Source of the DNA: Flavobacteriia bacterium
Lineage (GTDB): Bacteria; Bacteroidota; Bacteroidia; Flavobacteriales; Flavobacteriaceae
Length of the DNA: 64,000 bases
Direction of reading: 5' to 3'
Assembly (NCBI GenBank): GCA_004293045.1
Contig: RDXY01000004.1
Coordinates: 18,907-82,906 of the forward strand
How positions within the stretch are numbered: position 1 is the first letter of the stretch; each line of letters starts with the position of its first letter. Shown in pieces: positions 1 through 64,000 of this stretch. Both the position numbers and the translations under genes were made by a program. Under the pieces are notes generated by a model. The model had not been told where the DNA came from. It was given only the letters and a program-made list of their open reading frames with translations, and did not search any database.

Positions 1-213
1 TTTATGGAAGGCGAAAATATTTATAAAAAACAATTGCCAACAAGCGGGATACTAGTAATGGGAAATGAAGCCAACGGCATATCATCAGAAATTGAAAATT
101 TAATTACTCAAAAAATTGCTATCCCTAGATTTGGAAATTTACAACAAACCGAAAGTTTAAACGTAGCCACCGCCACCGCCATATTTTTATCGGAATTTAA
201 AAGAAGTAACTAA
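1..213 (+). CDS. TrmH/SpoU-family RNA methyltransferase, C-terminal part (truncated by window edge)
   Basis: GILVMGNEANGIS...IPRFGNLQQTESLNVATATAIFLSEF matches SpoU motifs 2/3. Confidence 0.85.
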   Translation, partial: FMEGENIYKKQLPTSGILVMGNEANGISSEIENLITQKIAIPRFGNLQQTESLNVATATAIFLSEFKRSN

Positions 214-238
214 AAAATCAACTTTTTGACTTTACGAC

Positions 239-937
239 TTAATGGAACGTAAAGTTTACAAAAACCGCTCGGGTTTGCATCGATTTAATATTTCCGGTCC
301 AAGGAGAATTTGGATCCATATCGCGAATTAATTCATCACCCGTTCCAAAAACACCGCGGATGGATGGAGAAAATTTAAAATATTCCAAATATAAATCCAA
401 ACCAAAACCAACTTCGTAATTTTGCGTCCAAGTTTTTACTCGGAATCTATTTGCTGAATTATCGTCTGTTGCTTTTTCATTACTTCCTAAATTTAAAGTA
501 GAAGAAACACCTCCTACCAAAAATGGTCGCACATTTCCTGTTCGTAATGCAGAATATTTTAACAGCAATGGAAAATGTAAATTGGACGCTTTTACTTCTC
601 TTAATCGATCTACTCGATCTTCAATATTTGGGTAAATTAAATTACGTTGTGTGGCGTAAAAACCAGGTTCAAATCGTAAATCGAAAAAATCTATTAATCT
701 TAAGTTTACCACCAAACCTACGTTAAAACCAATGGCTGGCTTTAACTCGATATCTTTTCCAACGGTTTTGTAATTAAATTGATAATTATAACTACTAAAT
801 CCTAAATAATACCCAAAATGAATTTTTTGTTTTTCAAAATTTTGATCATTGATAATTGGATTTTTACCAAAGGTACCGCCCTGAGCAAATGATTTCAGCG
901 CGAATAATAAAATAAAAATAAGATATCTAACTTGCAT
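239..937 (-). CDS. porT: PorT-family outer membrane beta-barrel protein (type IX secretion)
   Basis: Signal peptide, beta-barrel-like sequence, adjacent to ubiE as is usual in Flavobacteriia. Confidence 0.75.
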   Translation of the reverse strand: MQVRYLIFILLFALKSFAQGGTFGKNPIINDQNFEKQKIHFGYYLGFSSYNYQFNYKTVGKDIELKPAIGFNVGLVVNLRLIDFFDLRFEPGFYATQRNLIYPNIEDRVDRLREVKASNLHFPLLLKYSALRTGNVRPFLVGGVSSTLNLGSNEKATDDNSANRFRVKTWTQNYEVGFGLDLYLEYFKFSPSIRGVFGTGDELIRDMDPNSPWTGNIKSMQTRAVFVNFTFH

Positions 938-939
938 AT

Positions 940-1671
940 TTACTTTTTTGATGCTTTATAAATTGTAGCCACACCCATGGTTTGTGGTTCGTGCTTTACC
1001 TCTATAAACCCAATTTTTCGTAAAATATTGTTTAATGCTTCTCCAAAAGGGAAATTTTGTGCAGAAGTAGACAAATATTTGTACGCGGCTTTATCTTTAG
1101 AAAACAGTTTTCCAATGGTAGGCATAATAAAATTGGTGTACACATAATAGCCTTGTTTAAAAGGAAATTTTGTAGGCACAGATGTTTCTAAAATGATAAA
1201 AGTACCATTTGGTTTCAATACACGAAGTATTTCAGAAAGTCCTTTTTCTAAATTTTCAAAATTTCTTACACCGTATGCCACGGTTATTACATCAAAATAA
1301 TTATCCGTGTAGGGAATTTTTTCTCCATCACCTAAAACCATTTGAATTTTTGAATCTAAGTTTTTGTCTGAAATTTTTTTCTTACCCATGTCAAGCATGC
1401 CTTGTGAAATATCTAAACCGATAATTTCTGTAGCTGTGGTTTCTGCAAACAATATGGCTAAATCTCCTGTTCCGGTAGCAATATCTAAAATAGAGGTTGG
1501 TTGTTGAAGTTTTACCATTTGTAAAATCTTCTTTTTCCAGGTAGCATCAGTTCCTAACGAAATTATTTTATTTAATCCATCATAATTTTCGGAAATGGTA
1601 TCAAACATTTGAGCTACTTGCTCTTTTTTACCTGTTTCGGAATCTTGATACGGTTTTATGGTTTCGGACAT
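940..1671 (-). CDS. ubiE: Demethylmenaquinone methyltransferase
   Basis: MFDTISENYDGLNKIISLGTDATWKK, DIATGTGDLAI, YGVRNFENLEKGLSE motifs; start chosen at internal Met. Confidence 0.95.
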   Translation of the reverse strand: MSETIKPYQDSETGKKEQVAQMFDTISENYDGLNKIISLGTDATWKKKILQMVKLQQPTSILDIATGTGDLAILFAETTATEIIGLDISQGMLDMGKKKISDKNLDSKIQMVLGDGEKIPYTDNYFDVITVAYGVRNFENLEKGLSEILRVLKPNGTFIILETSVPTKFPFKQGYYVYTNFIMPTIGKLFSKDKAAYKYLSTSAQNFPFGEALNNILRKIGFIEVKHEPQTMGVATIYKASKK

Positions 1672-1821
1672 TGTTTTAATTTTGAAGTACAAAAGTACGA
1701 TTAAAAAGTTCAAGTTCAAAAATCAAACTCAATTTCAAGAACAAGAACATTTTCCATTTTCAGAAACACTGATTAAAGAAATTTTAAAAATTTGTAAAAT
1801 CTGTGTTCCAAAAAAGTGTGT

Positions 1822-2307
1822 TTATTTTTTCAAATAAGTTTGAAACGTAAAATCAAAGGCGTGTTTTTCATCTTTTGGATGCAGTTCTTCAAAAATAAGA
1901 TTCCAATGTGTCGGATTTATTTCCGGGAAAAAAGTATCCGCTTCAACAGTTGTATGAACACGAGTAAGTTCAACTTTATCAGCCCTATCGATAGCTTGTT
2001 TGTAAATTTCGCCACCGCCAATAATAAAAACTTCTTCGTTTTTTGGACAAACTTTTATAGCTTCTTCTATACTTGAAACCACTATACATCCTTCTGGTGC
2101 TATATAATCCTTTTGACGAGTAATAATCACGTGTGTTCTGTTTGGTAAAGGTTTTGGAAAACTTTCAAAGGTTTTTCTTCCCATAATGATATAATGCTCA
2201 GAAGTTAACGCTTTAAAACGTTTAAAATCATCTGGTAAATGCCAAACCAATTGGTTGTCTTTTCCCAAAGCATTATTAGTTGATGTTGCGGCGATTAGTG
2301 TGAGCAT
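1822..2307 (-). CDS. folA: Dihydrofolate reductase
   Basis: LTLIAATSTNNALGKDNQLVWHLPDDFKRFK, GRKTFESFPKPLPNR, IIGGGEIYKQAI. Confidence 0.97.
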   Translation of the reverse strand: MLTLIAATSTNNALGKDNQLVWHLPDDFKRFKALTSEHYIIMGRKTFESFPKPLPNRTHVIITRQKDYIAPEGCIVVSSIEEAIKVCPKNEEVFIIGGGEIYKQAIDRADKVELTRVHTTVEADTFFPEINPTHWNLIFEELHPKDEKHAFDFTFQTYLKK

Positions 2308-2379
2308 AGTTGTAAATTTGATGTGCTAAGGTAATGATTTTGTGAGAAATTATTGATTTAAACTTTAATAGCTATTAAC

Positions 2380-2498
2380 GTTCCGCCGCTTCTCGTCAGT
2401 TGCGAACTTCGGGACGAATTATTTTCTGTTAAAGATAAAAATTCTTGTGAAACGTAAACGTGAATTTACTACAAAATTCGCAATCTTGCCAAACGCCT
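2380..2498. repeat. attC-like palindromic spacer A (119 bp)
   Basis: Stem TTGCGAACTT 2400-2409 / AAATTCGCAA 2474-2483; 3' end CTTGCCAAACGCCT. Confidence 0.6.
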
Positions 2499-3367
2499 GT
2501 TACAAGCAGGTTTTATTTTGAAATATTTGTTGTCTGTTTGGTCGAACTTTCACTTACAACTTTAAATTCCATTTCTTCATTACTAACATGCATATTTATT
2601 GTTGAATTTAATTCATATAACAGATAAAATGTGTTTTCAATATCATAAATGATTTGTCCATTTCCTGAACCATTTGCTTTTAATGATAAGTCAGTATTTT
2701 TTGAGTTTATGGCATATATTTGAGTTATGTCAAAATATGCATTATTATTTTCGATTTTTTTGAAAGTATAAGTTATTGTATTTGTTAAATTGAAATTAAA
2801 TTTTCCAATAGGAATGCTAATTGGCATTTCTCTCACAAAACTTTCTCCTAATTTTATTTTCTGTTCTGGTAATGAAACTTGACTGATTACTTTTTGCATA
2901 GAAGATAAGAAATCTATTCTATAGAGTGAATCTAATTTCGGCGCATTGATTGAATCTAATTCGGGTGTTTTATCTATAACTACATGTCCATATATAGTTG
3001 TTCCGCTAGGTATTATTGATTTTTCGTCGCCTTCAAATTTAATTGTTAAAGGGAATTTTCCATTTTTTAAGCTACCTGTCGAATTAGTACTTTCAATGTG
3101 ATTTTTGCTCAAAGTATATTTAGGATTTTCTAAATTTTTCTCTTCAAGTCTTTTTAATAATTCATTAGGACCTAAATAAGTTACTGTGTTTTTAGAAGTT
3201 GATTCCATTGATTGTTTGTAAACCAAATTCGGTTTATAGGCAACTTTAAAGAGAATTTCTTGTGCTTGAATTTCATAACTAATAAAAAAAAGTATAGAAA
3301 GTAATAAGAGTTTTTTCATTTTATATTTTGTCTTTTTAAACCGTTCGCCTTTAAACTTGCTTGTAAC
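2499..3367 (-). mobile_element. Integron-like unit 1 with matched inverted ends (GTTACAAGCAGGTTT / AAACTTGCTTGTAAC)
   Basis: 15-bp ends at 2499-2513 and 3353-3367, 14/15 complementary. Confidence 0.65.
2513..3319 (-). CDS. Exported hypothetical protein (DUF6263-like); sole gene of integron-like unit 1
   Basis: ORF with signal peptide MKKLLLLSILFFISYEIQAQ; start moved to internal Met, 34 bp inside the unit boundary. Confidence 0.6.
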   Translation of the reverse strand: MKKLLLLSILFFISYEIQAQEILFKVAYKPNLVYKQSMESTSKNTVTYLGPNELLKRLEEKNLENPKYTLSKNHIESTNSTGSLKNGKFPLTIKFEGDEKSIIPSGTTIYGHVVIDKTPELDSINAPKLDSLYRIDFLSSMQKVISQVSLPEQKIKLGESFVREMPISIPIGKFNFNLTNTITYTFKKIENNNAYFDITQIYAINSKNTDLSLKANGSGNGQIIYDIENTFYLLYELNSTINMHVSNEEMEFKVVSESSTKQTTNISK

Positions 3368-3485
3368 GTTCCGGCGCTTGGCGTAGTGGCGGATTTTTAC
3401 CACAAATGTTTATACGAAGCACTCACTTCAAATATAGCAAAAATGTCTCTACGAAGCACGTCACCCGCCATTACGCCAAACCGCT
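3368..3485. repeat. attC-like palindromic spacer B (118 bp)
   Basis: Stem TTGGCGTAGTGGCGG 3378-3392 / CCGCCATTACGCCAA 3465-3479, 14/15. Confidence 0.75.
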
Positions 3486-3505
3486 GTTATGTGCCGTTTT
3501 TCTTG

Positions 3506-3724
3506 TCAGTGTTGTAACCAATTTTTGTAACGTTTCTGCAATAGTCCTAATAAAAGTCCCATTAAGGGAACTAAAATGAGTGTCAAAATTAAGGTCTTTA
3601 AAAGATTGTGCAAATGTCCAATGTGAGGCATAAGCAACGCGAACAGAATATTGATTAATGGATAAATACAAAGCCAAGTAAGTAAAGCCATTTTCCACTT
3701 TTCGGGTTGTCCGTTTTCTTTCAT
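3506..3724 (-). CDS. Small two-helix membrane protein (DUF2798-like)
   Basis: 72-aa hydrophobic ORF, ATGA overlap with the SDR gene. Confidence 0.6.
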   Translation of the reverse strand: MKENGQPEKWKMALLTWLCIYPLINILFALLMPHIGHLHNLLKTLILTLILVPLMGLLLGLLQKRYKNWLQH

Positions 3725-4491
3725 AGCGGTTGAACTGGCGATTTTTTGTTAATGATTTTCAAGAAAAGTTTAGGGTTAATTCTTGAACCAATTCTTAAAA
3801 CTTTTACAATGCCAATAGGTATTTCAAAAATGTCCTTGCTTATTGCGTTTAAGCTTTCAATAGCCACTTTTTCTGCTGAAATTCCTTTGTCAGTTTGTCC
3901 ACGTTTATCTCTTGCACCATTATCTAACTCAGTATCTACAATTGGTGGTAAAATTTCAAAAACCTTTACAGTTGTGGCTTCTAACTGCTTGCGTAATGAA
4001 ATTGAAAAAGAATGTAAAGCAGATTTTGTCGCTGAATAAATAGGAACAATTCCCAATGGAACAATTCCCAATCCAGATGAAACATTGACAATTGCACTTT
4101 CTTTTTGCTTCATAAAGTGAGGTGTAAAAAGTGCTGTCAAATGGAAAGTTGCTTCTAAATTGATTGAAGTTTCGCTGTCACCATTCAGATAGTCCGTTTC
4201 GCCCTTTCTAAAATCAATTTCTCGCTGAATACCTGCATTGTTCACAATTATATTAATAGCAGGAAATTGTGCTATGCAAAAATTGAATAGTTGTCTGCGT
4301 TCTTCAACATTAGAAATGTCGCACTGTTTTGTAATAAGTTGAGGAAGCAAGATTTTTGCTTCCTTTAATTTATTCTCTCTTCTGCCGCACACTATAACAG
4401 TATTGCCTTTGGCAACAAATTGTTTAGCCAATTCTAAGCCAATGCCTGTTGCTCCGCCTGTTATCAGGATTGTATTATTTGTTAGATTCAT
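3721..4491 (-). CDS. SDR family oxidoreductase (DltE-like)
   Basis: TGGATGIG, NNAG, YSATK motifs. Confidence 0.92.
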   Translation of the reverse strand: MNLTNNTILITGGATGIGLELAKQFVAKGNTVIVCGRRENKLKEAKILLPQLITKQCDISNVEERRQLFNFCIAQFPAINIIVNNAGIQREIDFRKGETDYLNGDSETSINLEATFHLTALFTPHFMKQKESAIVNVSSGLGIVPLGIVPIYSATKSALHSFSISLRKQLEATTVKVFEILPPIVDTELDNGARDKRGQTDKGISAEKVAIESLNAISKDIFEIPIGIVKVLRIGSRINPKLFLKIINKKSPVQPL

Positions 4492-4492
4492 T

Positions 4493-4891
4493 TTATTGTT
4501 TGTTTAAAGGTGCAAAAAAACCAATGTTGTTTCCGTCTGGGTCAATTACTTGTGCAAAACGTTGTCCCCAAAATGCGTCCCAAGGTTCTTTGAAAGATTG
4601 ATGTCCTGCTTCAATAAGTTTGGTGTAAGTTTCGTCAACTTCTGCTGGTGTTTTACACGCAAATTGCAAACTAATTCTATTGTCGCCTATTGGGGCTTGC
4701 CAATTTGGGTTTGTATGCAACATTGTAGTTTCGGGAATAAATCCGATACTGTAACCGTCTTCCGATGTAAACTCAACGTGGTGTTCGTTGTCCTGACCTT
4801 CGGGAATTGCAAGCCCAAGAGTACGATAGAATGAAAGGGATTTTCCTAAGTCTTTTACAGTTATGCCAACTGTGTGTAATGAAATTGCCAT
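4493..4891 (-). CDS. VOC (glyoxalase/bleomycin resistance) family protein
   Basis: Short VOC-fold ORF, FAQVIDPDGNNIGFFAP. Confidence 0.88.
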   Translation of the reverse strand: MAISLHTVGITVKDLGKSLSFYRTLGLAIPEGQDNEHHVEFTSEDGYSIGFIPETTMLHTNPNWQAPIGDNRISLQFACKTPAEVDETYTKLIEAGHQSFKEPWDAFWGQRFAQVIDPDGNNIGFFAPLNKQ

Positions 4892-4975
4892 TGTTTATAT
4901 TTTTGAATGATTTAATGGCACAAAGTTCTGTAATCCTTTTTTAGTAAGTGTTGCTCTATATCAACGTTTTGATGA

Positions 4976-5374
4976 TTACGATATTTGGTAAGATTTTTTT
5001 ATGAAGCTGTAAATTTCAGTTGTCAATTCGTCCAGAGTGGAAATTCGGATATGATTTTCATATTTACTGTTCCAAATTAAACTTTTGATTATTGGAAAAT
5101 CGTTTTGCTCTTTTTCTGAATAAAACTTGATGTCTAATTGTGTTTTCATAGGTCTCACAATTAGAAAGGTTTTGTGATGAACAAATACAATACAGTTTTT
5201 TGTCGCACTTACTACGATGTTTTCCCAATTAATAATTTCCGCTAAAAGTCTGTCAAATATAAATTCTAATTCTTCTGCTTTATTTTTGAAAAGATCTCCA
5301 ATGTTTACTTTTACACAGTTATGCCATTGGTTTGGGTTTTTTAATTCTCTTTCACATTTAGGGCAAGTCTGCAT
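4976..5374 (-). CDS. DUF5655-like protein with N-terminal CxxC...HxC
   Basis: TCPKCERELKNPNQWHNC followed by a DUF5655-like domain. Confidence 0.65.
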   Translation of the reverse strand: MQTCPKCERELKNPNQWHNCVKVNIGDLFKNKAEELEFIFDRLLAEIINWENIVVSATKNCIVFVHHKTFLIVRPMKTQLDIKFYSEKEQNDFPIIKSLIWNSKYENHIRISTLDELTTEIYSFIKKSYQIS

Positions 5375-5375
5375 A

Positions 5376-5945
5376 TTAAAGTTGTGATTTTATTCTGCTC
5401 AAAGTAGAAGGTGTCAAACCTAAATACGATGCAGCCATTTTGTTAGAAACTCTTACTAAAAAGTCGGGTTGATATTTCATAACCCATTGCACTTTTTCTA
5501 ATGCGTCAAAACCCTGAAAACCATAAATCCTTTGTTGAGCCGTAATGAAACCACGTTCTAAAATTTGTCTATAAACTTTGGCAAACTGAGGCACAGTTTC
5601 AACTAAATGAAAAAAGTTTTCTCTTGATATTTTTAGTAGTTCGGATTTTTCAATTGTCTGTACAAACTCGAAAGCTAGTGTTTGGTCTATTAAGCTTGGT
5701 AGTGCTGTGCCAAAAGCACCTTCAAAAGCAAAATACCTTGTTGTGTCTATGCCTTCATTGTTAGTTGTAAATAGTCTTAAACAACCCTTATTTACAAAAT
5801 AGTAATGTTTGCAAATCTGTCCTTGATTGAGTAGAAATTCGTTTCGTTTTGTTGTCAAGTGGGTAAAATGAGAACAAATATGGTCGAGTGTCGGCTCGTC
5901 AATAATTGTCCTATTCCTAAAATATATTTTGAGTTTTTCGTACAT
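5376..5945 (-). CDS. Crp/Fnr family transcriptional regulator (cyclic nucleotide-binding domain)
   Basis: cNMP fold plus C-terminal NKMAASYLGLTPSTLSRIK HTH. Confidence 0.9.
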   Translation of the reverse strand: MYEKLKIYFRNRTIIDEPTLDHICSHFTHLTTKRNEFLLNQGQICKHYYFVNKGCLRLFTTNNEGIDTTRYFAFEGAFGTALPSLIDQTLAFEFVQTIEKSELLKISRENFFHLVETVPQFAKVYRQILERGFITAQQRIYGFQGFDALEKVQWVMKYQPDFLVRVSNKMAASYLGLTPSTLSRIKSQL

Positions 5946-5985
5946 CTGTCTGTTTGTGTGGTGTCGCTTTAAAATGGCACATAAC

Positions 5986-6103
5986 GGTTTGCAGCTTGCA
6001 GAAGTGGCGGATTATTTGCACCAAAGTTACTAAATATTACTGAACTTTCAACAAGCACAAAACTTTCTGAAATGCACTGAACCCGCCATTTTTGCAAACT
6101 GCT
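5986..6103. repeat. attC-like palindromic spacer C (118 bp)
   Basis: Stem TTGCAGAAGTGGCGG 5996-6010 / CCGCCATTTTTGCAA 6083-6097, 13/15. Confidence 0.75.
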
Positions 6104-7501
6104 GTTGTATGAAGCCTTAAGTTAAAAAAATTAAACTTTATTGTTTAAGTAATTTATAATTAAATACATTATTTTCTGTTTCAACTTTAATTATATACAT
6201 ACCTTTTGGTAATGAGTTAATATTTATTATTGAATTATTACCAGTTATCTTTAATACTTGTTTGCCTGATATATCATGCATATAAATATTTCTTGTATTT
6301 GAATTTTTTAGGTTTTTTAAATAAAAGAAATCACTAGCAGGGTTTGGAAATATTTTAAAATCTTCAGTTGAATAATAATCCAAACCTAAATTTGTACAAC
6401 TGACATTAATTGGAAAAAAGCTATCTAAATTTGATCCAATACCCAATTGACCTAAATTATTTTGACCAAAAGTACTTAGTTCAAAATCTGAGTTTAAAAC
6501 AGAAGAAAATTTGAAACCATTACTTAACATTGTCCAATTAGTTCCATTTCCTACTTGTGATGGATTACTAACATTCGTGTTGTTTCCATTACCTAATTGT
6601 CCATTAGAATTATTTCCCCAAGACCAGAGTGTTCCATTATTTTTTAAAGCTAAATTAAAGTTAAAGTAAGAACTTATTTTTGACCAATCTGAAGAAGCCC
6701 CATTTTGTGTCGGAATTGAATTAAAGTTTGCACCCCAAGACCAAAGTGTTCCATTATTTTTTATAGCCATAGTATACCAGAAGCCTGTTGAAATTTCTTT
6801 CCAATCTGTTGAAGTGCCAATTTGAGTAGGAGCGAAAATTTGCGAGAATAAAATTCCATTTCCTAATTCACCATAATTACTTTGCCCCCAAGACCATAAT
6901 GTGTTATTATTTTTTAATGCTATAGTCGATAGTCCTCCAAAGGATATGGATTTCCAATCCATATCAGTTCCTATTTGTGTAGGAACTAATATATCAGATG
7001 TGTTAGATGGTTGACCCAATTGATTATTTCCATCGTTTAAACCCCAACCCCAAAGAGTAAAGTTATTTTTTATTGCAGCTGAAACATATATTCCACCAAA
7101 AACATCTTTCCAGTCATTTTCATTTCCAATTTGAGTAGGTGTATTTAAATTAATAATTGAATTATTTCCGATTTGTCCATTAGAATTATTTCCCCAAGCC
7201 CAGAGTGTTCCATCGTTTTTTATACCAATTGAATGACCCGCTCCAGCTGCAATATCTCTCCAATTATTAGAATTTCCTATCTGAATTGGTATATTACTAT
7301 CTATATTATTTCCATTACCTAATTGTCCGAATTGATTCATTCCCCAAGCCCAAAGTGTTCCATCAGTTCTTATAGCTATTGTATGATATTGACCATTGCT
7401 TACTTGTTTCCAACATTGGGAATATAATTCGTTATTTATTAACATTAAGACTAATAATAGTAGTTTTTTCATAATTGTAGTTTTTAAAGGTTTTATACAA
7501 C
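6104..7501 (-). mobile_element. Integron-like unit 3 with matched inverted ends (GTTGTATGAAGCCTT / AAGGTTTTATACAAC)
   Basis: 15-bp ends at 6104-6118 and 7487-7501, 13/15 complementary. Confidence 0.6.
6138..7472 (-). CDS. Secreted RCC1-repeat protein with type IX secretion C-terminal sorting domain
   Basis: Repeated NNGTLWSWGxNxxGQLGNG units; C-terminal FKIFPNPASDFFYLKN...GMYIIKVE...KLLKQ. Confidence 0.9.
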   Translation of the reverse strand: MKKLLLLVLMLINNELYSQCWKQVSNGQYHTIAIRTDGTLWAWGMNQFGQLGNGNNIDSNIPIQIGNSNNWRDIAAGAGHSIGIKNDGTLWAWGNNSNGQIGNNSIINLNTPTQIGNENDWKDVFGGIYVSAAIKNNFTLWGWGLNDGNNQLGQPSNTSDILVPTQIGTDMDWKSISFGGLSTIALKNNNTLWSWGQSNYGELGNGILFSQIFAPTQIGTSTDWKEISTGFWYTMAIKNNGTLWSWGANFNSIPTQNGASSDWSKISSYFNFNLALKNNGTLWSWGNNSNGQLGNGNNTNVSNPSQVGNGTNWTMLSNGFKFSSVLNSDFELSTFGQNNLGQLGIGSNLDSFFPINVSCTNLGLDYYSTEDFKIFPNPASDFFYLKNLKNSNTRNIYMHDISGKQVLKITGNNSIININSLPKGMYIIKVETENNVFNYKLLKQ

Positions 7502-7594
7502 TTGTTTATATACTCAGTTTTTTGTTATTTAGTTGAGCATATCCACCTATTTTATAATAGCTTTGCTCAATTATTTTGTGTTTTATATTTTTTT

Positions 7595-8419
7595 CTAAAC
7601 CGAAACCGCTCCTTTAATATGCTCGTGTGGGTCGTAGCCTTCCAACGTGAAATCGTCAAAAGTGAAATCGAAAATGTTGGTTACAGCTGGGTTCAATTTC
7701 ATTATTGGTAATTTTCTTGGCTCACGGCTCAATTGTAAATTCACTTGTTCTATATGATTGTTGTAAATATGTGCGTCACCAAACGTATGGATAAATTCAC
7801 CCGCTTCTAAACCACAAACTTGGGCTACCATCATCGTAAATAAGGCATACGACGCTATATTAAAGGGCACGCCCAAGAAAATATCAGCACTACGTTGGTA
7901 CAACTGACAAGATAATTTCCCATCAGAAACATAAAACTGAAAAAACGCATGACAAGGCGGTAAAGCCGCTTTTCCGTTAGCCACATTTTCCGAAAAAGAA
8001 ACGGTAGTGTCTGGCAACACCGATGGATTCCAAGCCGAAATTAACATTCTACGGCTGTTTGGATTGGTTTTTAAGGTTTCAATTAATTCTGTAATTTGAT
8101 CGATTTCTTCGCTGTTCCAATTTCTCCATTGGTGCCCATACACAGGCCCTAAATTGCCATTTTCATCTGCCCAAGCATCCCAAATTTTTACGCCATTTTC
8201 TTGTAAATAGGCAATATTTGTTTCGCCTTTTAAAAACCAAAGTAATTCGTGAATAATCGATTTTAAATGTAACTTTTTGGTGGTTACCATCGGAAAACCT
8301 TCACTTAAATCAAATCGCATTTGGTAGCCAAAAACACTAATGGTTCCTGTTCCTGTTCGGTCGCCTTTTTGAGTTCCGTTCGCTAAAACGTGCTTTACTA
8401 AATCGTGATATTGTTTCAT
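7595..8419 (-). CDS. thyA: Thymidylate synthase
   Basis: [33 protein letters not shown]. Confidence 0.98.
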
Positions 8420-8437
8420 TTATATGGGTTTAAGGTG

Positions 8438-8884
8438 TTGGGTATAGGGTTAAGGGTTTTTAGTATTCGGTTTATTTCTTAAATAAGATAAAAAAGAGGC
8501 TATTCTTTTTTCAAGTATTTGAATGGATTCAATTTGTTTTGAAACTATATTTTCATCTAAATAATTTATATCTGAACACAACATGAATTGGGTTTCTAAT
8601 TCAAAACAAGAACCTAAGCTAATTTCTAAAAATCTACATAAATCTTTATCTGAACTTTTAGCACATCCTTCAGCTATATTAGATGGAATAGATATTACAG
8701 AACGTTTTATTTGTGAAGTCAATCCAAACTTTTCATCGTCTGGCATTTGCTTCATAATCATATAAGTAGCAACCACAAGCAATCTACTCTCTTTCCAAAT
8801 ATCTAATTCTCTAAAATTTCTCATTCTGAAATAAAAAATTATCTTTTAAATCCTTTTACCAAAAACCCTTAACCTTTTACCCAA
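8438..8884 (-). mobile_element. Four-helix-bundle gene flanked by 26-bp inverted repeats
   Basis: TTGGGTATAGGGTTAAGGGTTTTTAG 8438-8463 vs reverse complement of 8859-8884, 23/26. Confidence 0.7.
8450..8824 (-). CDS. Four-helix bundle protein (23S rRNA intervening-sequence protein family)
   Basis: FRELDIWKESRLLV...LTSQIKRSVISIPSNIAEG...FLEISLGSCFELETQ. Confidence 0.92.
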   Translation of the reverse strand: MRNFRELDIWKESRLLVVATYMIMKQMPDDEKFGLTSQIKRSVISIPSNIAEGCAKSSDKDLCRFLEISLGSCFELETQFMLCSDINYLDENIVSKQIESIQILEKRIASFLSYLRNKPNTKNP

Positions 8885-10201
8885 TTAATGATTAAAAGCC
8901 TCTACGTCTTTTGGATTGTGTTCGTGTTTAAATAAAATTGCAAATGCTACAGTAATTATTAAAGCATATACTGCAAATGTTAGCCAAATGTTGTGCCAGT
9001 CTTTTCCGTTTGCAGTGGTAAAATAGGTATCAATTAAAAATCCACTTCCTAAACTTCCTAAAATGGCACCAAATCCGTTGGTCATCATCATAAATAATCC
9101 TTGTGCAGAAGATCGAATTTTAGAATCGGTTGTGGTTTCCACGAAAAGTGAACCTGAAATATTAAAGAAATCAAACGCCAATCCGTACACGATATTCGAC
9201 ATAATTATCATCCATAAACTTCCAATTGGATCGCCATAAGCGAAAAATCCAAAACGCAATACCCAAGCAATTAAACTAAAAAGCATTACTTTTTTAATTC
9301 CAAATCTTCGTAAGAAAAACGGAATGGCTAAAATAAATATGGTTTCAGAAATTTGAGAAATAGACAATACAATATTTGCCGATTTTACTACAAAAGTTTC
9401 TGCATATTTGGGTACGTTTTCAAAATCTTTAATATAGGTTTCGCCATACATATTGGTCAATTGTAAAGCGGCTCCTAAAAACATACTAAAAATAAAAAAC
9501 ATAGCCATTTTAGATTCTTTAAACAGTTTAAACGCATCTAAACCAAAAATTTGAGAGAATGTTTTGTTTTTACTTTCGTCTTTTATTGGTTCAATTTTTG
9601 GCAAAGTGAAAGAGAAAATCCCTAATACAATTGCGAAAAAAGATGCCATATAAAACTGATTGCATTCCACTGGCATATTGGTTATTGAAGCAATAGCTTT
9701 TCCTACTCCAATACCGAAAGAAAATGGCGGATTTACATTACTAAAAAGATTAGTACACCACATAGCTGCTATAAAACCGATAGTTCCCCAAACTCGAATA
9801 GGCGGATAATCTTTAATGATATTAAAGTTAAATTTTTTAAGAACCGCGTAAGAAAGCGAGTTAGACAACGACAAAGTTGGCATATAAAACAGCATTCCTA
9901 TTAGTAATACCCAAAAGAAAGTAGATGGGCTATCAATGGCTGGTAAAAAAAGTAAAATGATACCATATAAAATATGGTGTATGCCGTATAATTTTTCAAG
10001 ATTCAAATATTTATCTGCAATAATTCCTGAAATAGGTGGCATAATGATGGAACCTAAACCTAAAGTTGAAAACACAATTCCAAACTCGGCACCCGACCAT
10101 TGTTTAAAACCAAATCCATAACTTGCCAAGGTAGTTAACCAGGCACCCCATACAAATAATTGTAAAAAACTTACAATAGTTAATTTTAATTTTATGTTCA
10201 T
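8885..10201 (-). CDS. Nucleoside permease (NupG/XapB family MFS)
   Basis: MNIKLKLTIVSFLQLFVWGAWLTTL, 12-TM MFS-like. Confidence 0.85.
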   Translation of the reverse strand: MNIKLKLTIVSFLQLFVWGAWLTTLASYGFGFKQWSGAEFGIVFSTLGLGSIIMPPISGIIADKYLNLEKLYGIHHILYGIILLFLPAIDSPSTFFWVLLIGMLFYMPTLSLSNSLSYAVLKKFNFNIIKDYPPIRVWGTIGFIAAMWCTNLFSNVNPPFSFGIGVGKAIASITNMPVECNQFYMASFFAIVLGIFSFTLPKIEPIKDESKNKTFSQIFGLDAFKLFKESKMAMFFIFSMFLGAALQLTNMYGETYIKDFENVPKYAETFVVKSANIVLSISQISETIFILAIPFFLRRFGIKKVMLFSLIAWVLRFGFFAYGDPIGSLWMIIMSNIVYGLAFDFFNISGSLFVETTTDSKIRSSAQGLFMMMTNGFGAILGSLGSGFLIDTYFTTANGKDWHNIWLTFAVYALIITVAFAILFKHEHNPKDVEAFNH

Positions 10202-10223
10202 TTTGTAGTATTTTGATTGGTGA

Positions 10224-10838
10224 TTATTTTTTATCAATTTCGGCTTTTATTAGGGCTGCTTTTTCGTAATCTTCATTTTGAATGGCTTCATCTAACATAT
10301 CAAGTAACTCTTGAGTAGAAAAGTTTGAATACATGTTTTGCGATTCTTCTTCACCATATACTTCCGGTTCAGAAAGTATATCATCGTCATCTATTTCTTC
10401 ATCTGAATGGAATTCTTGTTTGTTTTTATTTAAGAAAATTCCAGCTTTATCTAATATATTTTTATAGGTAAATATAGGTGCATTAAATCGTAAAGCTAAG
10501 GCTATTGCATCAGATGTTCTGGCGTCAATAATTTCTTCTTTTGCGTCTTTTTCACAAATAATACTGGAATAAAACACGCCGTCTACCAATTTATGAATAA
10601 TCACTTGGGTAATTACAATTTCATATTTACCTGCTAGGGTTTTAAACAAATCATGTGTTAAAGGACGAGGAGGTGTTATTTCTTTTTCTAAAGCTATAGC
10701 AATAGATTGTGCCTCAAAAGCACCAATAACTATGGGTAATTGTCTGTCGCCATCTTCTTCATTCAAAATTAAAGCATAGGCTCCATTTTGAGTTTGACTA
10801 TACGATATTCCTTTAATGGTTAATTTAACTAAACTCAT
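10224..10838 (-). CDS. Bifunctional nuclease family protein (DUF151) with UvrB/C motif
   Basis: LPIVIGAFEAQSIA, DARTSDAIALALR; C-terminal DEAIQNEDYEKAALIKAEIDK. Confidence 0.9.
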   Translation of the reverse strand: MSLVKLTIKGISYSQTQNGAYALILNEEDGDRQLPIVIGAFEAQSIAIALEKEITPPRPLTHDLFKTLAGKYEIVITQVIIHKLVDGVFYSSIICEKDAKEEIIDARTSDAIALALRFNAPIFTYKNILDKAGIFLNKNKQEFHSDEEIDDDDILSEPEVYGEEESQNMYSNFSTQELLDMLDEAIQNEDYEKAALIKAEIDKK

Positions 10839-10890
10839 TTTGTACTTAAACTTTATTCAAATGTACTATAAAAATATTTTCTACAAAAAA

Positions 10891-10936
10891 AGGCCATCTA
10901 AATTGGATATTTCTATCGTATTTAGATAGCCTTTTT
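10891..10936. terminator. Intrinsic terminator hairpin
   Basis: AGGCCATCTAAAT...ATTTAGATAGCCTTTTT. Confidence 0.7.
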
Positions 10937-10958
10937 AGAAGGCACAATATATAAAAAA

Positions 10959-11927
10959 TTATGCGTTTGCCGCTTTAAAAGCTTTTAATTTTTCAATCAA
11001 TTTTGGTACTACATCAAAAGCATCTCCTACAATACCATAATCGGCTACTTTAAAGAAAGGCGCTTCAGCATCGGTATTAATTACCACTTTTACTTTAGAA
11101 GAGTTGATTCCTGCAATATGCTGAATGGCTCCAGAAATTCCGATAGCAATGTATAAATTAGCCGCTACTGGTTTTCCTGTTTGCCCTACGTGTTCTCCGT
11201 GAGGACGCCATCCAATATCCGAAACAGGTTTAGAACAAGCGGTTGCTGCACCAAGTACAGTGGCCAATTCTTCAATCATACCCCAATTTTCTGGTCCTTT
11301 TAATCCACGACCAGCAGACACCACAATTTCAGCATCAGCAATCGTTACTTTCCCTGTTGTTTTTTCAGAATTGATTACTTTCACACCAAAATCCGCATCC
11401 GATAAAGCTGGTGAAAAATCTTCTTCCGTTACTGAAGTGGCATTTTCAATCAATCCGAATGAATTTTTTGAAATTCCTAAAACTTTTACGTCTGTGGCAA
11501 TCTCTGATATATTGAATGCTTTGTTTGAAAAAGCACTTCTTTTTACTTGAAATGGAGCCACGCTTACAGGTGCCTCAATTACATTTGAAACAAAACCTGC
11601 ATTTAAATTTACAGCTACTAATGGCGCTATATGTAAACTATCTGTAGTTGAAGCTAAGATTACCACTTTAGCTCCTTCTTTTTCAGCAGCTTGCTTTATA
11701 ACATCTGCGTAAGCTTTTGCATTAAATGACGTTAATTTATCATTTGTTACTTTTAATACTTTACTAACTCCGTAAGCTGATAAAGCATTATTTTCTGTAG
11801 CATTAATTGAAACCGCAGTTACAGTTGTTCCAAGCATATCGGCTACTTTTTTTGCATATGAAGCAATTTCAAAAGCTACTTTTTTGAATTTACCTTCGTT
11901 TGATTCTGTATATATTAAAACTGACAT
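10959..11927 (-). CDS. etfA: Electron transfer flavoprotein subunit alpha
   Basis: VSAGRGLKGPENWGMIEELA, DIGWRPHGEHVGQTGKPVAANLYIAIGISGAIQH. Confidence 0.96.
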   Translation of the reverse strand: MSVLIYTESNEGKFKKVAFEIASYAKKVADMLGTTVTAVSINATENNALSAYGVSKVLKVTNDKLTSFNAKAYADVIKQAAEKEGAKVVILASTTDSLHIAPLVAVNLNAGFVSNVIEAPVSVAPFQVKRSAFSNKAFNISEIATDVKVLGISKNSFGLIENATSVTEEDFSPALSDADFGVKVINSEKTTGKVTIADAEIVVSAGRGLKGPENWGMIEELATVLGAATACSKPVSDIGWRPHGEHVGQTGKPVAANLYIAIGISGAIQHIAGINSSKVKVVINTDAEAPFFKVADYGIVGDAFDVVPKLIEKLKAFKAANA

Positions 11928-11957
11928 ATCTTTTTATTTACGATTTACGATTTGCGA

Positions 11958-12704
11958 TTAAATTACTTTGGCTTCGTTATGTAATAAATTAATTAATTCA
12001 TCTAAATTATCTGAGCTAATTAATTTTACTGCTGATTTTGCTGCAGGTTTTTCAAATTTTATTGAAGATGTGGCATTAGCATCTAAAGTTGGTTCAACAA
12101 TATTCAAGGCCTTTGTTCTTGCTGTCATAATGCCTCTCATGTTTGGAATTCTTAAATCTTTTTCTTCCACCAACCCTTTTTTACCCGCAATAATTAAGGG
12201 TAAATTTGATGTAGCTGTTTCTTTACCGCCATCAATTTCTCTAATTGTGGTGGCTTCAGTTCCAGAAATTTCAATTCCAATACAAGCATTTACAAAATTA
12301 TATCCTAATAATCCAGCTAACATTCCAGGTACCATTCCTCCATTATAATCAATAGATTCTGTTCCGGCAATAATTAAATCGAACCCCCCTTGCTTCACCA
12401 CATTTGCCAATTGTTTCGCAACAAATAAACCATCTTTTGGTGGTGTATTTACACGAATGGCTTCATCTGCACCAATAGCAAGCGCTTTTCTTAAGGTAGC
12501 TTCGGCATCTGCTCCGCCTACATTAACTACAGTTACATGAGCGCCATTTTGCTCTTTTAACACAATGGCTTTGGTTAAACCAAATTCGTCATTCGGATTA
12601 ATAACATATTGTACACCATTTGTATCAAATTCGGTATCGTTATTAACAAAATTAATTTTTGAAGTAGTATCAGGGACATGACTGATGCAAACTAATATTT
12701 TCAT
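11958..12704 (-). CDS. etfB: Electron transfer flavoprotein subunit beta
   Basis: MKILVCISHVPDT...NPNDEFGLTKAI; adjacent to etfA. Confidence 0.96.
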   Translation of the reverse strand: MKILVCISHVPDTTSKINFVNNDTEFDTNGVQYVINPNDEFGLTKAIVLKEQNGAHVTVVNVGGADAEATLRKALAIGADEAIRVNTPPKDGLFVAKQLANVVKQGGFDLIIAGTESIDYNGGMVPGMLAGLLGYNFVNACIGIEISGTEATTIREIDGGKETATSNLPLIIAGKKGLVEEKDLRIPNMRGIMTARTKALNIVEPTLDANATSSIKFEKPAAKSAVKLISSDNLDELINLLHNEAKVI

Positions 12705-12956
12705 TTTTATACTTATTTATAATGATGGTACGAAATTACAAAAAATGTTTTAAAAAAATATTATGCACGCATATAAAATGTTGTTTTTTCGCAAAAATTA
12801 AATATATTTTATGAATTGTTGAATTTAAGTAGCTAAAAATAAGAATTTGATAAGATATTATTAAAGAAATCGATTGAGTAAAAATATTAAATAATAATGA
12901 GTGTACTCGTTAAAATTTATTATTTTTGCACTTCACTAAGTTTTAGAATTAATTTT

Positions 12957-13934
12957 ATGAGAACAATACAGTTTAGAGAAGCTATTTGTGAAGCAATGAG
13001 CGAAGAAATGCGTCGTGATGAAACGGTGTACTTAATGGGAGAAGAAGTTGCAGAATATAATGGAGCCTATAAAGCTTCTAAAGGTATGCTTGATGAATTT
13101 GGACCAAAAAGAGTAATTGACACTCCAATTGCAGAATTAGGTTTTGCAGGGATTGCAGTAGGTTCAGCCATGAATGGATGCCGCCCAATTGTAGAATACA
13201 TGACTTTCAATTTTTCATTAGTAGGAATTGATCAAATAATAAATAATGCAGCAAAAATGCGTCAAATGTCAGCTGGACAATTTCCTATGCCGATGGTTTT
13301 TCGAGGACCAACAGCATCTGCAGGGCAATTAGGCGCCACACACTCACAAGCTTTTGAAAACTGGTTTGCCAACACACCAGGTCTAAAAGTTGTAGTACCC
13401 AGTACCGTTTATGACGCAAAAGGATTGTTAAAAGCTGCCATTCGTGATAACGACCCTGTTATTTTCATGGAGTCAGAACAAATGTACGGTGATAAAGGAG
13501 AAGTTCCTGAAGGGGACTATATCATTCCACTTGGCGTAGCAGATATTAAACGTGAAGGTACTGATGTAACTATCGTTTCATTTGGTAAAATTATCAAAGA
13601 GGCATTTATTGCAGCTGAAGAATTAGCCGAAGCAGGTATTTCTTGTGAAATTATAGATTTAAGAACCGTTCGTCCAATGGATTACGACTGTATTATTAAT
13701 TCGGTTAAAAAAACAAATAGATTAGTCGTTTTAGAAGAAGCCTGGCCATTTGCCTCTGTAGCTTCAGAAATTACTTATATGGTTCAAGAACGTGCTTTTG
13801 ATTATTTAGACGCACCAATTCAACGTATTACTACTGCTGACACACCTGCACCTTACTCACCTACGCTATTAAAAGAGTGGTTACCAAATAGTAATGATGT
13901 AGTAAAAGCAGTTAAAAAAGTAATGTATAAATAA
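12957..13934 (+). CDS. pdhB: Pyruvate dehydrogenase E1 component subunit beta
   Basis: MRTIQFREAICEAMSEEMRRDETVYLMGEEVAEYNGAYKASKGM; start after TATTTTTG promoter box. Confidence 0.95.
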   Translation: MRTIQFREAICEAMSEEMRRDETVYLMGEEVAEYNGAYKASKGMLDEFGPKRVIDTPIAELGFAGIAVGSAMNGCRPIVEYMTFNFSLVGIDQIINNAAKMRQMSAGQFPMPMVFRGPTASAGQLGATHSQAFENWFANTPGLKVVVPSTVYDAKGLLKAAIRDNDPVIFMESEQMYGDKGEVPEGDYIIPLGVADIKREGTDVTIVSFGKIIKEAFIAAEELAEAGISCEIIDLRTVRPMDYDCIINSVKKTNRLVVLEEAWPFASVASEITYMVQERAFDYLDAPIQRITTADTPAPYSPTLLKEWLPNSNDVVKAVKKVMYK

Positions 13935-14034
13935 AAAATAATTTAGGTACAAATTGTAATTTGTGAAGCAATTAAAATACTATTGTTTTTTTTTAATCAT
14001 TAGTATTCCATTTGCCTACTACTTTAAAATAAAG

Positions 14035-14042
14035 TATATTTG
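14035..14042 (+). promoter_or_regulatory. Bacteroidota-type -7 element TATATTTG with TTG -33 at 14012-14014 (20-nt spacer)
   Basis: Direct match to TTG-N19-21-TAnnTTTG. Confidence 0.6.
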
Positions 14043-14070
14043 AATCCCGATTTTATCGGGATTTTTTTTA
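14043..14070 (+). terminator. Intrinsic terminator (AATCCCGA TTTTA TCGGGATTTTTTTT)
   Basis: Perfect stem plus T-run after pdhB. Confidence 0.85.
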
Positions 14071-14082
14071 CGAAAGAACCAA

Positions 14083-16563
14083 ATGAAAAACCTACTAACA
14101 CTCGTTATACTAATTTCATCGCTTGCTTTTTCCCAAACAAAAGTTAGCGGTATTGTTTTAGACGATGCCAAACAACCCGTTTCTTACGCAACGGTTGCGT
14201 TTAAAAATTCTGCTGAAGGCGTAATTGCAGATGAAAATGGTAAATTTTATCTGGAATCAAAAAAAACATATCCTACGTTAATAGTTTCGTTTGTAGGGTA
14301 TAAAGACAAAGAAATAGCTCTTTCTGGCACGTTTAATTACGATTTAAAAATTAGTTTAGAAAACGCTAACGAAATTGCCGAAGTGAAAGTGTATGGCGGA
14401 AAAACTTCAAAGAAAAACAATCCCGCTATAGATATTCTTAGAAAAATTTGGGAAAGAAAAAAGAAAAATGGATTGCGTCAATTTTATCAGTATGAGTACG
14501 ATAAGTATGAAAAAATTGAATTTGACATAAATTCTATAGATAGCACCTTTATGAAAAATAAAATCTTCAAAAATGTAGAATTTATTTTTCAACACGTAGA
14601 CACTTCTGCCATTACAGGTAAAAATTTCTTGCCAATTTTTATTAATGAAACTAAGAGTAAAGTATATGGTGATAATCTAAAAAACAAAACAAAAGACGTT
14701 TTAGAAGCCAATAAATACTCAGGATTTGGTAACGCAAATAATGATGGGGTTAATGCCTTTTTAAAAGATTTATATGCCGATTATGATATTTATAATAATT
14801 ACCTGAAATTTTTCGATAAAGATTTTGTAAGCCCGTTATCCCGAACAGGAATTCAAGTATATAATTATGTTTTAGCAGACAGTACATTTATTGATAAAAA
14901 ATGGTGTTATAATATTGTATACTATCCACGAAGAAAAAACGAGTTGACTTTTAAAGGTGATTTTTGGGTAAACGATTCCACTTTTGCCATAAAAAGCATT
15001 AATATGGAAGCTAGCAAAAGTGCTAACATTAATTGGGTTCGAGACATCTATATTGAGCAAGAATTTGATGTGCTAAACGATTCTGTTTTCTTATTGAAAC
15101 GCGATCACATGATGACGGATTTTGCCTTAACCAAAAAAGAAGGTTCAAATGGCATGTACGGAAAACGAACTACCATGTTTAAAAATCATGAATTCAACCG
15201 AGAAAAAGACGATAAATTTTACCGTGAAGAAGTCAACAACTTCAATAAAGAAGCATTTACTAAAACCGAGGAATATTGGGAAGAAAATCGGTTTGAAAGT
15301 CTAAATTCTAACGAAAAAGGAATTTATGAAATGCTCGATACCCTAAAAACAGTTCCTAAAATTAAACGTATTTATAATTTAGTATCTATTTTAGGAAGTG
15401 GTTATATACAAGTTGGAAAATTTGATATTGGACCTATTTTCTCTACTTTTGGATACAATGATGTAGAAGGGCAACGTATTAGATTAGGGGGTAGAACGTA
15501 TTTCGGACCAAACGACCCATGGCGTATTCAAGGATACACTGCTTATGGTTTTAAAGACCAAAAAATAAAATACGGAATCAATGCCCGCCTAATGCTGGAT
15601 AAGAAAAATAGATTTATTGTAACTTTTGGTAACCGCAGAGATGTAGAACAAATTGGGGTAAGTTTAACCACTTCGAATGATGTTTTAGGTAGAAGTTTTG
15701 CGTCTTCTTCTTTTTTCTCAAGTGGCACAAACAATAAGTTAACGAATGTAAATTTAACTAACTTAGGTTTTGAGATAGAACCAGTTAAAAATTTGGTTTT
15801 TGAAAGTAGTTTTTCATACAGAACTTTATCTTCTGCCTCTCCAGAATTTAAATTGGATTATTTTACTGATGCTACATTTAGTAAAACGGCTAATAAAATT
15901 ACCCAATCTGAAGTCAATTTCTTAATCAACTATACACCAAATAGAAAAATGATAGGCTATGGTGTGGATCGAATGGAAGTAGATTTAAATTATCCAAGAA
16001 TTTTTGTGAGTTATTCTCAAGGATTAAAAGGCGTTTTAAATAGCGATTTCAAGTATTCCAAATTACAACTTTTTTACCGTCAACCTTTATTAATTGGTGG
16101 TTTTGGCCGATTATTTTCGACTTTAGAAGTTGGGAAAACTTTCGGGACAGTTCCACTATCTTTAATGGGAATTATTCCTGGGAATCAATCGTATTTTATT
16201 ATTGATAATACCTATAACTTATTAAATTATTACGATTTTGTAGCCGACCAATACACGTCACTTCATTTGGAACATAATTTCAATGGAAAATTATTTTCCA
16301 GAGTGCCTTTACTTAGAAAATTAAATTGGCGAGAAATAATAGGTGTAAAAGCCGTTTATGGTTCCGTTTCAAATGAAAACAAAGCCTTAAATGCTTCTGG
16401 ACAAGTCTATCTAGCACCTGTAAATGGCTATTACGAATATTCTGCCGGAATAGGTAATATTTTTAAAGTAATGCGAGTAGATGCCTCTTGGCGAGGCCGT
16501 TATTTTGATCTTCCTGAAGCTCGAAAATTTACAATTCGAGTAGGTTTTGGATTTTATTTTTAA
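14083..16563 (+). CDS. DUF5686 outer-membrane protein with N-terminal carboxypeptidase-like regulatory domain
   Basis: Signal peptide, KVSGIVLDDAKQPVSYATVAFK, C-terminal beta barrel ending FGFYF. Confidence 0.85.
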   Translation: MKNLLTLVILISSLAFSQTKVSGIVLDDAKQPVSYATVAFKNSAEGVIADENGKFYLESKKTYPTLIVSFVGYKDKEIALSGTFNYDLKISLENANEIAEVKVYGGKTSKKNNPAIDILRKIWERKKKNGLRQFYQYEYDKYEKIEFDINSIDSTFMKNKIFKNVEFIFQHVDTSAITGKNFLPIFINETKSKVYGDNLKNKTKDVLEANKYSGFGNANNDGVNAFLKDLYADYDIYNNYLKFFDKDFVSPLSRTGIQVYNYVLADSTFIDKKWCYNIVYYPRRKNELTFKGDFWVNDSTFAIKSINMEASKSANINWVRDIYIEQEFDVLNDSVFLLKRDHMMTDFALTKKEGSNGMYGKRTTMFKNHEFNREKDDKFYREEVNNFNKEAFTKTEEYWEENRFESLNSNEKGIYEMLDTLKTVPKIKRIYNLVSILGSGYIQVGKFDIGPIFSTFGYNDVEGQRIRLGGRTYFGPNDPWRIQGYTAYGFKDQKIKYGINARLMLDKKNRFIVTFGNRRDVEQIGVSLTTSNDVLGRSFASSSFFSSGTNNKLTNVNLTNLGFEIEPVKNLVFESSFSYRTLSSASPEFKLDYFTDATFSKTANKITQSEVNFLINYTPNRKMIGYGVDRMEVDLNYPRIFVSYSQGLKGVLNSDFKYSKLQLFYRQPLLIGGFGRLFSTLEVGKTFGTVPLSLMGIIPGNQSYFIIDNTYNLLNYYDFVADQYTSLHLEHNFNGKLFSRVPLLRKLNWREIIGVKAVYGSVSNENKALNASGQVYLAPVNGYYEYSAGIGNIFKVMRVDASWRGRYFDLPEARKFTIRVGFGFYF

Positions 16564-16736
16564 ACGATCAACTTCCTTCTTGTTTAAAAAAAAATTAATT
16601 TTTCATAATTTTTTTGATATATTTTTATGGTTACTGCATTTTTATTATTACAAAATCTATAATATAAAAAATCGAATATACGCGACACCTAACCTTCTAT
16701 CTTTTTTCTAACTTTGTAGTCGAAAAAATACTTAAA

Positions 16737-17267
16737 ATGACAGCAGATAGAGTTACTACATTTGATGTTTTGGTGGAAATCCCAAGAGGAAGTCGAAACA
16801 AATATGAATATGATTTTGATTTAAAAAGAATGCGTTTTGACAGAATGCTATTCTCCTCAATGATGTATCCAGCAGATTACGGATTTATTCCTGAAACATT
16901 AGCATTAGATGGCGATCCTCTAGATGTGTTAGTATTAGTAACCAAGCCAACATTTCCAGGATGTGTTATAGAAGTAAAACCTATAGGAGTATTCCATATG
17001 GCAGATGACAAAGGTCCAGATGAAAAAGTAATTTGCGTGCCGGTTTCAGATCCAATCTGGAATTCATTAAACGACTTAAGTGACGTAAATCCACACTTAG
17101 TAAAAGAAATTGAACACTTTTTTCAAGTATATAAAGATTTAGAAAATAAAAATGTTGATGTAGAAGGTTGGGGAGATGTAAATGAAGCCCGTGCCATCAT
17201 TAAAGAATGCACAGAACGATTTGAAGCAATTGAAAACAAACCAGAAGGTTTATTCAGTATAAAATAA
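16737..17267 (+). CDS. ppa: Inorganic pyrophosphatase
   Basis: VEIPRGSRNKYEYD, YPADYGFIPETLALDGDPLDVLVL. Confidence 0.97.
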   Translation: MTADRVTTFDVLVEIPRGSRNKYEYDFDLKRMRFDRMLFSSMMYPADYGFIPETLALDGDPLDVLVLVTKPTFPGCVIEVKPIGVFHMADDKGPDEKVICVPVSDPIWNSLNDLSDVNPHLVKEIEHFFQVYKDLENKNVDVEGWGDVNEARAIIKECTERFEAIENKPEGLFSIK

Positions 17268-17291
17268 AAAAAAATTAACAATTTTTATTAA

Positions 17292-17327
17292 AAAAGGCAA
17301 TTATGATTGGAATAATTGCCTTTTTTG
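17292..17327 (+). terminator. Intrinsic terminator after ppa
   Basis: GGCAATTAT...ATAATTGCCTTTTTT. Confidence 0.85.
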
Positions 17328-17373
17328 TGTATTTTTGCTCGATTAAATTAAAATTAACTATTTACAAAAAACT

Positions 17374-19935
17374 ATGAATAATTTTATGATTTACTTGCCA
17401 ATTGTAATGGCAATCATTGGTTTGCTTTTTATGGCAATGAAACGTGCCTGGGTATTAAAACAAGATGCCGGTGACGGTAAAATGAAAGAAATTTCAGATT
17501 ACATCTATGAAGGAGCATTGGCTTTCTTAAAAGCAGAATACAGATTATTAACTGTATTTGTAATTCTAGCAAGTATTGTTTTAGCTGGAATTACTTTTAT
17601 TCCAGGAGTAAAAACACATTTATTTATTGTTGTAGCATTTATTTTCGGAGCTTTCTTTTCAGCTTTAGCAGGAAATATGGGTATGAAAATTGCTACAAAA
17701 ACAAACGTAAGAACAACACAAGCCGCACGTACAAGTCTACCTCAAGCATTAAAAGTATCTTTTAGTGGAGGAACAGTAATGGGCTTAGGAGTAGCAGGTT
17801 TAGCTGTATTAGGTTTAACCGGGTTCTTCATACTATTATTTAGATATTTTATGCCAGGTGGTGTTTGGACAAACACTGAGGACATGACAATTGTTCTAGA
17901 AACTTTAGCTGGATTCTCTTTAGGTGCTGAATCTATTGCATTATTTGCACGTGTAGGTGGTGGTATTTATACCAAAGCAGCTGACGTAGGTGCGGATTTA
18001 GTAGGTAAAGTTGAAGCTGGAATTCCAGAAGATGATCCAAGAAATCCAGCGACTATTGCGGATAACGTGGGTGATAACGTAGGAGACGTGGCTGGTATGG
18101 GTGCCGATTTATTTGGTTCTTATGTAGCTACGGTTTTAGCAGCTATGGTTTTAGGAAATTATGTAATTAAAGATATGGGTGGTAAAATCGAAGACGCTTT
18201 TGGCGGAATCGGACCTATTTTATTACCTATGGCAATTGCTGGTTTTGGAATTTTATTTTCTATCATTGGAACAATGTTAGTGAAAATTTCTAGCGATGAT
18301 GCTAAAGAAGCACAAGTACAAAAAGCATTAAATATTGGAAACTGGGTTTCTATACTTTTAACTTTAGTAGCGTGTTACTTTTTAGTAGAATATATGTTAC
18401 CAACTACAATGAAAATGGAATTCTACGGAGAAGGATTGAAAGATATTTCTTCAATGCGTGTTTTCTATGCTACAATTGTAGGATTAATTGTGGGTGGAGC
18501 CATTTCATCAGTTACGGAATATTATACAGGATTAGGTACAAAACCAGTTTTAGCAATTGTACAAAAATCATCAACTGGAGCAGGAACTAACGTAATCGCT
18601 GGTTTAGCTACTGGTATGATTTCAACTTTCCCAACTGTAATTTTATTTGCTGCGGCAATATGGGCTTCATATGCTTTTGCAGGATTTTATGGTGTGGCTT
18701 TAGCTGCTTCTGCTATGATGGCTACAACAGCTATGCAATTAGCAATTGATGCTTTCGGTCCTATTTCTGATAACGCAGGAGGTATTGCTGAAATGAGTGA
18801 ATTACCAAAAGAAGTTCGTACACGTACAGATATTTTAGATTCAGTTGGTAACACAACTGCTGCCACTGGAAAAGGATTTGCCATCGCTTCTGCAGCGTTA
18901 ACATCGTTAGCTTTATTTGCTGCCTATGTAACGTTTACAGGAATTGACGGAATTAATATTTTCAAAGCGCCAGTATTAGCGATGTTATTTATTGGTGGAA
19001 TGATTCCTGTAGTATTTTCTGCATTAGCTATGAATTCTGTAGGAAAAGCAGCAATGGATATGGTATATGAAGTACGTCGTCAGTTCAAAGAAATTCCAGG
19101 AATTATGGAAGGAACAGGTAAACCAGAATATGGTAAATGTGTGGAAATTTCAACTAAAGCCGCTTTACGCGAAATGATGTTACCAGGTATTTTAACGATT
19201 GGTTTCCCAATTGCAATAGTACTTTTAGGAAAATTAGTTTATCCAGATAACAACCAATTAATCGCTGAAATGTTAGGTGGTTATATGGCTGGAGTTACCG
19301 TTTCAGGTGTACTTTGGGCCGTGTTCCAAAATAACGCTGGTGGTGCTTGGGATAATGCTAAAAAATCATTCGAAGCTGGAGTTGAAATCAATGGCGAAAT
19401 GACATACAAAGGTTCTGATGCGCACAAAGCAGCGGTAACTGGAGATACTGTTGGAGATCCATTTAAAGATACTTCTGGTCCTTCAATGAACATCTTAATT
19501 AAATTAACGTGTTTAATTGGATTGGTAATCGCACCGATTTTAGGTGGTCATTCTGAAGGAACTAAAAAAGAAATGAAATGTACAATTATCAAAATGAATG
19601 TTGATAGTGCTTCAAAAATGGGCAAATGCGACATGACAAAATGTGCAACTATAACAAAAGATGAATGCGCAAAAATGTGTGATTCTTTAGGTTGTACAGC
19701 AGAAGAAAAAGAAATATGTATGTCTCATTACGATGCTAATGGTAAATTCATTGGAAAAGAAGGAGAAAAATCTTGCTGCGCTAAAGACGCTGACAAAAAC
19801 GTTAAAGTAGAAATTAAAAATGTAAACGGAAAAGCAAAAGCAACCGTTACAACTTCTATTAACAAGAGTGTAAATGTTCAAACTTTTGAAGGTTCATTAG
19901 AAGAAGTAAAAGCAAAAGTAGAAGGATTGAAATAG
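17374..19935 (+). CDS. hppA: Membrane-bound ion-translocating pyrophosphatase with Cys-rich C-terminal extension
   Basis: DVGADLVGKVEAGIPEDDPRNPATIADNVGDNVGD; GNTTAATGKG. Confidence 0.97.
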   Translation: MNNFMIYLPIVMAIIGLLFMAMKRAWVLKQDAGDGKMKEISDYIYEGALAFLKAEYRLLTVFVILASIVLAGITFIPGVKTHLFIVVAFIFGAFFSALAGNMGMKIATKTNVRTTQAARTSLPQALKVSFSGGTVMGLGVAGLAVLGLTGFFILLFRYFMPGGVWTNTEDMTIVLETLAGFSLGAESIALFARVGGGIYTKAADVGADLVGKVEAGIPEDDPRNPATIADNVGDNVGDVAGMGADLFGSYVATVLAAMVLGNYVIKDMGGKIEDAFGGIGPILLPMAIAGFGILFSIIGTMLVKISSDDAKEAQVQKALNIGNWVSILLTLVACYFLVEYMLPTTMKMEFYGEGLKDISSMRVFYATIVGLIVGGAISSVTEYYTGLGTKPVLAIVQKSSTGAGTNVIAGLATGMISTFPTVILFAAAIWASYAFAGFYGVALAASAMMATTAMQLAIDAFGPISDNAGGIAEMSELPKEVRTRTDILDSVGNTTAATGKGFAIASAALTSLALFAAYVTFTGIDGINIFKAPVLAMLFIGGMIPVVFSALAMNSVGKAAMDMVYEVRRQFKEIPGIMEGTGKPEYGKCVEISTKAALREMMLPGILTIGFPIAIVLLGKLVYPDNNQLIAEMLGGYMAGVTVSGVLWAVFQNNAGGAWDNAKKSFEAGVEINGEMTYKGSDAHKAAVTGDTVGDPFKDTSGPSMNILIKLTCLIGLVIAPILGGHSEGTKKEMKCTIIKMNVDSASKMGKCDMTKCATITKDECAKMCDSLGCTAEEKEICMSHYDANGKFIGKEGEKSCCAKDADKNVKVEIKNVNGKAKATVTTSINKSVNVQTFEGSLEEVKAKVEGLK

Positions 19936-19957
19936 TTTTTTTACAACATTTATAAAG

Positions 19958-19984
19958 AAAGCCTCAGAAATGAGGCTTTTTTTT
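19958..19984 (+). terminator. Intrinsic terminator after hppA
   Basis: AAAGCCTCAGAAATGAGGCTTTTTTTT. Confidence 0.85.
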
Positions 19985-20028
19985 ATGCAATTAATTTGTA
20001 TATTTATCCTGTACATAAATAATTACAT

Positions 20029-21609
20029 ATGAAAACCACCTATACGTTTCTTTTATTTTTTCTATTCTCGTTGAGCTTTTCCCAAACAGCTATTGCAATT
20101 ATTCCAAAACCACAAAACACTATAGTAGGAAAAGGTAGTTTTTATATTACACCCAAAACATGTATTCAAGCCGATGAAAATTCATTTGAAGCTACTTATT
20201 TAAAAGAAGCAATTCAAATTCAAACCGGATTACAACTAAAAATAACTTCAAAAAATAATTCTAGAAACATCCATTTGGTTTTACTAGAACCTAAAATTGC
20301 AAATTTCAACAAAGAGCAATATGAAATAGTAATATCTGATTCGAAAATAATTATTTCAGCCCTCACTAAACAAGGACTTTTTTATGGTATCCAAACGTTA
20401 TTGCAACTGGTTCCCTTTGAGAAAAAAAACGAAATTGCGATCCCTTGGATAAATATATCAGATGCACCAAAATACGCTTGGCGTGGTATGCATCTTGATG
20501 TCTGCAGACACTACTTCCCTATTCCGTTCATCAAAAAATACATTGATTATTTAGCGCATTATAAAATGAATACCTTTCATTGGCACCTAACCGAAGATCA
20601 AGGTTGGCGCATCGAAATCAAAAAATACCCCAAACTAACAGAGGTTGGCGCATGGAGAAATGGGTCAATGGTTGGACGTTATGACGACCAAAAATTTGAT
20701 GATATTAAATATGGTGGCTTTTATACTCAAGAAGAAATTAAGGAAGTAGTGGCTTATGCAACTCAACGCCACATCACAATTATTCCAGAAATTGAAATGC
20801 CTGGACATTCGCTTGCTGCATTGGCAGCTTATCCAGAATTATCTTGTACAGGAGAAACCTTTGAAGTAGGAAAAAAATGGGGTGTTTTTGATGATGTATA
20901 TTGCCCAAAAGAAGAAACCTTTACGTTTTTAGAAAATGTACTTTCTGAAGTATTAGCTTTATTCCCTTCCGAATACATTCATATTGGTGGTGATGAATGC
21001 CCAAAAACAAGATGGAAAAGTTGTGCGCATTGTCAAAAATTGATTAAAGAAAAAGGATTAAAAGACGAACATGAATTACAAAGTTATTTTATCCAACGCA
21101 TTGAAAAATTTGTAAATAGTAAAGGGCGAAAAATTATTGGCTGGGATGAAATTTTGGAAGGCGGATTGGCCCCAAATGCAGCTGTTATGAGTTGGCGCGG
21201 AACCGAAGGTGGAATTGCCGCAGCCAAGCAAAAACATTACGTAGTGATGACTCCCGGTTCACACTGTTATTTTGATCATTACCAAGGAAAACCCGAAAAC
21301 GAACCTTTAGCCATAGGCGGATTTACTTCTTTAGAGAAAGTTTATAATTTTAATCCTATGCCTGAAGAACTTAATGCTGAAGAAAGAAAGTATATTTTAG
21401 GTGCACAAGCTAATGTTTGGACGGAATATATTCTTACTCCAGAACAAGTTGAATATATGATTATGCCAAGGATGTCCGCTTTGGCTGAAGTCTTATGGGG
21501 AACAGCAAAACCAGAAAATTATCTAGATTTTAAAACCCGATTACAAGCACAAGAAAATTGGCTGAAAAGCAACAATATCAATTATAGAAAAACTTCTTTC
21601 ACTGAATAA
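20029..21609 (+). CDS. Beta-N-acetylhexosaminidase (GH20)
   Basis: WRGMHLDVCRHYFP, FHWHLTEDQGWRIEIKKYP, IHIGGDECPKTRW. Confidence 0.95.
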   Translation: MKTTYTFLLFFLFSLSFSQTAIAIIPKPQNTIVGKGSFYITPKTCIQADENSFEATYLKEAIQIQTGLQLKITSKNNSRNIHLVLLEPKIANFNKEQYEIVISDSKIIISALTKQGLFYGIQTLLQLVPFEKKNEIAIPWINISDAPKYAWRGMHLDVCRHYFPIPFIKKYIDYLAHYKMNTFHWHLTEDQGWRIEIKKYPKLTEVGAWRNGSMVGRYDDQKFDDIKYGGFYTQEEIKEVVAYATQRHITIIPEIEMPGHSLAALAAYPELSCTGETFEVGKKWGVFDDVYCPKEETFTFLENVLSEVLALFPSEYIHIGGDECPKTRWKSCAHCQKLIKEKGLKDEHELQSYFIQRIEKFVNSKGRKIIGWDEILEGGLAPNAAVMSWRGTEGGIAAAKQKHYVVMTPGSHCYFDHYQGKPENEPLAIGGFTSLEKVYNFNPMPEELNAEERKYILGAQANVWTEYILTPEQVEYMIMPRMSALAEVLWGTAKPENYLDFKTRLQAQENWLKSNNINYRKTSFTE

Positions 21610-21615
21610 AATAAT

Positions 21616-22614
21616 ATGACAAATAGACGAAATTTTTTAAAGAAAACTGCTTTGGCGACAGCTGGATTGGCGCTTACTAGTTTCAAAAATACAACTGAAA
21701 CTGCTGAAAATAAAGTGGCGTTAAATTCGGTTCAAAAACCAATAGTGCTTTCCACTTGGCGATTTGGGATTGAAGCCAATACAGCTGCTTGGGAAATATT
21801 AAGTAAAAATGGTCGCGCTTTAGATGCGGTTGAAGCTGGAGTAAAGATTCCGGAAGGCGACCCAAATGAACGCAGTGTAGGCTATGGAGGTCGTCCTGAC
21901 AGAGACGGAAAAGTAACTCTAGATGCTTGTATTATGGACGAATTTTCAAATATTGGTTCTGTTGCTTGTTTGGAGTACATCAAACATCCGATTTCTGTTG
22001 CTCGCGCGGTAATGGAAAAAACACCTCACGTAATGTTGGTAGGAAAAGGAGCGTTACAATTTGCACTTTCACAAGGCTTCAAAAAAGAAAATTTATTAGT
22101 TGAAGAATCTGAAAAAGAATGGAAAGAATGGTTAAAAACAAGTCAATACAAACCCATTGCTAATATCGAAAATCATGACACCATTGGCATGATTGCTTTA
22201 GATGCGAATGGAAATTTATCAGGCGCGTGTACAACCAGCGGCATGGCATTTAAAATGCACGGTCGTGTAGGCGATTCCCCAATCATTGGCGCAGGGTTAT
22301 ACGTAGATAACGAAATAGGGGCCGCTACAGCAACAGGCCATGGTGAAGAAGTCATCCGAATCTCTGGATGCCATTTGGTAGTAGAACTGATGCGACAAGG
22401 TTTATCTCCTCAAAAAGCTTGTGAAGAAGCCGTAATGCGGATTGTAAAACTAACTCAAAATCGAGGCAAAGAATTAAAAGACATTCAAGTTGGATTTATT
22501 GCTTTGAATAAAAAAGGAGAATATGGTTCGTATTGCATACAAGGAGGTTTCAATTATGCCGTTTATGATGCAACTGGAAACAAATTACTTGATGCCAATT
22601 ACTTTTTGAAATAA
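21616..22614 (+). CDS. N(4)-(beta-N-acetylglucosaminyl)-L-asparaginase (glycosylasparaginase)
   Basis: TNRRNFLKKTALATAGLAL leader; NHDTIGMIALDANGNLSGACTTSG with catalytic Thr. Confidence 0.93.
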   Translation: MTNRRNFLKKTALATAGLALTSFKNTTETAENKVALNSVQKPIVLSTWRFGIEANTAAWEILSKNGRALDAVEAGVKIPEGDPNERSVGYGGRPDRDGKVTLDACIMDEFSNIGSVACLEYIKHPISVARAVMEKTPHVMLVGKGALQFALSQGFKKENLLVEESEKEWKEWLKTSQYKPIANIENHDTIGMIALDANGNLSGACTTSGMAFKMHGRVGDSPIIGAGLYVDNEIGAATATGHGEEVIRISGCHLVVELMRQGLSPQKACEEAVMRIVKLTQNRGKELKDIQVGFIALNKKGEYGSYCIQGGFNYAVYDATGNKLLDANYFLK

Positions 22615-23285
22615 TGAAAAAATTCGAAATCGCTTGTTTCAATCTCGAATCAGCCATACTAGCTCAAAAAGCAGGTGCGGATAGAGTCGAATTATGTGCA
22701 AATCTTTCAGTTGGTGGCACAACACCTTCTGTTGAAATGATTCAACAAGCTCGAGAGCATTTGACAATAGATATCTATGTAATGATTCGTCCAAGAGGTG
22801 GAAATTTTGTTTACTCAGAAGCAGAATTTCAGCAAATGAAATCGGAAATCGAAACCATCAAAAAACTTGGTGTTAACGGATTTGTTTTTGGAATTTTGAA
22901 TAAAGATGACACCATAAATATCGAACAAAACAAAACGTTAGTAGCTGAAGCCTATCCTTTTTCTTGTACATTTCATCGTGCTTTTGATGCTGTTTCCAAT
23001 TATGAACAGGCTTTGGAAGCTGTTATTTCTTGTGGCTTTTCAACGATTCTTACATCTGGAACTTTAACTAATGTTATGGAAGGCAAAGAAGTTTTAAAAA
23101 AATTAGTCGTTCAAGCCAAAAATAGCATCGAAATTATGCCCGGTGGCGGCTTGCGTTCAACTAATATTTCTGAATTGAATCAAATTGTTGGTGCAAATTG
23201 GTATCATTCCTCTGCAATTACCGATGGAAGTGAAATCGCAGATCCAAAGGAAATTATCCAACTAAAGGAAATGATGCAATCATAA
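22614..23285 (+). CDS. cutC: CutC family protein
   Basis: ADRVELCANLSVGGTTPS, MIRPRGGNFVYS, TFHRAFD, IMPGGGLR. Confidence 0.95.
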   Translation: MKKFEIACFNLESAILAQKAGADRVELCANLSVGGTTPSVEMIQQAREHLTIDIYVMIRPRGGNFVYSEAEFQQMKSEIETIKKLGVNGFVFGILNKDDTINIEQNKTLVAEAYPFSCTFHRAFDAVSNYEQALEAVISCGFSTILTSGTLTNVMEGKEVLKKLVVQAKNSIEIMPGGGLRSTNISELNQIVGANWYHSSAITDGSEIADPKEIIQLKEMMQS

Positions 23286-23295
23286 ATGAGTTGCT

Positions 23296-25767
23296 ATGTT
23301 TAAAAAAATAACATTATTTCTAATTTTTATTTGCTATTCCGTTTTGGGACAAACTTCTTATCGGAATTTGTCATCAGAAAATTGGCTATTCAACAAACAA
23401 GGGGAAACTAAAAAATACAAAGCTACTATTCCTGGAACTGTTCATACCGATTTATTCGCGAATCAATTAATTCCTGATCCTTTTTTTGGAGCCAATGAAA
23501 AACAATTGCAATGGATTGAAAATGAAAACTGGGAATATGAAACCACCTTTTCATTATCTGAAAAAGAAATTTCCAATGAAAATATCGAATTAGAATTTGA
23601 GGGTTTAGATACCTATGCAACTGTTTTTTTAAACGGAAAAATAGTTTTAGAGGCAGATAACATGTTCCGAAAATGGATAATTTCTGCAAAAAATCAGCTA
23701 AAAAAAGGAAAAAATCAGCTAAAAATTGTATTTCAATCGGCCGTTCAAAAAGGAAAAGAAGAAGCCGCAAAATTATCGTATACTTTACCTGAAAAAGAAC
23801 GTGTTTTTGTTCGAAAAGCGCAATATCAATTTGGTTGGGATTGGGGACCACGATTTGTAACCGCTGGAATATGTAGAAAAGTACAATTGAAATTTTGGAA
23901 TAATGCCACATTTGAAGATGCTAAACACGAGCAGGTATATGTTTCTGAAAAACTCGCAAAACTGAATTTTATATTGCAAATTAAATCTCAAAGAGATCAA
24001 GAAATTAAAATATTTCACAATGAAAAGTATTATTATTTTTATTTAATAAAGGGTAAAAATGAACTTAAAATTCCAGTATCAATTGAAAATCCTAAACTAT
24101 GGTGGTGCCACGGATTGGGCGATCCTTATCAATTTTTATTTCAATTTGAAATCATTTACAAGGATACTATTATAGACTATACTGCGGTAAAAGTTGGCAT
24201 AAGAAAAATCGAGTTTATTCAAGATAAAGATGAATTTGGAACAAGTTTTTACTTCAAATTAAATGGTAAGCCTGTGTTTATGAAAGGGGCAAATTATATT
24301 CCTCAAGATAGTTTTATTCCAAAACAAACACCATCAAGTTATCACGAATTAGTTCAAAACGCACGAAAAGCCAACATGAATATGTTACGCGTTTGGGGTG
24401 GTGGCGTATATGCCGATGACGAATTTTACAATGCTTGTGATGCAAATGGAATTTTAGTTTGGCAGGATTTTATGTTTGCTTGTGCGATGTATCCCGGAGA
24501 TGAAAAATTTGTAGAAAACGTAAAACAAGAAGTAATAGATAACGTAAATCGTTTACAAAATCATCCAAGTATTGCCCTTTGGTGTGGCAATAATGAAAAT
24601 GATGAAGGCTGGCACAATTGGGGTTGGCAAAAGCAATTTCAGTATTCAAAAGCAGATTCTACAAAAATTTGGAACGACTATAAAAAAGTATTTCATGAAG
24701 TAATTCCACAAACATTAGATAGACTTTTATCCAAAGAAAAAAATCTGTATTGGCCTTCTTCACCCTCCATTGGCTGGGGACGAAAAGAAAGTTTATCACA
24801 AGGCGACTCCCATTATTGGGGGGTGTGGTGGGGAAAAGAACCTTTTGAAACCTACCAAAAGAAAGTTGGAAGATTTATGAGCGAATATGGCTTTCAAGGG
24901 ATGCCCAATATGGTAACCTTAGAAAAAGTAATTCCTAAAGAAGATTTTAATTTTACTTCGGAAGCGTTTAAAAATCATCAAAAACATCCTACTGGATTTG
25001 AAACTATAAATGAATATATGGCACGAGATTTTCCAGTCCCTAGTGCTTTAGAAAAATACAATTATGTTTCGCAAATTTTACAAGCATATGGTATGAAAAC
25101 CGCCATTGAAGCACACCGATTAGCAAAACCCTATTGCATGGGTTCTTTATATTGGCAATTAAACGATTGCTGGCCCGTAACCTCATGGAGTACTTTAGAT
25201 TACTATGGAAATTGGAAAGCGGCACATTACCAAGTTAAAGAAAGTTTTGCTCCGATATTTTTTGCTGTTACAGAAAATGAAAATAAACTTTCTATTATTG
25301 GAGGTAACGATAATTTAGATGCAATATCAGGAACATTAGTTGTTAAATTAATTGATTTTTCTGGGAACGAACTTTGGACTGCATCAAAAGAATGTACTTT
25401 GGACGTAGAAAAAAATACAAATTGTTTGCAGATTTCTAATGCCGAATTGCCAAAATTTGATAAAGAAAAAACAGTTTTAGTTTTAGCATTTACTAGTAAT
25501 CATACGAAAACTGTTGCACATCATTACTTTGTAAAACCAAAAGATTTAAGACTTGAAAAACCAAACATTGAAATTAAAATTGTGGGCGAAACACTTATCG
25601 AACTTAAAACAAATACACTTGCAAAAAATGTCTATCTAGAAGCAAACGATACTTTTTTTGAAGAAAATTATTTTGATTTAGTTCCCGGAATTCCAAAGAT
25701 AATTAAAACTCAAAAACCTACTCAAGAAACTAAGGTACTATCTTTATTTGATGCCATGAATGAATAA
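23296..25767 (+). CDS. Beta-mannosidase (GH2)
   Basis: MLRVWGGGVYADDEFYNACDANGILVWQDFMFACAMYPGDEKF; ALWCGNNENDEG; SLYWQLNDCWPVTSWS. Confidence 0.94.
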   Translation: MFKKITLFLIFICYSVLGQTSYRNLSSENWLFNKQGETKKYKATIPGTVHTDLFANQLIPDPFFGANEKQLQWIENENWEYETTFSLSEKEISNENIELEFEGLDTYATVFLNGKIVLEADNMFRKWIISAKNQLKKGKNQLKIVFQSAVQKGKEEAAKLSYTLPEKERVFVRKAQYQFGWDWGPRFVTAGICRKVQLKFWNNATFEDAKHEQVYVSEKLAKLNFILQIKSQRDQEIKIFHNEKYYYFYLIKGKNELKIPVSIENPKLWWCHGLGDPYQFLFQFEIIYKDTIIDYTAVKVGIRKIEFIQDKDEFGTSFYFKLNGKPVFMKGANYIPQDSFIPKQTPSSYHELVQNARKANMNMLRVWGGGVYADDEFYNACDANGILVWQDFMFACAMYPGDEKFVENVKQEVIDNVNRLQNHPSIALWCGNNENDEGWHNWGWQKQFQYSKADSTKIWNDYKKVFHEVIPQTLDRLLSKEKNLYWPSSPSIGWGRKESLSQGDSHYWGVWWGKEPFETYQKKVGRFMSEYGFQGMPNMVTLEKVIPKEDFNFTSEAFKNHQKHPTGFETINEYMARDFPVPSALEKYNYVSQILQAYGMKTAIEAHRLAKPYCMGSLYWQLNDCWPVTSWSTLDYYGNWKAAHYQVKESFAPIFFAVTENENKLSIIGGNDNLDAISGTLVVKLIDFSGNELWTASKECTLDVEKNTNCLQISNAELPKFDKEKTVLVLAFTSNHTKTVAHHYFVKPKDLRLEKPNIEIKIVGETLIELKTNTLAKNVYLEANDTFFEENYFDLVPGIPKIIKTQKPTQETKVLSLFDAMNE

Positions 25768-25778
25768 AACCAAAAAAA

Positions 25779-25801
25779 AACGCCTCAAATGAGGCGTTTT
25801 G
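25779..25801. terminator. Intrinsic terminator between convergent genes
   Basis: AACGCCTCAAATGAGGCGTTTT. Confidence 0.85.
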
Positions 25802-25805
25802 TATG

Positions 25806-26420
25806 CTAAAATAATCCGTTTAATTCGGCATCTATTCGGTTGATGATGTTTCCTAAATCTTCAGGATTGTTTACAAAATCGATATCGTCCACATCTATAA
25901 TTAATAACTTTCCTTTTGTGTAAGTAGTAACCCAAGCTTCATATCGTTCATTTAATCTACTTAAATAATCAATAGAAATAGAGTTTTCATAATCTCGACC
26001 TCGTTTATGAATTTGCCCTACTAAATTTGGAATAGAACTTCTTAAATAAATAAGCAAATCTGGCGCTCCCACTAAACCTTCCATTAAATCAAATAGTAAT
26101 TTATAATTGGTATAATCTCTATTTGACATTAAACCCATTGCATGTAAATTTGGTGCAAAAATAAAAGCATCTTCATAGATGGTTCTATCTTGTATCGTTT
26201 TTTTACCTAATTTTCTTATTTCTAAAATTTGTCTGAAACGACTATTTAAAAAATAAATTTGCAGGTTAAAACTCCAACGTTCCATAGAATGATAAAAATC
26301 ATCCAAATACGGATTATCATCTACATCTTCAAAATGAGCCTCCCATTTAAAATGTTTAGATAATAATCTAGTTAGAGAGGTTTTTCCTGCGCCAATATTT
26401 CCAGCAATTGCTATATGCAT
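25806..26420 (-). CDS. Deoxynucleoside kinase
   Basis: IAGNIGAGKTSLT, QDRTIYEDAFIFAPNLH, IYLRSSIPNLVGQIHKRGRDYE. Confidence 0.93.
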   Translation of the reverse strand: MHIAIAGNIGAGKTSLTRLLSKHFKWEAHFEDVDDNPYLDDFYHSMERWSFNLQIYFLNSRFRQILEIRKLGKKTIQDRTIYEDAFIFAPNLHAMGLMSNRDYTNYKLLFDLMEGLVGAPDLLIYLRSSIPNLVGQIHKRGRDYENSISIDYLSRLNERYEAWVTTYTKGKLLIIDVDDIDFVNNPEDLGNIINRIDAELNGLF

Positions 26421-26423
26421 ATA

Positions 26424-27185
26424 TTATTTTTTAATTTGATAGGTGACTAATTGATAGTCCGTAAAAATAGAAAAAAATCCATCGGAATAACAAAAATTAT
26501 ATATCAATTTTTCATTAATATTTATTCTAGTCGATAACTCATTTTTAAAGGTATAATAATACATTTTATTTTCAAAAAGATAAAACCCTTCGTTTGGACT
26601 TATAAAAAATACTTTTTCATAAGGTGCTATTTTTCCTAAACTAATTATTTTTCCAAATTTTGATATCGAAAAGCAATTTTTTTCAGTGTCTATCCAATAC
26701 AAATAATTATAATCCGATTGCGAGAATGTGATGTTTTTAATAGGATTGGAAAGAAATTTTATTTTTTTAGAATTTAGATTATACAATCCAATTTGTTGGC
26801 TTATACTATCGTAGAACCACAATTCATTTTGAGAAGCAGGCTTTAAAAATTCGCAATTAATCTCTGAAAAAATAGTAGACTTAATTTCGTTAAATTGAGC
26901 GTCTAATAAAACAAAAGCATTATTTTCTTTATAGAAAATAAGCGTTTGTAATAAATTGAATGTCTCTACACTTGAAATTTTTCCAAATGCATTATTAGAA
27001 TAATTTAACGTGACCTTTTTATTGATTTTATATAAGTTATTACTGGTAGAAAAATAGTTGTTTCCTGATAAATCATTTCCCCAAAACACTTCATAATTAA
27101 AAAGTTTCGAAGACATCTTAACAGATTCAATATCCTGAGCAGAAGAATGAAAAATGAATAATAAAAAAAAGAGTGTAATTCGCAT
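26424..27185 (-). CDS. Exported hypothetical protein
   Basis: ORF with signal peptide directly upstream of the deoxynucleoside kinase. Confidence 0.6.
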   Translation of the reverse strand: MRITLFFLLFIFHSSAQDIESVKMSSKLFNYEVFWGNDLSGNNYFSTSNNLYKINKKVTLNYSNNAFGKISSVETFNLLQTLIFYKENNAFVLLDAQFNEIKSTIFSEINCEFLKPASQNELWFYDSISQQIGLYNLNSKKIKFLSNPIKNITFSQSDYNYLYWIDTEKNCFSISKFGKIISLGKIAPYEKVFFISPNEGFYLFENKMYYYTFKNELSTRININEKLIYNFCYSDGFFSIFTDYQLVTYQIKK

Positions 27186-27271
27186 AATATAAATATTAAC
27201 ACAAAAATAACAAATTACAGTGTAACTATTAGCTATTTTTATTGTCTAATATTGTTTAAAATAAAAACAAG

Positions 27272-28189
27272 ATGAAAAAAATATTTTTTGCCCTACTAGG
27301 TTTAAGTACTTTTATGGCCACTGCACAGAAAGATTTTCAAGGAATGGCGGTTTATGAATCAAAAACGTCTACATCAGAATTTGCCAAAAATTTTGACGGA
27401 AACAAAGACATGACTCCAGAAATGAAAACTCAAATTATGGAAAGAATGAAAAAAATGTTTGAAAAAACATACATTCTGAATTTTGACAAATCAGTTTCAA
27501 TTTATAAAGAAGAAGAAAAACTTGACGCGCCAGGACAACAAGGCGGCGGAAGAATGATGGCGTCTTTTATGGGCGGCGGTGGAACGTATTATAAAAACGT
27601 TAAAGAAAAACAATATACGGTTGATAAAGAAGTATTTGGTAAAGAATTTTTAATTAAAGATTCATTACCAAATTTAAAATGGGTACTAAGTGACGAATCA
27701 AAAAAAATTGGTGATTATACTTGTTTTAAAGCTACAGCTGTAAAAGAGGCCAGTAAAACTGACTTTAGAAATTATAGAAGAAAAAAAGAAGAGCCAAAAA
27801 AAGAAACAGAGGAAGGAAAAGTTGACAAAAAAGCTGCTGAAGAGAAAAAAGAAGAAAAGAAAACCAACTTTTTTGCCGAAATAGACATGCCTAAAGAAGT
27901 TACTGTAACTGCTTGGTATTGTCCAGAAATTCCTGTAAACCAAGGACCTGATGAATATTGGGGTTTACCAGGATTAATTATGGAAGTTAACGATGGAAAA
28001 ACCGTAATTATGTGTTCGAAATTAGTATTGAATGTAAAAGAAAAAATTGAAATTAAAGCACCTACAGGTGGTGATAAAGTAACTCAAAAAGAATACGACG
28101 ATATTATGATGAAAAAAATGAAAGAAATGAGTGAAATGGGCGGCGGACCTGGATCAAGAGGTGGTATGCAAATAAGAATGTCTAGATAA
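27272..28189 (+). CDS. GLPGLI family protein
   Basis: Signal peptide; literal WGLPGLIMEV motif. Confidence 0.93.
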   Translation: MKKIFFALLGLSTFMATAQKDFQGMAVYESKTSTSEFAKNFDGNKDMTPEMKTQIMERMKKMFEKTYILNFDKSVSIYKEEEKLDAPGQQGGGRMMASFMGGGGTYYKNVKEKQYTVDKEVFGKEFLIKDSLPNLKWVLSDESKKIGDYTCFKATAVKEASKTDFRNYRRKKEEPKKETEEGKVDKKAAEEKKEEKKTNFFAEIDMPKEVTVTAWYCPEIPVNQGPDEYWGLPGLIMEVNDGKTVIMCSKLVLNVKEKIEIKAPTGGDKVTQKEYDDIMMKKMKEMSEMGGGPGSRGGMQIRMSR

Positions 28190-28216
28190 AACCGCAACTA
28201 AATTAATTCCAAAATT

Positions 28217-29083
28217 ATGAGAAATTTACCTAAATTCTGTTTTTTACTTTTCTCTGCCACTCTTTTTGGGCAAGATTTTTATGGCAAAGTAGAATACCAA
28301 ACCATTCAAAATAAATCTAAAAAAGAAGCTGTTTCTATTTCTAAAGAATCCGAAAAAGAAACTACCGAAGATGCCTTGACGGGTATTGATAAAGATGCGT
28401 TTGAAGAAGCTTTAGCAAAAGCATTTCAAAAAAAGTACCTTTTAACATTCAATAAAAACGAAGCGCTTTTTGAGGAAGTTGTAGCACTAGAAAAACCAAA
28501 TCCAGGACAAGGCGGCATGACCATTTCTGTAAGTATGTCTGGAGATGGAGATAAATACATGAATACAAAAGATAAAATTTCATATACGGAAGAAGATCTT
28601 TTTGGTGATGAATTTGTGATTAAAGATTCGTTACCAAAAATTGCTTGGGAAATCACCACCGAAACTAAAATAATTGGGGACTATACTTGTGTAAAAGCCA
28701 CTTATATTGAACCCGTTTCTAAAAATGATTTGGAAGCGTACGACCGTTATCAGGAAAAAATAAAGAAAGAAAAAACTACCTTATTTCAAATGAAAAAACC
28801 AGAACCTCAAACCATTACAGCTTGGTATACTAGTGAGATTCCTGTTAGTTTTGGACCTAATGGCGTTTGGGGTTTACCTGGGTTAATATTACAATTGGAA
28901 AATGAAAACTACATTTACTTTTGTACAAAAGTTAACCTAAAAAACAACGAAAAAGTTAAAATTAAAATTCCGAATTCTGGTAAAATCATCTCCAAAAAAG
29001 AATACGAGAAATACGAGAAAAAAATGCAAAAACAAATGGAAGATCAAGACGGTGCCTTTATGATTCGTGAAATAAAAAACTAA
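28217..29083 (+). CDS. GLPGLI family protein (tandem paralogue)
   Basis: WGLPGLILQL; parallels the preceding protein. Confidence 0.93.
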   Translation: MRNLPKFCFLLFSATLFGQDFYGKVEYQTIQNKSKKEAVSISKESEKETTEDALTGIDKDAFEEALAKAFQKKYLLTFNKNEALFEEVVALEKPNPGQGGMTISVSMSGDGDKYMNTKDKISYTEEDLFGDEFVIKDSLPKIAWEITTETKIIGDYTCVKATYIEPVSKNDLEAYDRYQEKIKKEKTTLFQMKKPEPQTITAWYTSEIPVSFGPNGVWGLPGLILQLENENYIYFCTKVNLKNNEKVKIKIPNSGKIISKKEYEKYEKKMQKQMEDQDGAFMIREIKN

Positions 29084-29096
29084 CAAACACCCCTAA

Positions 29097-31832
29097 ATGA
29101 AAAAAATAATTTTAGTATTAAGCTTATTTCTTGTTGGGATAAGTTACTCGCAATCAGTAAAGGTTTCAGGAATTCTTAAAGATAGCGACAATTTGGTTAT
29201 AGAAACAGCCAATGTAATGGCTATTAACCAAGTCACAAAAGCCATGGATGCCTATAACATTACCAGTGAAAAAGGGGAATTTTCATTAAACTTAAAACCC
29301 AATACCGAATATATTATCAAAGCTGGTTACATTGGGTATGCCCCTTTTGAACAAAAAATTACTACTACAAAAGAGAATCAAACTTTTAATATTGTTTTAT
29401 CAAGTTCTAACACCATTGAAACCGTTGAAATTGTTCGAGAAATGCCTGTTAGAATAAGTGGTGATACCATTATTTACAATTCCGATTCGTTTACCAACGG
29501 AACCGAAAAAAAATTAGAAGATGTATTAAAAAAACTACCCGGAGTGTCTGTTAATAAAGATGGTGAGATTTCCGTAGAAGGTAAAACAGCACAAAAATTA
29601 ATGGTTAATGGAAAAGATTTTTTTGATGGTGATACCAAATTAGGGGTTAAAAACATTCCTGCAGATGCCATTGACAAAGTACAAGTTTTAAGAAATTATA
29701 ATGAAGTTTCTAATCTAAAAGGATTGGAAAACAATGAAGACAACATTGCTATCAATATTAAACTAAAACAGGGTAAAACCAACTTTTGGTTTGGTGATGT
29801 ACTTGCCGGAGAAGGAATTATTGACTCTAAAAACAGAGGGATTGTAAACCCAAAACTGTTTTATTATAGTCCAAAATACAGTGTCAATTTAATTGGAAAC
29901 TTAAATAATATTGGCGAGTTGCCGCTTACCACGCAAGACTATTTTAAATTTACTGGAGGATTTAAAAATATGATGCGTAAAGGAGGTTCTAGTTTTAATG
30001 TTTCTTCAAACGATTTGGGAATTATGGGAATGAGAAACAATCGAGCTAAAAATATTGATACAAAATTTGGCGCGGCGAACTTCTCCTATAATCCATCAAA
30101 AGTGTGGACAATTAGTGGATTTGGTATTTATTCGTACAACAAAACCGATTTACAAACCGATAATATTTATAATCGTGTTGATAAATTGCCAAATGGATCT
30201 ACCGTAAATATTTCGGAAACCCGTCAAGATATTTCTAAACAAAAAACCAATTTAGGTTTATTTAAATTAAGTAGTAGTTATGTGCCTTCAGCTAAAATGC
30301 ACCTGGATTATGATGCGTTGCTAAAAACATCCGATCAATTGGAAAATCAAAATGTGATATCCAATTTGCAAGGAACTATTTATACACAAAAAAACCAGAA
30401 ACCGTTATCTGTTAGTCAAAATTTAAACTATTATTATACACTAAATGATAAAAATGTATTTGCTTTTGAAATGCAAAATTTATTTCAACAAGAAGATCCG
30501 TTTTACAATGCAAATTTGCAAATAATACCTTTTAGAGATTTTATTACTGGCGAATCTATAATACCAGGCTATAACAACACACAAACAAGAAACGACATCA
30601 ATCAAAACCGATTTGTAAAAACAAATAAAACCGATGCAAAATTTGATTATTATTACATGGTTACACCAAAAAATAATATTAATATTACTATTGGAAACAC
30701 CTATTCGTATCAAAATTTCAACTCAAACATATTTCAAATTCTAGATAATGGGTCGCAAAATAATTTAACGGATAGCCGCAATACCAATCAAGTAAATTAT
30801 GTCTTTAACGATGCTTTTATTGGATTACATTACAAAATGTTAATTGGAAAATTCACTTTGAATCCAGGAGTTACTTTACATCAATTTAACACTAGTGACA
30901 CCCAATTGAACAGCACCAATAAAATGAGTTTCAATAGAGTTTTACCTGATTTTTATGCCTTATGGCAAATGAAAAAATCACAATCTTTAACTTATAATTT
31001 CTCATTAACCAATAATTTTACTGATGTGGTTAAATTAGCTCAAGGGTATGTATTTTCTAACTATAACAGTTTATATAGTGGGAATAGATTCTTAGAAAAT
31101 TCTATTTCACAAGTGCACTCCTTACGTTTCTTTAAATTTAGCATGTTTAATATGGAAAATATTTTTGCTAATGTTACGTATACCAAACAAACAGATATTA
31201 TTACCAACCGTGCTTTGTTAACTGGTGTAAATCAGGTTTCAAGTTCTGTAAATATTAATTCGAATTTTCCAAATGAATCGCTTTCAGGGAATATTAATTA
31301 CGGAAGATCTTTTGCAAGATATTTTAAGGCTAATGGTGGAGCGAGAATTGGTTGGAATAAAAACAATAACATTCGTGTGAATCCAGATAATTCAGAATAC
31401 ATTCAAAATACAAAATCGGTTACACAAAACTATCAAATTGGTTTTTCAACTAATTTTAAAAAAATTCCAAACATTGAATTGGCCTATGATTATACGGTGA
31501 ACGATTTTCAAAATCAAGTGAATTATGTAGATAATCCTTCCGTAACACTTGAGTATTTCTTTTTAGACGCCTTTTCTTTTACATCAGAATATAGTTTTTA
31601 TCACAATAGAAATAAAGCAAAGACTATTGATACCGAATATGATTTTTTAACCGCCTCATTATCATATCAGAAAAAGGATAGTAAATTTGAATACAAAATT
31701 AGCGCCACCAACTTATTAAATACAACAGCACTAAACGACAATAGTTTTAATGCCTTAGGTGGATCTACAAACTTCTCAAGTTTTTATGTACAACCCCGTT
31801 TTGTAGTGTTTAGTTTGAAATATGTATTGTAA
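29097..31832 (+). CDS. TonB-dependent-receptor-like outer membrane beta-barrel protein with carboxypeptidase-like domain
   Basis: KVSGILKDSDNLVIETANVMA; plug-like LEDVLKKLPGVSVNKDGEISVEGKTAQKLMVNGKDFFDGD. Confidence 0.88.
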   Translation: MKKIILVLSLFLVGISYSQSVKVSGILKDSDNLVIETANVMAINQVTKAMDAYNITSEKGEFSLNLKPNTEYIIKAGYIGYAPFEQKITTTKENQTFNIVLSSSNTIETVEIVREMPVRISGDTIIYNSDSFTNGTEKKLEDVLKKLPGVSVNKDGEISVEGKTAQKLMVNGKDFFDGDTKLGVKNIPADAIDKVQVLRNYNEVSNLKGLENNEDNIAINIKLKQGKTNFWFGDVLAGEGIIDSKNRGIVNPKLFYYSPKYSVNLIGNLNNIGELPLTTQDYFKFTGGFKNMMRKGGSSFNVSSNDLGIMGMRNNRAKNIDTKFGAANFSYNPSKVWTISGFGIYSYNKTDLQTDNIYNRVDKLPNGSTVNISETRQDISKQKTNLGLFKLSSSYVPSAKMHLDYDALLKTSDQLENQNVISNLQGTIYTQKNQKPLSVSQNLNYYYTLNDKNVFAFEMQNLFQQEDPFYNANLQIIPFRDFITGESIIPGYNNTQTRNDINQNRFVKTNKTDAKFDYYYMVTPKNNINITIGNTYSYQNFNSNIFQILDNGSQNNLTDSRNTNQVNYVFNDAFIGLHYKMLIGKFTLNPGVTLHQFNTSDTQLNSTNKMSFNRVLPDFYALWQMKKSQSLTYNFSLTNNFTDVVKLAQGYVFSNYNSLYSGNRFLENSISQVHSLRFFKFSMFNMENIFANVTYTKQTDIITNRALLTGVNQVSSSVNINSNFPNESLSGNINYGRSFARYFKANGGARIGWNKNNNIRVNPDNSEYIQNTKSVTQNYQIGFSTNFKKIPNIELAYDYTVNDFQNQVNYVDNPSVTLEYFFLDAFSFTSEYSFYHNRNKAKTIDTEYDFLTASLSYQKKDSKFEYKISATNLLNTTALNDNSFNALGGSTNFSSFYVQPRFVVFSLKYVL

Positions 31833-31844
31833 TTTTTAAAGCAC

Positions 31845-31880
31845 AAAAAAGCCGATTTGAACTTTCAAATCGGCTTTTTT
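31845..31880. terminator. Bidirectional intrinsic terminator
   Basis: AAAAAAGCCGATTTGAACTTTCAAATCGGCTTTTTT. Confidence 0.9.
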
Positions 31881-31894
31881 ATTTATATTTATTA

Positions 31895-33145
31895 TTACAT
31901 TCCAGTACGAATGGCTTCTACAGGATCTAATTTAGAAGCCGAAATAGCAGGTAAAATTCCAGAAATTAATCCTATAAGTATTGATAAACTTGAACCTAAT
32001 AAAATATTAAAAGAGCTCAATACAAACTCAAAATCTAATACATTTGTTAAAATTAAGGCAAGTAACCAAACCAAAACAATTCCAATTAAACCGCCAAACA
32101 TGGCTAAAATAACCGCTTCAAACAAAAACTGAAACAAGATAAATCGATTTTTCGCTCCCAATGCTTTCTGAATTCCAATTAAATTGGTGCGCTCTTTTAC
32201 CGAAACAAACATAATATTTGCAATTCCAAATCCTCCCACTAAAAGTGAAAAAATACTTATTCCCCATCCAGCAAGATTCATTTGGCCAATTATATCGTCA
32301 ATAAAATCTGTAAATCCAGATAAAATATTCACAAAAAAACTATTAATTTCTCCCGCTCGTAAACCTCTAAAACTTCTCATTTTATTGGTTAATTCTGCTT
32401 TGAACTCTTCAATATCAACTCCTTCGTTTGGTTTTATTAATATGGCTGGTGTAAAAATAGTGCTGTTATCGCCATATAATTTTCTTAAATTATTTACTGG
32501 TAAAAAAACCGATACATCATTAGAATCACCAAAGGCATTTTGACCCATTTTTTTTAATACGCCAATAACAGCATAGCGTTGCCCATATAACCTAATTTGT
32601 TTTCCAATAGGCTCGCTGCCTTTAAATAAGCCCTCCGCAACTTCACTACCTATTACAATTACAGCTGTTCCTGAATTAGATTCTGCTTCATTAAACAACC
32701 TCCCTTTTTCGACTTTAAATGGCTCAATTTCAAAATATTCATTTGTAGAAGGTTTCACTCGAATAGAATTTACGGTATTGTCGTCGTATTTTATACTTTG
32801 ATTATTCGTGAAAAAATTAAATGAAATTTTATCAATATCGTTCATACTTTTTTGCAAATATTGATATTCTTCATATTTTACATGTGGAAATTGATCACGC
32901 TTCCATTCTTCCACATCTGTTGGTCCAAAAGAGTATTTAAACAAATAAATGGTGTTTTTATCCATGCCATCTAAACTATCCACTATATTTTTTTTCAAAG
33001 AATCTACAGCTGCTAAAACGGCAATAATAGAGAAAATTCCCACCGTTACCCCAAGTAAAGAAAGTAATGTTCTTAATTTATTACTTCTTAAGGCATTAAA
33101 GGCAAAAGCAAAACTTTCTTTTAGTAAACGTACGTATAGTATCAT
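31895..33145 (-). CDS. MacB/FtsX-type ABC transporter permease
   Basis: LRTLLSLLGVTVGIFSIIAVLA; VKERTNLIGIQKALGAK; ASKLDPVEAIRTGM. Confidence 0.93.
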   Translation of the reverse strand: MILYVRLLKESFAFAFNALRSNKLRTLLSLLGVTVGIFSIIAVLAAVDSLKKNIVDSLDGMDKNTIYLFKYSFGPTDVEEWKRDQFPHVKYEEYQYLQKSMNDIDKISFNFFTNNQSIKYDDNTVNSIRVKPSTNEYFEIEPFKVEKGRLFNEAESNSGTAVIVIGSEVAEGLFKGSEPIGKQIRLYGQRYAVIGVLKKMGQNAFGDSNDVSVFLPVNNLRKLYGDNSTIFTPAILIKPNEGVDIEEFKAELTNKMRSFRGLRAGEINSFFVNILSGFTDFIDDIIGQMNLAGWGISIFSLLVGGFGIANIMFVSVKERTNLIGIQKALGAKNRFILFQFLFEAVILAMFGGLIGIVLVWLLALILTNVLDFEFVLSSFNILLGSSLSILIGLISGILPAISASKLDPVEAIRTGM

Positions 33146-33268
33146 AAAATTAATATCTTAAATATTTGTAGTAGAAAAGCAATATTTGTTACAAGTTGTA
33201 TGGTAAAATAATTATGTAAAAGGGATTCAATTAAAGTAATCACTATTGGATTTTCTTAATCAAATTGT

Positions 33269-33276
33269 TACTTTTG
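33269..33276 (+). promoter_or_regulatory. -7 element TACTTTTG with TTG at 33246-33248 (20-nt spacer), purH promoter
   Basis: Match to TTG-N20-TAnnTTTG. Confidence 0.6.
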
Positions 33277-33300
33277 CAGTTCAAAACAAACAACAACATA

Positions 33301-34827
33301 ATGACTCAAACAAAACAAATCAAATCGGCATTAATTTCTGTATTTGACAAAACTGGTTTAGAACCTATTATTAAAGCACTTCATCAAAATAATGTAACTA
33401 TTTATTCTACAGGTGGTACCGAAGATTTTATTAAAAGTTTACAAGTTCCTGTTGTAGCTGTAGAAGAAGTAACTTCTTATCCTTCCATTTTAGGTGGACG
33501 AGTGAAAACATTGCACCCAAAGATTTTTGGCGGCATTTTAAACCGTCAAGATCATGAAGGCGATGTAGCACAAATGACAGAATTTGCTATTCCGCAAATT
33601 GACTTAGTAATTGTTGATTTGTATCCGTTTGAAAAAACAGTTGCTGCAGGAGCTAGTGAAGCAGATAGTATTGAAAAAATTGACATTGGTGGGATTTCAT
33701 TAATTCGCGCTGCAGCGAAAAATTTTAAAGACACTGTAATTGTTGCTTCTGTTGATGAATATGCTACTTTTTTAAATTTTTACACAGAAAATCAAGGTGC
33801 TACCTCTATTGAGCAAAGAAAACATTTAGCGACAAAAGCCTTTCATACCTCATCAAATTACGATACTGCCATTTTTAATTATTTCAATACCGAAGATACG
33901 TATTTAAAAATTAGCGAAGAAAAAGGACAAGTATTACGTTATGGTGAAAACCCACATCAAAAAGGATTTTTCTTTGGAGATTTTGATAAAATGTTTACAA
34001 AACTACACGGTAAAGAATTATCTTATAATAATTTATTAGATGTTGACGCATCGGTTAATTTAATCAATGAATTTAAAGATAATGAACCTACTTTTGCAAT
34101 TTTAAAACACAATAACGCTTGTGGATTAGCCACCAGAACTACGATGAAAGAAGCATATTTAGATGCTTTAGCTGGCGACCCTACTTCTGCTTTTGGTGGC
34201 GTTTTGATTGCAAATGGAAATATTGATGTCGCTACAGCTGAAGAAATAAATAAGTTATTTTGCGAAGTGGTTATTGCTCCTTCTTACGACCCTGAAGCTA
34301 TTGATATTTTAGAAGAAAAAAAGAACCGTATCCTATTAGTAATTAATGATGTTGCATTACCTTCCAAAAACATTCGTACCTGTTTGAATGGAATATTAGT
34401 GCAAGACAAAGACAACATTACAGATTCTGCAGCATTATTAAAAACAGTTACAAAAACAGCACCAACAGCAGAAGAAATTGAAGACTTATTATTCGCTTCA
34501 AAAATTTGTAAACATACCAAATCTAACACAATAGTTTTTGCTAAAAATCGCCAACTTTGTGCTTCTGGAACAGGACAAACTTCCAGAGTAGACGCCTTAA
34601 ATCAGGCCATTGAAAAAGCCAAAACGTTTGATTTTGATTTGACTGGAGCGGTTATGGCAAGTGATGCCTTTTTTCCATTTCCTGATTGTGTTGAAATTGC
34701 AAATAAAGCAGGAATCACTGCTATTATTCAACCCGGAGGTTCAATTAAAGACGAGTTAAGTATTGATTATTGTAATGTCAATAATGTAGCCATGGTAATG
34801 ACTGGAGTACGACATTTTAAACACTAG
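33301..34827 (+). CDS. purH: Bifunctional AICAR formyltransferase/IMP cyclohydrolase
   Basis: STGGTEDFIK, GGRVKTLHPKIFGGIL, LRYGENPHQKG, ILKHNNACGLA. Confidence 0.97.
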   Translation: MTQTKQIKSALISVFDKTGLEPIIKALHQNNVTIYSTGGTEDFIKSLQVPVVAVEEVTSYPSILGGRVKTLHPKIFGGILNRQDHEGDVAQMTEFAIPQIDLVIVDLYPFEKTVAAGASEADSIEKIDIGGISLIRAAAKNFKDTVIVASVDEYATFLNFYTENQGATSIEQRKHLATKAFHTSSNYDTAIFNYFNTEDTYLKISEEKGQVLRYGENPHQKGFFFGDFDKMFTKLHGKELSYNNLLDVDASVNLINEFKDNEPTFAILKHNNACGLATRTTMKEAYLDALAGDPTSAFGGVLIANGNIDVATAEEINKLFCEVVIAPSYDPEAIDILEEKKNRILLVINDVALPSKNIRTCLNGILVQDKDNITDSAALLKTVTKTAPTAEEIEDLLFASKICKHTKSNTIVFAKNRQLCASGTGQTSRVDALNQAIEKAKTFDFDLTGAVMASDAFFPFPDCVEIANKAGITAIIQPGGSIKDELSIDYCNVNNVAMVMTGVRHFKH

Positions 34828-34856
34828 AAATAACATAAAAATATTGCTATTTTATA

Positions 34857-34890
34857 ACGCATTAAAAAATATTTTTTTAATGCGTTTTTA
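34857..34890 (+). terminator. Intrinsic terminator after purH
   Basis: AACGCATTAAAAAA...TTTTTTAATGCGTTTTTA. Confidence 0.75.
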
Positions 34891-34969
34891 TTTTAAATAA
34901 TTCCAATTTATTTTCATACTTTTGTTAGTTGAATAGATTTAAACAAAATACTAAACCCTTCAAATAAAT

Positions 34970-35998
34970 ATGGGATTTTTTGACTTTATGACCGAGGATA
35001 TAGCAATTGACCTTGGAACCGCAAATACACTAATAATTCACAATGATAAAGTTGTAATAGACTGCCCTTCAATTGTTGCGAGAGACCGAATAACTGGGAA
35101 AATAATTGCTGTTGGAAAAGAAGCCAATATGATGCAAGGAAAAACCCACGAAAATATTAAAACAATTCGTCCGCTAAAAGATGGCGTAATTGCTGATTTT
35201 GATGCTTCTGAAAAAATGCTTCAAATGTTAATTAAAAGTATTCCTGCTTTAAAGAAAAAACTTTTTACTCCGGCACTTCGTTTAGTAATTTGCATTCCTT
35301 CTGGAATTACTGAAGTGGAAATGCGTGCTGTAAAAGAATCCGCAGAACGTGTTAACGGAAAAGAAGTGTATTTAATTCACGAACCGATGGCAGCTGCAAT
35401 TGGTATTGGAATTGACATTATGCAACCGAAAGGAAATATGATTGTAGATATTGGTGGTGGAACTACAGAAATTGCGGTGATTGCTTTAGCAGGAATTGTG
35501 TGTGATAAATCAGTAAAAATTGCTGGAGACGTATTCACAAACGATATCATTTACTACATGAGAACACAACACAATTTATTTGTGGGAGAAACTACGGCTG
35601 AAAAAATTAAAATACAAATTGGTGCCGCTATTGAAGACTTAGAAAGTCCACCAGAAGATATGTCAGTTCAAGGACGTGATTTATTGACTGGAAAACCAAA
35701 ACAAGTGGATGTGTCTTACAGAGAAATAGCTAAAGCATTAGATAAATCAATACAAAGAATTGAAGACGCTATTATGGAAACGTTGTCTCAAACGCCACCA
35801 GAATTAGCTGCAGATATTTATAATACAGGTATTTATTTAGCCGGAGGCGGCTCAATGCTTAGAGGCCTAGACAAACGTATTTCATTAAAAACAGATTTAC
35901 CGGTGTATATCGCTGAAGATCCTTTAAGAGCTGTCGTAAGAGGTACAGGAATGACACTTAAAGACTTAGCAAAGTACAAAAATATTTTAATTAAATAA
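34970..35998 (+). CDS. mreB: Rod shape-determining protein MreB
   Basis: IDLGTANTLI, DIGGGTTEIAVI, LAGGGSMLRGLD. Confidence 0.98.
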   Translation: MGFFDFMTEDIAIDLGTANTLIIHNDKVVIDCPSIVARDRITGKIIAVGKEANMMQGKTHENIKTIRPLKDGVIADFDASEKMLQMLIKSIPALKKKLFTPALRLVICIPSGITEVEMRAVKESAERVNGKEVYLIHEPMAAAIGIGIDIMQPKGNMIVDIGGGTTEIAVIALAGIVCDKSVKIAGDVFTNDIIYYMRTQHNLFVGETTAEKIKIQIGAAIEDLESPPEDMSVQGRDLLTGKPKQVDVSYREIAKALDKSIQRIEDAIMETLSQTPPELAADIYNTGIYLAGGGSMLRGLDKRISLKTDLPVYIAEDPLRAVVRGTGMTLKDLAKYKNILIK

Positions 35999-36009
35999 GC
36001 AAGTAATAC

Positions 36010-36846
36010 ATGCAGCAAATACTAATTTTCCTAATTAAAAACAGCTATAAATTGCTGTTTTTGCTGCTTTTGGGTATTTCATTAACACTTACAATAAAAT
36101 CTCATTCCTACCATAGGAGCCAGTATATTAATTCATCAAACGCTTTTTCTGGTTACACATATAGTAAAATAAATAATGTAAAAGAGTACTTTGGATTGCA
36201 ACAAAAAAATGAAGATTTAGCAAGAGAAAATGCAAGATTAAAAGAAATTTTATTCAATAAAAAAGATACTATTTTAGAAAGTAAAATTATAGTTCCAAAT
36301 ATTTTATCAGATTTTGTTGTAAGACAAGCTAAAGTGACCAAAAATTCTTACACCAAGCAAGAAAACTTTTTAACATTAAATAAAGGTTCGTTTGAAGGAC
36401 TAAAAACCGATATGGCTGTGATTAGCGATAAAGGCGTGGTTGGAATTATAGAGAAAACATCTAAAAATTACGCCACAGTAATTAGTATTCTTCACACGAA
36501 AAATCCATTAAACGGAAAGATTAAAAATTCAGATCATTTCGGTTCTATAACTTGGGATGGTAAAAATGCAGGTTATGTACAACTAATTGATGTCCCTAAA
36601 TTAGCAACATTAAAAAAAGGCGATACTATTGTAACTGGTGCTCAATCTGCAATATTCCCTGAGAACATTCCAATTGGAAAAATTGAACAAATTTTTGCAG
36701 AAAAAACTAGTAATAAATTGGTAATAAATGTGAGACTTTTTAATGACATGACAGCACTTGGTTATGTATATATAATTGAAAATAAAAAGAAAAAAGAGAG
36801 AGAAACTCTTGAAGCAGAAACAGAAAAAGATCCAACAAAAGAATAA
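36010..36846 (+). CDS. mreC: Rod shape-determining protein MreC
   Basis: N-terminal TM, coiled coil, position after mreB. Confidence 0.93.
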   Translation: MQQILIFLIKNSYKLLFLLLLGISLTLTIKSHSYHRSQYINSSNAFSGYTYSKINNVKEYFGLQQKNEDLARENARLKEILFNKKDTILESKIIVPNILSDFVVRQAKVTKNSYTKQENFLTLNKGSFEGLKTDMAVISDKGVVGIIEKTSKNYATVISILHTKNPLNGKIKNSDHFGSITWDGKNAGYVQLIDVPKLATLKKGDTIVTGAQSAIFPENIPIGKIEQIFAEKTSNKLVINVRLFNDMTALGYVYIIENKKKKERETLEAETEKDPTKE

Positions 36847-37352
36847 TGAATAGTAACTTCATTTTAAATTTTATTCGATTTATTGTTTTACTAGCAATAC
36901 AAATTGTAGTGCTTGAACAGGTGAAATTAGGAGGTTGGATTAATCCTTATTTGTACATACTTTTTATTATTTTATATCCCATTAACTCCAACAAATCTGG
37001 TTTTATTGCTGCAAGTTTTTGTTTGGGTTTAATCATGGATTTATTTTGTGATAGCGGCGGTGTTCATGCAACTGCCTCATTACTTTTAGCCTATTTTAGA
37101 CCTTTTTTCTTAAAATTTGCATTTGGATTAAGTTATGAATATCAAACCATCAGAATAGCTGATAAATTATCTGTAGACCGTTTTACTTTTATCATGTCCG
37201 CAATAGTATTTCATCATTTGATACTCTTTTGTCTAGAATTATATCGATTCGATTTGTTTTTTGAAATTATCTCGCGTACATTTTTGAGCACCATTTTCAC
37301 ATTTACATTATGTATAATTAGTATTTACTTGATTAAACCAAATAAACGATGA
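36846..37352 (+). CDS. mreD: Rod shape-determining protein MreD
   Basis: Hydrophobic ORF between mreC and mrdA. Confidence 0.88.
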   Translation: MNSNFILNFIRFIVLLAIQIVVLEQVKLGGWINPYLYILFIILYPINSNKSGFIAASFCLGLIMDLFCDSGGVHATASLLLAYFRPFFLKFAFGLSYEYQTIRIADKLSVDRFTFIMSAIVFHHLILFCLELYRFDLFFEIISRTFLSTIFTFTLCIISIYLIKPNKR

Positions 37353-39292
37353 GAAAGACATTATTACCAACCCTTATCATTATATCATCTATCCTGCTAT
37401 TGGTTCGTCTTTTTTATTTACAAATTATTGATGATACATTAAAAATAAAATCGGAGAATAATGCCATCAAAATAAAATACGATTTCCCCGAAAGAGGTTA
37501 TATTTATGATAGAAACGGCAAGCTTTTAGTTGCCAATCAACCATCATATGATATCATGGTTGTTCCTAATGAAGTAAAAGAAATTGACACACTTGAATTT
37601 TGTAACATTCTTCAAATTACAAAAGAAGAATTTTTAGAAAAAATAGAAAAAGCAAAAATTTATAGCCCAAGATTGCCTTCGCTTTTTCTGCCGCAATTAA
37701 ATAAAATGGAATTTGCTGGTTTTCAAGAAAAAATAAGAAAATATACTGGTTTTTATATTCAAAAACGAGCTTTAAGAGAATATCAAACTAAACATGGTGC
37801 CAATATTTTTGGTTTTATTACACAAGTAAATGATGCTATTATAAAAGATAATCCTTATTATAAAAGTGGTGATTTAATTGGCAGACAAGGTGTCGAAGAA
37901 GCCTATGAAGAAATGTTACGAGGTGTAAAAGGAGTAAAATACATTTTAAAAGACAAACACAATAAAGAAATTGGTTCTTACAAAGATGGAAAATTTGATA
38001 CCATTGCAAAACAAGGTAGCGATGTAACTTTATCTATAGATGGTGAACTACAAAAATACGGTGAAGAATTGATGATAAACAAGCGAGGCGGAATAGTAGC
38101 TATTGAACCGAGTACGGGTGAAATTCTAGCTTTAGTTACTGCGCCATCCTATGATCCAGCTTTATTGGTTGGTAGACAACGTTCTAAAAATTACACAAAA
38201 TTATATAATGATTCTATTGCGAAACCTTTATTTGATAGAGGCTTATTAGGGGAATTTCCTCCTGGGTCTCCATTCAAAATTCTTACGGGTTTAGTAGGTT
38301 TGCAAGAAGGCGTAATTGATACACAAACGTCATTTACATGCAGCCACGGATTTTCTTATGGGCGTGGCGCATTTATGCGATGTCACTGTCCTGGAGGTGT
38401 TGTACAATTAAATTTTGGAATATATAAATCTTGTAACACCTATTTTGCAAATGTGTATAAACGTACAATTGAAAAGTACAAAAGACCAAAAGATGGAGTG
38501 GATGCCTGGGCTAATCACCTAAAAAGCTTTGGTTTAGGGCAATTTATGGGATACGATTTGCCGCCAGGGCGAAAAGGACACATTCCTACTTCAAAGTTCT
38601 ATGAACATTTTTATCCCAATGGTGGTTGGCGTTCCACTACCATTATTTCAAATTCTATTGGGCAAGGTGAAGTTTCCATGACACCTATACAATTGGCAAA
38701 TATGATGGCTACTATTGCCAATAGAGGTTATTACTACACCCCTCACATCATAAAAACAATAAAAGGTAAAAAAATAGATTCAAAATATACCACAAAACAT
38801 GTTACTACTATTGACAGAAGACATTTTGGTCCTGTTGTAAATGGTTTATTTGATGTATACAACAAAGGAACTGCTTTTGGTTTAGGTGTTGAAGGTTTAG
38901 AAATTTGTGGAAAAACTGGTACTGCCGAAAATTTTGCTAAAATAAACGGAAAACGAGTGCAATTAGAAGATCATTCTGAATTTGTAGCGTTTGCACCAAG
39001 AATTCGCCCAAAAATTGCCATAGCAGTAATTGTAGAAAATGGGCATTTTGGAAACACTTGGGCAGGGCCAATTGCCACCCTGATGATTGAGAAATATTTA
39101 AACAAGAAAATTACTCGTACCGATTTAGAAAAGCGAATGTTAGAAGGTAACTTAAATTGGCAATATAGAAAATTATATCCAAGTAAAGATTCCATTCACA
39201 AACCTAAATTAGACAAAACAGATTCGCTTCGAATGAAATTAAAATCCAAAAAAGAAGTAGAAAAGAAAAAAGTGACAGATAACAAAAAGTAA
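37349..39292 (+). CDS. mrdA: Penicillin-binding protein 2
   Basis: GLLGEFPPGSPFKI (SxxK), KTGTAEN, PBP dimerisation domain. Confidence 0.95.
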   Translation: MRKTLLPTLIIISSILLLVRLFYLQIIDDTLKIKSENNAIKIKYDFPERGYIYDRNGKLLVANQPSYDIMVVPNEVKEIDTLEFCNILQITKEEFLEKIEKAKIYSPRLPSLFLPQLNKMEFAGFQEKIRKYTGFYIQKRALREYQTKHGANIFGFITQVNDAIIKDNPYYKSGDLIGRQGVEEAYEEMLRGVKGVKYILKDKHNKEIGSYKDGKFDTIAKQGSDVTLSIDGELQKYGEELMINKRGGIVAIEPSTGEILALVTAPSYDPALLVGRQRSKNYTKLYNDSIAKPLFDRGLLGEFPPGSPFKILTGLVGLQEGVIDTQTSFTCSHGFSYGRGAFMRCHCPGGVVQLNFGIYKSCNTYFANVYKRTIEKYKRPKDGVDAWANHLKSFGLGQFMGYDLPPGRKGHIPTSKFYEHFYPNGGWRSTTIISNSIGQGEVSMTPIQLANMMATIANRGYYYTPHIIKTIKGKKIDSKYTTKHVTTIDRRHFGPVVNGLFDVYNKGTAFGLGVEGLEICGKTGTAENFAKINGKRVQLEDHSEFVAFAPRIRPKIAIAVIVENGHFGNTWAGPIATLMIEKYLNKKITRTDLEKRMLEGNLNWQYRKLYPSKDSIHKPKLDKTDSLRMKLKSKKEVEKKKVTDNKK

Positions 39293-39345
39293 TTATTTAT
39301 ATATTATATCTAAATATTCCAAAACAAAGCGGAAAATAAACACAA

Positions 39346-40602
39346 ATGAAAAACCAAGATATAAGTAATTCCATCGATTGGATAACCATTTTGTTGTACT
39401 TCATCCTAGTACTATTTGGGTGGATGACAATTTATTCTGTTACGGTTCCTGCAAATCAAGAATATTCTTTTGATTTTAGTTTGAATTATGGCAGGCAAAT
39501 GATTTTCATGCTTATTACTATACCCATAATATTTTCTATACTATTTATAGATTCAAAAATTTTTGAGAGATTTTCTTCGGTATTTTATGGTATTGGAATT
39601 GCCTTACTTTTAGGGTTGTTTGTATTTGGAGTAAGCAAAAAAGGACAAACTAACTGGTACCAATTTGGAGGGTTTGGATTTCAACCTTCAGAATTTGTAA
39701 AAACTGCTGTTGCTTTGCTTTTATCAAAATATTTGAGTGATGCTCAAGTAAATTTAGCGGAAAAGAAATTTCAATATATTGCGTTTATTATTATTGGATT
39801 TCCTGTTTTACTAATATTATTACAACCAGATACAGGTAGTGCCATGATTTTTTTATCCTTGATATTTGTCTTATTTAGAGAAGGATTACCTGGCTGGTAT
39901 TTATGGACTGGAGTCATAGCAATAGCTACTTTTCTTTTAGCGTTACTAATAAAACCCATTTATTTAATTTCATTTATTGGAATTTTTATGGTAATTCATT
40001 TTATTTTTAATCGTCTAATTTCTAGAAATCCTATTGTGTATGGTATGATTTTTATCCTAATTTCAGTTTTTTCCTTTTCTGTTAGTTATGTATATGATAA
40101 AGTTTTAGAACCACATCAAAAAGATCGTATTAATGTGCTTTTGGGAAAAGATGTAAATATGAAAGCGGAAGGATACAATTTAAATCAATCTATGATAGCC
40201 ATTGGTTCTGGCGGGTTTTTCGGCAAAGGGTATTTAGAAGGTACCCAAACAAAAGGTGGTTTCGTACCGGAACAACATACCGACTATATTTTTACAACGG
40301 TTGGTGAAGAATGGGGTTTTGTAGGTAATGTAATAGTAATTGGATTATTTGTAAGTTTATTTTTACGAATATTATTCCTAGCAGAACGACAAAAAACACG
40401 ATTTAGTAGAGTATATGGGTATTGTGTGGTCACCTATTTATTTACGCACTTTTTTGTAAACATTGCTATGTTAATTCGACTGTTTCCAACAATTGGAGTG
40501 CCATTACCTTTTTTCTCTTATGGTGGTTCTAGTTTATGGGCATTTACTATTATGCTTTTTATTTTTATAAAGTTAGATGCAAATAAGGTTAATGAATGGT
40601 AA
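39346..40602 (+). CDS. rodA: Rod shape-determining protein RodA (SEDS)
   Basis: LLQPDTGSAMIFL, HTDYIFTTVGEEWGF, GVPLPFFSYGGSS. Confidence 0.96.
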   Translation: MKNQDISNSIDWITILLYFILVLFGWMTIYSVTVPANQEYSFDFSLNYGRQMIFMLITIPIIFSILFIDSKIFERFSSVFYGIGIALLLGLFVFGVSKKGQTNWYQFGGFGFQPSEFVKTAVALLLSKYLSDAQVNLAEKKFQYIAFIIIGFPVLLILLQPDTGSAMIFLSLIFVLFREGLPGWYLWTGVIAIATFLLALLIKPIYLISFIGIFMVIHFIFNRLISRNPIVYGMIFILISVFSFSVSYVYDKVLEPHQKDRINVLLGKDVNMKAEGYNLNQSMIAIGSGGFFGKGYLEGTQTKGGFVPEQHTDYIFTTVGEEWGFVGNVIVIGLFVSLFLRILFLAERQKTRFSRVYGYCVVTYLFTHFFVNIAMLIRLFPTIGVPLPFFSYGGSSLWAFTIMLFIFIKLDANKVNEW

Positions 40603-40621
40603 GATTGATTTAAAACAAAAT

Positions 40622-40654
40622 AAAAAAAGCCATTCAAAATTTGAATGGCTTTTT
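40622..40654. terminator. Bidirectional intrinsic terminator between rodA and prc
   Basis: AAAAAAAGCCATTCAAAATTTGAATGGCTTTTT. Confidence 0.9.
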
Positions 40655-40670
40655 AAAATAATTACTAAAA

Positions 40671-42887
40671 CTATTTTGAAGCTAATTTTTCTTTTACCTT
40701 TTTTGATTTCTTAGTTTTATTTAAGGTGGCCTTTACATCATCCGAAGTTAAATCTGTTAGTACATTTAATGTTTCAGTCATGTAAACATCTTTCACTAAT
40801 TCGGCATGCCATCTTTCACGTTTTTCTTTTAATAATTCATCTTTAGCCATTAAATCTAATTCGTAAGGCAATGAAGAAAATAGTAAATTACTTTTATACT
40901 TTTCAAGACTTTTAAACTTTTTCGTTTGCTCTTCAATTTCAGACAACTCTTTTTTGTAAGCTTCATAATTTAAACTTATGATATTGTCCTCTTTTCTTCC
41001 GTTAATCCACTTGGCATTTTCGGAAATTAAATTAAAATTTTCATTTGTAGCAATTCTTTTTTTACTAGTTGCGATGACTTTTTCAAAGTTTAGATCTAAA
41101 GGTGTATAAATTGCTGGTTCAATTTTATCCCACGGTAAAGCACTTTTTTCGTCTTTTTCACCTGTTTGCATAAAGCTAAAACGATCTGGCATTACAATAT
41201 CACTTTTCACACCTTCTAATTGCGTGGAACCTCCATTTACTCTATAAAATTTTTGAGTAGTAGTTTTTAAAGCACCCAAATCGCCATATTGATTTCCACG
41301 TACAAATTCGTTTAATTCAAATACATTCTGAACCGTTCCTTTTCCGTAAGATTGCTTGCTTCCGATAATAATTCCTCTGTTATAATCCTGAATAGCAGCC
41401 GCAAAAATCTCTGAAGCGGAAGCGGAATAATTATTGATCATAACCACTAAAGGGCCATCCCATTGTACTTTAGGATCTGCATCTGGTAAAACTTGTGCTT
41501 TCCCTCCTGCTGGTTTTACCTGAACTACAGGTCCTTTATCAATAAATAAACCTGTCATTTTAACTACCGTTTCTAAGGAACCTCCTCCATTGTCGCGTAA
41601 ATCCATTACAATTCCTTCCACATGCATAGCTTTTAATCTTTCCACTTCAATAGCAACATCTTTAAATGCATCTCTGTTGGATTTGTTTTCAAAAGATTGG
41701 TAAAATTTCGGTAAATAAATTACACCAAATAACTTTCCATCTTTATTCACAACAGTAGATTTGGCAAATGTTTCTTCTGTTTCTACTTCATCTCTTACAA
41801 TTGGCACGACTTTTACAGTACCATCTACTTTTTTTACCGTAAGTTTTACCAAAGTCCCTTTCGGACCTTTAATTTTTTTAATCACATCATCTAATCGCAT
41901 ACCTGCAATATCAATTGGTTCTTCATTAGCTTGGGCTACTTTAATAATAACATCACCTTGCTCTAATAATTTACCACGCCAAGCTGGGCCTCCACTTATT
42001 AATTCTGACACTTCAATACCTTCATTTTTCTTTTGTAAACGAGCGCCAATACCTTCAAATTTTCCACTCATACTTACATCAAACTTCTCTTTGTCTTCTG
42101 GAGAAAAATAATAGGTATGTGGATCATATTGCGTTACTATCGCATTGATATATACAGAAAACCAATCTTCACGTGTTAATTCGGCAATAAAACTAAAATT
42201 ATTATTTAAATTACTTTCAGTTGTTTTTCTAGCTGTTTTTTCTAATTCTTCAAAAGATTTTGGTTCGGTTTTTTCTACCTGTTTCTCTTCTTTAGCTTCA
42301 CTAGTTTCGTTTATAGCTTCGGAATTTATCGCGTTTTGTATAGCTTCTTTATCTGTAATATCACTTAAAACAGCAAGTTCTAATTGCTTTCTCCAACGCT
42401 GATCTAAGTCTTTCATTGTAGCTGCATAAGGCAGTTTTTCATAATCTACATTTATGGTTTCATTGTCGTTTAAATCCAAAGGCTTAGAAAGAATATTGGT
42501 ATAAATTACTTTCGATTCTTTCATTCTTTGCATTAGTCTTTTATAAGTTAAATCAAAAAACGACAAATCTTTGCTTTTAATCATATCGTCAATGGCCAAT
42601 TCATATTTTTGAAATTCAGCAATATCAGACTGAATAAAATAGCGCTTCGTTGGATCTAGTGATTCAATGTAAGCGGCATAAGCTTTCTTAGAAAAATCGT
42701 CATTCAATTCAATAGGTGAAAAATGCCCTTTTTCTAACACAAAAGACAACAGTTCAATTAACATTTTATCTTTATCGTCGCCAGTTATTTTTTTTGAAGG
42801 AATAAAGCTCCATAATCCCGCAACTATAATCCCTACAACTAATAAAACCTTATAATTTCTTTTCATAAATTCTATACTTTTTTTCAT
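40671..42887 (-). CDS. prc: Carboxy-terminal processing peptidase (tail-specific protease)
   Basis: PDZ GIGARLQKKNEGIEVSELISGGPAWR; VMINNYSASASEIFAAAIQDY; C-terminal DUF3340. Confidence 0.95.
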   Translation of the reverse strand: MKKSIEFMKRNYKVLLVVGIIVAGLWSFIPSKKITGDDKDKMLIELLSFVLEKGHFSPIELNDDFSKKAYAAYIESLDPTKRYFIQSDIAEFQKYELAIDDMIKSKDLSFFDLTYKRLMQRMKESKVIYTNILSKPLDLNDNETINVDYEKLPYAATMKDLDQRWRKQLELAVLSDITDKEAIQNAINSEAINETSEAKEEKQVEKTEPKSFEELEKTARKTTESNLNNNFSFIAELTREDWFSVYINAIVTQYDPHTYYFSPEDKEKFDVSMSGKFEGIGARLQKKNEGIEVSELISGGPAWRGKLLEQGDVIIKVAQANEEPIDIAGMRLDDVIKKIKGPKGTLVKLTVKKVDGTVKVVPIVRDEVETEETFAKSTVVNKDGKLFGVIYLPKFYQSFENKSNRDAFKDVAIEVERLKAMHVEGIVMDLRDNGGGSLETVVKMTGLFIDKGPVVQVKPAGGKAQVLPDADPKVQWDGPLVVMINNYSASASEIFAAAIQDYNRGIIIGSKQSYGKGTVQNVFELNEFVRGNQYGDLGALKTTTQKFYRVNGGSTQLEGVKSDIVMPDRFSFMQTGEKDEKSALPWDKIEPAIYTPLDLNFEKVIATSKKRIATNENFNLISENAKWINGRKEDNIISLNYEAYKKELSEIEEQTKKFKSLEKYKSNLLFSSLPYELDLMAKDELLKEKRERWHAELVKDVYMTETLNVLTDLTSDDVKATLNKTKKSKKVKEKLASK

Positions 42888-43021
42888 TTTTAACTTCTAA
42901 AATCGTGCCAAATAGTTTTTGCATTACTTGTATATAAAACAAGATAACAAATTTAATATTTTAATCTGCAAATAAATCATAATTTATAATAATTTAGCAA
43001 ATAATTTAACACAATTTTAAA

Positions 43022-43777
43022 ATGAAAAAAATTCTAGTTACTAATGACGATGGTATTGCTGCTCCGGGCATAAAAGCCTTAACAGAAGTCATGCATGAAT
43101 TAGGTGAAATTTATATCATTGCTCCAGATAGTGCTCAAAGTGGAATGGGACACGCCATAACCATAAATAACACATTAGAATTGAAACATATCCCTAATTT
43201 TTTAGGTTCAAATAACGCATACAGCTGTTCTGGAACACCTGTAGATTGTGTAAAAATGGGCGTTCATGAAGTGTTAAAAAGCAAACCTGATTTGTGCGTT
43301 TCTGGTGTAAATCACGGGTCTAATTCTTCTATAAATGTAATTTATTCTGGTACAATGAGTGCTGCTGTAGAAGGGGGTATTGAAGGCATTCCGTCTATCG
43401 GATTTTCATTGTGCGATTATGGTTGGGATGCAAATTTTGAATACATCAAGCCATTCATTAAAAAAATAGTTTTAGAAGTTTTAGAAAATGGCTTGCCGGA
43501 AGGCGTCGTTTTAAATGTAAACTTTCCAAAAACAGACCAAATTAAAGGAATTAAAATTTGTCGTCAAGCAAAAGCCACTTGGGAGGAAGAATTTGACAAA
43601 CGTACTAACCCAATGGGCAAAGAATATTATTGGTTAACCGGAAAATTTGTAAACCACGACAATGGCGAAGACACAGACGAATGGGCATTGGCTAATGATT
43701 TTATTTCAATAGTGCCCGTTCATTTTGATTTAACGGCGTACCATGCTATACAGCAATTAAATAGTTGGAATTTATAG
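43022..43777 (+). CDS. surE: 5'/3'-nucleotidase SurE
   Basis: ILVTNDDGIAAPGI, CSGTPVDCVK, SGVNHGSNSSINVIYSGTMSAAVEG. Confidence 0.97.
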   Translation: MKKILVTNDDGIAAPGIKALTEVMHELGEIYIIAPDSAQSGMGHAITINNTLELKHIPNFLGSNNAYSCSGTPVDCVKMGVHEVLKSKPDLCVSGVNHGSNSSINVIYSGTMSAAVEGGIEGIPSIGFSLCDYGWDANFEYIKPFIKKIVLEVLENGLPEGVVLNVNFPKTDQIKGIKICRQAKATWEEEFDKRTNPMGKEYYWLTGKFVNHDNGEDTDEWALANDFISIVPVHFDLTAYHAIQQLNSWNL

Positions 43778-43819
43778 TTAAAACAACACTTAGCTTAAAA
43801 TATTCTTTTGTCTAGGTTT

Positions 43820-44854
43820 TTAAGACAATTTTCTAACCGAATCTCTTTTTCTTAATTCTGTTTTAATAACTACGGTTTCAAATATTCTTTCAGATTCAGA
43901 ATCGGGAATTTCTTCAATTCGTTTGATGATTAATTCGGCTGTTTTTTGACCGATTTCTGGTGCGTGTTGACTTACGGTAGACAAACTAGGTGTCATTCTT
44001 CTTGACCATAAACCATCCGCAAATCCTATTATTGAAATATCATTTGGCACCTGAAACCCATTTTTTAAACAAAATTTCATTGCTGCTACAGCAGCATATT
44101 CATCTACAGCAAAAATAGCATCTGGTTTTTTATCTAAAATAAGTGCACCCATTTTTTCATCAAATCCAAAATCAGCATCCATTAATACAGAAATAGAACC
44201 ATCAAAAGCAATGTTGTTGTTTTGCAATGCAGCTTTGTATCCGTTTTCTCTTAACTTCCCTACGCTCAAATTATTAATTGTAGATAATAATGCTATTTTT
44301 TTACAATTCGTATCAATTAAATATTGCGTCGCTTCTACGGCAGAGTCAAAATCATTAACAATAACTTTATCACATTTTAACTCAGGTGCAATTCTATCGA
44401 ATAGTACTATTGGAGTACCATCTCGCAATACACTATATATATGTGTAAAATTATTTTCTTTTTGTGTTTCTTCGGCAAGTGCTAAAATAAAACCATCAAT
44501 GGCTCCATTATCCAACATTTCAAGCATCTGTTTCTCTTTTTCTAGCGATTCATTAGAGGTACAAGTAATTAAATTATACCCTTTTTCGTTAGCATATAGT
44601 TCAATTCCAGAAAATACTTTTGCAAAAAAAGGATTTAAAATATTTGGTAAAATCACACCTATAGTATAAGAACGCTGATTTTTTAGGTTTTTAGCAATAC
44701 TATTTGGCTTATAATTTTTTAGCTGGGCAAACTCTTTAATCTTAATTTTAGTTAGTTCGCTAATTTCTGGACTATTACTTAACGCCTTAGATACGGTAGA
44801 AGTAGAAACACCTAATTCTTTGGCTAATTCTTTTAATGTGGCTTTAGATTTCAT
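43820..44854 (-). CDS. LacI family transcriptional regulator
   Basis: ATLKELAKELGVSTSTVSKALSNSPEIS; periplasmic-binding-like core. Confidence 0.95.
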   Translation of the reverse strand: MKSKATLKELAKELGVSTSTVSKALSNSPEISELTKIKIKEFAQLKNYKPNSIAKNLKNQRSYTIGVILPNILNPFFAKVFSGIELYANEKGYNLITCTSNESLEKEKQMLEMLDNGAIDGFILALAEETQKENNFTHIYSVLRDGTPIVLFDRIAPELKCDKVIVNDFDSAVEATQYLIDTNCKKIALLSTINNLSVGKLRENGYKAALQNNNIAFDGSISVLMDADFGFDEKMGALILDKKPDAIFAVDEYAAVAAMKFCLKNGFQVPNDISIIGFADGLWSRRMTPSLSTVSQHAPEIGQKTAELIIKRIEEIPDSESERIFETVVIKTELRKRDSVRKLS

Positions 44855-45000
44855 TTATTATACTATTTTCAAATTCAAAAATATAAAAAATCAGCGAAAG
44901 GAACCTTATAAATTGAATATATTTTATGACTACTAGTAATGAGTTCAAAATCAATATAAAAGAATTTTAGTTTAGAGTTTGTAATTTTAATAAATAATTG

Positions 45001-45008
45001 TACTTTTG
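45001..45008 (+). promoter_or_regulatory. -7 element TACTTTTG upstream of rplM
   Basis: TAnnTTTG match, about 60 bp upstream of start. Confidence 0.55.
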
Positions 45009-45066
45009 CACCCCTAATCCCTAAGTTCGGGAATAGGAATGGAATGTTTAATTAAAAATTAGTATT

Positions 45067-45522
45067 GTGAACACATTAAGCTACAAGACAATTTCGGCAA
45101 ACAAAGCTACTGCAGATAAGCAGTGGATTGTTGTAGATGCTGAAGGTCATAACTTAGGTCGTTTTGCTTCTAAAGTAGCTATGCTATTAAGAGGTAAATA
45201 CAAGCCAAGTTATACGCCGCATGTTGACTGTGGAGATAACGTGATTGTTATTAACGCAGAAAAAATCAATCTTACTGGAAACAAATTGGATGAAAAAACG
45301 TACATCCGTCACACAGGTTATCCAGGAGGACAAAGAAGTCTAACTGCAAAAGTAATGCAACAAAAAAATCCTGCATTATTAGTAGAAAAAGCAGTTAAAG
45401 GAATGTTGCCTAAAAACAAATTAGGAGCACAATTATTCCGTAATTTAAATGTTAACGTAGGAGACGCGCATAAACATGCTGCACAAACTCCTAAAGCTGT
45501 TAACCTAAACGATCTTAAGTAA
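45067..45522 (+). CDS. rplM: 50S ribosomal protein L13
   Basis: W-VVDAEGHNLGRFASKVAMLLRGK; HTGYPGG. Confidence 0.98.
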   Translation: MNTLSYKTISANKATADKQWIVVDAEGHNLGRFASKVAMLLRGKYKPSYTPHVDCGDNVIVINAEKINLTGNKLDEKTYIRHTGYPGGQRSLTAKVMQQKNPALLVEKAVKGMLPKNKLGAQLFRNLNVNVGDAHKHAAQTPKAVNLNDLK

Positions 45523-45908
45523 TGGGAGTAATTCACAAAATCGGAAGAAGAAAATGTGCAGTAGCACGTGTTTATGTTACAGAAGGAACTGGTAACATTA
45601 CAGTTAACAAAAGAGAATTTGCTGTATACTTTCCAACTGCTACTTTGCAGTACAAAGTAAAACAAGCCTTAACATTAACTAACAACGAAAACAATTTTGA
45701 TGTTAAAATTAATGTGTATGGTGGTGGAGCAACTGGTCAAGCGGAAGCTGTAAGAATGGCAATTGCAAGAGCAATGTGCGAAGTAGAAGCGGAAAACAGA
45801 TTGGTATTAAAACCAGAAGGATTACTAACAAGAGATCCAAGAATGGTAGAACGTAAAAAATTCGGTCAGAAGAAAGCACGTAAGAGATTCCAATTCTCGA
45901 AACGTTAA
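45522..45908 (+). CDS. rpsI: 30S ribosomal protein S9
   Basis: IGRRKCAVARVYV; LTRDPRMVERKKFGQKKARKRFQFSKR. Confidence 0.98.
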   Translation: MGVIHKIGRRKCAVARVYVTEGTGNITVNKREFAVYFPTATLQYKVKQALTLTNNENNFDVKINVYGGGATGQAEAVRMAIARAMCEVEAENRLVLKPEGLLTRDPRMVERKKFGQKKARKRFQFSKR

Positions 45909-46107
45909 TATTCGATATTTATCAGAATATATTTTCAAATACCTTTTTACAATTAAATTAGAAATTAAAAACAAGTTGTCGATATTTCTTTTTACTGAAA
46001 AAGAAATTAGTTTAGCATCTAAATGAAGCCGAGAAAATTAATATGATTGAAAAATTAAAAGATTAAAACGGAACATTGCTAGAACACGGAACGTAAACTA
46101 TTACAAA

Positions 46108-46875
46108 ATGGCAAACAAAATTGACGTTAAAGAGTTACTAGAGGCTGGTGTACATTTCGGACACATGACTCGCAAATGGGATCCAAACATGGCTCCTTAC
46201 ATTTATATGGAACGTAATGGTATTCATATCATTAACCTATATAAAACAGCTGCAAAAATTGAAGAAGCTAATGAAGCTTTAAAAAGCATTGCAGCATCTG
46301 GTAGAAAAATACTTTTCGTAGCTACCAAAAAACAAGCAAAAGATATTGTTGCTGAAAAAGCAGCTGCTTGTAACATGCCTTACATCACGGAAAGATGGCC
46401 TGGTGGAATGTTAACTAACTTTATCACTATCAGAAAAGCGATTAAAAAAATGGCTTCTATTGATAGAATGAAAAAAGACGGTACTTTCATGACACTTTCA
46501 AAAAAGGAGCGTTTACAAGTAGATCGTTTAAGAGCAAAATTAGACAAGAACTTAGGTTCTATTGCTGACATGTCAAGAATTCCTGCTGCATTATTCGTAG
46601 TAGATATTAAAGCGGAACATATCGCGGTAAAAGAAGCAAAAAAGTTAAACATTCCAGTTTTCGCAATGGTTGATACAAACTCAGACCCTCGTTTGGTTGA
46701 GTATGTTATTCCTGCTAACGATGACGCTTCTAAATCAATCGATAAAATTTTATCTTTAGTAACTGCTTCTATTACAGAAGGTTTATCTGAAAGAAAATCA
46801 GACAAAGAAGAAACTGCAACTGAAGTAGCTCCTGTAGCTGAAACTGAGGCTGAAGAAACTTCAACTGAAGCATAA
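46108..46875 (+). CDS. rpsB: 30S ribosomal protein S2
   Basis: LLEAGVHFGHMTRKWDPNMAPYIY; PALFVVDIKAEHIAVKEA. Confidence 0.98.
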   Translation: MANKIDVKELLEAGVHFGHMTRKWDPNMAPYIYMERNGIHIINLYKTAAKIEEANEALKSIAASGRKILFVATKKQAKDIVAEKAAACNMPYITERWPGGMLTNFITIRKAIKKMASIDRMKKDGTFMTLSKKERLQVDRLRAKLDKNLGSIADMSRIPAALFVVDIKAEHIAVKEAKKLNIPVFAMVDTNSDPRLVEYVIPANDDASKSIDKILSLVTASITEGLSERKSDKEETATEVAPVAETEAEETSTEA

Positions 46876-46901
46876 ATAATAAAAATTCCAAAAATTAATT
46901 T

Positions 46902-46938
46902 CCAAATTCCAACGTTTAACTTTGGAATTTGGTTTTTA
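46902..46938 (+). terminator. Hairpin between rpsB and tsf
   Basis: CCAAATTCCAA...TTGGAATTTGGTTTTT. Confidence 0.55.
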
Positions 46939-46990
46939 GTAATTGGAATTTCATTTTTAAAAAGTATTATAAATTATAAAATAAAATAAA

Positions 46991-47815
46991 ATGTCAAATA
47001 TAACTGCTACTGAAGTTAACAAATTAAGAACTACAACCGGTGCTGGTATGATGGATTGCAAAAAAGCTTTAGTTGAAGCTGAAGGTAATTTTGAATTAGC
47101 CATTGAAATTTTAAGAAAAAAAGGTCAAAAAGTTGCCGCAAACCGTTCGGATAGAGAATCTACTGAAGGTGCTGTTATTGCTGTTGTAAATAGCGATAAT
47201 ACTGCTGGTGTTGTGATTTCTTTAAATTGTGAAACAGACTTCGTAGGAAAAAATGAAGGTTTCGTAAAATTAGCAAATGATTTTGCAAACTTAGCTTTAA
47301 ATTTTACTGATAAAGACGCTTTTTTAGCATCTGATTTTGGTGGAATTACTGTTGCTGAAAAATTAATTGAGCAAACTGGTGTTATTGGTGAAAAAATTGA
47401 AATTGGTGCTTTCGAAAGATTAGAAGGTGCGTTTATCAATTCATACATTCACGCTGGAAACGGAATTGCTACTTTAGTGGCTTTATCTGCAAATGTTGAA
47501 GGTGGCGCTGAAGCTGCAAGAAACGTGGCTATGCAAGCTGCTGCAATGGCACCTATCGCTTTAGACGAAGCGGGTGTTGATGCGGATACGATTGCTAAAG
47601 AAATAGAAATTGCTAAAGATATGTTACGTCAAGAAGGAAAACCAGAAGCAATGATTGAAAACATCGCTAAAGGAAAATTAGGACGTTTCTTTAAAGACAA
47701 TACTTTAGTAAATCAAGATTATATCAAAGATAGCTCAATGAGTGTGGCTGCTTATATTAAATCTGTAAATGCAGATTTAAAAGTAACCGGTTTCAAAAGA
47801 GCCGCTTTAGGATAA
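46991..47815 (+). CDS. tsf: Translation elongation factor Ts
   Basis: LRTTTGAGMMDCKKALVEAEGNFELAIEILRKKG. Confidence 0.98.
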   Translation: MSNITATEVNKLRTTTGAGMMDCKKALVEAEGNFELAIEILRKKGQKVAANRSDRESTEGAVIAVVNSDNTAGVVISLNCETDFVGKNEGFVKLANDFANLALNFTDKDAFLASDFGGITVAEKLIEQTGVIGEKIEIGAFERLEGAFINSYIHAGNGIATLVALSANVEGGAEAARNVAMQAAAMAPIALDEAGVDADTIAKEIEIAKDMLRQEGKPEAMIENIAKGKLGRFFKDNTLVNQDYIKDSSMSVAAYIKSVNADLKVTGFKRAALG

Positions 47816-47923
47816 TATTAAAAAAAGACAAAAGAATATAGATAATAGATGAAATACTTACAAATTGTGTGGTTATTTATTAAATTATTATCATTGTCTT
47901 TATAGTAAAAAACGCATACCTTT

Positions 47924-47955
47924 AAGGCTGTCAAAATTGGCAGCCTTATTTTTTT
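47924..47955 (+). terminator. Intrinsic terminator
   Basis: AAGGCTGTCAAAATTGGCAGCCTTATTTTTTT. Confidence 0.75.
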
Positions 47956-47965
47956 ACACCTATTT

Positions 47966-48859
47966 ATGAGAGAAAAAAATTCAAAATGGATTATTTTGCT
48001 ACTATTAGCAATAGTTTGGGGAAGTTCGTTTATATTAATGAAAAAAGGGCTAGATGGCGGTATGAATCCGTATCAATTAGGTGCGTATAGAATACTTTTT
48101 ACCTCCGTGTTTTTACTAGTAATAGCAGGAAAAGAACTGTTTAAGATAGAAAAAAAGAAAATGAAGTACATTATTATTGCCGGACTATTGGGTAACTTCT
48201 TCCCTATTTTTCTTTTTGCCTTGGCACAAACGCAGATAAGTAGTTCTATAAGTTCGACGTTAAACTCGTTTACCCCATTAAATACTTTGATAATTGGAAG
48301 TGTGTTTTTCGGGCTCACATTTAAAAAGAAACAAATTTATGGGTTACTAATAGGAATTATTGGTTGTTTGATTCTGGTTTATGCAGGCGCTTCTGGAAAT
48401 CCATCTAAAAATTATTGGTTTGCTTTATTAGTAATTATTGCTTCTTGGTGTTATGCTGCCAATATCAATATGGTGAAAAAATATTTATTTGACGTAACAC
48501 CAATTGGTATTACTGTAGGAAATTTTGCTTTTCTGCTTCTTCCTGCTTTGTTAATTTTATCTTTTACGGGTTATGATTTTCAAACCATTCAAAGCACTAC
48601 GGATGGTTTTCCCACTTTTTACGAGATTCACCCATTAGTTTACGTAGCGATTTTGGGAATTGTTGGTACCGGGTTAGCAAATATTTATTTTTACAAACTC
48701 ATACAAATGTCGTCTCCAATTTTTGCTTCTAATGTAACGTATTTAATACCTGTTGTGGCGACAATATGGAGCATCATTTTTAACGAAGGGGTTACTTTAT
48801 TACAAGTTTTAGGCACTATTATTATTTTATTTGGAGTGTATATCACGAATAGAAAATAA
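47966..48859 (+). CDS. EamA/DMT family transporter
   Basis: IVWGSSFILMKKGL; ten-TM EamA repeat. Confidence 0.92.
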   Translation: MREKNSKWIILLLLAIVWGSSFILMKKGLDGGMNPYQLGAYRILFTSVFLLVIAGKELFKIEKKKMKYIIIAGLLGNFFPIFLFALAQTQISSSISSTLNSFTPLNTLIIGSVFFGLTFKKKQIYGLLIGIIGCLILVYAGASGNPSKNYWFALLVIIASWCYAANINMVKKYLFDVTPIGITVGNFAFLLLPALLILSFTGYDFQTIQSTTDGFPTFYEIHPLVYVAILGIVGTGLANIYFYKLIQMSSPIFASNVTYLIPVVATIWSIIFNEGVTLLQVLGTIIILFGVYITNRK

Positions 48860-48871
48860 AAAATAACGCAT

Positions 48872-48903
48872 AAAAAAAGGATTGCTTTCACAATCCTTTT
48901 TTA
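48872..48903. terminator. Bidirectional intrinsic terminator
   Basis: AAAAAAAGGATTGCTTTCACAATCCTTTTTT. Confidence 0.85.
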
Positions 48904-48919
48904 CTTTTAAAATAAAAAT

Positions 48920-50980
48920 TTATTCGAAATCTTTATCTGTAACCCCTTCATTAATTTTTACATCTTGTGTAATGAATTCTAAAGGCATTCCAACATCGAT
49001 AGTAGTTTTGTATGGGAATTTCACTCCTTTAACCTCTACATAATCCGCATAATACGTCATTACTTTACGTTTTTGAGCCCCTTCACCTGATTCGTTTTCA
49101 GTAGCTACTCTTAATCCTGTTTTTACATCGTAGAAATATTTTGTTGTTCCCACTTGTACCGCGTAAGCATCTTGACCATTAAGTGATTCTATTCCACTTA
49201 AAACAATAGTTTTATCTGCTAAAAAGCTTAATTCCACAAAAGGAACGGCATCTTTTTTCTCTTTTACTAATTCTTCCCCTTCAATAGCTTTTTTCTGACC
49301 TTGTACAGTTTGATATCCTGATTTATCTCCAATAACTTGTTTCATCATAGACATCCCACCCATTGAAATATCAGAAGTTGACATACCTTTGTTTGAAAAT
49401 TTAGAAACCATATCTAAGGAACGACCTTGAATAGTTCCTTTAGCAGTAATTAAAACCGTTTTAACTGCTTTTAAAGCTTTTTCACCACCAATAGCATCAA
49501 TATAGTTTTTAACAACTGATTGAGCCGTAACGCCAGCAGGAATATCTTTTTTCACCACTGGTTTATCCACTTTGCTTCCGTATTTATCAAAATAGAAAAT
49601 TGGCATTTTTTCTTTTGCACTCATCGCTTCTAAACCTGGCAATACATCCGCTGCTTTACCTACAATTACTACTCTTGTGTTATCTGCTAAGAAATAATTT
49701 TTTGCTGCGTTTCTAACATCTTCAGGCGTTACTGCATTGATGTTTTTTACATAATTTTCGTAAAAATCTTCTGGTAATCCTAATGTTTTAATGTTTAAAG
49801 CGTAACGAGCAATAGTAGCTGGTTTTTCAATTTGCATTACAAAGTTTCCGATGTATTTTGCTTTGGCATTTTTTAAATCTTCTTCAGATACTAAGTCGGT
49901 TCTAATTTTTCTTAATTCATTAAAAATTTCTACAACAGCACTATCAGTTACAGCATTTCTAACGGAAGCAGTAGAAGAAAATTTAGAAATATATTTACTT
50001 GCTCCTAAATTAGAATACGAACCGTATGTCCAACCGTGTTTTTCTCTTAAGTTTAAAAACAAACGACCTTCACCACCACCACCAAGAATTTGGTTGGCTA
50101 AAATTGCAGCGAAATAATCTTTATCCGTCATTTTTAATTTTGATAAGTTAATTAACGCAATTTCCGATTGAACAGCATTCGGCACATCTACAAAATTAAT
50201 TTGTGAATATTGTAAATCCGTTGGATCCTTGTAAGTTAAATTTGGGGCTGTAGCTTTTTTCCAAACATTTGCTCCAAATAATTGCTCTACTTTTTTCTTA
50301 ACGTCTTTAGTTTTTACGTCACCAATTATTACTAAATAAGCATTAGCTGGAACGAAATACGTGTTGTAATGATTGATTACATCTTGTAACGTTACATTTT
50401 TTAATGTTTCTTCAGAAGTAAATTCACCATTATAATGTTCTTTTCCGAACGTTAAAACATTTTGAACACGACTTGCAATTGCCGACGCACTTTTTTCATC
50501 AGATTTTAATCCTTCAATTAGTTTCGCTCTTTCTGCATCAAAATCTTCTTGAGTAAATAATGGATTTAATGCGCCATCAGCTAATAATTCTAAAATTCTT
50601 GCCGAATATCTTGATAAACCATTTGCAGAAGCACCTGATTCGTAAAAATTAATATTAGCGCCTAAAAAGTCAATTTCTTCATTAAATTTATCTTTAGAAA
50701 TCGATTCTGTAGCATTTCCAATCATTGAACTTACTAAATCTGTAACTCCTTTTTTGCTTCCTTCAGCAAAAGGAGTATTGTCTAAAGTTAAATTATAAGA
50801 AACGCGAGGTAATTTATTATTTTCAACGACTAATACTTTCAAACCATTTTCTAACACGAATGTTACTGGCTTTTTAATATTAATTGATGGCGCTGGGCCT
50901 TGTTTAGGCATTGGTCTGTCTTGTGCTTGCATAGTTATTGTTAGTAATAAACTGGCTGCGATATATAAATACTTTTTCAT
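48920..50980 (-). CDS. M16 family metallopeptidase (inactive-type subunit) with C-terminal extension
   Basis: M16 fold but no HxxEH in the N-terminal domain; paired with the upstream active M16. Confidence 0.88.
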   Translation of the reverse strand: MKKYLYIAASLLLTITMQAQDRPMPKQGPAPSINIKKPVTFVLENGLKVLVVENNKLPRVSYNLTLDNTPFAEGSKKGVTDLVSSMIGNATESISKDKFNEEIDFLGANINFYESGASANGLSRYSARILELLADGALNPLFTQEDFDAERAKLIEGLKSDEKSASAIASRVQNVLTFGKEHYNGEFTSEETLKNVTLQDVINHYNTYFVPANAYLVIIGDVKTKDVKKKVEQLFGANVWKKATAPNLTYKDPTDLQYSQINFVDVPNAVQSEIALINLSKLKMTDKDYFAAILANQILGGGGEGRLFLNLREKHGWTYGSYSNLGASKYISKFSSTASVRNAVTDSAVVEIFNELRKIRTDLVSEEDLKNAKAKYIGNFVMQIEKPATIARYALNIKTLGLPEDFYENYVKNINAVTPEDVRNAAKNYFLADNTRVVIVGKAADVLPGLEAMSAKEKMPIFYFDKYGSKVDKPVVKKDIPAGVTAQSVVKNYIDAIGGEKALKAVKTVLITAKGTIQGRSLDMVSKFSNKGMSTSDISMGGMSMMKQVIGDKSGYQTVQGQKKAIEGEELVKEKKDAVPFVELSFLADKTIVLSGIESLNGQDAYAVQVGTTKYFYDVKTGLRVATENESGEGAQKRKVMTYYADYVEVKGVKFPYKTTIDVGMPLEFITQDVKINEGVTDKDFE

Positions 50981-50987
50981 GGTAAGA

Positions 50988-52313
50988 TTATTTAGCGGTT
51001 TTTTCTTTTGCAGGACCATAATTTAAAATCAAACGTTGGTTTGGGTTTAAATATTTTTTAGCCACTTCTTTAATATCTTCTCTTGTAATGGAACGGTAAA
51101 TTTCAATTTCAGTGTTTACTAAATTAATATCACCATATAATAAATAGTATGAAGCTAAATTTTCTGCTATACCTTCTACAGTTGCATTTGAACTTACATA
51201 ATTGTTTTCAAATTTGTTTTGAAGTTTTTGAAAATCGTTTTCAGAAATTAAATTATTCTGCATATTTACAATTTCTTCATCAATTTCTTTTAATAAACTT
51301 TCTGAAGAAACATCACCCAACGGTAAACTGTAAATAATATATTGTCCGTAATCTTCTTGAGAATTACTAAACGCTCCAACTTGAAGTGCGACTTTTTTAT
51401 CATCTACCATTTTTTTGTATAATTTAGAACTTTTACCATCCGATAAATAAGTAGAAATCATATCTAAAACACGCGCATCTTTTGTTTTCATTGAAGGTGT
51501 TCTGTATGCTGCTAAAGTCATTGGTAATTGAACATTAGGGTCTTCCCAAGTGGCATTAATAGTAGCAGTAATTGGTGCTTCTTCAAATTTTTGTCTTACA
51601 ACAGGCGCTCCTTTTGGTATAGCGCCAAAATATTTCTTAATCCAATCTTTCGCTTGTGTAGCATCAAACTGGCCCGCCACAACTAAAACGGCGTTATTTG
51701 GCACATAAAACTTTTTATTAAACGCTTGAAATTCTTCTAAAGTAGCCGAATCCAAATGTTCCATTTCACCAATTGTAGTCCATCTGTAAGGATGATTTTT
51801 AAATAGATTTTGTTTAATCGCTTTAAAAATATTTCCGTAAGGTTGGTTGTCAATTCGTAAACGTTTTTCTTCTTTTACTACTTCATTTTGGGTATCAACC
51901 CCAATTTGATTAATTACAGGATGCATTAATCGTTCCGATTCCATCCAAATGGCTAACTCTAAATTATTAGAAGGAAAAACTTCATAATAATAGGTTCTAT
52001 CATCAGAGGTATTGGCATTATTTTGTCCACCATTAGCGGTAACAATTTTAAACCATTCCCCTCTTTCGATATTTTTGGTACCTTCAAACAACAAATGTTC
52101 AAAAAAGTGCGCAAAACCTGTACGATTTGGTTGTTCATCCTTTGCACCAACGTGATACATTACCGATGTAATAATAACTGGTGCCGAATTATCTTGATGA
52201 AGAACCACGTGTAAACCGTTATCTAAATCAAACTCTTCAAATGCTACTTTCTGAGCATTTGCTGTGCTTCCTAACATTGCTATTGTTCCTAAAGCCATTA
52301 ATGTTTTTTTCAT
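50988..52313 (-). CDS. M16 family metallopeptidase (HxxEH-containing)
   Basis: GFAHFFEHLLFEGT zinc motif. Confidence 0.93.
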   Translation of the reverse strand: MKKTLMALGTIAMLGSTANAQKVAFEEFDLDNGLHVVLHQDNSAPVIITSVMYHVGAKDEQPNRTGFAHFFEHLLFEGTKNIERGEWFKIVTANGGQNNANTSDDRTYYYEVFPSNNLELAIWMESERLMHPVINQIGVDTQNEVVKEEKRLRIDNQPYGNIFKAIKQNLFKNHPYRWTTIGEMEHLDSATLEEFQAFNKKFYVPNNAVLVVAGQFDATQAKDWIKKYFGAIPKGAPVVRQKFEEAPITATINATWEDPNVQLPMTLAAYRTPSMKTKDARVLDMISTYLSDGKSSKLYKKMVDDKKVALQVGAFSNSQEDYGQYIIYSLPLGDVSSESLLKEIDEEIVNMQNNLISENDFQKLQNKFENNYVSSNATVEGIAENLASYYLLYGDINLVNTEIEIYRSITREDIKEVAKKYLNPNQRLILNYGPAKEKTAK

Positions 52314-52452
52314 AATTAATTTCAATAATAATATAATGATAAATATTGGTAGCCGAAAGATATAAATTGTTACATAGAAATTAAAAAATATTACAAATTT
52401 TATTTTTCCAAATAAAAAAGAAAACTAATGTTGCAGATTTAATAAATAGTTA

Positions 52453-52460
52453 TATATTTG
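52453..52460 (+). promoter_or_regulatory. -7 element TATATTTG with TTG at 52431-52433 (19-nt spacer), rplU promoter
   Basis: Match to TTG-N19-TAnnTTTG. Confidence 0.6.
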
Positions 52461-52494
52461 CAAACTGAAAAAATAATAATTTAAACACATTGTT

Positions 52495-52947
52495 ATGTAC
52501 GCAATCGTAGAGATAGCAGGGCAACAATTTAAAGTAAGCAAAGACCAAAGGTTATTTGTTCACCGTTTAGCAAGTGATGTAGACACAAAAGTTTCTTTTG
52601 ACAAAGTCTTATTAATTGACAACGGAGGAGCATTAACATTAGGCGCCCCAGCTATAGAAGGAGCTTCTGTCGAAGCCAAAGTAGTAAAACACCTTAAAGG
52701 TGATAAAGTAATTGTCTTCAAAAAGAAAAGAAGAAAAGGTTACAAAAAGAAAAACGGTCACAGACAATCATTTACTCAAATTATCATTGAGAACATCGTT
52801 GCATCTGGTTCTGGTAAAAAAGAAGCGGCTCCTAAAAAAGAAGCAGCTCCAAAAGCAACAAAGAAAGCTGATGTTGAAGTAGAAACGGCGACTGAAGAAG
52901 TAAAGCCAAAAGCTACAAGAGCAAAAAAACCAAAAACTGAAGAATAA
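52495..52947 (+). CDS. rplU: 50S ribosomal protein L21 with Lys/Ala/Glu-rich C-terminal tail
   Basis: MYAIVEIAGQQFKVSKDQRLFVHRL; KKRRKGYKKKNGHRQSFT. Confidence 0.97.
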   Translation: MYAIVEIAGQQFKVSKDQRLFVHRLASDVDTKVSFDKVLLIDNGGALTLGAPAIEGASVEAKVVKHLKGDKVIVFKKKRRKGYKKKNGHRQSFTQIIIENIVASGSGKKEAAPKKEAAPKATKKADVEVETATEEVKPKATRAKKPKTEE

Positions 52948-52965
52948 CATTTAAAATATAACGTC

Positions 52966-53226
52966 ATGGCTCATAAAAAAGGTGTCGGTAGTTCGAAGAA
53001 TGGTAGAGAATCAGAATCAAAACGTTTAGGCGTTAAGATTTATGGTGGTCAAGCTGCTATTGCAGGAAATATCATTGTTAGACAAAGAGGTTCTAAACAC
53101 AACCCAGGTGAAAATGTTTACATGGGGAAAGACCATACTTTACATGCTAAAGTAGATGGAATTGTAAAATTCCAGAAAAAAGGTGAGAACAAATCTTGGG
53201 TTTCTATACTTCCATTCGAAGCATAA
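52966..53226 (+). CDS. rpmA: 50S ribosomal protein L27
   Basis: [24 protein letters not shown]. Confidence 0.98.
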
Positions 53227-53233
53227 TCAACCT

Positions 53234-53288
53234 AAAATCCCAAATATAAAATCCTAAATACCATTATGGTTTTTGGGATTTTTTTTGT
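53234..53288 (+). terminator. Intrinsic terminator after rpmA
   Basis: AAAATCCCAAATA...TTTTTGGGATTTTTTTT. Confidence 0.65.
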
Positions 53289-53309
53289 TGATAAAAGTTG
53301 ATACAAAAA

Positions 53310-53334
53310 AACCCTCGCTTTTCAGCAAGGGTTT
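53310..53334 (-). terminator. Terminator hairpin after ahcY
   Basis: AACCCTCGCTTTTCAGCAAGGGTTT. Confidence 0.7.
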
Positions 53335-53372
53335 CTAATTATCTAAAAATCTAACTTTCTAAGAAGTCTAGA

Positions 53373-54689
53373 TTAGTATCTGTAATATTCTGGTTTAAAT
53401 GGTCCTTGAACCTCAACGCCAATATATTCTGCCTGATCTTGACGTAACGTTTCTAATTCTACTCCTAATTTAGAAAGGTGTAAAGCCGCTACTTTTTCAT
53501 CTAAATGTTTAGGCAACATGTATACTTCATTTTTGTAGTTAGCGCTATTTGCCCATAACTCTAATTGTGCTAACGTTTGGTTAGTAAATGAGTTACTCAT
53601 TACAAAACTTGGATGACCTGTTGCGCAACCTAAATTTACTAAACGTCCTTCTGCTAAAATAATAACTTCTTTACCGTTTACAGTGTAAATATCCACTTGT
53701 GGTTTCACTTCGTTTTTAGTGTGACCAAAATTTGAATTTAACCAAGCCATATCTATTTCATTATCGAAGTGACCAATGTTACATACGATAGTTTTATCTT
53801 TCATAGCTTCAAAATGACGCCCTAATACAATATCTTTATTACCTGTTGTCGTAATAACAATATCTGCATTAGAAACCACAGAATCTAATTTTTTAACTTC
53901 AAAACCATCCATCGCAGCTTGTAAAGCACAAATTGGGTCAATTTCAGTAACCGTTACAATAGAACCCGCGCCACGGAAAGAAGCCGCTGTTCCTTTACCT
54001 ACATCTCCGTACCCACAAACCACTACTCTTTTTCCGGCTAACATAACATCTGTTGCTCTACGAACGGCATCAACTGCAGATTCTTTACAACCATATTTGT
54101 TGTCAAATTTAGATTTAGTTACCGAATCGTTTACGTTGATAGCTGGCATATATAAAGTCCCTGCTTTCATTCTTTCGTATAAACGGTGAACTCCAGTTGT
54201 TGTTTCTTCAGACAAACCTTTAATTCCTTTAACTAATTCTGTATACTTATCAAAAACTAAATTTGTTAAATCACCACCATCATCTAAAATCATATTTAAG
54301 GGCGCACGTTCTTCACCAAAGAATAACGTTTGTTCAATACACCAATCAAATTCCTCTTCATTCATACCTTTCCAAGCGTAAACTGGAATTCCAGCAGCAG
54401 CAATTGCAGCAGCAGCATGATCTTGAGTAGAGAAAATATTACAAGAAGACCAAGTAACATCTGCACCTAAAGCCACTAATGTTTCAATTAAAACAGCTGT
54501 TTGAATAGTCATGTGTAAACATCCTGCAATACGAGCTCCTTTTAAAGGTTGACTGGCGCCAAATTCTTCTCTAAGTGCCATTAAACCAGGCATTTCAGCT
54601 TCTGCTAATAAAATTTCTTTTCTTCCCCATGCTGCTAAAGAAATATCTTTAACTTTGTATGGTACGTAAGGAATTGTTTTTGTACTCAT
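53373..54689 (-). CDS. ahcY: Adenosylhomocysteinase
   Basis: [48 protein letters not shown]-terminus. Confidence 0.98.
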
Positions 54690-54835
54690 TATATTTGTAT
54701 ATTTATTTTTATTTAAGAGTGCAAAGGTACAATATAAGTTTCAAATTAGAAATTAATTTTAACTATTTAAGTTTTGTTGAAACCTTTAAACAACTGAATA
54801 ACAATAAAATAAAAACCGATAAATTAAAACAAAGC

Positions 54836-55504
54836 ATGCCTTTTTATAAAACATTAAATATAAACGAACATACAACTGCTTATTTTTGGAAAATTTCCGA
54901 AGATATTTCGTGGTTTAATGAAAAGTCAGTGCTGAATGATAAATCAATCTCAAGACTTAAAAACATGCAGTCTGTGGCACATAAAAAGGGTTTTTTGGCT
55001 GTGAGAATGCTACTTCAACATATTGGTTTAACCGATTTTGACTTGTTTTATGATGCCTTTGGGAAACCGCACTTGGAAGAAAAAAGGATAAAGGAAAAAG
55101 GGAAAGGTCTTGAGTATAATCTCAAAAAACACATCTCCATTTCGCATTCGCATGAATTTTCTTGTATTTGTATTAGCAACAAACCTGTAGGAATTGATAT
55201 TGAAAAGTGTAAAGAAAAAACATTAAAAATCGCCTCAAGATTCATGGAAATTTCACATATTGAAAACCTATCTATGGCAGATAAAATAACTAAAGCAACA
55301 ATAATTTGGGGAATCAAAGAAAGTATATTTAAATTAAAAAATGAAAAAGGAATCAGTTTTCCAAAGCATATTTTCGAATTCCCTTTTCAACTAAAAGACA
55401 GAAAAGGAACCGCTCAATTAATTTTTAATAATAGTACTGAAGAATTTCAATTTCAGTTTGACATAATTGAAGAGTATGCTTTTGTTTGTACTTTAACTAA
55501 ATAA
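54836..55504 (+). CDS. 4'-phosphopantetheinyl transferase superfamily protein
   Basis: HISISHSHEFSCICISNKPVGIDIEKCKEK; WGIKESIFKL; start at internal ATG 54836. Confidence 0.9.
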   Translation: MPFYKTLNINEHTTAYFWKISEDISWFNEKSVLNDKSISRLKNMQSVAHKKGFLAVRMLLQHIGLTDFDLFYDAFGKPHLEEKRIKEKGKGLEYNLKKHISISHSHEFSCICISNKPVGIDIEKCKEKTLKIASRFMEISHIENLSMADKITKATIIWGIKESIFKLKNEKGISFPKHIFEFPFQLKDRKGTAQLIFNNSTEEFQFQFDIIEEYAFVCTLTK

Positions 55505-55506
55505 AT

Positions 55507-56133
55507 ATGTTCGAAACCATCATCAATCAGTATAAGAGTATTCCAAATTGGCAAATTGGTATTGAAATTATCATTTTTATTTTTGGTATTTTAAGTGTGT
55601 ATTTTGCGAAAAAAGAAAATATATTAGTGTATCCTACTGGGATTATTTGCACCATTTTATCCGTATACATTATGTTTCAAGCTAAATATTATGCCGATAT
55701 GAGCATTAATATCTATTACTCCATAATGAGTATTTACGGATGGTTTCAGTGGAAAAAAACAACAAATGGCAAAGTACTTTCTATTTCCAGAACCAATATG
55801 AAAGAAAAAATTATTGGTATAGTGTTATTTCTTATTACAGCTATAATTTGTATTAATATTTATAAATTTTTTAATTATAAATTACAGTTAAACAATTATT
55901 TAGATATTTTTACCACTTATTTAGATATTTTTACCACTTCGCTATTCTTTACAGCTATGTGGTATATGGCTCGTAAAAAAATTGAAAACTGGGTACTTTG
56001 GATTGTTGGAAATACGTTTGCTGTTTATATTTTTTTTGACAGACAACTATATATTATAGCTATACAATACATAATTTTTACTATTTTAGCCCTCTCAGCA
56101 TATATAGAATGGAAAAAATATTTAGCGAAATAG
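55507..56133 (+). CDS. pnuC: PnuC/PnuT family vitamin transporter
   Basis: YSIMSIYGWFQWKK; LDIFTTSLFFTAMWYMARKKIENWVLWIVGN. Confidence 0.9.
   Translation: MFETIINQYKSIPNWQIGIEIIIFIFGILSVYFAKKENILVYPTGIICTILSVYIMFQAKYYADMSINIYYSIMSIYGWFQWKKTTNGKVLSISRTNMKEKIIGIVLFLITAIICINIYKFFNYKLQLNNYLDIFTTYLDIFTTSLFFTAMWYMARKKIENWVLWIVGNTFAVYIFFDRQLYIIAIQYIIFTILALSAYIEWKKYLAK
55896..55939 (+). repeat. Perfect 21-bp tandem duplication inside pnuC
   Basis: TATTTAGATATTTTTACCACT at 55897-55917 and 55918-55938. Confidence 0.97.
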
Positions 56134-57665
56134 ATTTACAACAAATAGTAAAAAGAGGAAATTCTTTAGAAAAAATTATGCAGCAGTTGCATTATTTTAA
56201 AATTGGGATTCCAACTATTAACTTACTAAAAATAGCTACAGTAAATGATGGAATTTTTCAGTATTCAGAAAAAGAAATTAGCGAATTTTGCACTTATTTT
56301 GACCAATACAAAGACCAATACACTATAGAAAAATTTGTGCCCGCCAGCGGCGCGGCTACCAGAATGTTTAAATCACTAAGTGAATTTTTAACAAAATTTA
56401 ATCCTGAAAAAGACACCATTAATTCCTATGTAAACCTTAACACTGATAAAGATATATCTTTATTTATTGTAGGTTTAAGAAGCTTTCCATTTTATAACGA
56501 ACTAAAAGATAAAACAAAGGAAATATTTACAGACTATTCTACTTACAATACAGATCAAAAAGTATATGCAATTGTCAAAACATTATTAACTGAAAAAGGA
56601 TTGAATTTTTATAATAAACCAAAAGGAATTTTACCGTTTCATATTGAAAATAATGAGGTTTTAACACCAATTGACGAACATATTTTTGAAACCGATTTTT
56701 ATAAAAAACCCAACCAAAAAGCAAGAATACATTTTACGATTTCTAAAGAATTCCAAACCGATTTTTTAAATATTACAAATAAATATAAAAATTTAGAAAT
56801 CTCATTTTCTTATCAAAATGAAGCATCGGATACAATTGCTGTTAATGCTGACAATACCCCTTTCAGAACTCCAGAAAACGAATTATTTTTTAGACCTGGC
56901 GGACATGGCGCCTTGATTGAAAATTTAAATCAATTGCAATCCGATATTGTTTTTATTAAAAATATTGATAACGTTTCTCAAAACAATCGAGAAGTTATTT
57001 TAGCTTATAAAAAATTATTAGGTGGTATTCTTTTGTACACAAAACAGGAAGTAGATGCTGCATTAAAAAAGTTTCAAAAAAAGGAAATCAACGAAAATAA
57101 CATTAAAGAGATTATTAACTTCGTTGAAAGAAAAATGTCAATTTCTTTGCCACTAGAGTTTAATATGTTTCAATTTGACTATCAAAAAGAGTATATAATT
57201 AAAATTTTAAATAGACCTATCCGTGTATGTGGAATGGTAAAAAACGAAGGAGAACCTGGCGGCGGACCATTTTGGGTTCAAGATGAAAAAGGACGTCATA
57301 ATTTACAAATAGTAGAACTATCGCAAATTGATTTAAACAACGAAAATCAACAAGCTATCTTTAAAAATTCTACACATTTTAACCCAGTTGATATCGTTTG
57401 CAGCATTAAAGATTTTGAAGGAAACAAATTTGAATTAAATCATTTTATTGATCCTAAAACAGCATTCATTACAGAAAAAACGGAAAACGGAAAAAAAATA
57501 AAAGCATTTGAATTGCCTGGATTATGGAATGGTGCTATGGCAGAATGGAGCACTATTTTTGTAGAAGTTCCAATTGAAACGTTTAATCCTGTAAAAAAAG
57601 TAACAGATTTATTAAAACCAGCCCATCAGCAAAGTGATTTTGACATTAATTCTGTTTTATCATGA
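56109..57665 (+). CDS. DUF4301 family protein
   Basis: KFVPASGAATRMFKSL; LFFRPGGHGALIENLNQL; GMVKNEGEPGGGPFWV. Confidence 0.88.
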   Translation: MEKIFSEIDLQQIVKRGNSLEKIMQQLHYFKIGIPTINLLKIATVNDGIFQYSEKEISEFCTYFDQYKDQYTIEKFVPASGAATRMFKSLSEFLTKFNPEKDTINSYVNLNTDKDISLFIVGLRSFPFYNELKDKTKEIFTDYSTYNTDQKVYAIVKTLLTEKGLNFYNKPKGILPFHIENNEVLTPIDEHIFETDFYKKPNQKARIHFTISKEFQTDFLNITNKYKNLEISFSYQNEASDTIAVNADNTPFRTPENELFFRPGGHGALIENLNQLQSDIVFIKNIDNVSQNNREVILAYKKLLGGILLYTKQEVDAALKKFQKKEINENNIKEIINFVERKMSISLPLEFNMFQFDYQKEYIIKILNRPIRVCGMVKNEGEPGGGPFWVQDEKGRHNLQIVELSQIDLNNENQQAIFKNSTHFNPVDIVCSIKDFEGNKFELNHFIDPKTAFITEKTENGKKIKAFELPGLWNGAMAEWSTIFVEVPIETFNPVKKVTDLLKPAHQQSDFDINSVLS

Positions 57666-58063
57666 ACGCGGAAGTGATTTTAACTGAACTAAATTTTAAA
57701 GCAATAAGGAGCAGTGGCGCTGGCGGTCAACATGTAAATAAAGTGTCATCTAAAATAGTATTGATTTTTGATATGGCAACCTCTCAAGGTTTAAATGAGA
57801 ACGAAAAATTACTACTTTATACCAAACTAAAAACAAAAATATCACAAGAAAATTTACTGATTCTAACTTGCGATGAAGATAGAAGTCAATTCAAAAATAA
57901 AAAAATCATCATCAAACGTTTTTTTGAAATGTTAGAAAACGCTTTAGTACTACCAAAAGTAAGAAAAGCAACTAAAATTTCAAAAGGTGCTAATGAAAAA
58001 CGCATTCAAGAAAAGAAAAAAGCGGGTGAAATTAAAGCCGGCAGAAAAAAAATAGATTTCTAA
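57662..58063 (+). CDS. arfB: Alternative ribosome-rescue aminoacyl-tRNA hydrolase (ArfB)
   Basis: RSSGAGGQHVNKVSSKIVL (GGQ motif); basic tail. Confidence 0.94.
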   Translation: MNAEVILTELNFKAIRSSGAGGQHVNKVSSKIVLIFDMATSQGLNENEKLLLYTKLKTKISQENLLILTCDEDRSQFKNKKIIIKRFFEMLENALVLPKVRKATKISKGANEKRIQEKKKAGEIKAGRKKIDF

Positions 58064-58186
58064 TTAACCAAAATAATCACTTTCAAACAACACAGAGTAA
58101 AGAAATTTCTAAAATTATACCAATTTCAAAAATCTGAGAAGTAACAAAAATACATTATTAAACTTGATATTAAATTTGTTTTTGAA

Positions 58187-58386
58187 TTTTGTAATTGAAT
58201 TTGTTATTGATTTTTGTTATTGAATTTTGTTATTGATTTTGTTATTGATTTTTGTTATTGAATTTTGTAATTGAATTTTGTTATTGATTTTGTTATTGAT
58301 TTTGTAATTGATTTTGTAATTGAATTTTGTTATTGATTTTGTTATTGATTTTGTTATTGATTTTGTTATTGATTTTGTTATTGATT
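58187..58386. repeat. Degenerate tandem repeat, about 16 units of 11-14 nt, consensus TTTTGTTATTGA
   Basis: Read directly; units vary TTATTGA/TAATTGA and in T-run length. Confidence 0.95.
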
Positions 58387-58402
58387 TTTAAAATTGTATT
58401 AC

Positions 58403-58410
58403 TATATTTG
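58403..58410 (+). promoter_or_regulatory. -7 element TATATTTG with TTG at 58381-58383 (19-nt spacer), upstream of TPP riboswitch
   Basis: Match to TTG-N19-TAnnTTTG. Confidence 0.6.
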
Positions 58411-58417
58411 CAACATC

Positions 58418-58497
58418 TCAAAGGGGTGCTTGTTTTTCAGGCTGAGAGTATACCCATAGAACCTGGGCGGGTAATGCTGCCAAGGAAAACCGAGAAC
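58418..58497 (+). promoter_or_regulatory. TPP riboswitch (THI element)
   Basis: GGGGTGCTTG...CAGGCTGAGAGTATACCCATAGAACCTGGGCGGGTAATGCTGCCAAGG. Confidence 0.95.
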
Positions 58498-58589
58498 TAT
58501 ATATGTTTCTGAATTAATTTCAGAATCGAAATTCTCAAAATTATTTTATTACTTATTTTTAACCAAGAGTAATTACCCCTTTTATTCGT

Positions 58590-60785
58590 ATGAATTTACG
58601 AAGTATGAATTTATTTTTAAAAAGGCAAAAAGCAAAAAGCAAAAAGCAAAAGATTTACAAATTAAGTCTATTTTCTATTCTCTTTTCTCTATGTGCTTAC
58701 AGTCAAGAACAACCAAAAGATTCTGTAAAATCAATTGAAGCAGTCTTAATTTCGGGAGTTCGAGCAAAAGACAAAAATCCAATTACATTTACAAATGTAT
58801 CTAAAACACAAATTGCCCCAAGAAATTTAGGGCAAGACATTCCAATTTTGTTAAATTATTTACCTTCAGTTGTAACAACAACAGATGGCGGTGCAGGAAT
58901 TGGATATACCTATATGCGTGTTCGTGGATCCGATGGTTCAAGAATTAATGTAACCTTAAATGGTGTGCCTTTTAACGATAGTGAGAGTCAAGGAACGTAT
59001 TTTGTCAACTTACCTGATTTTGCTTCCTCCTTAGAAAGTATGCAATTACAACGCGGGGTAGGAACCTCTACAAGTGGTGCGGGAGCATTTGGTGCGAGTT
59101 TAAATTTACAAACAAAAGCTGCACAACAAAATAGCTATGCTCAAATAGCCAATTCTATTGGAAGTTTCGGAACCCGAAAACATTCGCTAGCATTCGGAAG
59201 TGGTTTGCATAATAATTTCGAAATGAACGCTCGTATTTCTAAAATAACATCTGATGGTTTTATTGATAGAGCTTCCTCTGATTTATTTGGTTATTATTTT
59301 GATGCAAATTACATCACAAAATCTACCCTCATCAAAGCCATTGCTTTTGGTGGAAAAGAAAAAACCTATCAGGCATGGAATGGTTTGGAAGATGAAGAAA
59401 AACTAAAAAATGACAGAACCTACAATTCAGCTGGGCAATACACAGACGAATTTGGGAACACTCAATTTTACGATAATGAAACTGATAATTATTGGCAAAA
59501 TCATTTTCAATTGCATTGGAATGAAAAACTAACTTCAAAATGGGAATCAAATCTGGCTTTGCATTATACTTCAGGAAAAGGGTATTTTGAGCAATATAGA
59601 GAAGATGAATTCTTTTCTGATTATTTATTGCCCGACTTTAATGGAAATAGTGTTACCGATTTAGTTAGAAAACGTTGGTTAGACAATGATTTTTTTGGAA
59701 GTACTTTTTCTTTAAATTATAAAACTGAAAAAACTGATGTACTAATTGGTGGAGCGGCAAATAAATATCAAGGAAAACATTTTGGCGAAGTCGTTTGGAC
59801 ACAATTTTACGTTCCAACAACTAACAAATATTATAACAATTTCGGAAATAAAAATGATGTGAATTTCTACTCGAAAGCATCGCAACAAATCGGAAAAATT
59901 AATGTTTTTGCTGATTTTCAATACCGAATGGTGTTCTATCGAGCCAATAGCATCCAATTTAATGACGTAAATGACACCTTCCGTTTCTTCAATCCAAAAG
60001 CAGGAATTACATATACCTTAAATCATGTTAGTGCTATTTATGGTTATTTCGGAATAGCAAATAAAGAACCTCGTAGAGATGATTATGAAAGCGGAAGTGT
60101 AAAACCAGAACGCTTAGAAGATTTTGAATTAGGTTATAAATTCAAAAGCAACAAAGCAATACTAAACATTAATGCATTTTATATGAAATATAAAAATCAA
60201 TTGGTAGCCACTGGTGCTTTAAATGATGTGGGAAGCCCTATTTTTGAAAATAGCGGAAAAAGTTATCGCGCAGGTATAGAAATAGAAGGATCTATTAAAA
60301 TAATCCAGAAAGTAATGTTACAACCAAACCTTACTTTAAGCACCAATAAAAATGAGGATTTTTATTTTGAAAGAAATGGCATTTTAACCAATTTAGGAAA
60401 TACAAATATTGCCTATTCACCAAATATTGTAGTAGGAAACGTACTAACATATTCACCAATTCATGCGTTACAAATTTCTTTTTTAACCAAATATGTTGGA
60501 AAACAATATATGGGAAATATGGATGCTGAAAAATCTATTTTACCCGATTATACCACATCAGATTTAAACATTAACTACGAATGGAAAATTAATAAAGGCA
60601 TCAAATCGATTGTGTTTTCGGGATTAATCAATAATATTTTCGATAGCACTTACGAATCAAATGGCTATTTTTACACCTATAATGATGATTTTAGCAATCC
60701 ACCATCCATTACTACGATTGAAGGAGTTGGATATTATCCACAAGCAGGAATCAATTTCTTAGCAGGAATCAATTTGAAGTTTTAA
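58590..60785 (+). CDS. TonB-dependent outer membrane receptor, predicted thiamine/precursor uptake
   Basis: Plug and barrel (YTYMRVRGSDGSRINVTLNGVPFNDSESQG); downstream of TPP riboswitch. Confidence 0.9.
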   Translation: MNLRSMNLFLKRQKAKSKKQKIYKLSLFSILFSLCAYSQEQPKDSVKSIEAVLISGVRAKDKNPITFTNVSKTQIAPRNLGQDIPILLNYLPSVVTTTDGGAGIGYTYMRVRGSDGSRINVTLNGVPFNDSESQGTYFVNLPDFASSLESMQLQRGVGTSTSGAGAFGASLNLQTKAAQQNSYAQIANSIGSFGTRKHSLAFGSGLHNNFEMNARISKITSDGFIDRASSDLFGYYFDANYITKSTLIKAIAFGGKEKTYQAWNGLEDEEKLKNDRTYNSAGQYTDEFGNTQFYDNETDNYWQNHFQLHWNEKLTSKWESNLALHYTSGKGYFEQYREDEFFSDYLLPDFNGNSVTDLVRKRWLDNDFFGSTFSLNYKTEKTDVLIGGAANKYQGKHFGEVVWTQFYVPTTNKYYNNFGNKNDVNFYSKASQQIGKINVFADFQYRMVFYRANSIQFNDVNDTFRFFNPKAGITYTLNHVSAIYGYFGIANKEPRRDDYESGSVKPERLEDFELGYKFKSNKAILNINAFYMKYKNQLVATGALNDVGSPIFENSGKSYRAGIEIEGSIKIIQKVMLQPNLTLSTNKNEDFYFERNGILTNLGNTNIAYSPNIVVGNVLTYSPIHALQISFLTKYVGKQYMGNMDAEKSILPDYTTSDLNINYEWKINKGIKSIVFSGLINNIFDSTYESNGYFYTYNDDFSNPPSITTIEGVGYYPQAGINFLAGINLKF
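58625..58652 (+). repeat. 7-bp tandem repeat (GCAAAAA x4, last unit imperfect) in TonB receptor 5' coding region
   Basis: GCAAAAAGCAAAAAGCAAAAAGCAAAAG. Confidence 0.95.
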
Positions 60786-60844
60786 TTTTTTGGGTATACA
60801 GATTTTACAGATTAAAATTTTAAAAATCCGTTTAATCTGTGTAC

Positions 60845-61375
60845 CTATTTTTCAATCCAAGCCGTAATACTTCTGTCGTCTGGTTGTGTTTTTGGTGAAA
60901 TGACTTTTTCTAACTCGCCATTTTCATTCAATAAATACTTTTGAAAATTCCATTTTACGGTAGTGTCTTTTACGCCGTTTTTTGATTTCTTTGTTAAGAA
61001 TTCATAAATGGGATGCATATTTTTTCCTTTTACTGAGATTTTTTCCATCATAGGAAACGATACACCATAATTTACAGTGCAAAAACTTTCAATCTCAGAG
61101 GCACTCCCTGGTTCTTGCCATAAAAAATTATTGGCGGGAAAACCAATAATTTCAAAGTTTTGATTTTTATATTTTTCGTAAATCTTCTGTAATTTTTCGT
61201 ATTGAGGTGTCAAGCCGCATTTTGAAGCGGTATTCACTACCATTATTTTTTTACCTTTTAAAGTTGAAAAATCGAACTGTTTTCCTCTTAAATCAGTCAC
61301 AATAAAGGAATGAATAGTACCTTTAGGATAGGTTTTTGTATCTTTTTTAAAAAAAGAAAATATAGAATGTAGCAT
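60845..61375 (-). CDS. Glutathione peroxidase family protein
   Basis: MVVNTASKCGLTPQYEKLQ; GFPANNFLWQEPGS; VKWNFQKYL. Confidence 0.94.
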   Translation of the reverse strand: MLHSIFSFFKKDTKTYPKGTIHSFIVTDLRGKQFDFSTLKGKKIMVVNTASKCGLTPQYEKLQKIYEKYKNQNFEIIGFPANNFLWQEPGSASEIESFCTVNYGVSFPMMEKISVKGKNMHPIYEFLTKKSKNGVKDTTVKWNFQKYLLNENGELEKVISPKTQPDDRSITAWIEK

Positions 61376-61806
61376 TAATTATACACTTTTATGGTGGTGG
61401 CATCTATCATTTGTACGCGATAGGCTTTCATTGGATATTGTTTTCCAGCCGCCAATCCTGTAAACAAACTATATTCAGCATCGTCACACGGACATTTTGC
61501 ATTAATTCCATTAATTGTCATTGTAGAACAATCGGCTAATGCTTGATTTGGGCAGGCCGCATCATAAGCTAAAAAATTACCACTTCCTGCGTTAAAAACA
61601 ATTAAGCCTCTTATTCCTGCGCCTGCCGAATTTACATATACTGCACTGGAAGGATAAGCTAATACTGAATATTGAGGAAAACTCATATTTACAATAATTT
61701 CAAACGGATAATTAGGCAAATATGGGTTGTTATTATTCGTCTGATTATCTTTATCACAGGATAAGAAGGTCAGAAACAAAACAAGTAAGTAAAAAATTCT
61801 TTTCAT
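61375..61806 (-). CDS. Rieske-like lipoprotein with degenerate cluster motif
   Basis: LTFLSCDKDN lipobox; CPNQALADC...KCPCDDAEYSLFTG. Confidence 0.7.
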   Translation of the reverse strand: MKRIFYLLVLFLTFLSCDKDNQTNNNNPYLPNYPFEIIVNMSFPQYSVLAYPSSAVYVNSAGAGIRGLIVFNAGSGNFLAYDAACPNQALADCSTMTINGINAKCPCDDAEYSLFTGLAAGKQYPMKAYRVQMIDATTIKVYN

Positions 61807-61908
61807 TTTTTATATTTATTTGATTTATCAAAATTAATTTATTTATATTTGACAAACTAATATAGTAAACGAAAAATAGTTAAATAAATTATATCTTTGC
61901 AAAAAGGG

Positions 61909-61932
61909 AATCCCATAGTTGTGGGATTTTTT
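61909..61932 (+). terminator. Terminator-like hairpin in the greA 5' leader
   Basis: AATCCCA TAGTTG TGGGATT + TTTTTT between TATCTTTG (61892-61899) and ATG 61956. Confidence 0.75.
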
Positions 61933-61955
61933 CTATTTTATAAATTAATGAAGTT

Positions 61956-62432
61956 ATGAGCACAGTATCTTATTACACAGCAGAAGGGTTAAAACATTTA
62001 AAAGACGAGTTAGATCAGCTTAAATCTATAGAGCGCCCAAAAGCGTCACAAGCTATTGCAGAAGCAAGAGACAAAGGAGATTTGTCTGAAAACGCAGAAT
62101 ATGATGCCGCTAAAGAAGCACAAGGTTTATTAGAAATGCGTATTTCTAAAATGGAAGAATTAGTATCGAACGCAAGAATTATTGACGAATCTACTTTAGA
62201 CGTATCAAAAGCATTGGTATTGTCTAATGTAAAAATCAAAAATCAATCTAACGGAATGGAACTGCAATACAAATTAGTTGCAGAAAGCGAAGCCGATTTA
62301 AAAACAGGAAAAATATCCGTAACTTCTCCTATTGGAAAAGGTTTATTAGGTAAAAAAGTAGGTGAAATTGCAGAAATTATTGTGCCAAATGGCGTGTTAA
62401 AATTTGAGATTTTAGAAATTACACGTGACTAA
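61956..62432 (+). CDS. greA: Transcription elongation factor GreA
   Basis: GLKHLKDELDQLKSIERPKASQAIAEARDKGDLSENAEYDAAKEAQG. Confidence 0.98.
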   Translation: MSTVSYYTAEGLKHLKDELDQLKSIERPKASQAIAEARDKGDLSENAEYDAAKEAQGLLEMRISKMEELVSNARIIDESTLDVSKALVLSNVKIKNQSNGMELQYKLVAESEADLKTGKISVTSPIGKGLLGKKVGEIAEIIVPNGVLKFEILEITRD

Positions 62433-62465
62433 TTTTTGAAATTAGAAAATCCAAAATCCAAAAAA

Positions 62466-62855
62466 ATGAGCTCTATTTTTACCAAAATTATTAACGGCGA
62501 AATTCCTTGTTATAAAATTACTGAAAACGAAGATTTTATTGCTTTTTTAGATGTAAATCCGAATGCTAAAGGACATACTTTATGTGTTCCAAAGCAAGAA
62601 ATAAATAAAATTTTCGATATGGACGAAGATTTATATTTAAAACTAATGGCATTTTCAAGAAAAGTAGCCATTGCTTTGGAAAAAACAGTGCCTTGTAAAC
62701 GAATTGGAGTGGCGGTTGTAGGTTTAGAAGTACCGCACACACACGTACACTTAATTCCGCTTCAAGATATGGACGACATGCGTTTTCAAAGAAAAACAAC
62801 TTTAACTTCCGAAGAATTTTCAACATTAGCAGAAGATATTGCTGAAAATTTATAA
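62466..62855 (+). CDS. HIT family protein
   Basis: SIFTKIINGEIPCYKI; VPHTHVHLIPL (HxHxH). Confidence 0.95.
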   Translation: MSSIFTKIINGEIPCYKITENEDFIAFLDVNPNAKGHTLCVPKQEINKIFDMDEDLYLKLMAFSRKVAIALEKTVPCKRIGVAVVGLEVPHTHVHLIPLQDMDDMRFQRKTTLTSEEFSTLAEDIAENL

Positions 62856-62908
62856 AAACTATTTCCACAAATTTTTAATGAGTTTGTGGATTTTTTTTAT
62901 CCTGTGAA

Positions 62909-63820
62909 ATGAAAAAAACAATCCTATTACTTTTATTTTCCAACTTAATTTTTTCTCAAGAAACGCCTTCTGAAAATTTTTTTTGGGAATATAATTATAA
63001 TATAAATATTGGAATTGAAGGTGTTATTGGAGTCAAAAATTGTTATGTTCGACAAGATTCAACCGCAAACAGTCAATTAGTAGATTCTTTACAAATTGGT
63101 GATAAAATTAAAGTCATAAAAAATACGAACGAAAATTTAAACATAAAGGGACTAAATTTATCTTGGGTAGAAATTGAATATAAAAAAACCAATCAAATTA
63201 AAACTGGATTTCTTTGGAAAGGTTTTATTGCTCTTGGAAGTACGAAAAATGGAAATACTACATTTTTAACTACAATAAATTCGAAATACCGTAAAAAAAT
63301 TCAAGAAAATGACACAGAATACGAAGCCGAATTTTATAAAATTTCTGTAAAAGTAATTGATAATAAAAATGAAATACTAGGCGAAAAATCATTTGCTAAA
63401 CCACTTTCTGAAAGTAATTTTTTTGAAAATTCAACTGTAGGAAATTGGGGTTTAAAAAACATTACTGACGTGTACCGAATTTCATTTAGCGGTCAAGCTT
63501 GTGGAATTCCAACTTATTATTTTTATTTCGGTTGGAATGGGAAAAGTTTTCAATCAATTCCAGAAAAATATAATGTAGGCGATGCTGGTGTGTTTTATCA
63601 TAATGAAGAATTTATTTTTCCAAAAGAAAAAGGGGGCCTAGCAAACACCATTATTAAAATTATTACAGAAGCTGAAAATTCGGATGAAAATTCGGACGAC
63701 GATATAGAAAGTTATACTTTTTTAGTTACAAAGTCTAAAGAGTATTATTCTTGGGATGGGGAAAATTTCAAACGTATCAAGACAATAAAAATGAAACCTT
63801 ATTTAGAAAAAGAAGATTAA
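62909..63820 (+). CDS. Exported hypothetical protein, possible SH3-like N-terminal domain
   Basis: ORF with signal peptide MKKTILLLLFSNLIFSQ. Confidence 0.6.
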   Translation: MKKTILLLLFSNLIFSQETPSENFFWEYNYNINIGIEGVIGVKNCYVRQDSTANSQLVDSLQIGDKIKVIKNTNENLNIKGLNLSWVEIEYKKTNQIKTGFLWKGFIALGSTKNGNTTFLTTINSKYRKKIQENDTEYEAEFYKISVKVIDNKNEILGEKSFAKPLSESNFFENSTVGNWGLKNITDVYRISFSGQACGIPTYYFYFGWNGKSFQSIPEKYNVGDAGVFYHNEEFIFPKEKGGLANTIIKIITEAENSDENSDDDIESYTFLVTKSKEYYSWDGENFKRIKTIKMKPYLEKED

Positions 63821-64000
63821 TCCTCTTTTCTAAAGCTCATTTGCATCGTGGTGCCTTTACCAATTTCAGAGTGTACTACTCTAATCTTGCCTTTATGATA
63901 TTCTTGAACTATGCGTTTAGTAAGTGACAAACCCAATCCCCACCCTCTTTTTTTAGACGTATAACCGGGTTCAAAAATAGTTTTAAATTTATTCTTAGCC
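63817..64000 (-). CDS. Sensor histidine kinase, C-terminal part (truncated by window edge)
   Basis: Reverse translation FEPGYTSKKRGWGLGLSLTKRIVQEYHKGKIRVVHSEIGKGTTMQMSFRKED: G box of HATPase. Confidence 0.88.
   Translation of the reverse strand, partial: AKNKFKTIFEPGYTSKKRGWGLGLSLTKRIVQEYHKGKIRVVHSEIGKGTTMQMSFRKED

Follow-up and report, generated by a model that had tools for sequence, protein, structure and literature searches.

Positions 2499-7501 of the stretch analysed here are very probably a short array of gene cassettes belonging to an integron-like capture system found in Bacteroidota. At the level of sequence, we could establish the anatomy of the system, the boundaries of its cassettes, the linkage of recombinase, attI-like site and array, the presence of duplicated cassettes, and a stability bias toward the bottom strand. 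We sought an earlier description of the system in the open-access literature and found none.

An array of three cassettes between thyA and folA

The array (2499-7501, minus strand of the window, i.e.: the whole 64,000-nt stretch) comprises three units and sits between two housekeeping genes, thyA and folA, in a Flavobacterium-group genome. All its units and genes lie on the minus strand. Cassette 3 (6104..7501; ends GTTGTATAAAACCTT / GTTGTATGAAGCCTT) is the first after the attI-like site and encodes a 444-aa RCC1-repeat protein with a Por secretion C-terminal tail (6138..7472; Pfam RCC1 4.7e-54, Por_Secre_tail 1.6e-12). Cassette 2 (3486..5985; ends GTTATGTGCCATTTT / GTTATGTGCCGTTTT) bears five genes, coding for a 189-aa Crp/Fnr-type cNMP-binding regulator (5376..5945; PF00027 5e-10), a DUF5655 protein (4976..5374; PF18899 8.1e-15), a VOC/glyoxalase protein (4493..4891; PF00903 3e-15), a short-chain dehydrogenase (3721..4491; PF00106 6.7e-45) and a small protein of 72 aa without a match in the Pfam search (3506..3724). 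Cassette 1 (2499..3367; ends GTTACAAGCAAGTTT / GTTACAAGCAGGTTT) encodes a 268-aa protein with a signal-peptide-like start, again without a Pfam match (2513..3319).

The three attC-like hairpins, also on the minus strand, are all seed members of our covariance model R1, with which they score 116.4 bits (hairpin C, 5983..6106 including AAC/GTT; inner 5986-6103, 118 bp), 109.6 bits (hairpin B, 3365..3488 including AAC/GTT; inner 3368-3485, 118 bp) and 82.8 bits (hairpin A, 2377..2501; inner 2380-2498, 119 bp). Hairpin A is the end of the array, its GTT at 2377-2379 bordering the folA side, and belongs to the same sub-family as the hairpins found on contig C4 (locus L002) of the same genome. Single hairpins are also present away from arrays in this genome. 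Separately, group II introns were located at hairpin ends.

Re-reading the sequence confirmed the unit-specific 15-bp ends, minus-strand genes and 118-119-bp spacers described in the initial annotation. Its placement of gene starts 26-40 bp inside the unit is right for units 2 and 3 (40 and 29 bp), while the start of unit 1 is most likely an ATG at 3319, 48 bp inside. The comparison of the thyA-folA interval that it called for showed that the content differs in related genomes. Cassette 2 is almost strain-specific, so that we infer the mobility of the window's own cassettes from other arrays.

The attI-like site at the array head (7499..7594, minus strand) extends from just past the thyA stop to the crossover GTT, with the core ACTGAGTATATAAACAAG|TT; the initial annotation missed this site, which straddles the border of the interval then considered. 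Exact copies of the 17-bp core exist at two places only in the genome: after thyA in the window, and on contig C4 immediately past the recombinase gene. The two sites are identical in 84 of 107 alignment columns. In most aligned loci, an attI-like site and the start of the first cassette are found 90-120 bp past the recombinase stop codon, giving the integron arrangement of an attI beside the recombinase gene. The window presumably holds a satellite array at a second attI-like copy after thyA, served in trans. A putative TAnnTTTG-like motif, as judged by eye, follows the recombinase stop directly in many loci, and is not obvious in the genome of the window.

Cassette ends and attC-like hairpins

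Arm statistics were computed on 88 distinct units from many genomes. Arms pair within the unit at positions 1-9 and 12-15, with a near-universal mismatch at position 11. At positions 4-10, 6 or 7 of the 7 bases matched in 80 of the 88 units, compared to 3.4% of random pairs, and the observed mean match was reached in 0 of 10000 permutations. No such matching is seen across hairpins. A rule based on arms only recovered 23 units in six further loci and none in shuffles or on the opposite strand, hence without background. The start of a cassette is therefore complementary to the R'' end of that same cassette, as in integrons. Canonical R boxes (RYYYAAC / GTTRRRY) are not the rule: AAC and GTT are kept, yet GTTRRRY occurs in only 5 of the 88 arms.

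Repeated cassettes delimit the moving unit. One 45-kb array holds five repeated cassette families whose copies are 99.8-100% identical; their 3' hairpins are 99-100% identical, whereas the 5' ones share 61-73%, which is the background level. Since identical cassettes share the 3' but not the 5' hairpin, the moving unit is the gene plus its 3' hairpin, as in integrons. A search of 300 Flavobacteriaceae genomes for a repeated cassette from G045 gave no match. Across arrays, 57 of 63 units have their longest ORF running along the array strand, with a median start 41 nt after GTT; the cargo is diverse and includes one hit to the integron-associated Cass2 family.

The outer stem of the hairpin is supported by covariation: both sides change in 11 of 20 pairs, and shifting the register by 1-3 columns abolishes pairing. 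Among reconstituted sites, the bottom strand folds more stably in 77 of 85. Covariation, the conserved mismatch and the bottom-strand bias correspond to the structural features of an attC site (stem, unpaired spacer, strand asymmetry). No Rfam family matched the hairpins, and R1 had no match on R388 and R751, both of them class 1 integron plasmids (E<=10), nor on non-Bacteroidota loci (E<=0.01). The initial annotation had predicted that arms would match inside units and not between neighbours, that own-end complementarity would follow integron cassette logic, and that the hairpin would be a non-canonical attC-like site; arm statistics, repeated-cassette boundaries, stem covariation and strand-specific folding bear out all three.

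A recombinase at the array head and its distribution in Bacteroidota

The genome encodes a tyrosine recombinase of 347 aa on contig C4, where it heads an array, in agreement with the earlier proposal of a recombinase encoded elsewhere. Of 14 hairpin-bearing Flavobacteriales loci, 13 have such a recombinase at the head of the array and in the same orientation, and it is at the head too in most of the named-genome and plasmid loci; in two loci (L059 and L120) the array is divergent from it. The region of the IntI insert spans 31-36 residues in array recombinases versus 72-74 in IntIs (IntI1, IntI4 (2a3v), three phage IntIs and a Calditrichia IntI), so that the IntI-specific domain is absent. The recombinase scores 207.9 with TIGR02249, below the cut-off of 265, and a search of 97 relatives gave no match above it. 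Its best curated family is NF040815 (XerA-type; 228.8 bits, cut-off 220), a name that is uninformative on function here, and its best PDB matches are 4a8e and 5hxy. In a quick tree, IntI is monophyletic (SH-aLRT 100), and array recombinases fall outside it in a separate Bacteroidota clade (83); separate Xer genes of the same genomes branch apart from them. Array recombinases carry an extra N-terminal domain, for which Pfam and PDB sequences gave no convincing match. Foldseek ranked the SMARCAL1 HARP domain second and third (E 0.9, probability 0.28), which is a lead only.

TIGR02249 was too loose as a marker, with matches in all 14 control genomes, and we therefore relied on strong matches to an alignment of the recombinases, especially those that include the N-domain. 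In a sample of one genome per species, hairpins were found in 128 of 297 Bacteroidota genomes (43%). The correlation of hairpins with recombinases that had been suggested for checking was indeed found: hairpins are present in 49 of 55 carriers of an N-domain recombinase versus 79 of 242 other genomes (Fisher p about 6e-15, kinship ignored). Of the genomes with related recombinases that lack the N-domain, 25 have hairpins and 16 do not, and 18 genomes have three or more hairpins and no strong recombinase match. The system, next to its own recombinase, is spread over the phylum, and hairpins are also found on plasmids and in viral contigs. Among the named carriers is the cultured strain Flavobacterium aciduliphilum DSM 25663 (L112).

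Integrons are the textbook gene-capture platform and are hardly seen in Bacteroidetes. Should the system prove active, this phylum, which is common in soil, water and the gut, would have a widespread cassette system of its own, which searches based on IntI would be expected to miss.

Proposed mechanism, alternatives and known systems

Each cassette opens with GTT and some 12 bp of an arm of its own, followed by the gene(s), the same arm inverted, AAC and a 118-bp hairpin. We propose that, on excision as a circle, the arms would be brought together and would fold with the hairpin into a single long attC-like site that is mismatched or bulged at arm position 11. The tyrosine recombinase (here the copy on C4) would take the bottom single strand as substrate and recombine it, folded, at GTT with an attI-like site (TATAWACAAG|TT) or another hairpin. 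The array of the window, at the second attI-like copy, would be served in trans, and the promoter-like TAnnTTTG motif before attI may drive the first cassettes. More tentatively, and with somewhat less than even confidence, this could be a second, independently evolved integron, in which a XerA-related recombinase outside the IntI clade gained the capture of cassettes through folded single-stranded sites, an N-terminal domain (possibly HARP-related and junction-binding) replaced the IntI insert, and satellite attI sites are served in trans; it might be a major route by which Bacteroidota exchange genes.

One alternative is that the array is what remains of an ordinary integron of the canonical IntI family (a CALIN, in which attC sites persist with no integrase), its attC sites being somewhat unusual. 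Such a remnant would share the cassette logic, the AAC...GTT borders, the asymmetric spacers and the bottom-strand bias, and one complete integron is reported for Bacteroidetes proper by IntegronFinder 2.0 (PMC9024848). We deem this reading very unlikely: the linked recombinase is without the IntI-specific insert and in another clade, TIGR02249 scores stay below the cut-off for it and in the 97 relatives, GTTRRRY is rare in arms, and R1 finds nothing on R388 and R751. It is quite unlikely that homologous recombination or gene conversion between hairpins built the arrays, with the recombinase as a bystander such as an extra Xer-like chromosome-dimer resolvase. Related hairpins could supply the homology, and recombinases lacking the N-domain are found with and without hairpins; against this, junctions fall exactly at GTT despite the divergence of the 5' hairpins of repeated cassettes, most loci have an attI-like site behind the recombinase gene, and distinct Xer genes of the same genomes branch apart.

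Strong hairpins after genes, and the lone ones outside arrays in this genome, could also suggest palindromes dispersed between genes (REP/BIME-like, RNA terminators or non-coding RNAs), with matching ends as mere stem extensions. That ends pair inside the gene unit and not across the hairpin already refutes this for arrays; moreover, hairpins lie on one strand, array-wise beside a recombinase, belong to no Rfam family, and accompany repeated cassettes at their 3' end, making this account extremely improbable. Terminator, REP/BIME and known-RNA readings were rejected on the lack of an Rfam match and of arm symmetry across the hairpin.

The integron-like gene-capture system can be set against several known ones. 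XerA-type recombinases (NF040815) provide the best curated family and PDB matches; unlike them, the array recombinase is linked to cassette arrays and bears an additional domain at its N-terminus. PMC8138268 places XerA among chromosome dimer resolvases. According to the same work, the IntI insertion is not fully conserved in the integron-like subgroup of simple tyrosine recombinases (Smyshlyaev et al. 2021), so that the subgroup may include array recombinases; the passages on this subgroup describe no cassette arrays or sites of the present type, the comparison being one of descriptions. The same work reports the IntI-specific domain as essential for integron function (PMC8138268), and its absence here would thus make it possible to test directly what the recombination of folded attC-like DNA requires. 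Treponema chromosomal integrons have been described with true intI genes, while the insert test sets the present recombinase apart from IntI. For the phylum proper, the single complete integron named by IntegronFinder 2.0 is that of Salinibacter (PMC9024848). With class 1 integrons and the Vibrio superintegron (IntI/attI/attC), the system shares cassette boundaries, AAC...GTT borders, an attI at the array head, genes on one strand, a folded-hairpin site with a more stable bottom strand, and diverse cargo. It differs in a recombinase without the IntI insert, in a separate clade and with an extra N-terminal domain, in an R box other than GTTRRRY, and in arms that are about 15 bp long and carry a fixed mismatch at position 11, whereas integron R boxes are 7 nt with pairing extending to 9-11 nt (PMC2727003). 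Judging from sequence, the system appears to work like an integron, yet fails the test that defines IntI.

Unit borders, arms and hairpins

Re-reading of the window sequence bore out the unit ends and the spacers of 119, 118 and 118 bp reported in the initial annotation. The minus-strand order is thyA, attI-like site, cassette 3, hairpin C, cassette 2, hairpin B, cassette 1, hairpin A and folA; a PF05635 protein (23S rRNA-intervening-sequence-type) lies upstream of thyA (8450-8824). R1, a covariance model that we built for the hairpin from 17 seed sequences, with 23 pairs (its E-values are rough), matched hairpins A, B and C, all three in the seed, and nothing else on the minus strand of the 64-kb window; B and C also gave weaker mirror matches on the opposite strand. 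Covariation in the stem was strong: 94.6% of cells were paired, 11 pairs carried changes in both partners, not one of 500 shuffles reached the observed pairing, and this pairing collapsed once the register was slid.

Across many genomes we collected 88 distinct units and compared each start with the reverse complement of the same unit's end. Identity was 92-100% at positions 1-9, 61% at position 10, 1% at position 11 and 67-83% at positions 12-15, and dropped to 8-24% beyond. Position 11 was A in 87 starts and G or C in almost all ends, which amounts to a fixed mismatch or else to a one-base bulge (CA vs TCG). In our reading it is a putative strand mark, with a role like that of the attC extrahelical bases (PMC2727003). 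As initially proposed, arms matched within units and not by chance pairing: at least 6 of 7 positions agreed in 80/88 real units vs 3.4% of random start-end pairs, and none of 10,000 permutations came near the observed value. A rule based on arms only retrieved 23 units in six loci (L113, L118, L121, L122, L127 and L131), none in shuffles or on the opposite strand of these loci, and the gaps between units, where visible, were mostly 111-119 bp.

For reconstituted circle sites, the bottom strand was the more stable one in 77 of 85 (mean -30.5 vs -26.2 kcal/mol, DNA parameters), as would be expected if it were the substrate, as for attC. Both strands were about equally stable in the two window cassettes tested.

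The moving unit and other elements at crossovers

Genome G045 has a 45-kb array in which several cassette families are present in 2 or 3 copies that are 99.8-100% identical. Because each time these repeats share their 3' hairpin (99-100% identity), while their 5' hairpins are at background level (61-73%), the moving unit is a gene plus its own 3' hairpin, bordered at GTT in the manner of an integron. Cargo is varied (GNAT, MFS, beta-lactamase fold, SMODS, Mrr, RES, the integron-associated Cass2 protein and others). The same hairpins were seen on IMG/VR viral contigs (L268-L272) and on a 6.5-kb Empedobacter plasmid (L267), possible vehicles for single cassettes.

A gene-less palindromic element of ~170-200 bp sits at attI or hairpin crossovers (L183:19150-19340, 23626-23800 and 26693 on; L054, directly after the recombinase). 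It reads GGGAAAAATCGCCC..., or ATGTGAAAAATCGCCC... in L054, and letters specific to the given insertion seem to recur at its ends and in parts of its interior. At the crossover, three hairpins of genomes G036 and G047 (L010, L016, which is L262, and L022) continue into one shared sequence, GTCAGGCTGTGAAAAAACCTC, which a transposase-like ORF adjoins in L262 (1608-3155); an insertion sequence may target these crossover sites.

The recombinase and the attI-like site

The initial annotation inferred a recombinase located elsewhere, and its suggested check for a correlation with recombinase genes came out positive. The source genome, a MAG that is 75.6% complete, carries the candidate enzyme on contig C4 (L043:8735-9778), and hairpins occur in 49 of 55 genomes with this N-domain recombinase vs 79 of 242 others (raw genome counts, kinship ignored). 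Overall, 128/297 Bacteroidota genomes and 75/140 genera have hairpins, with at most 11 candidates scored per genome. Matches of relatives to the IntI profile TIGR02249 lie close to hairpins and are split near profile positions 182-237; most of 20 such regions inspected have one-strand arrays starting directly downstream of the recombinase. Arrays headed in this way are also found in most hairpin-bearing loci of named genomes (Algoriphagus, Cyclobacterium, Winogradskyella, Alkalitalea and others) and on Chryseobacterium plasmids. In two loci, L059 and L120, the order is divergent. Recombinases seemingly with the same N-terminal domain were seen in MAGs assigned to other phyla (L131, from a Spirochaetota MAG whose first cassette starts 97 bp past the recombinase stop, L128, L135 and L148), assignments that mis-binning may explain.

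In most loci a conserved TATAWACAAG/TT lies ~90-120 bp past the recombinase stop, and the first cassette starts there. The 17-mer GAGTATATAAACAAGTT has exactly two copies in the source genome, beside the C4 recombinase and at 7499-7515 of the window; the two attI-like sites share 84 of 107 alignment columns and do not differ in the stretch just before the crossover. We regard the window array as a satellite array. The order thyA then folA, 44-1000 bp apart, holds in at least 17 Flavobacterium-group relatives. The closest of these, G032, has a decayed attI-like sequence after thyA and four other genes in the interval, where R1 found no hairpins; interval content therefore differs among relatives, in line with the initial mobile-cassette reading. 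Another small array of two hairpins lies after a tsaE-like gene in the source genome (L244, G000:C17), with a decayed attI-like stretch behind this housekeeping gene.

Relation to integrons

Since the IntI insert is missing from the array recombinases (31-36 residues in the region vs 72-74 in IntIs) and IntIs form a clade of their own in a quick-method tree (support for the Bacteroidota clade: 83), the enzyme is not an IntI on these two counts. Its best curated family match is XerA-like. The N-terminal domain, of ~60 residues and predicted as beta-beta-alpha-beta-beta-alpha, had no convincing relative in Pfam or PDB searches, and similarity to the HARP domain offers no more than a weak lead. 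Long versions of 588-718 aa exist (L047, L052, L139, L142 and L147); two of them, aligned and judged by eye, seem to have three tandem copies of the domain.

A search limited to the open-access literature yielded no earlier description of this cassette system. On a Chryseobacterium plasmid and in G036, group II introns (RF02001, RF00029) start where the hairpin ends (opposite strand; L183:24722-26576 and ~31354-31525; L262, ~3360-3827), and recall the attC-targeting introns of integrons. The system would work like an integron, yet it is no member by the IntI test, and we file it as a probable new variant.
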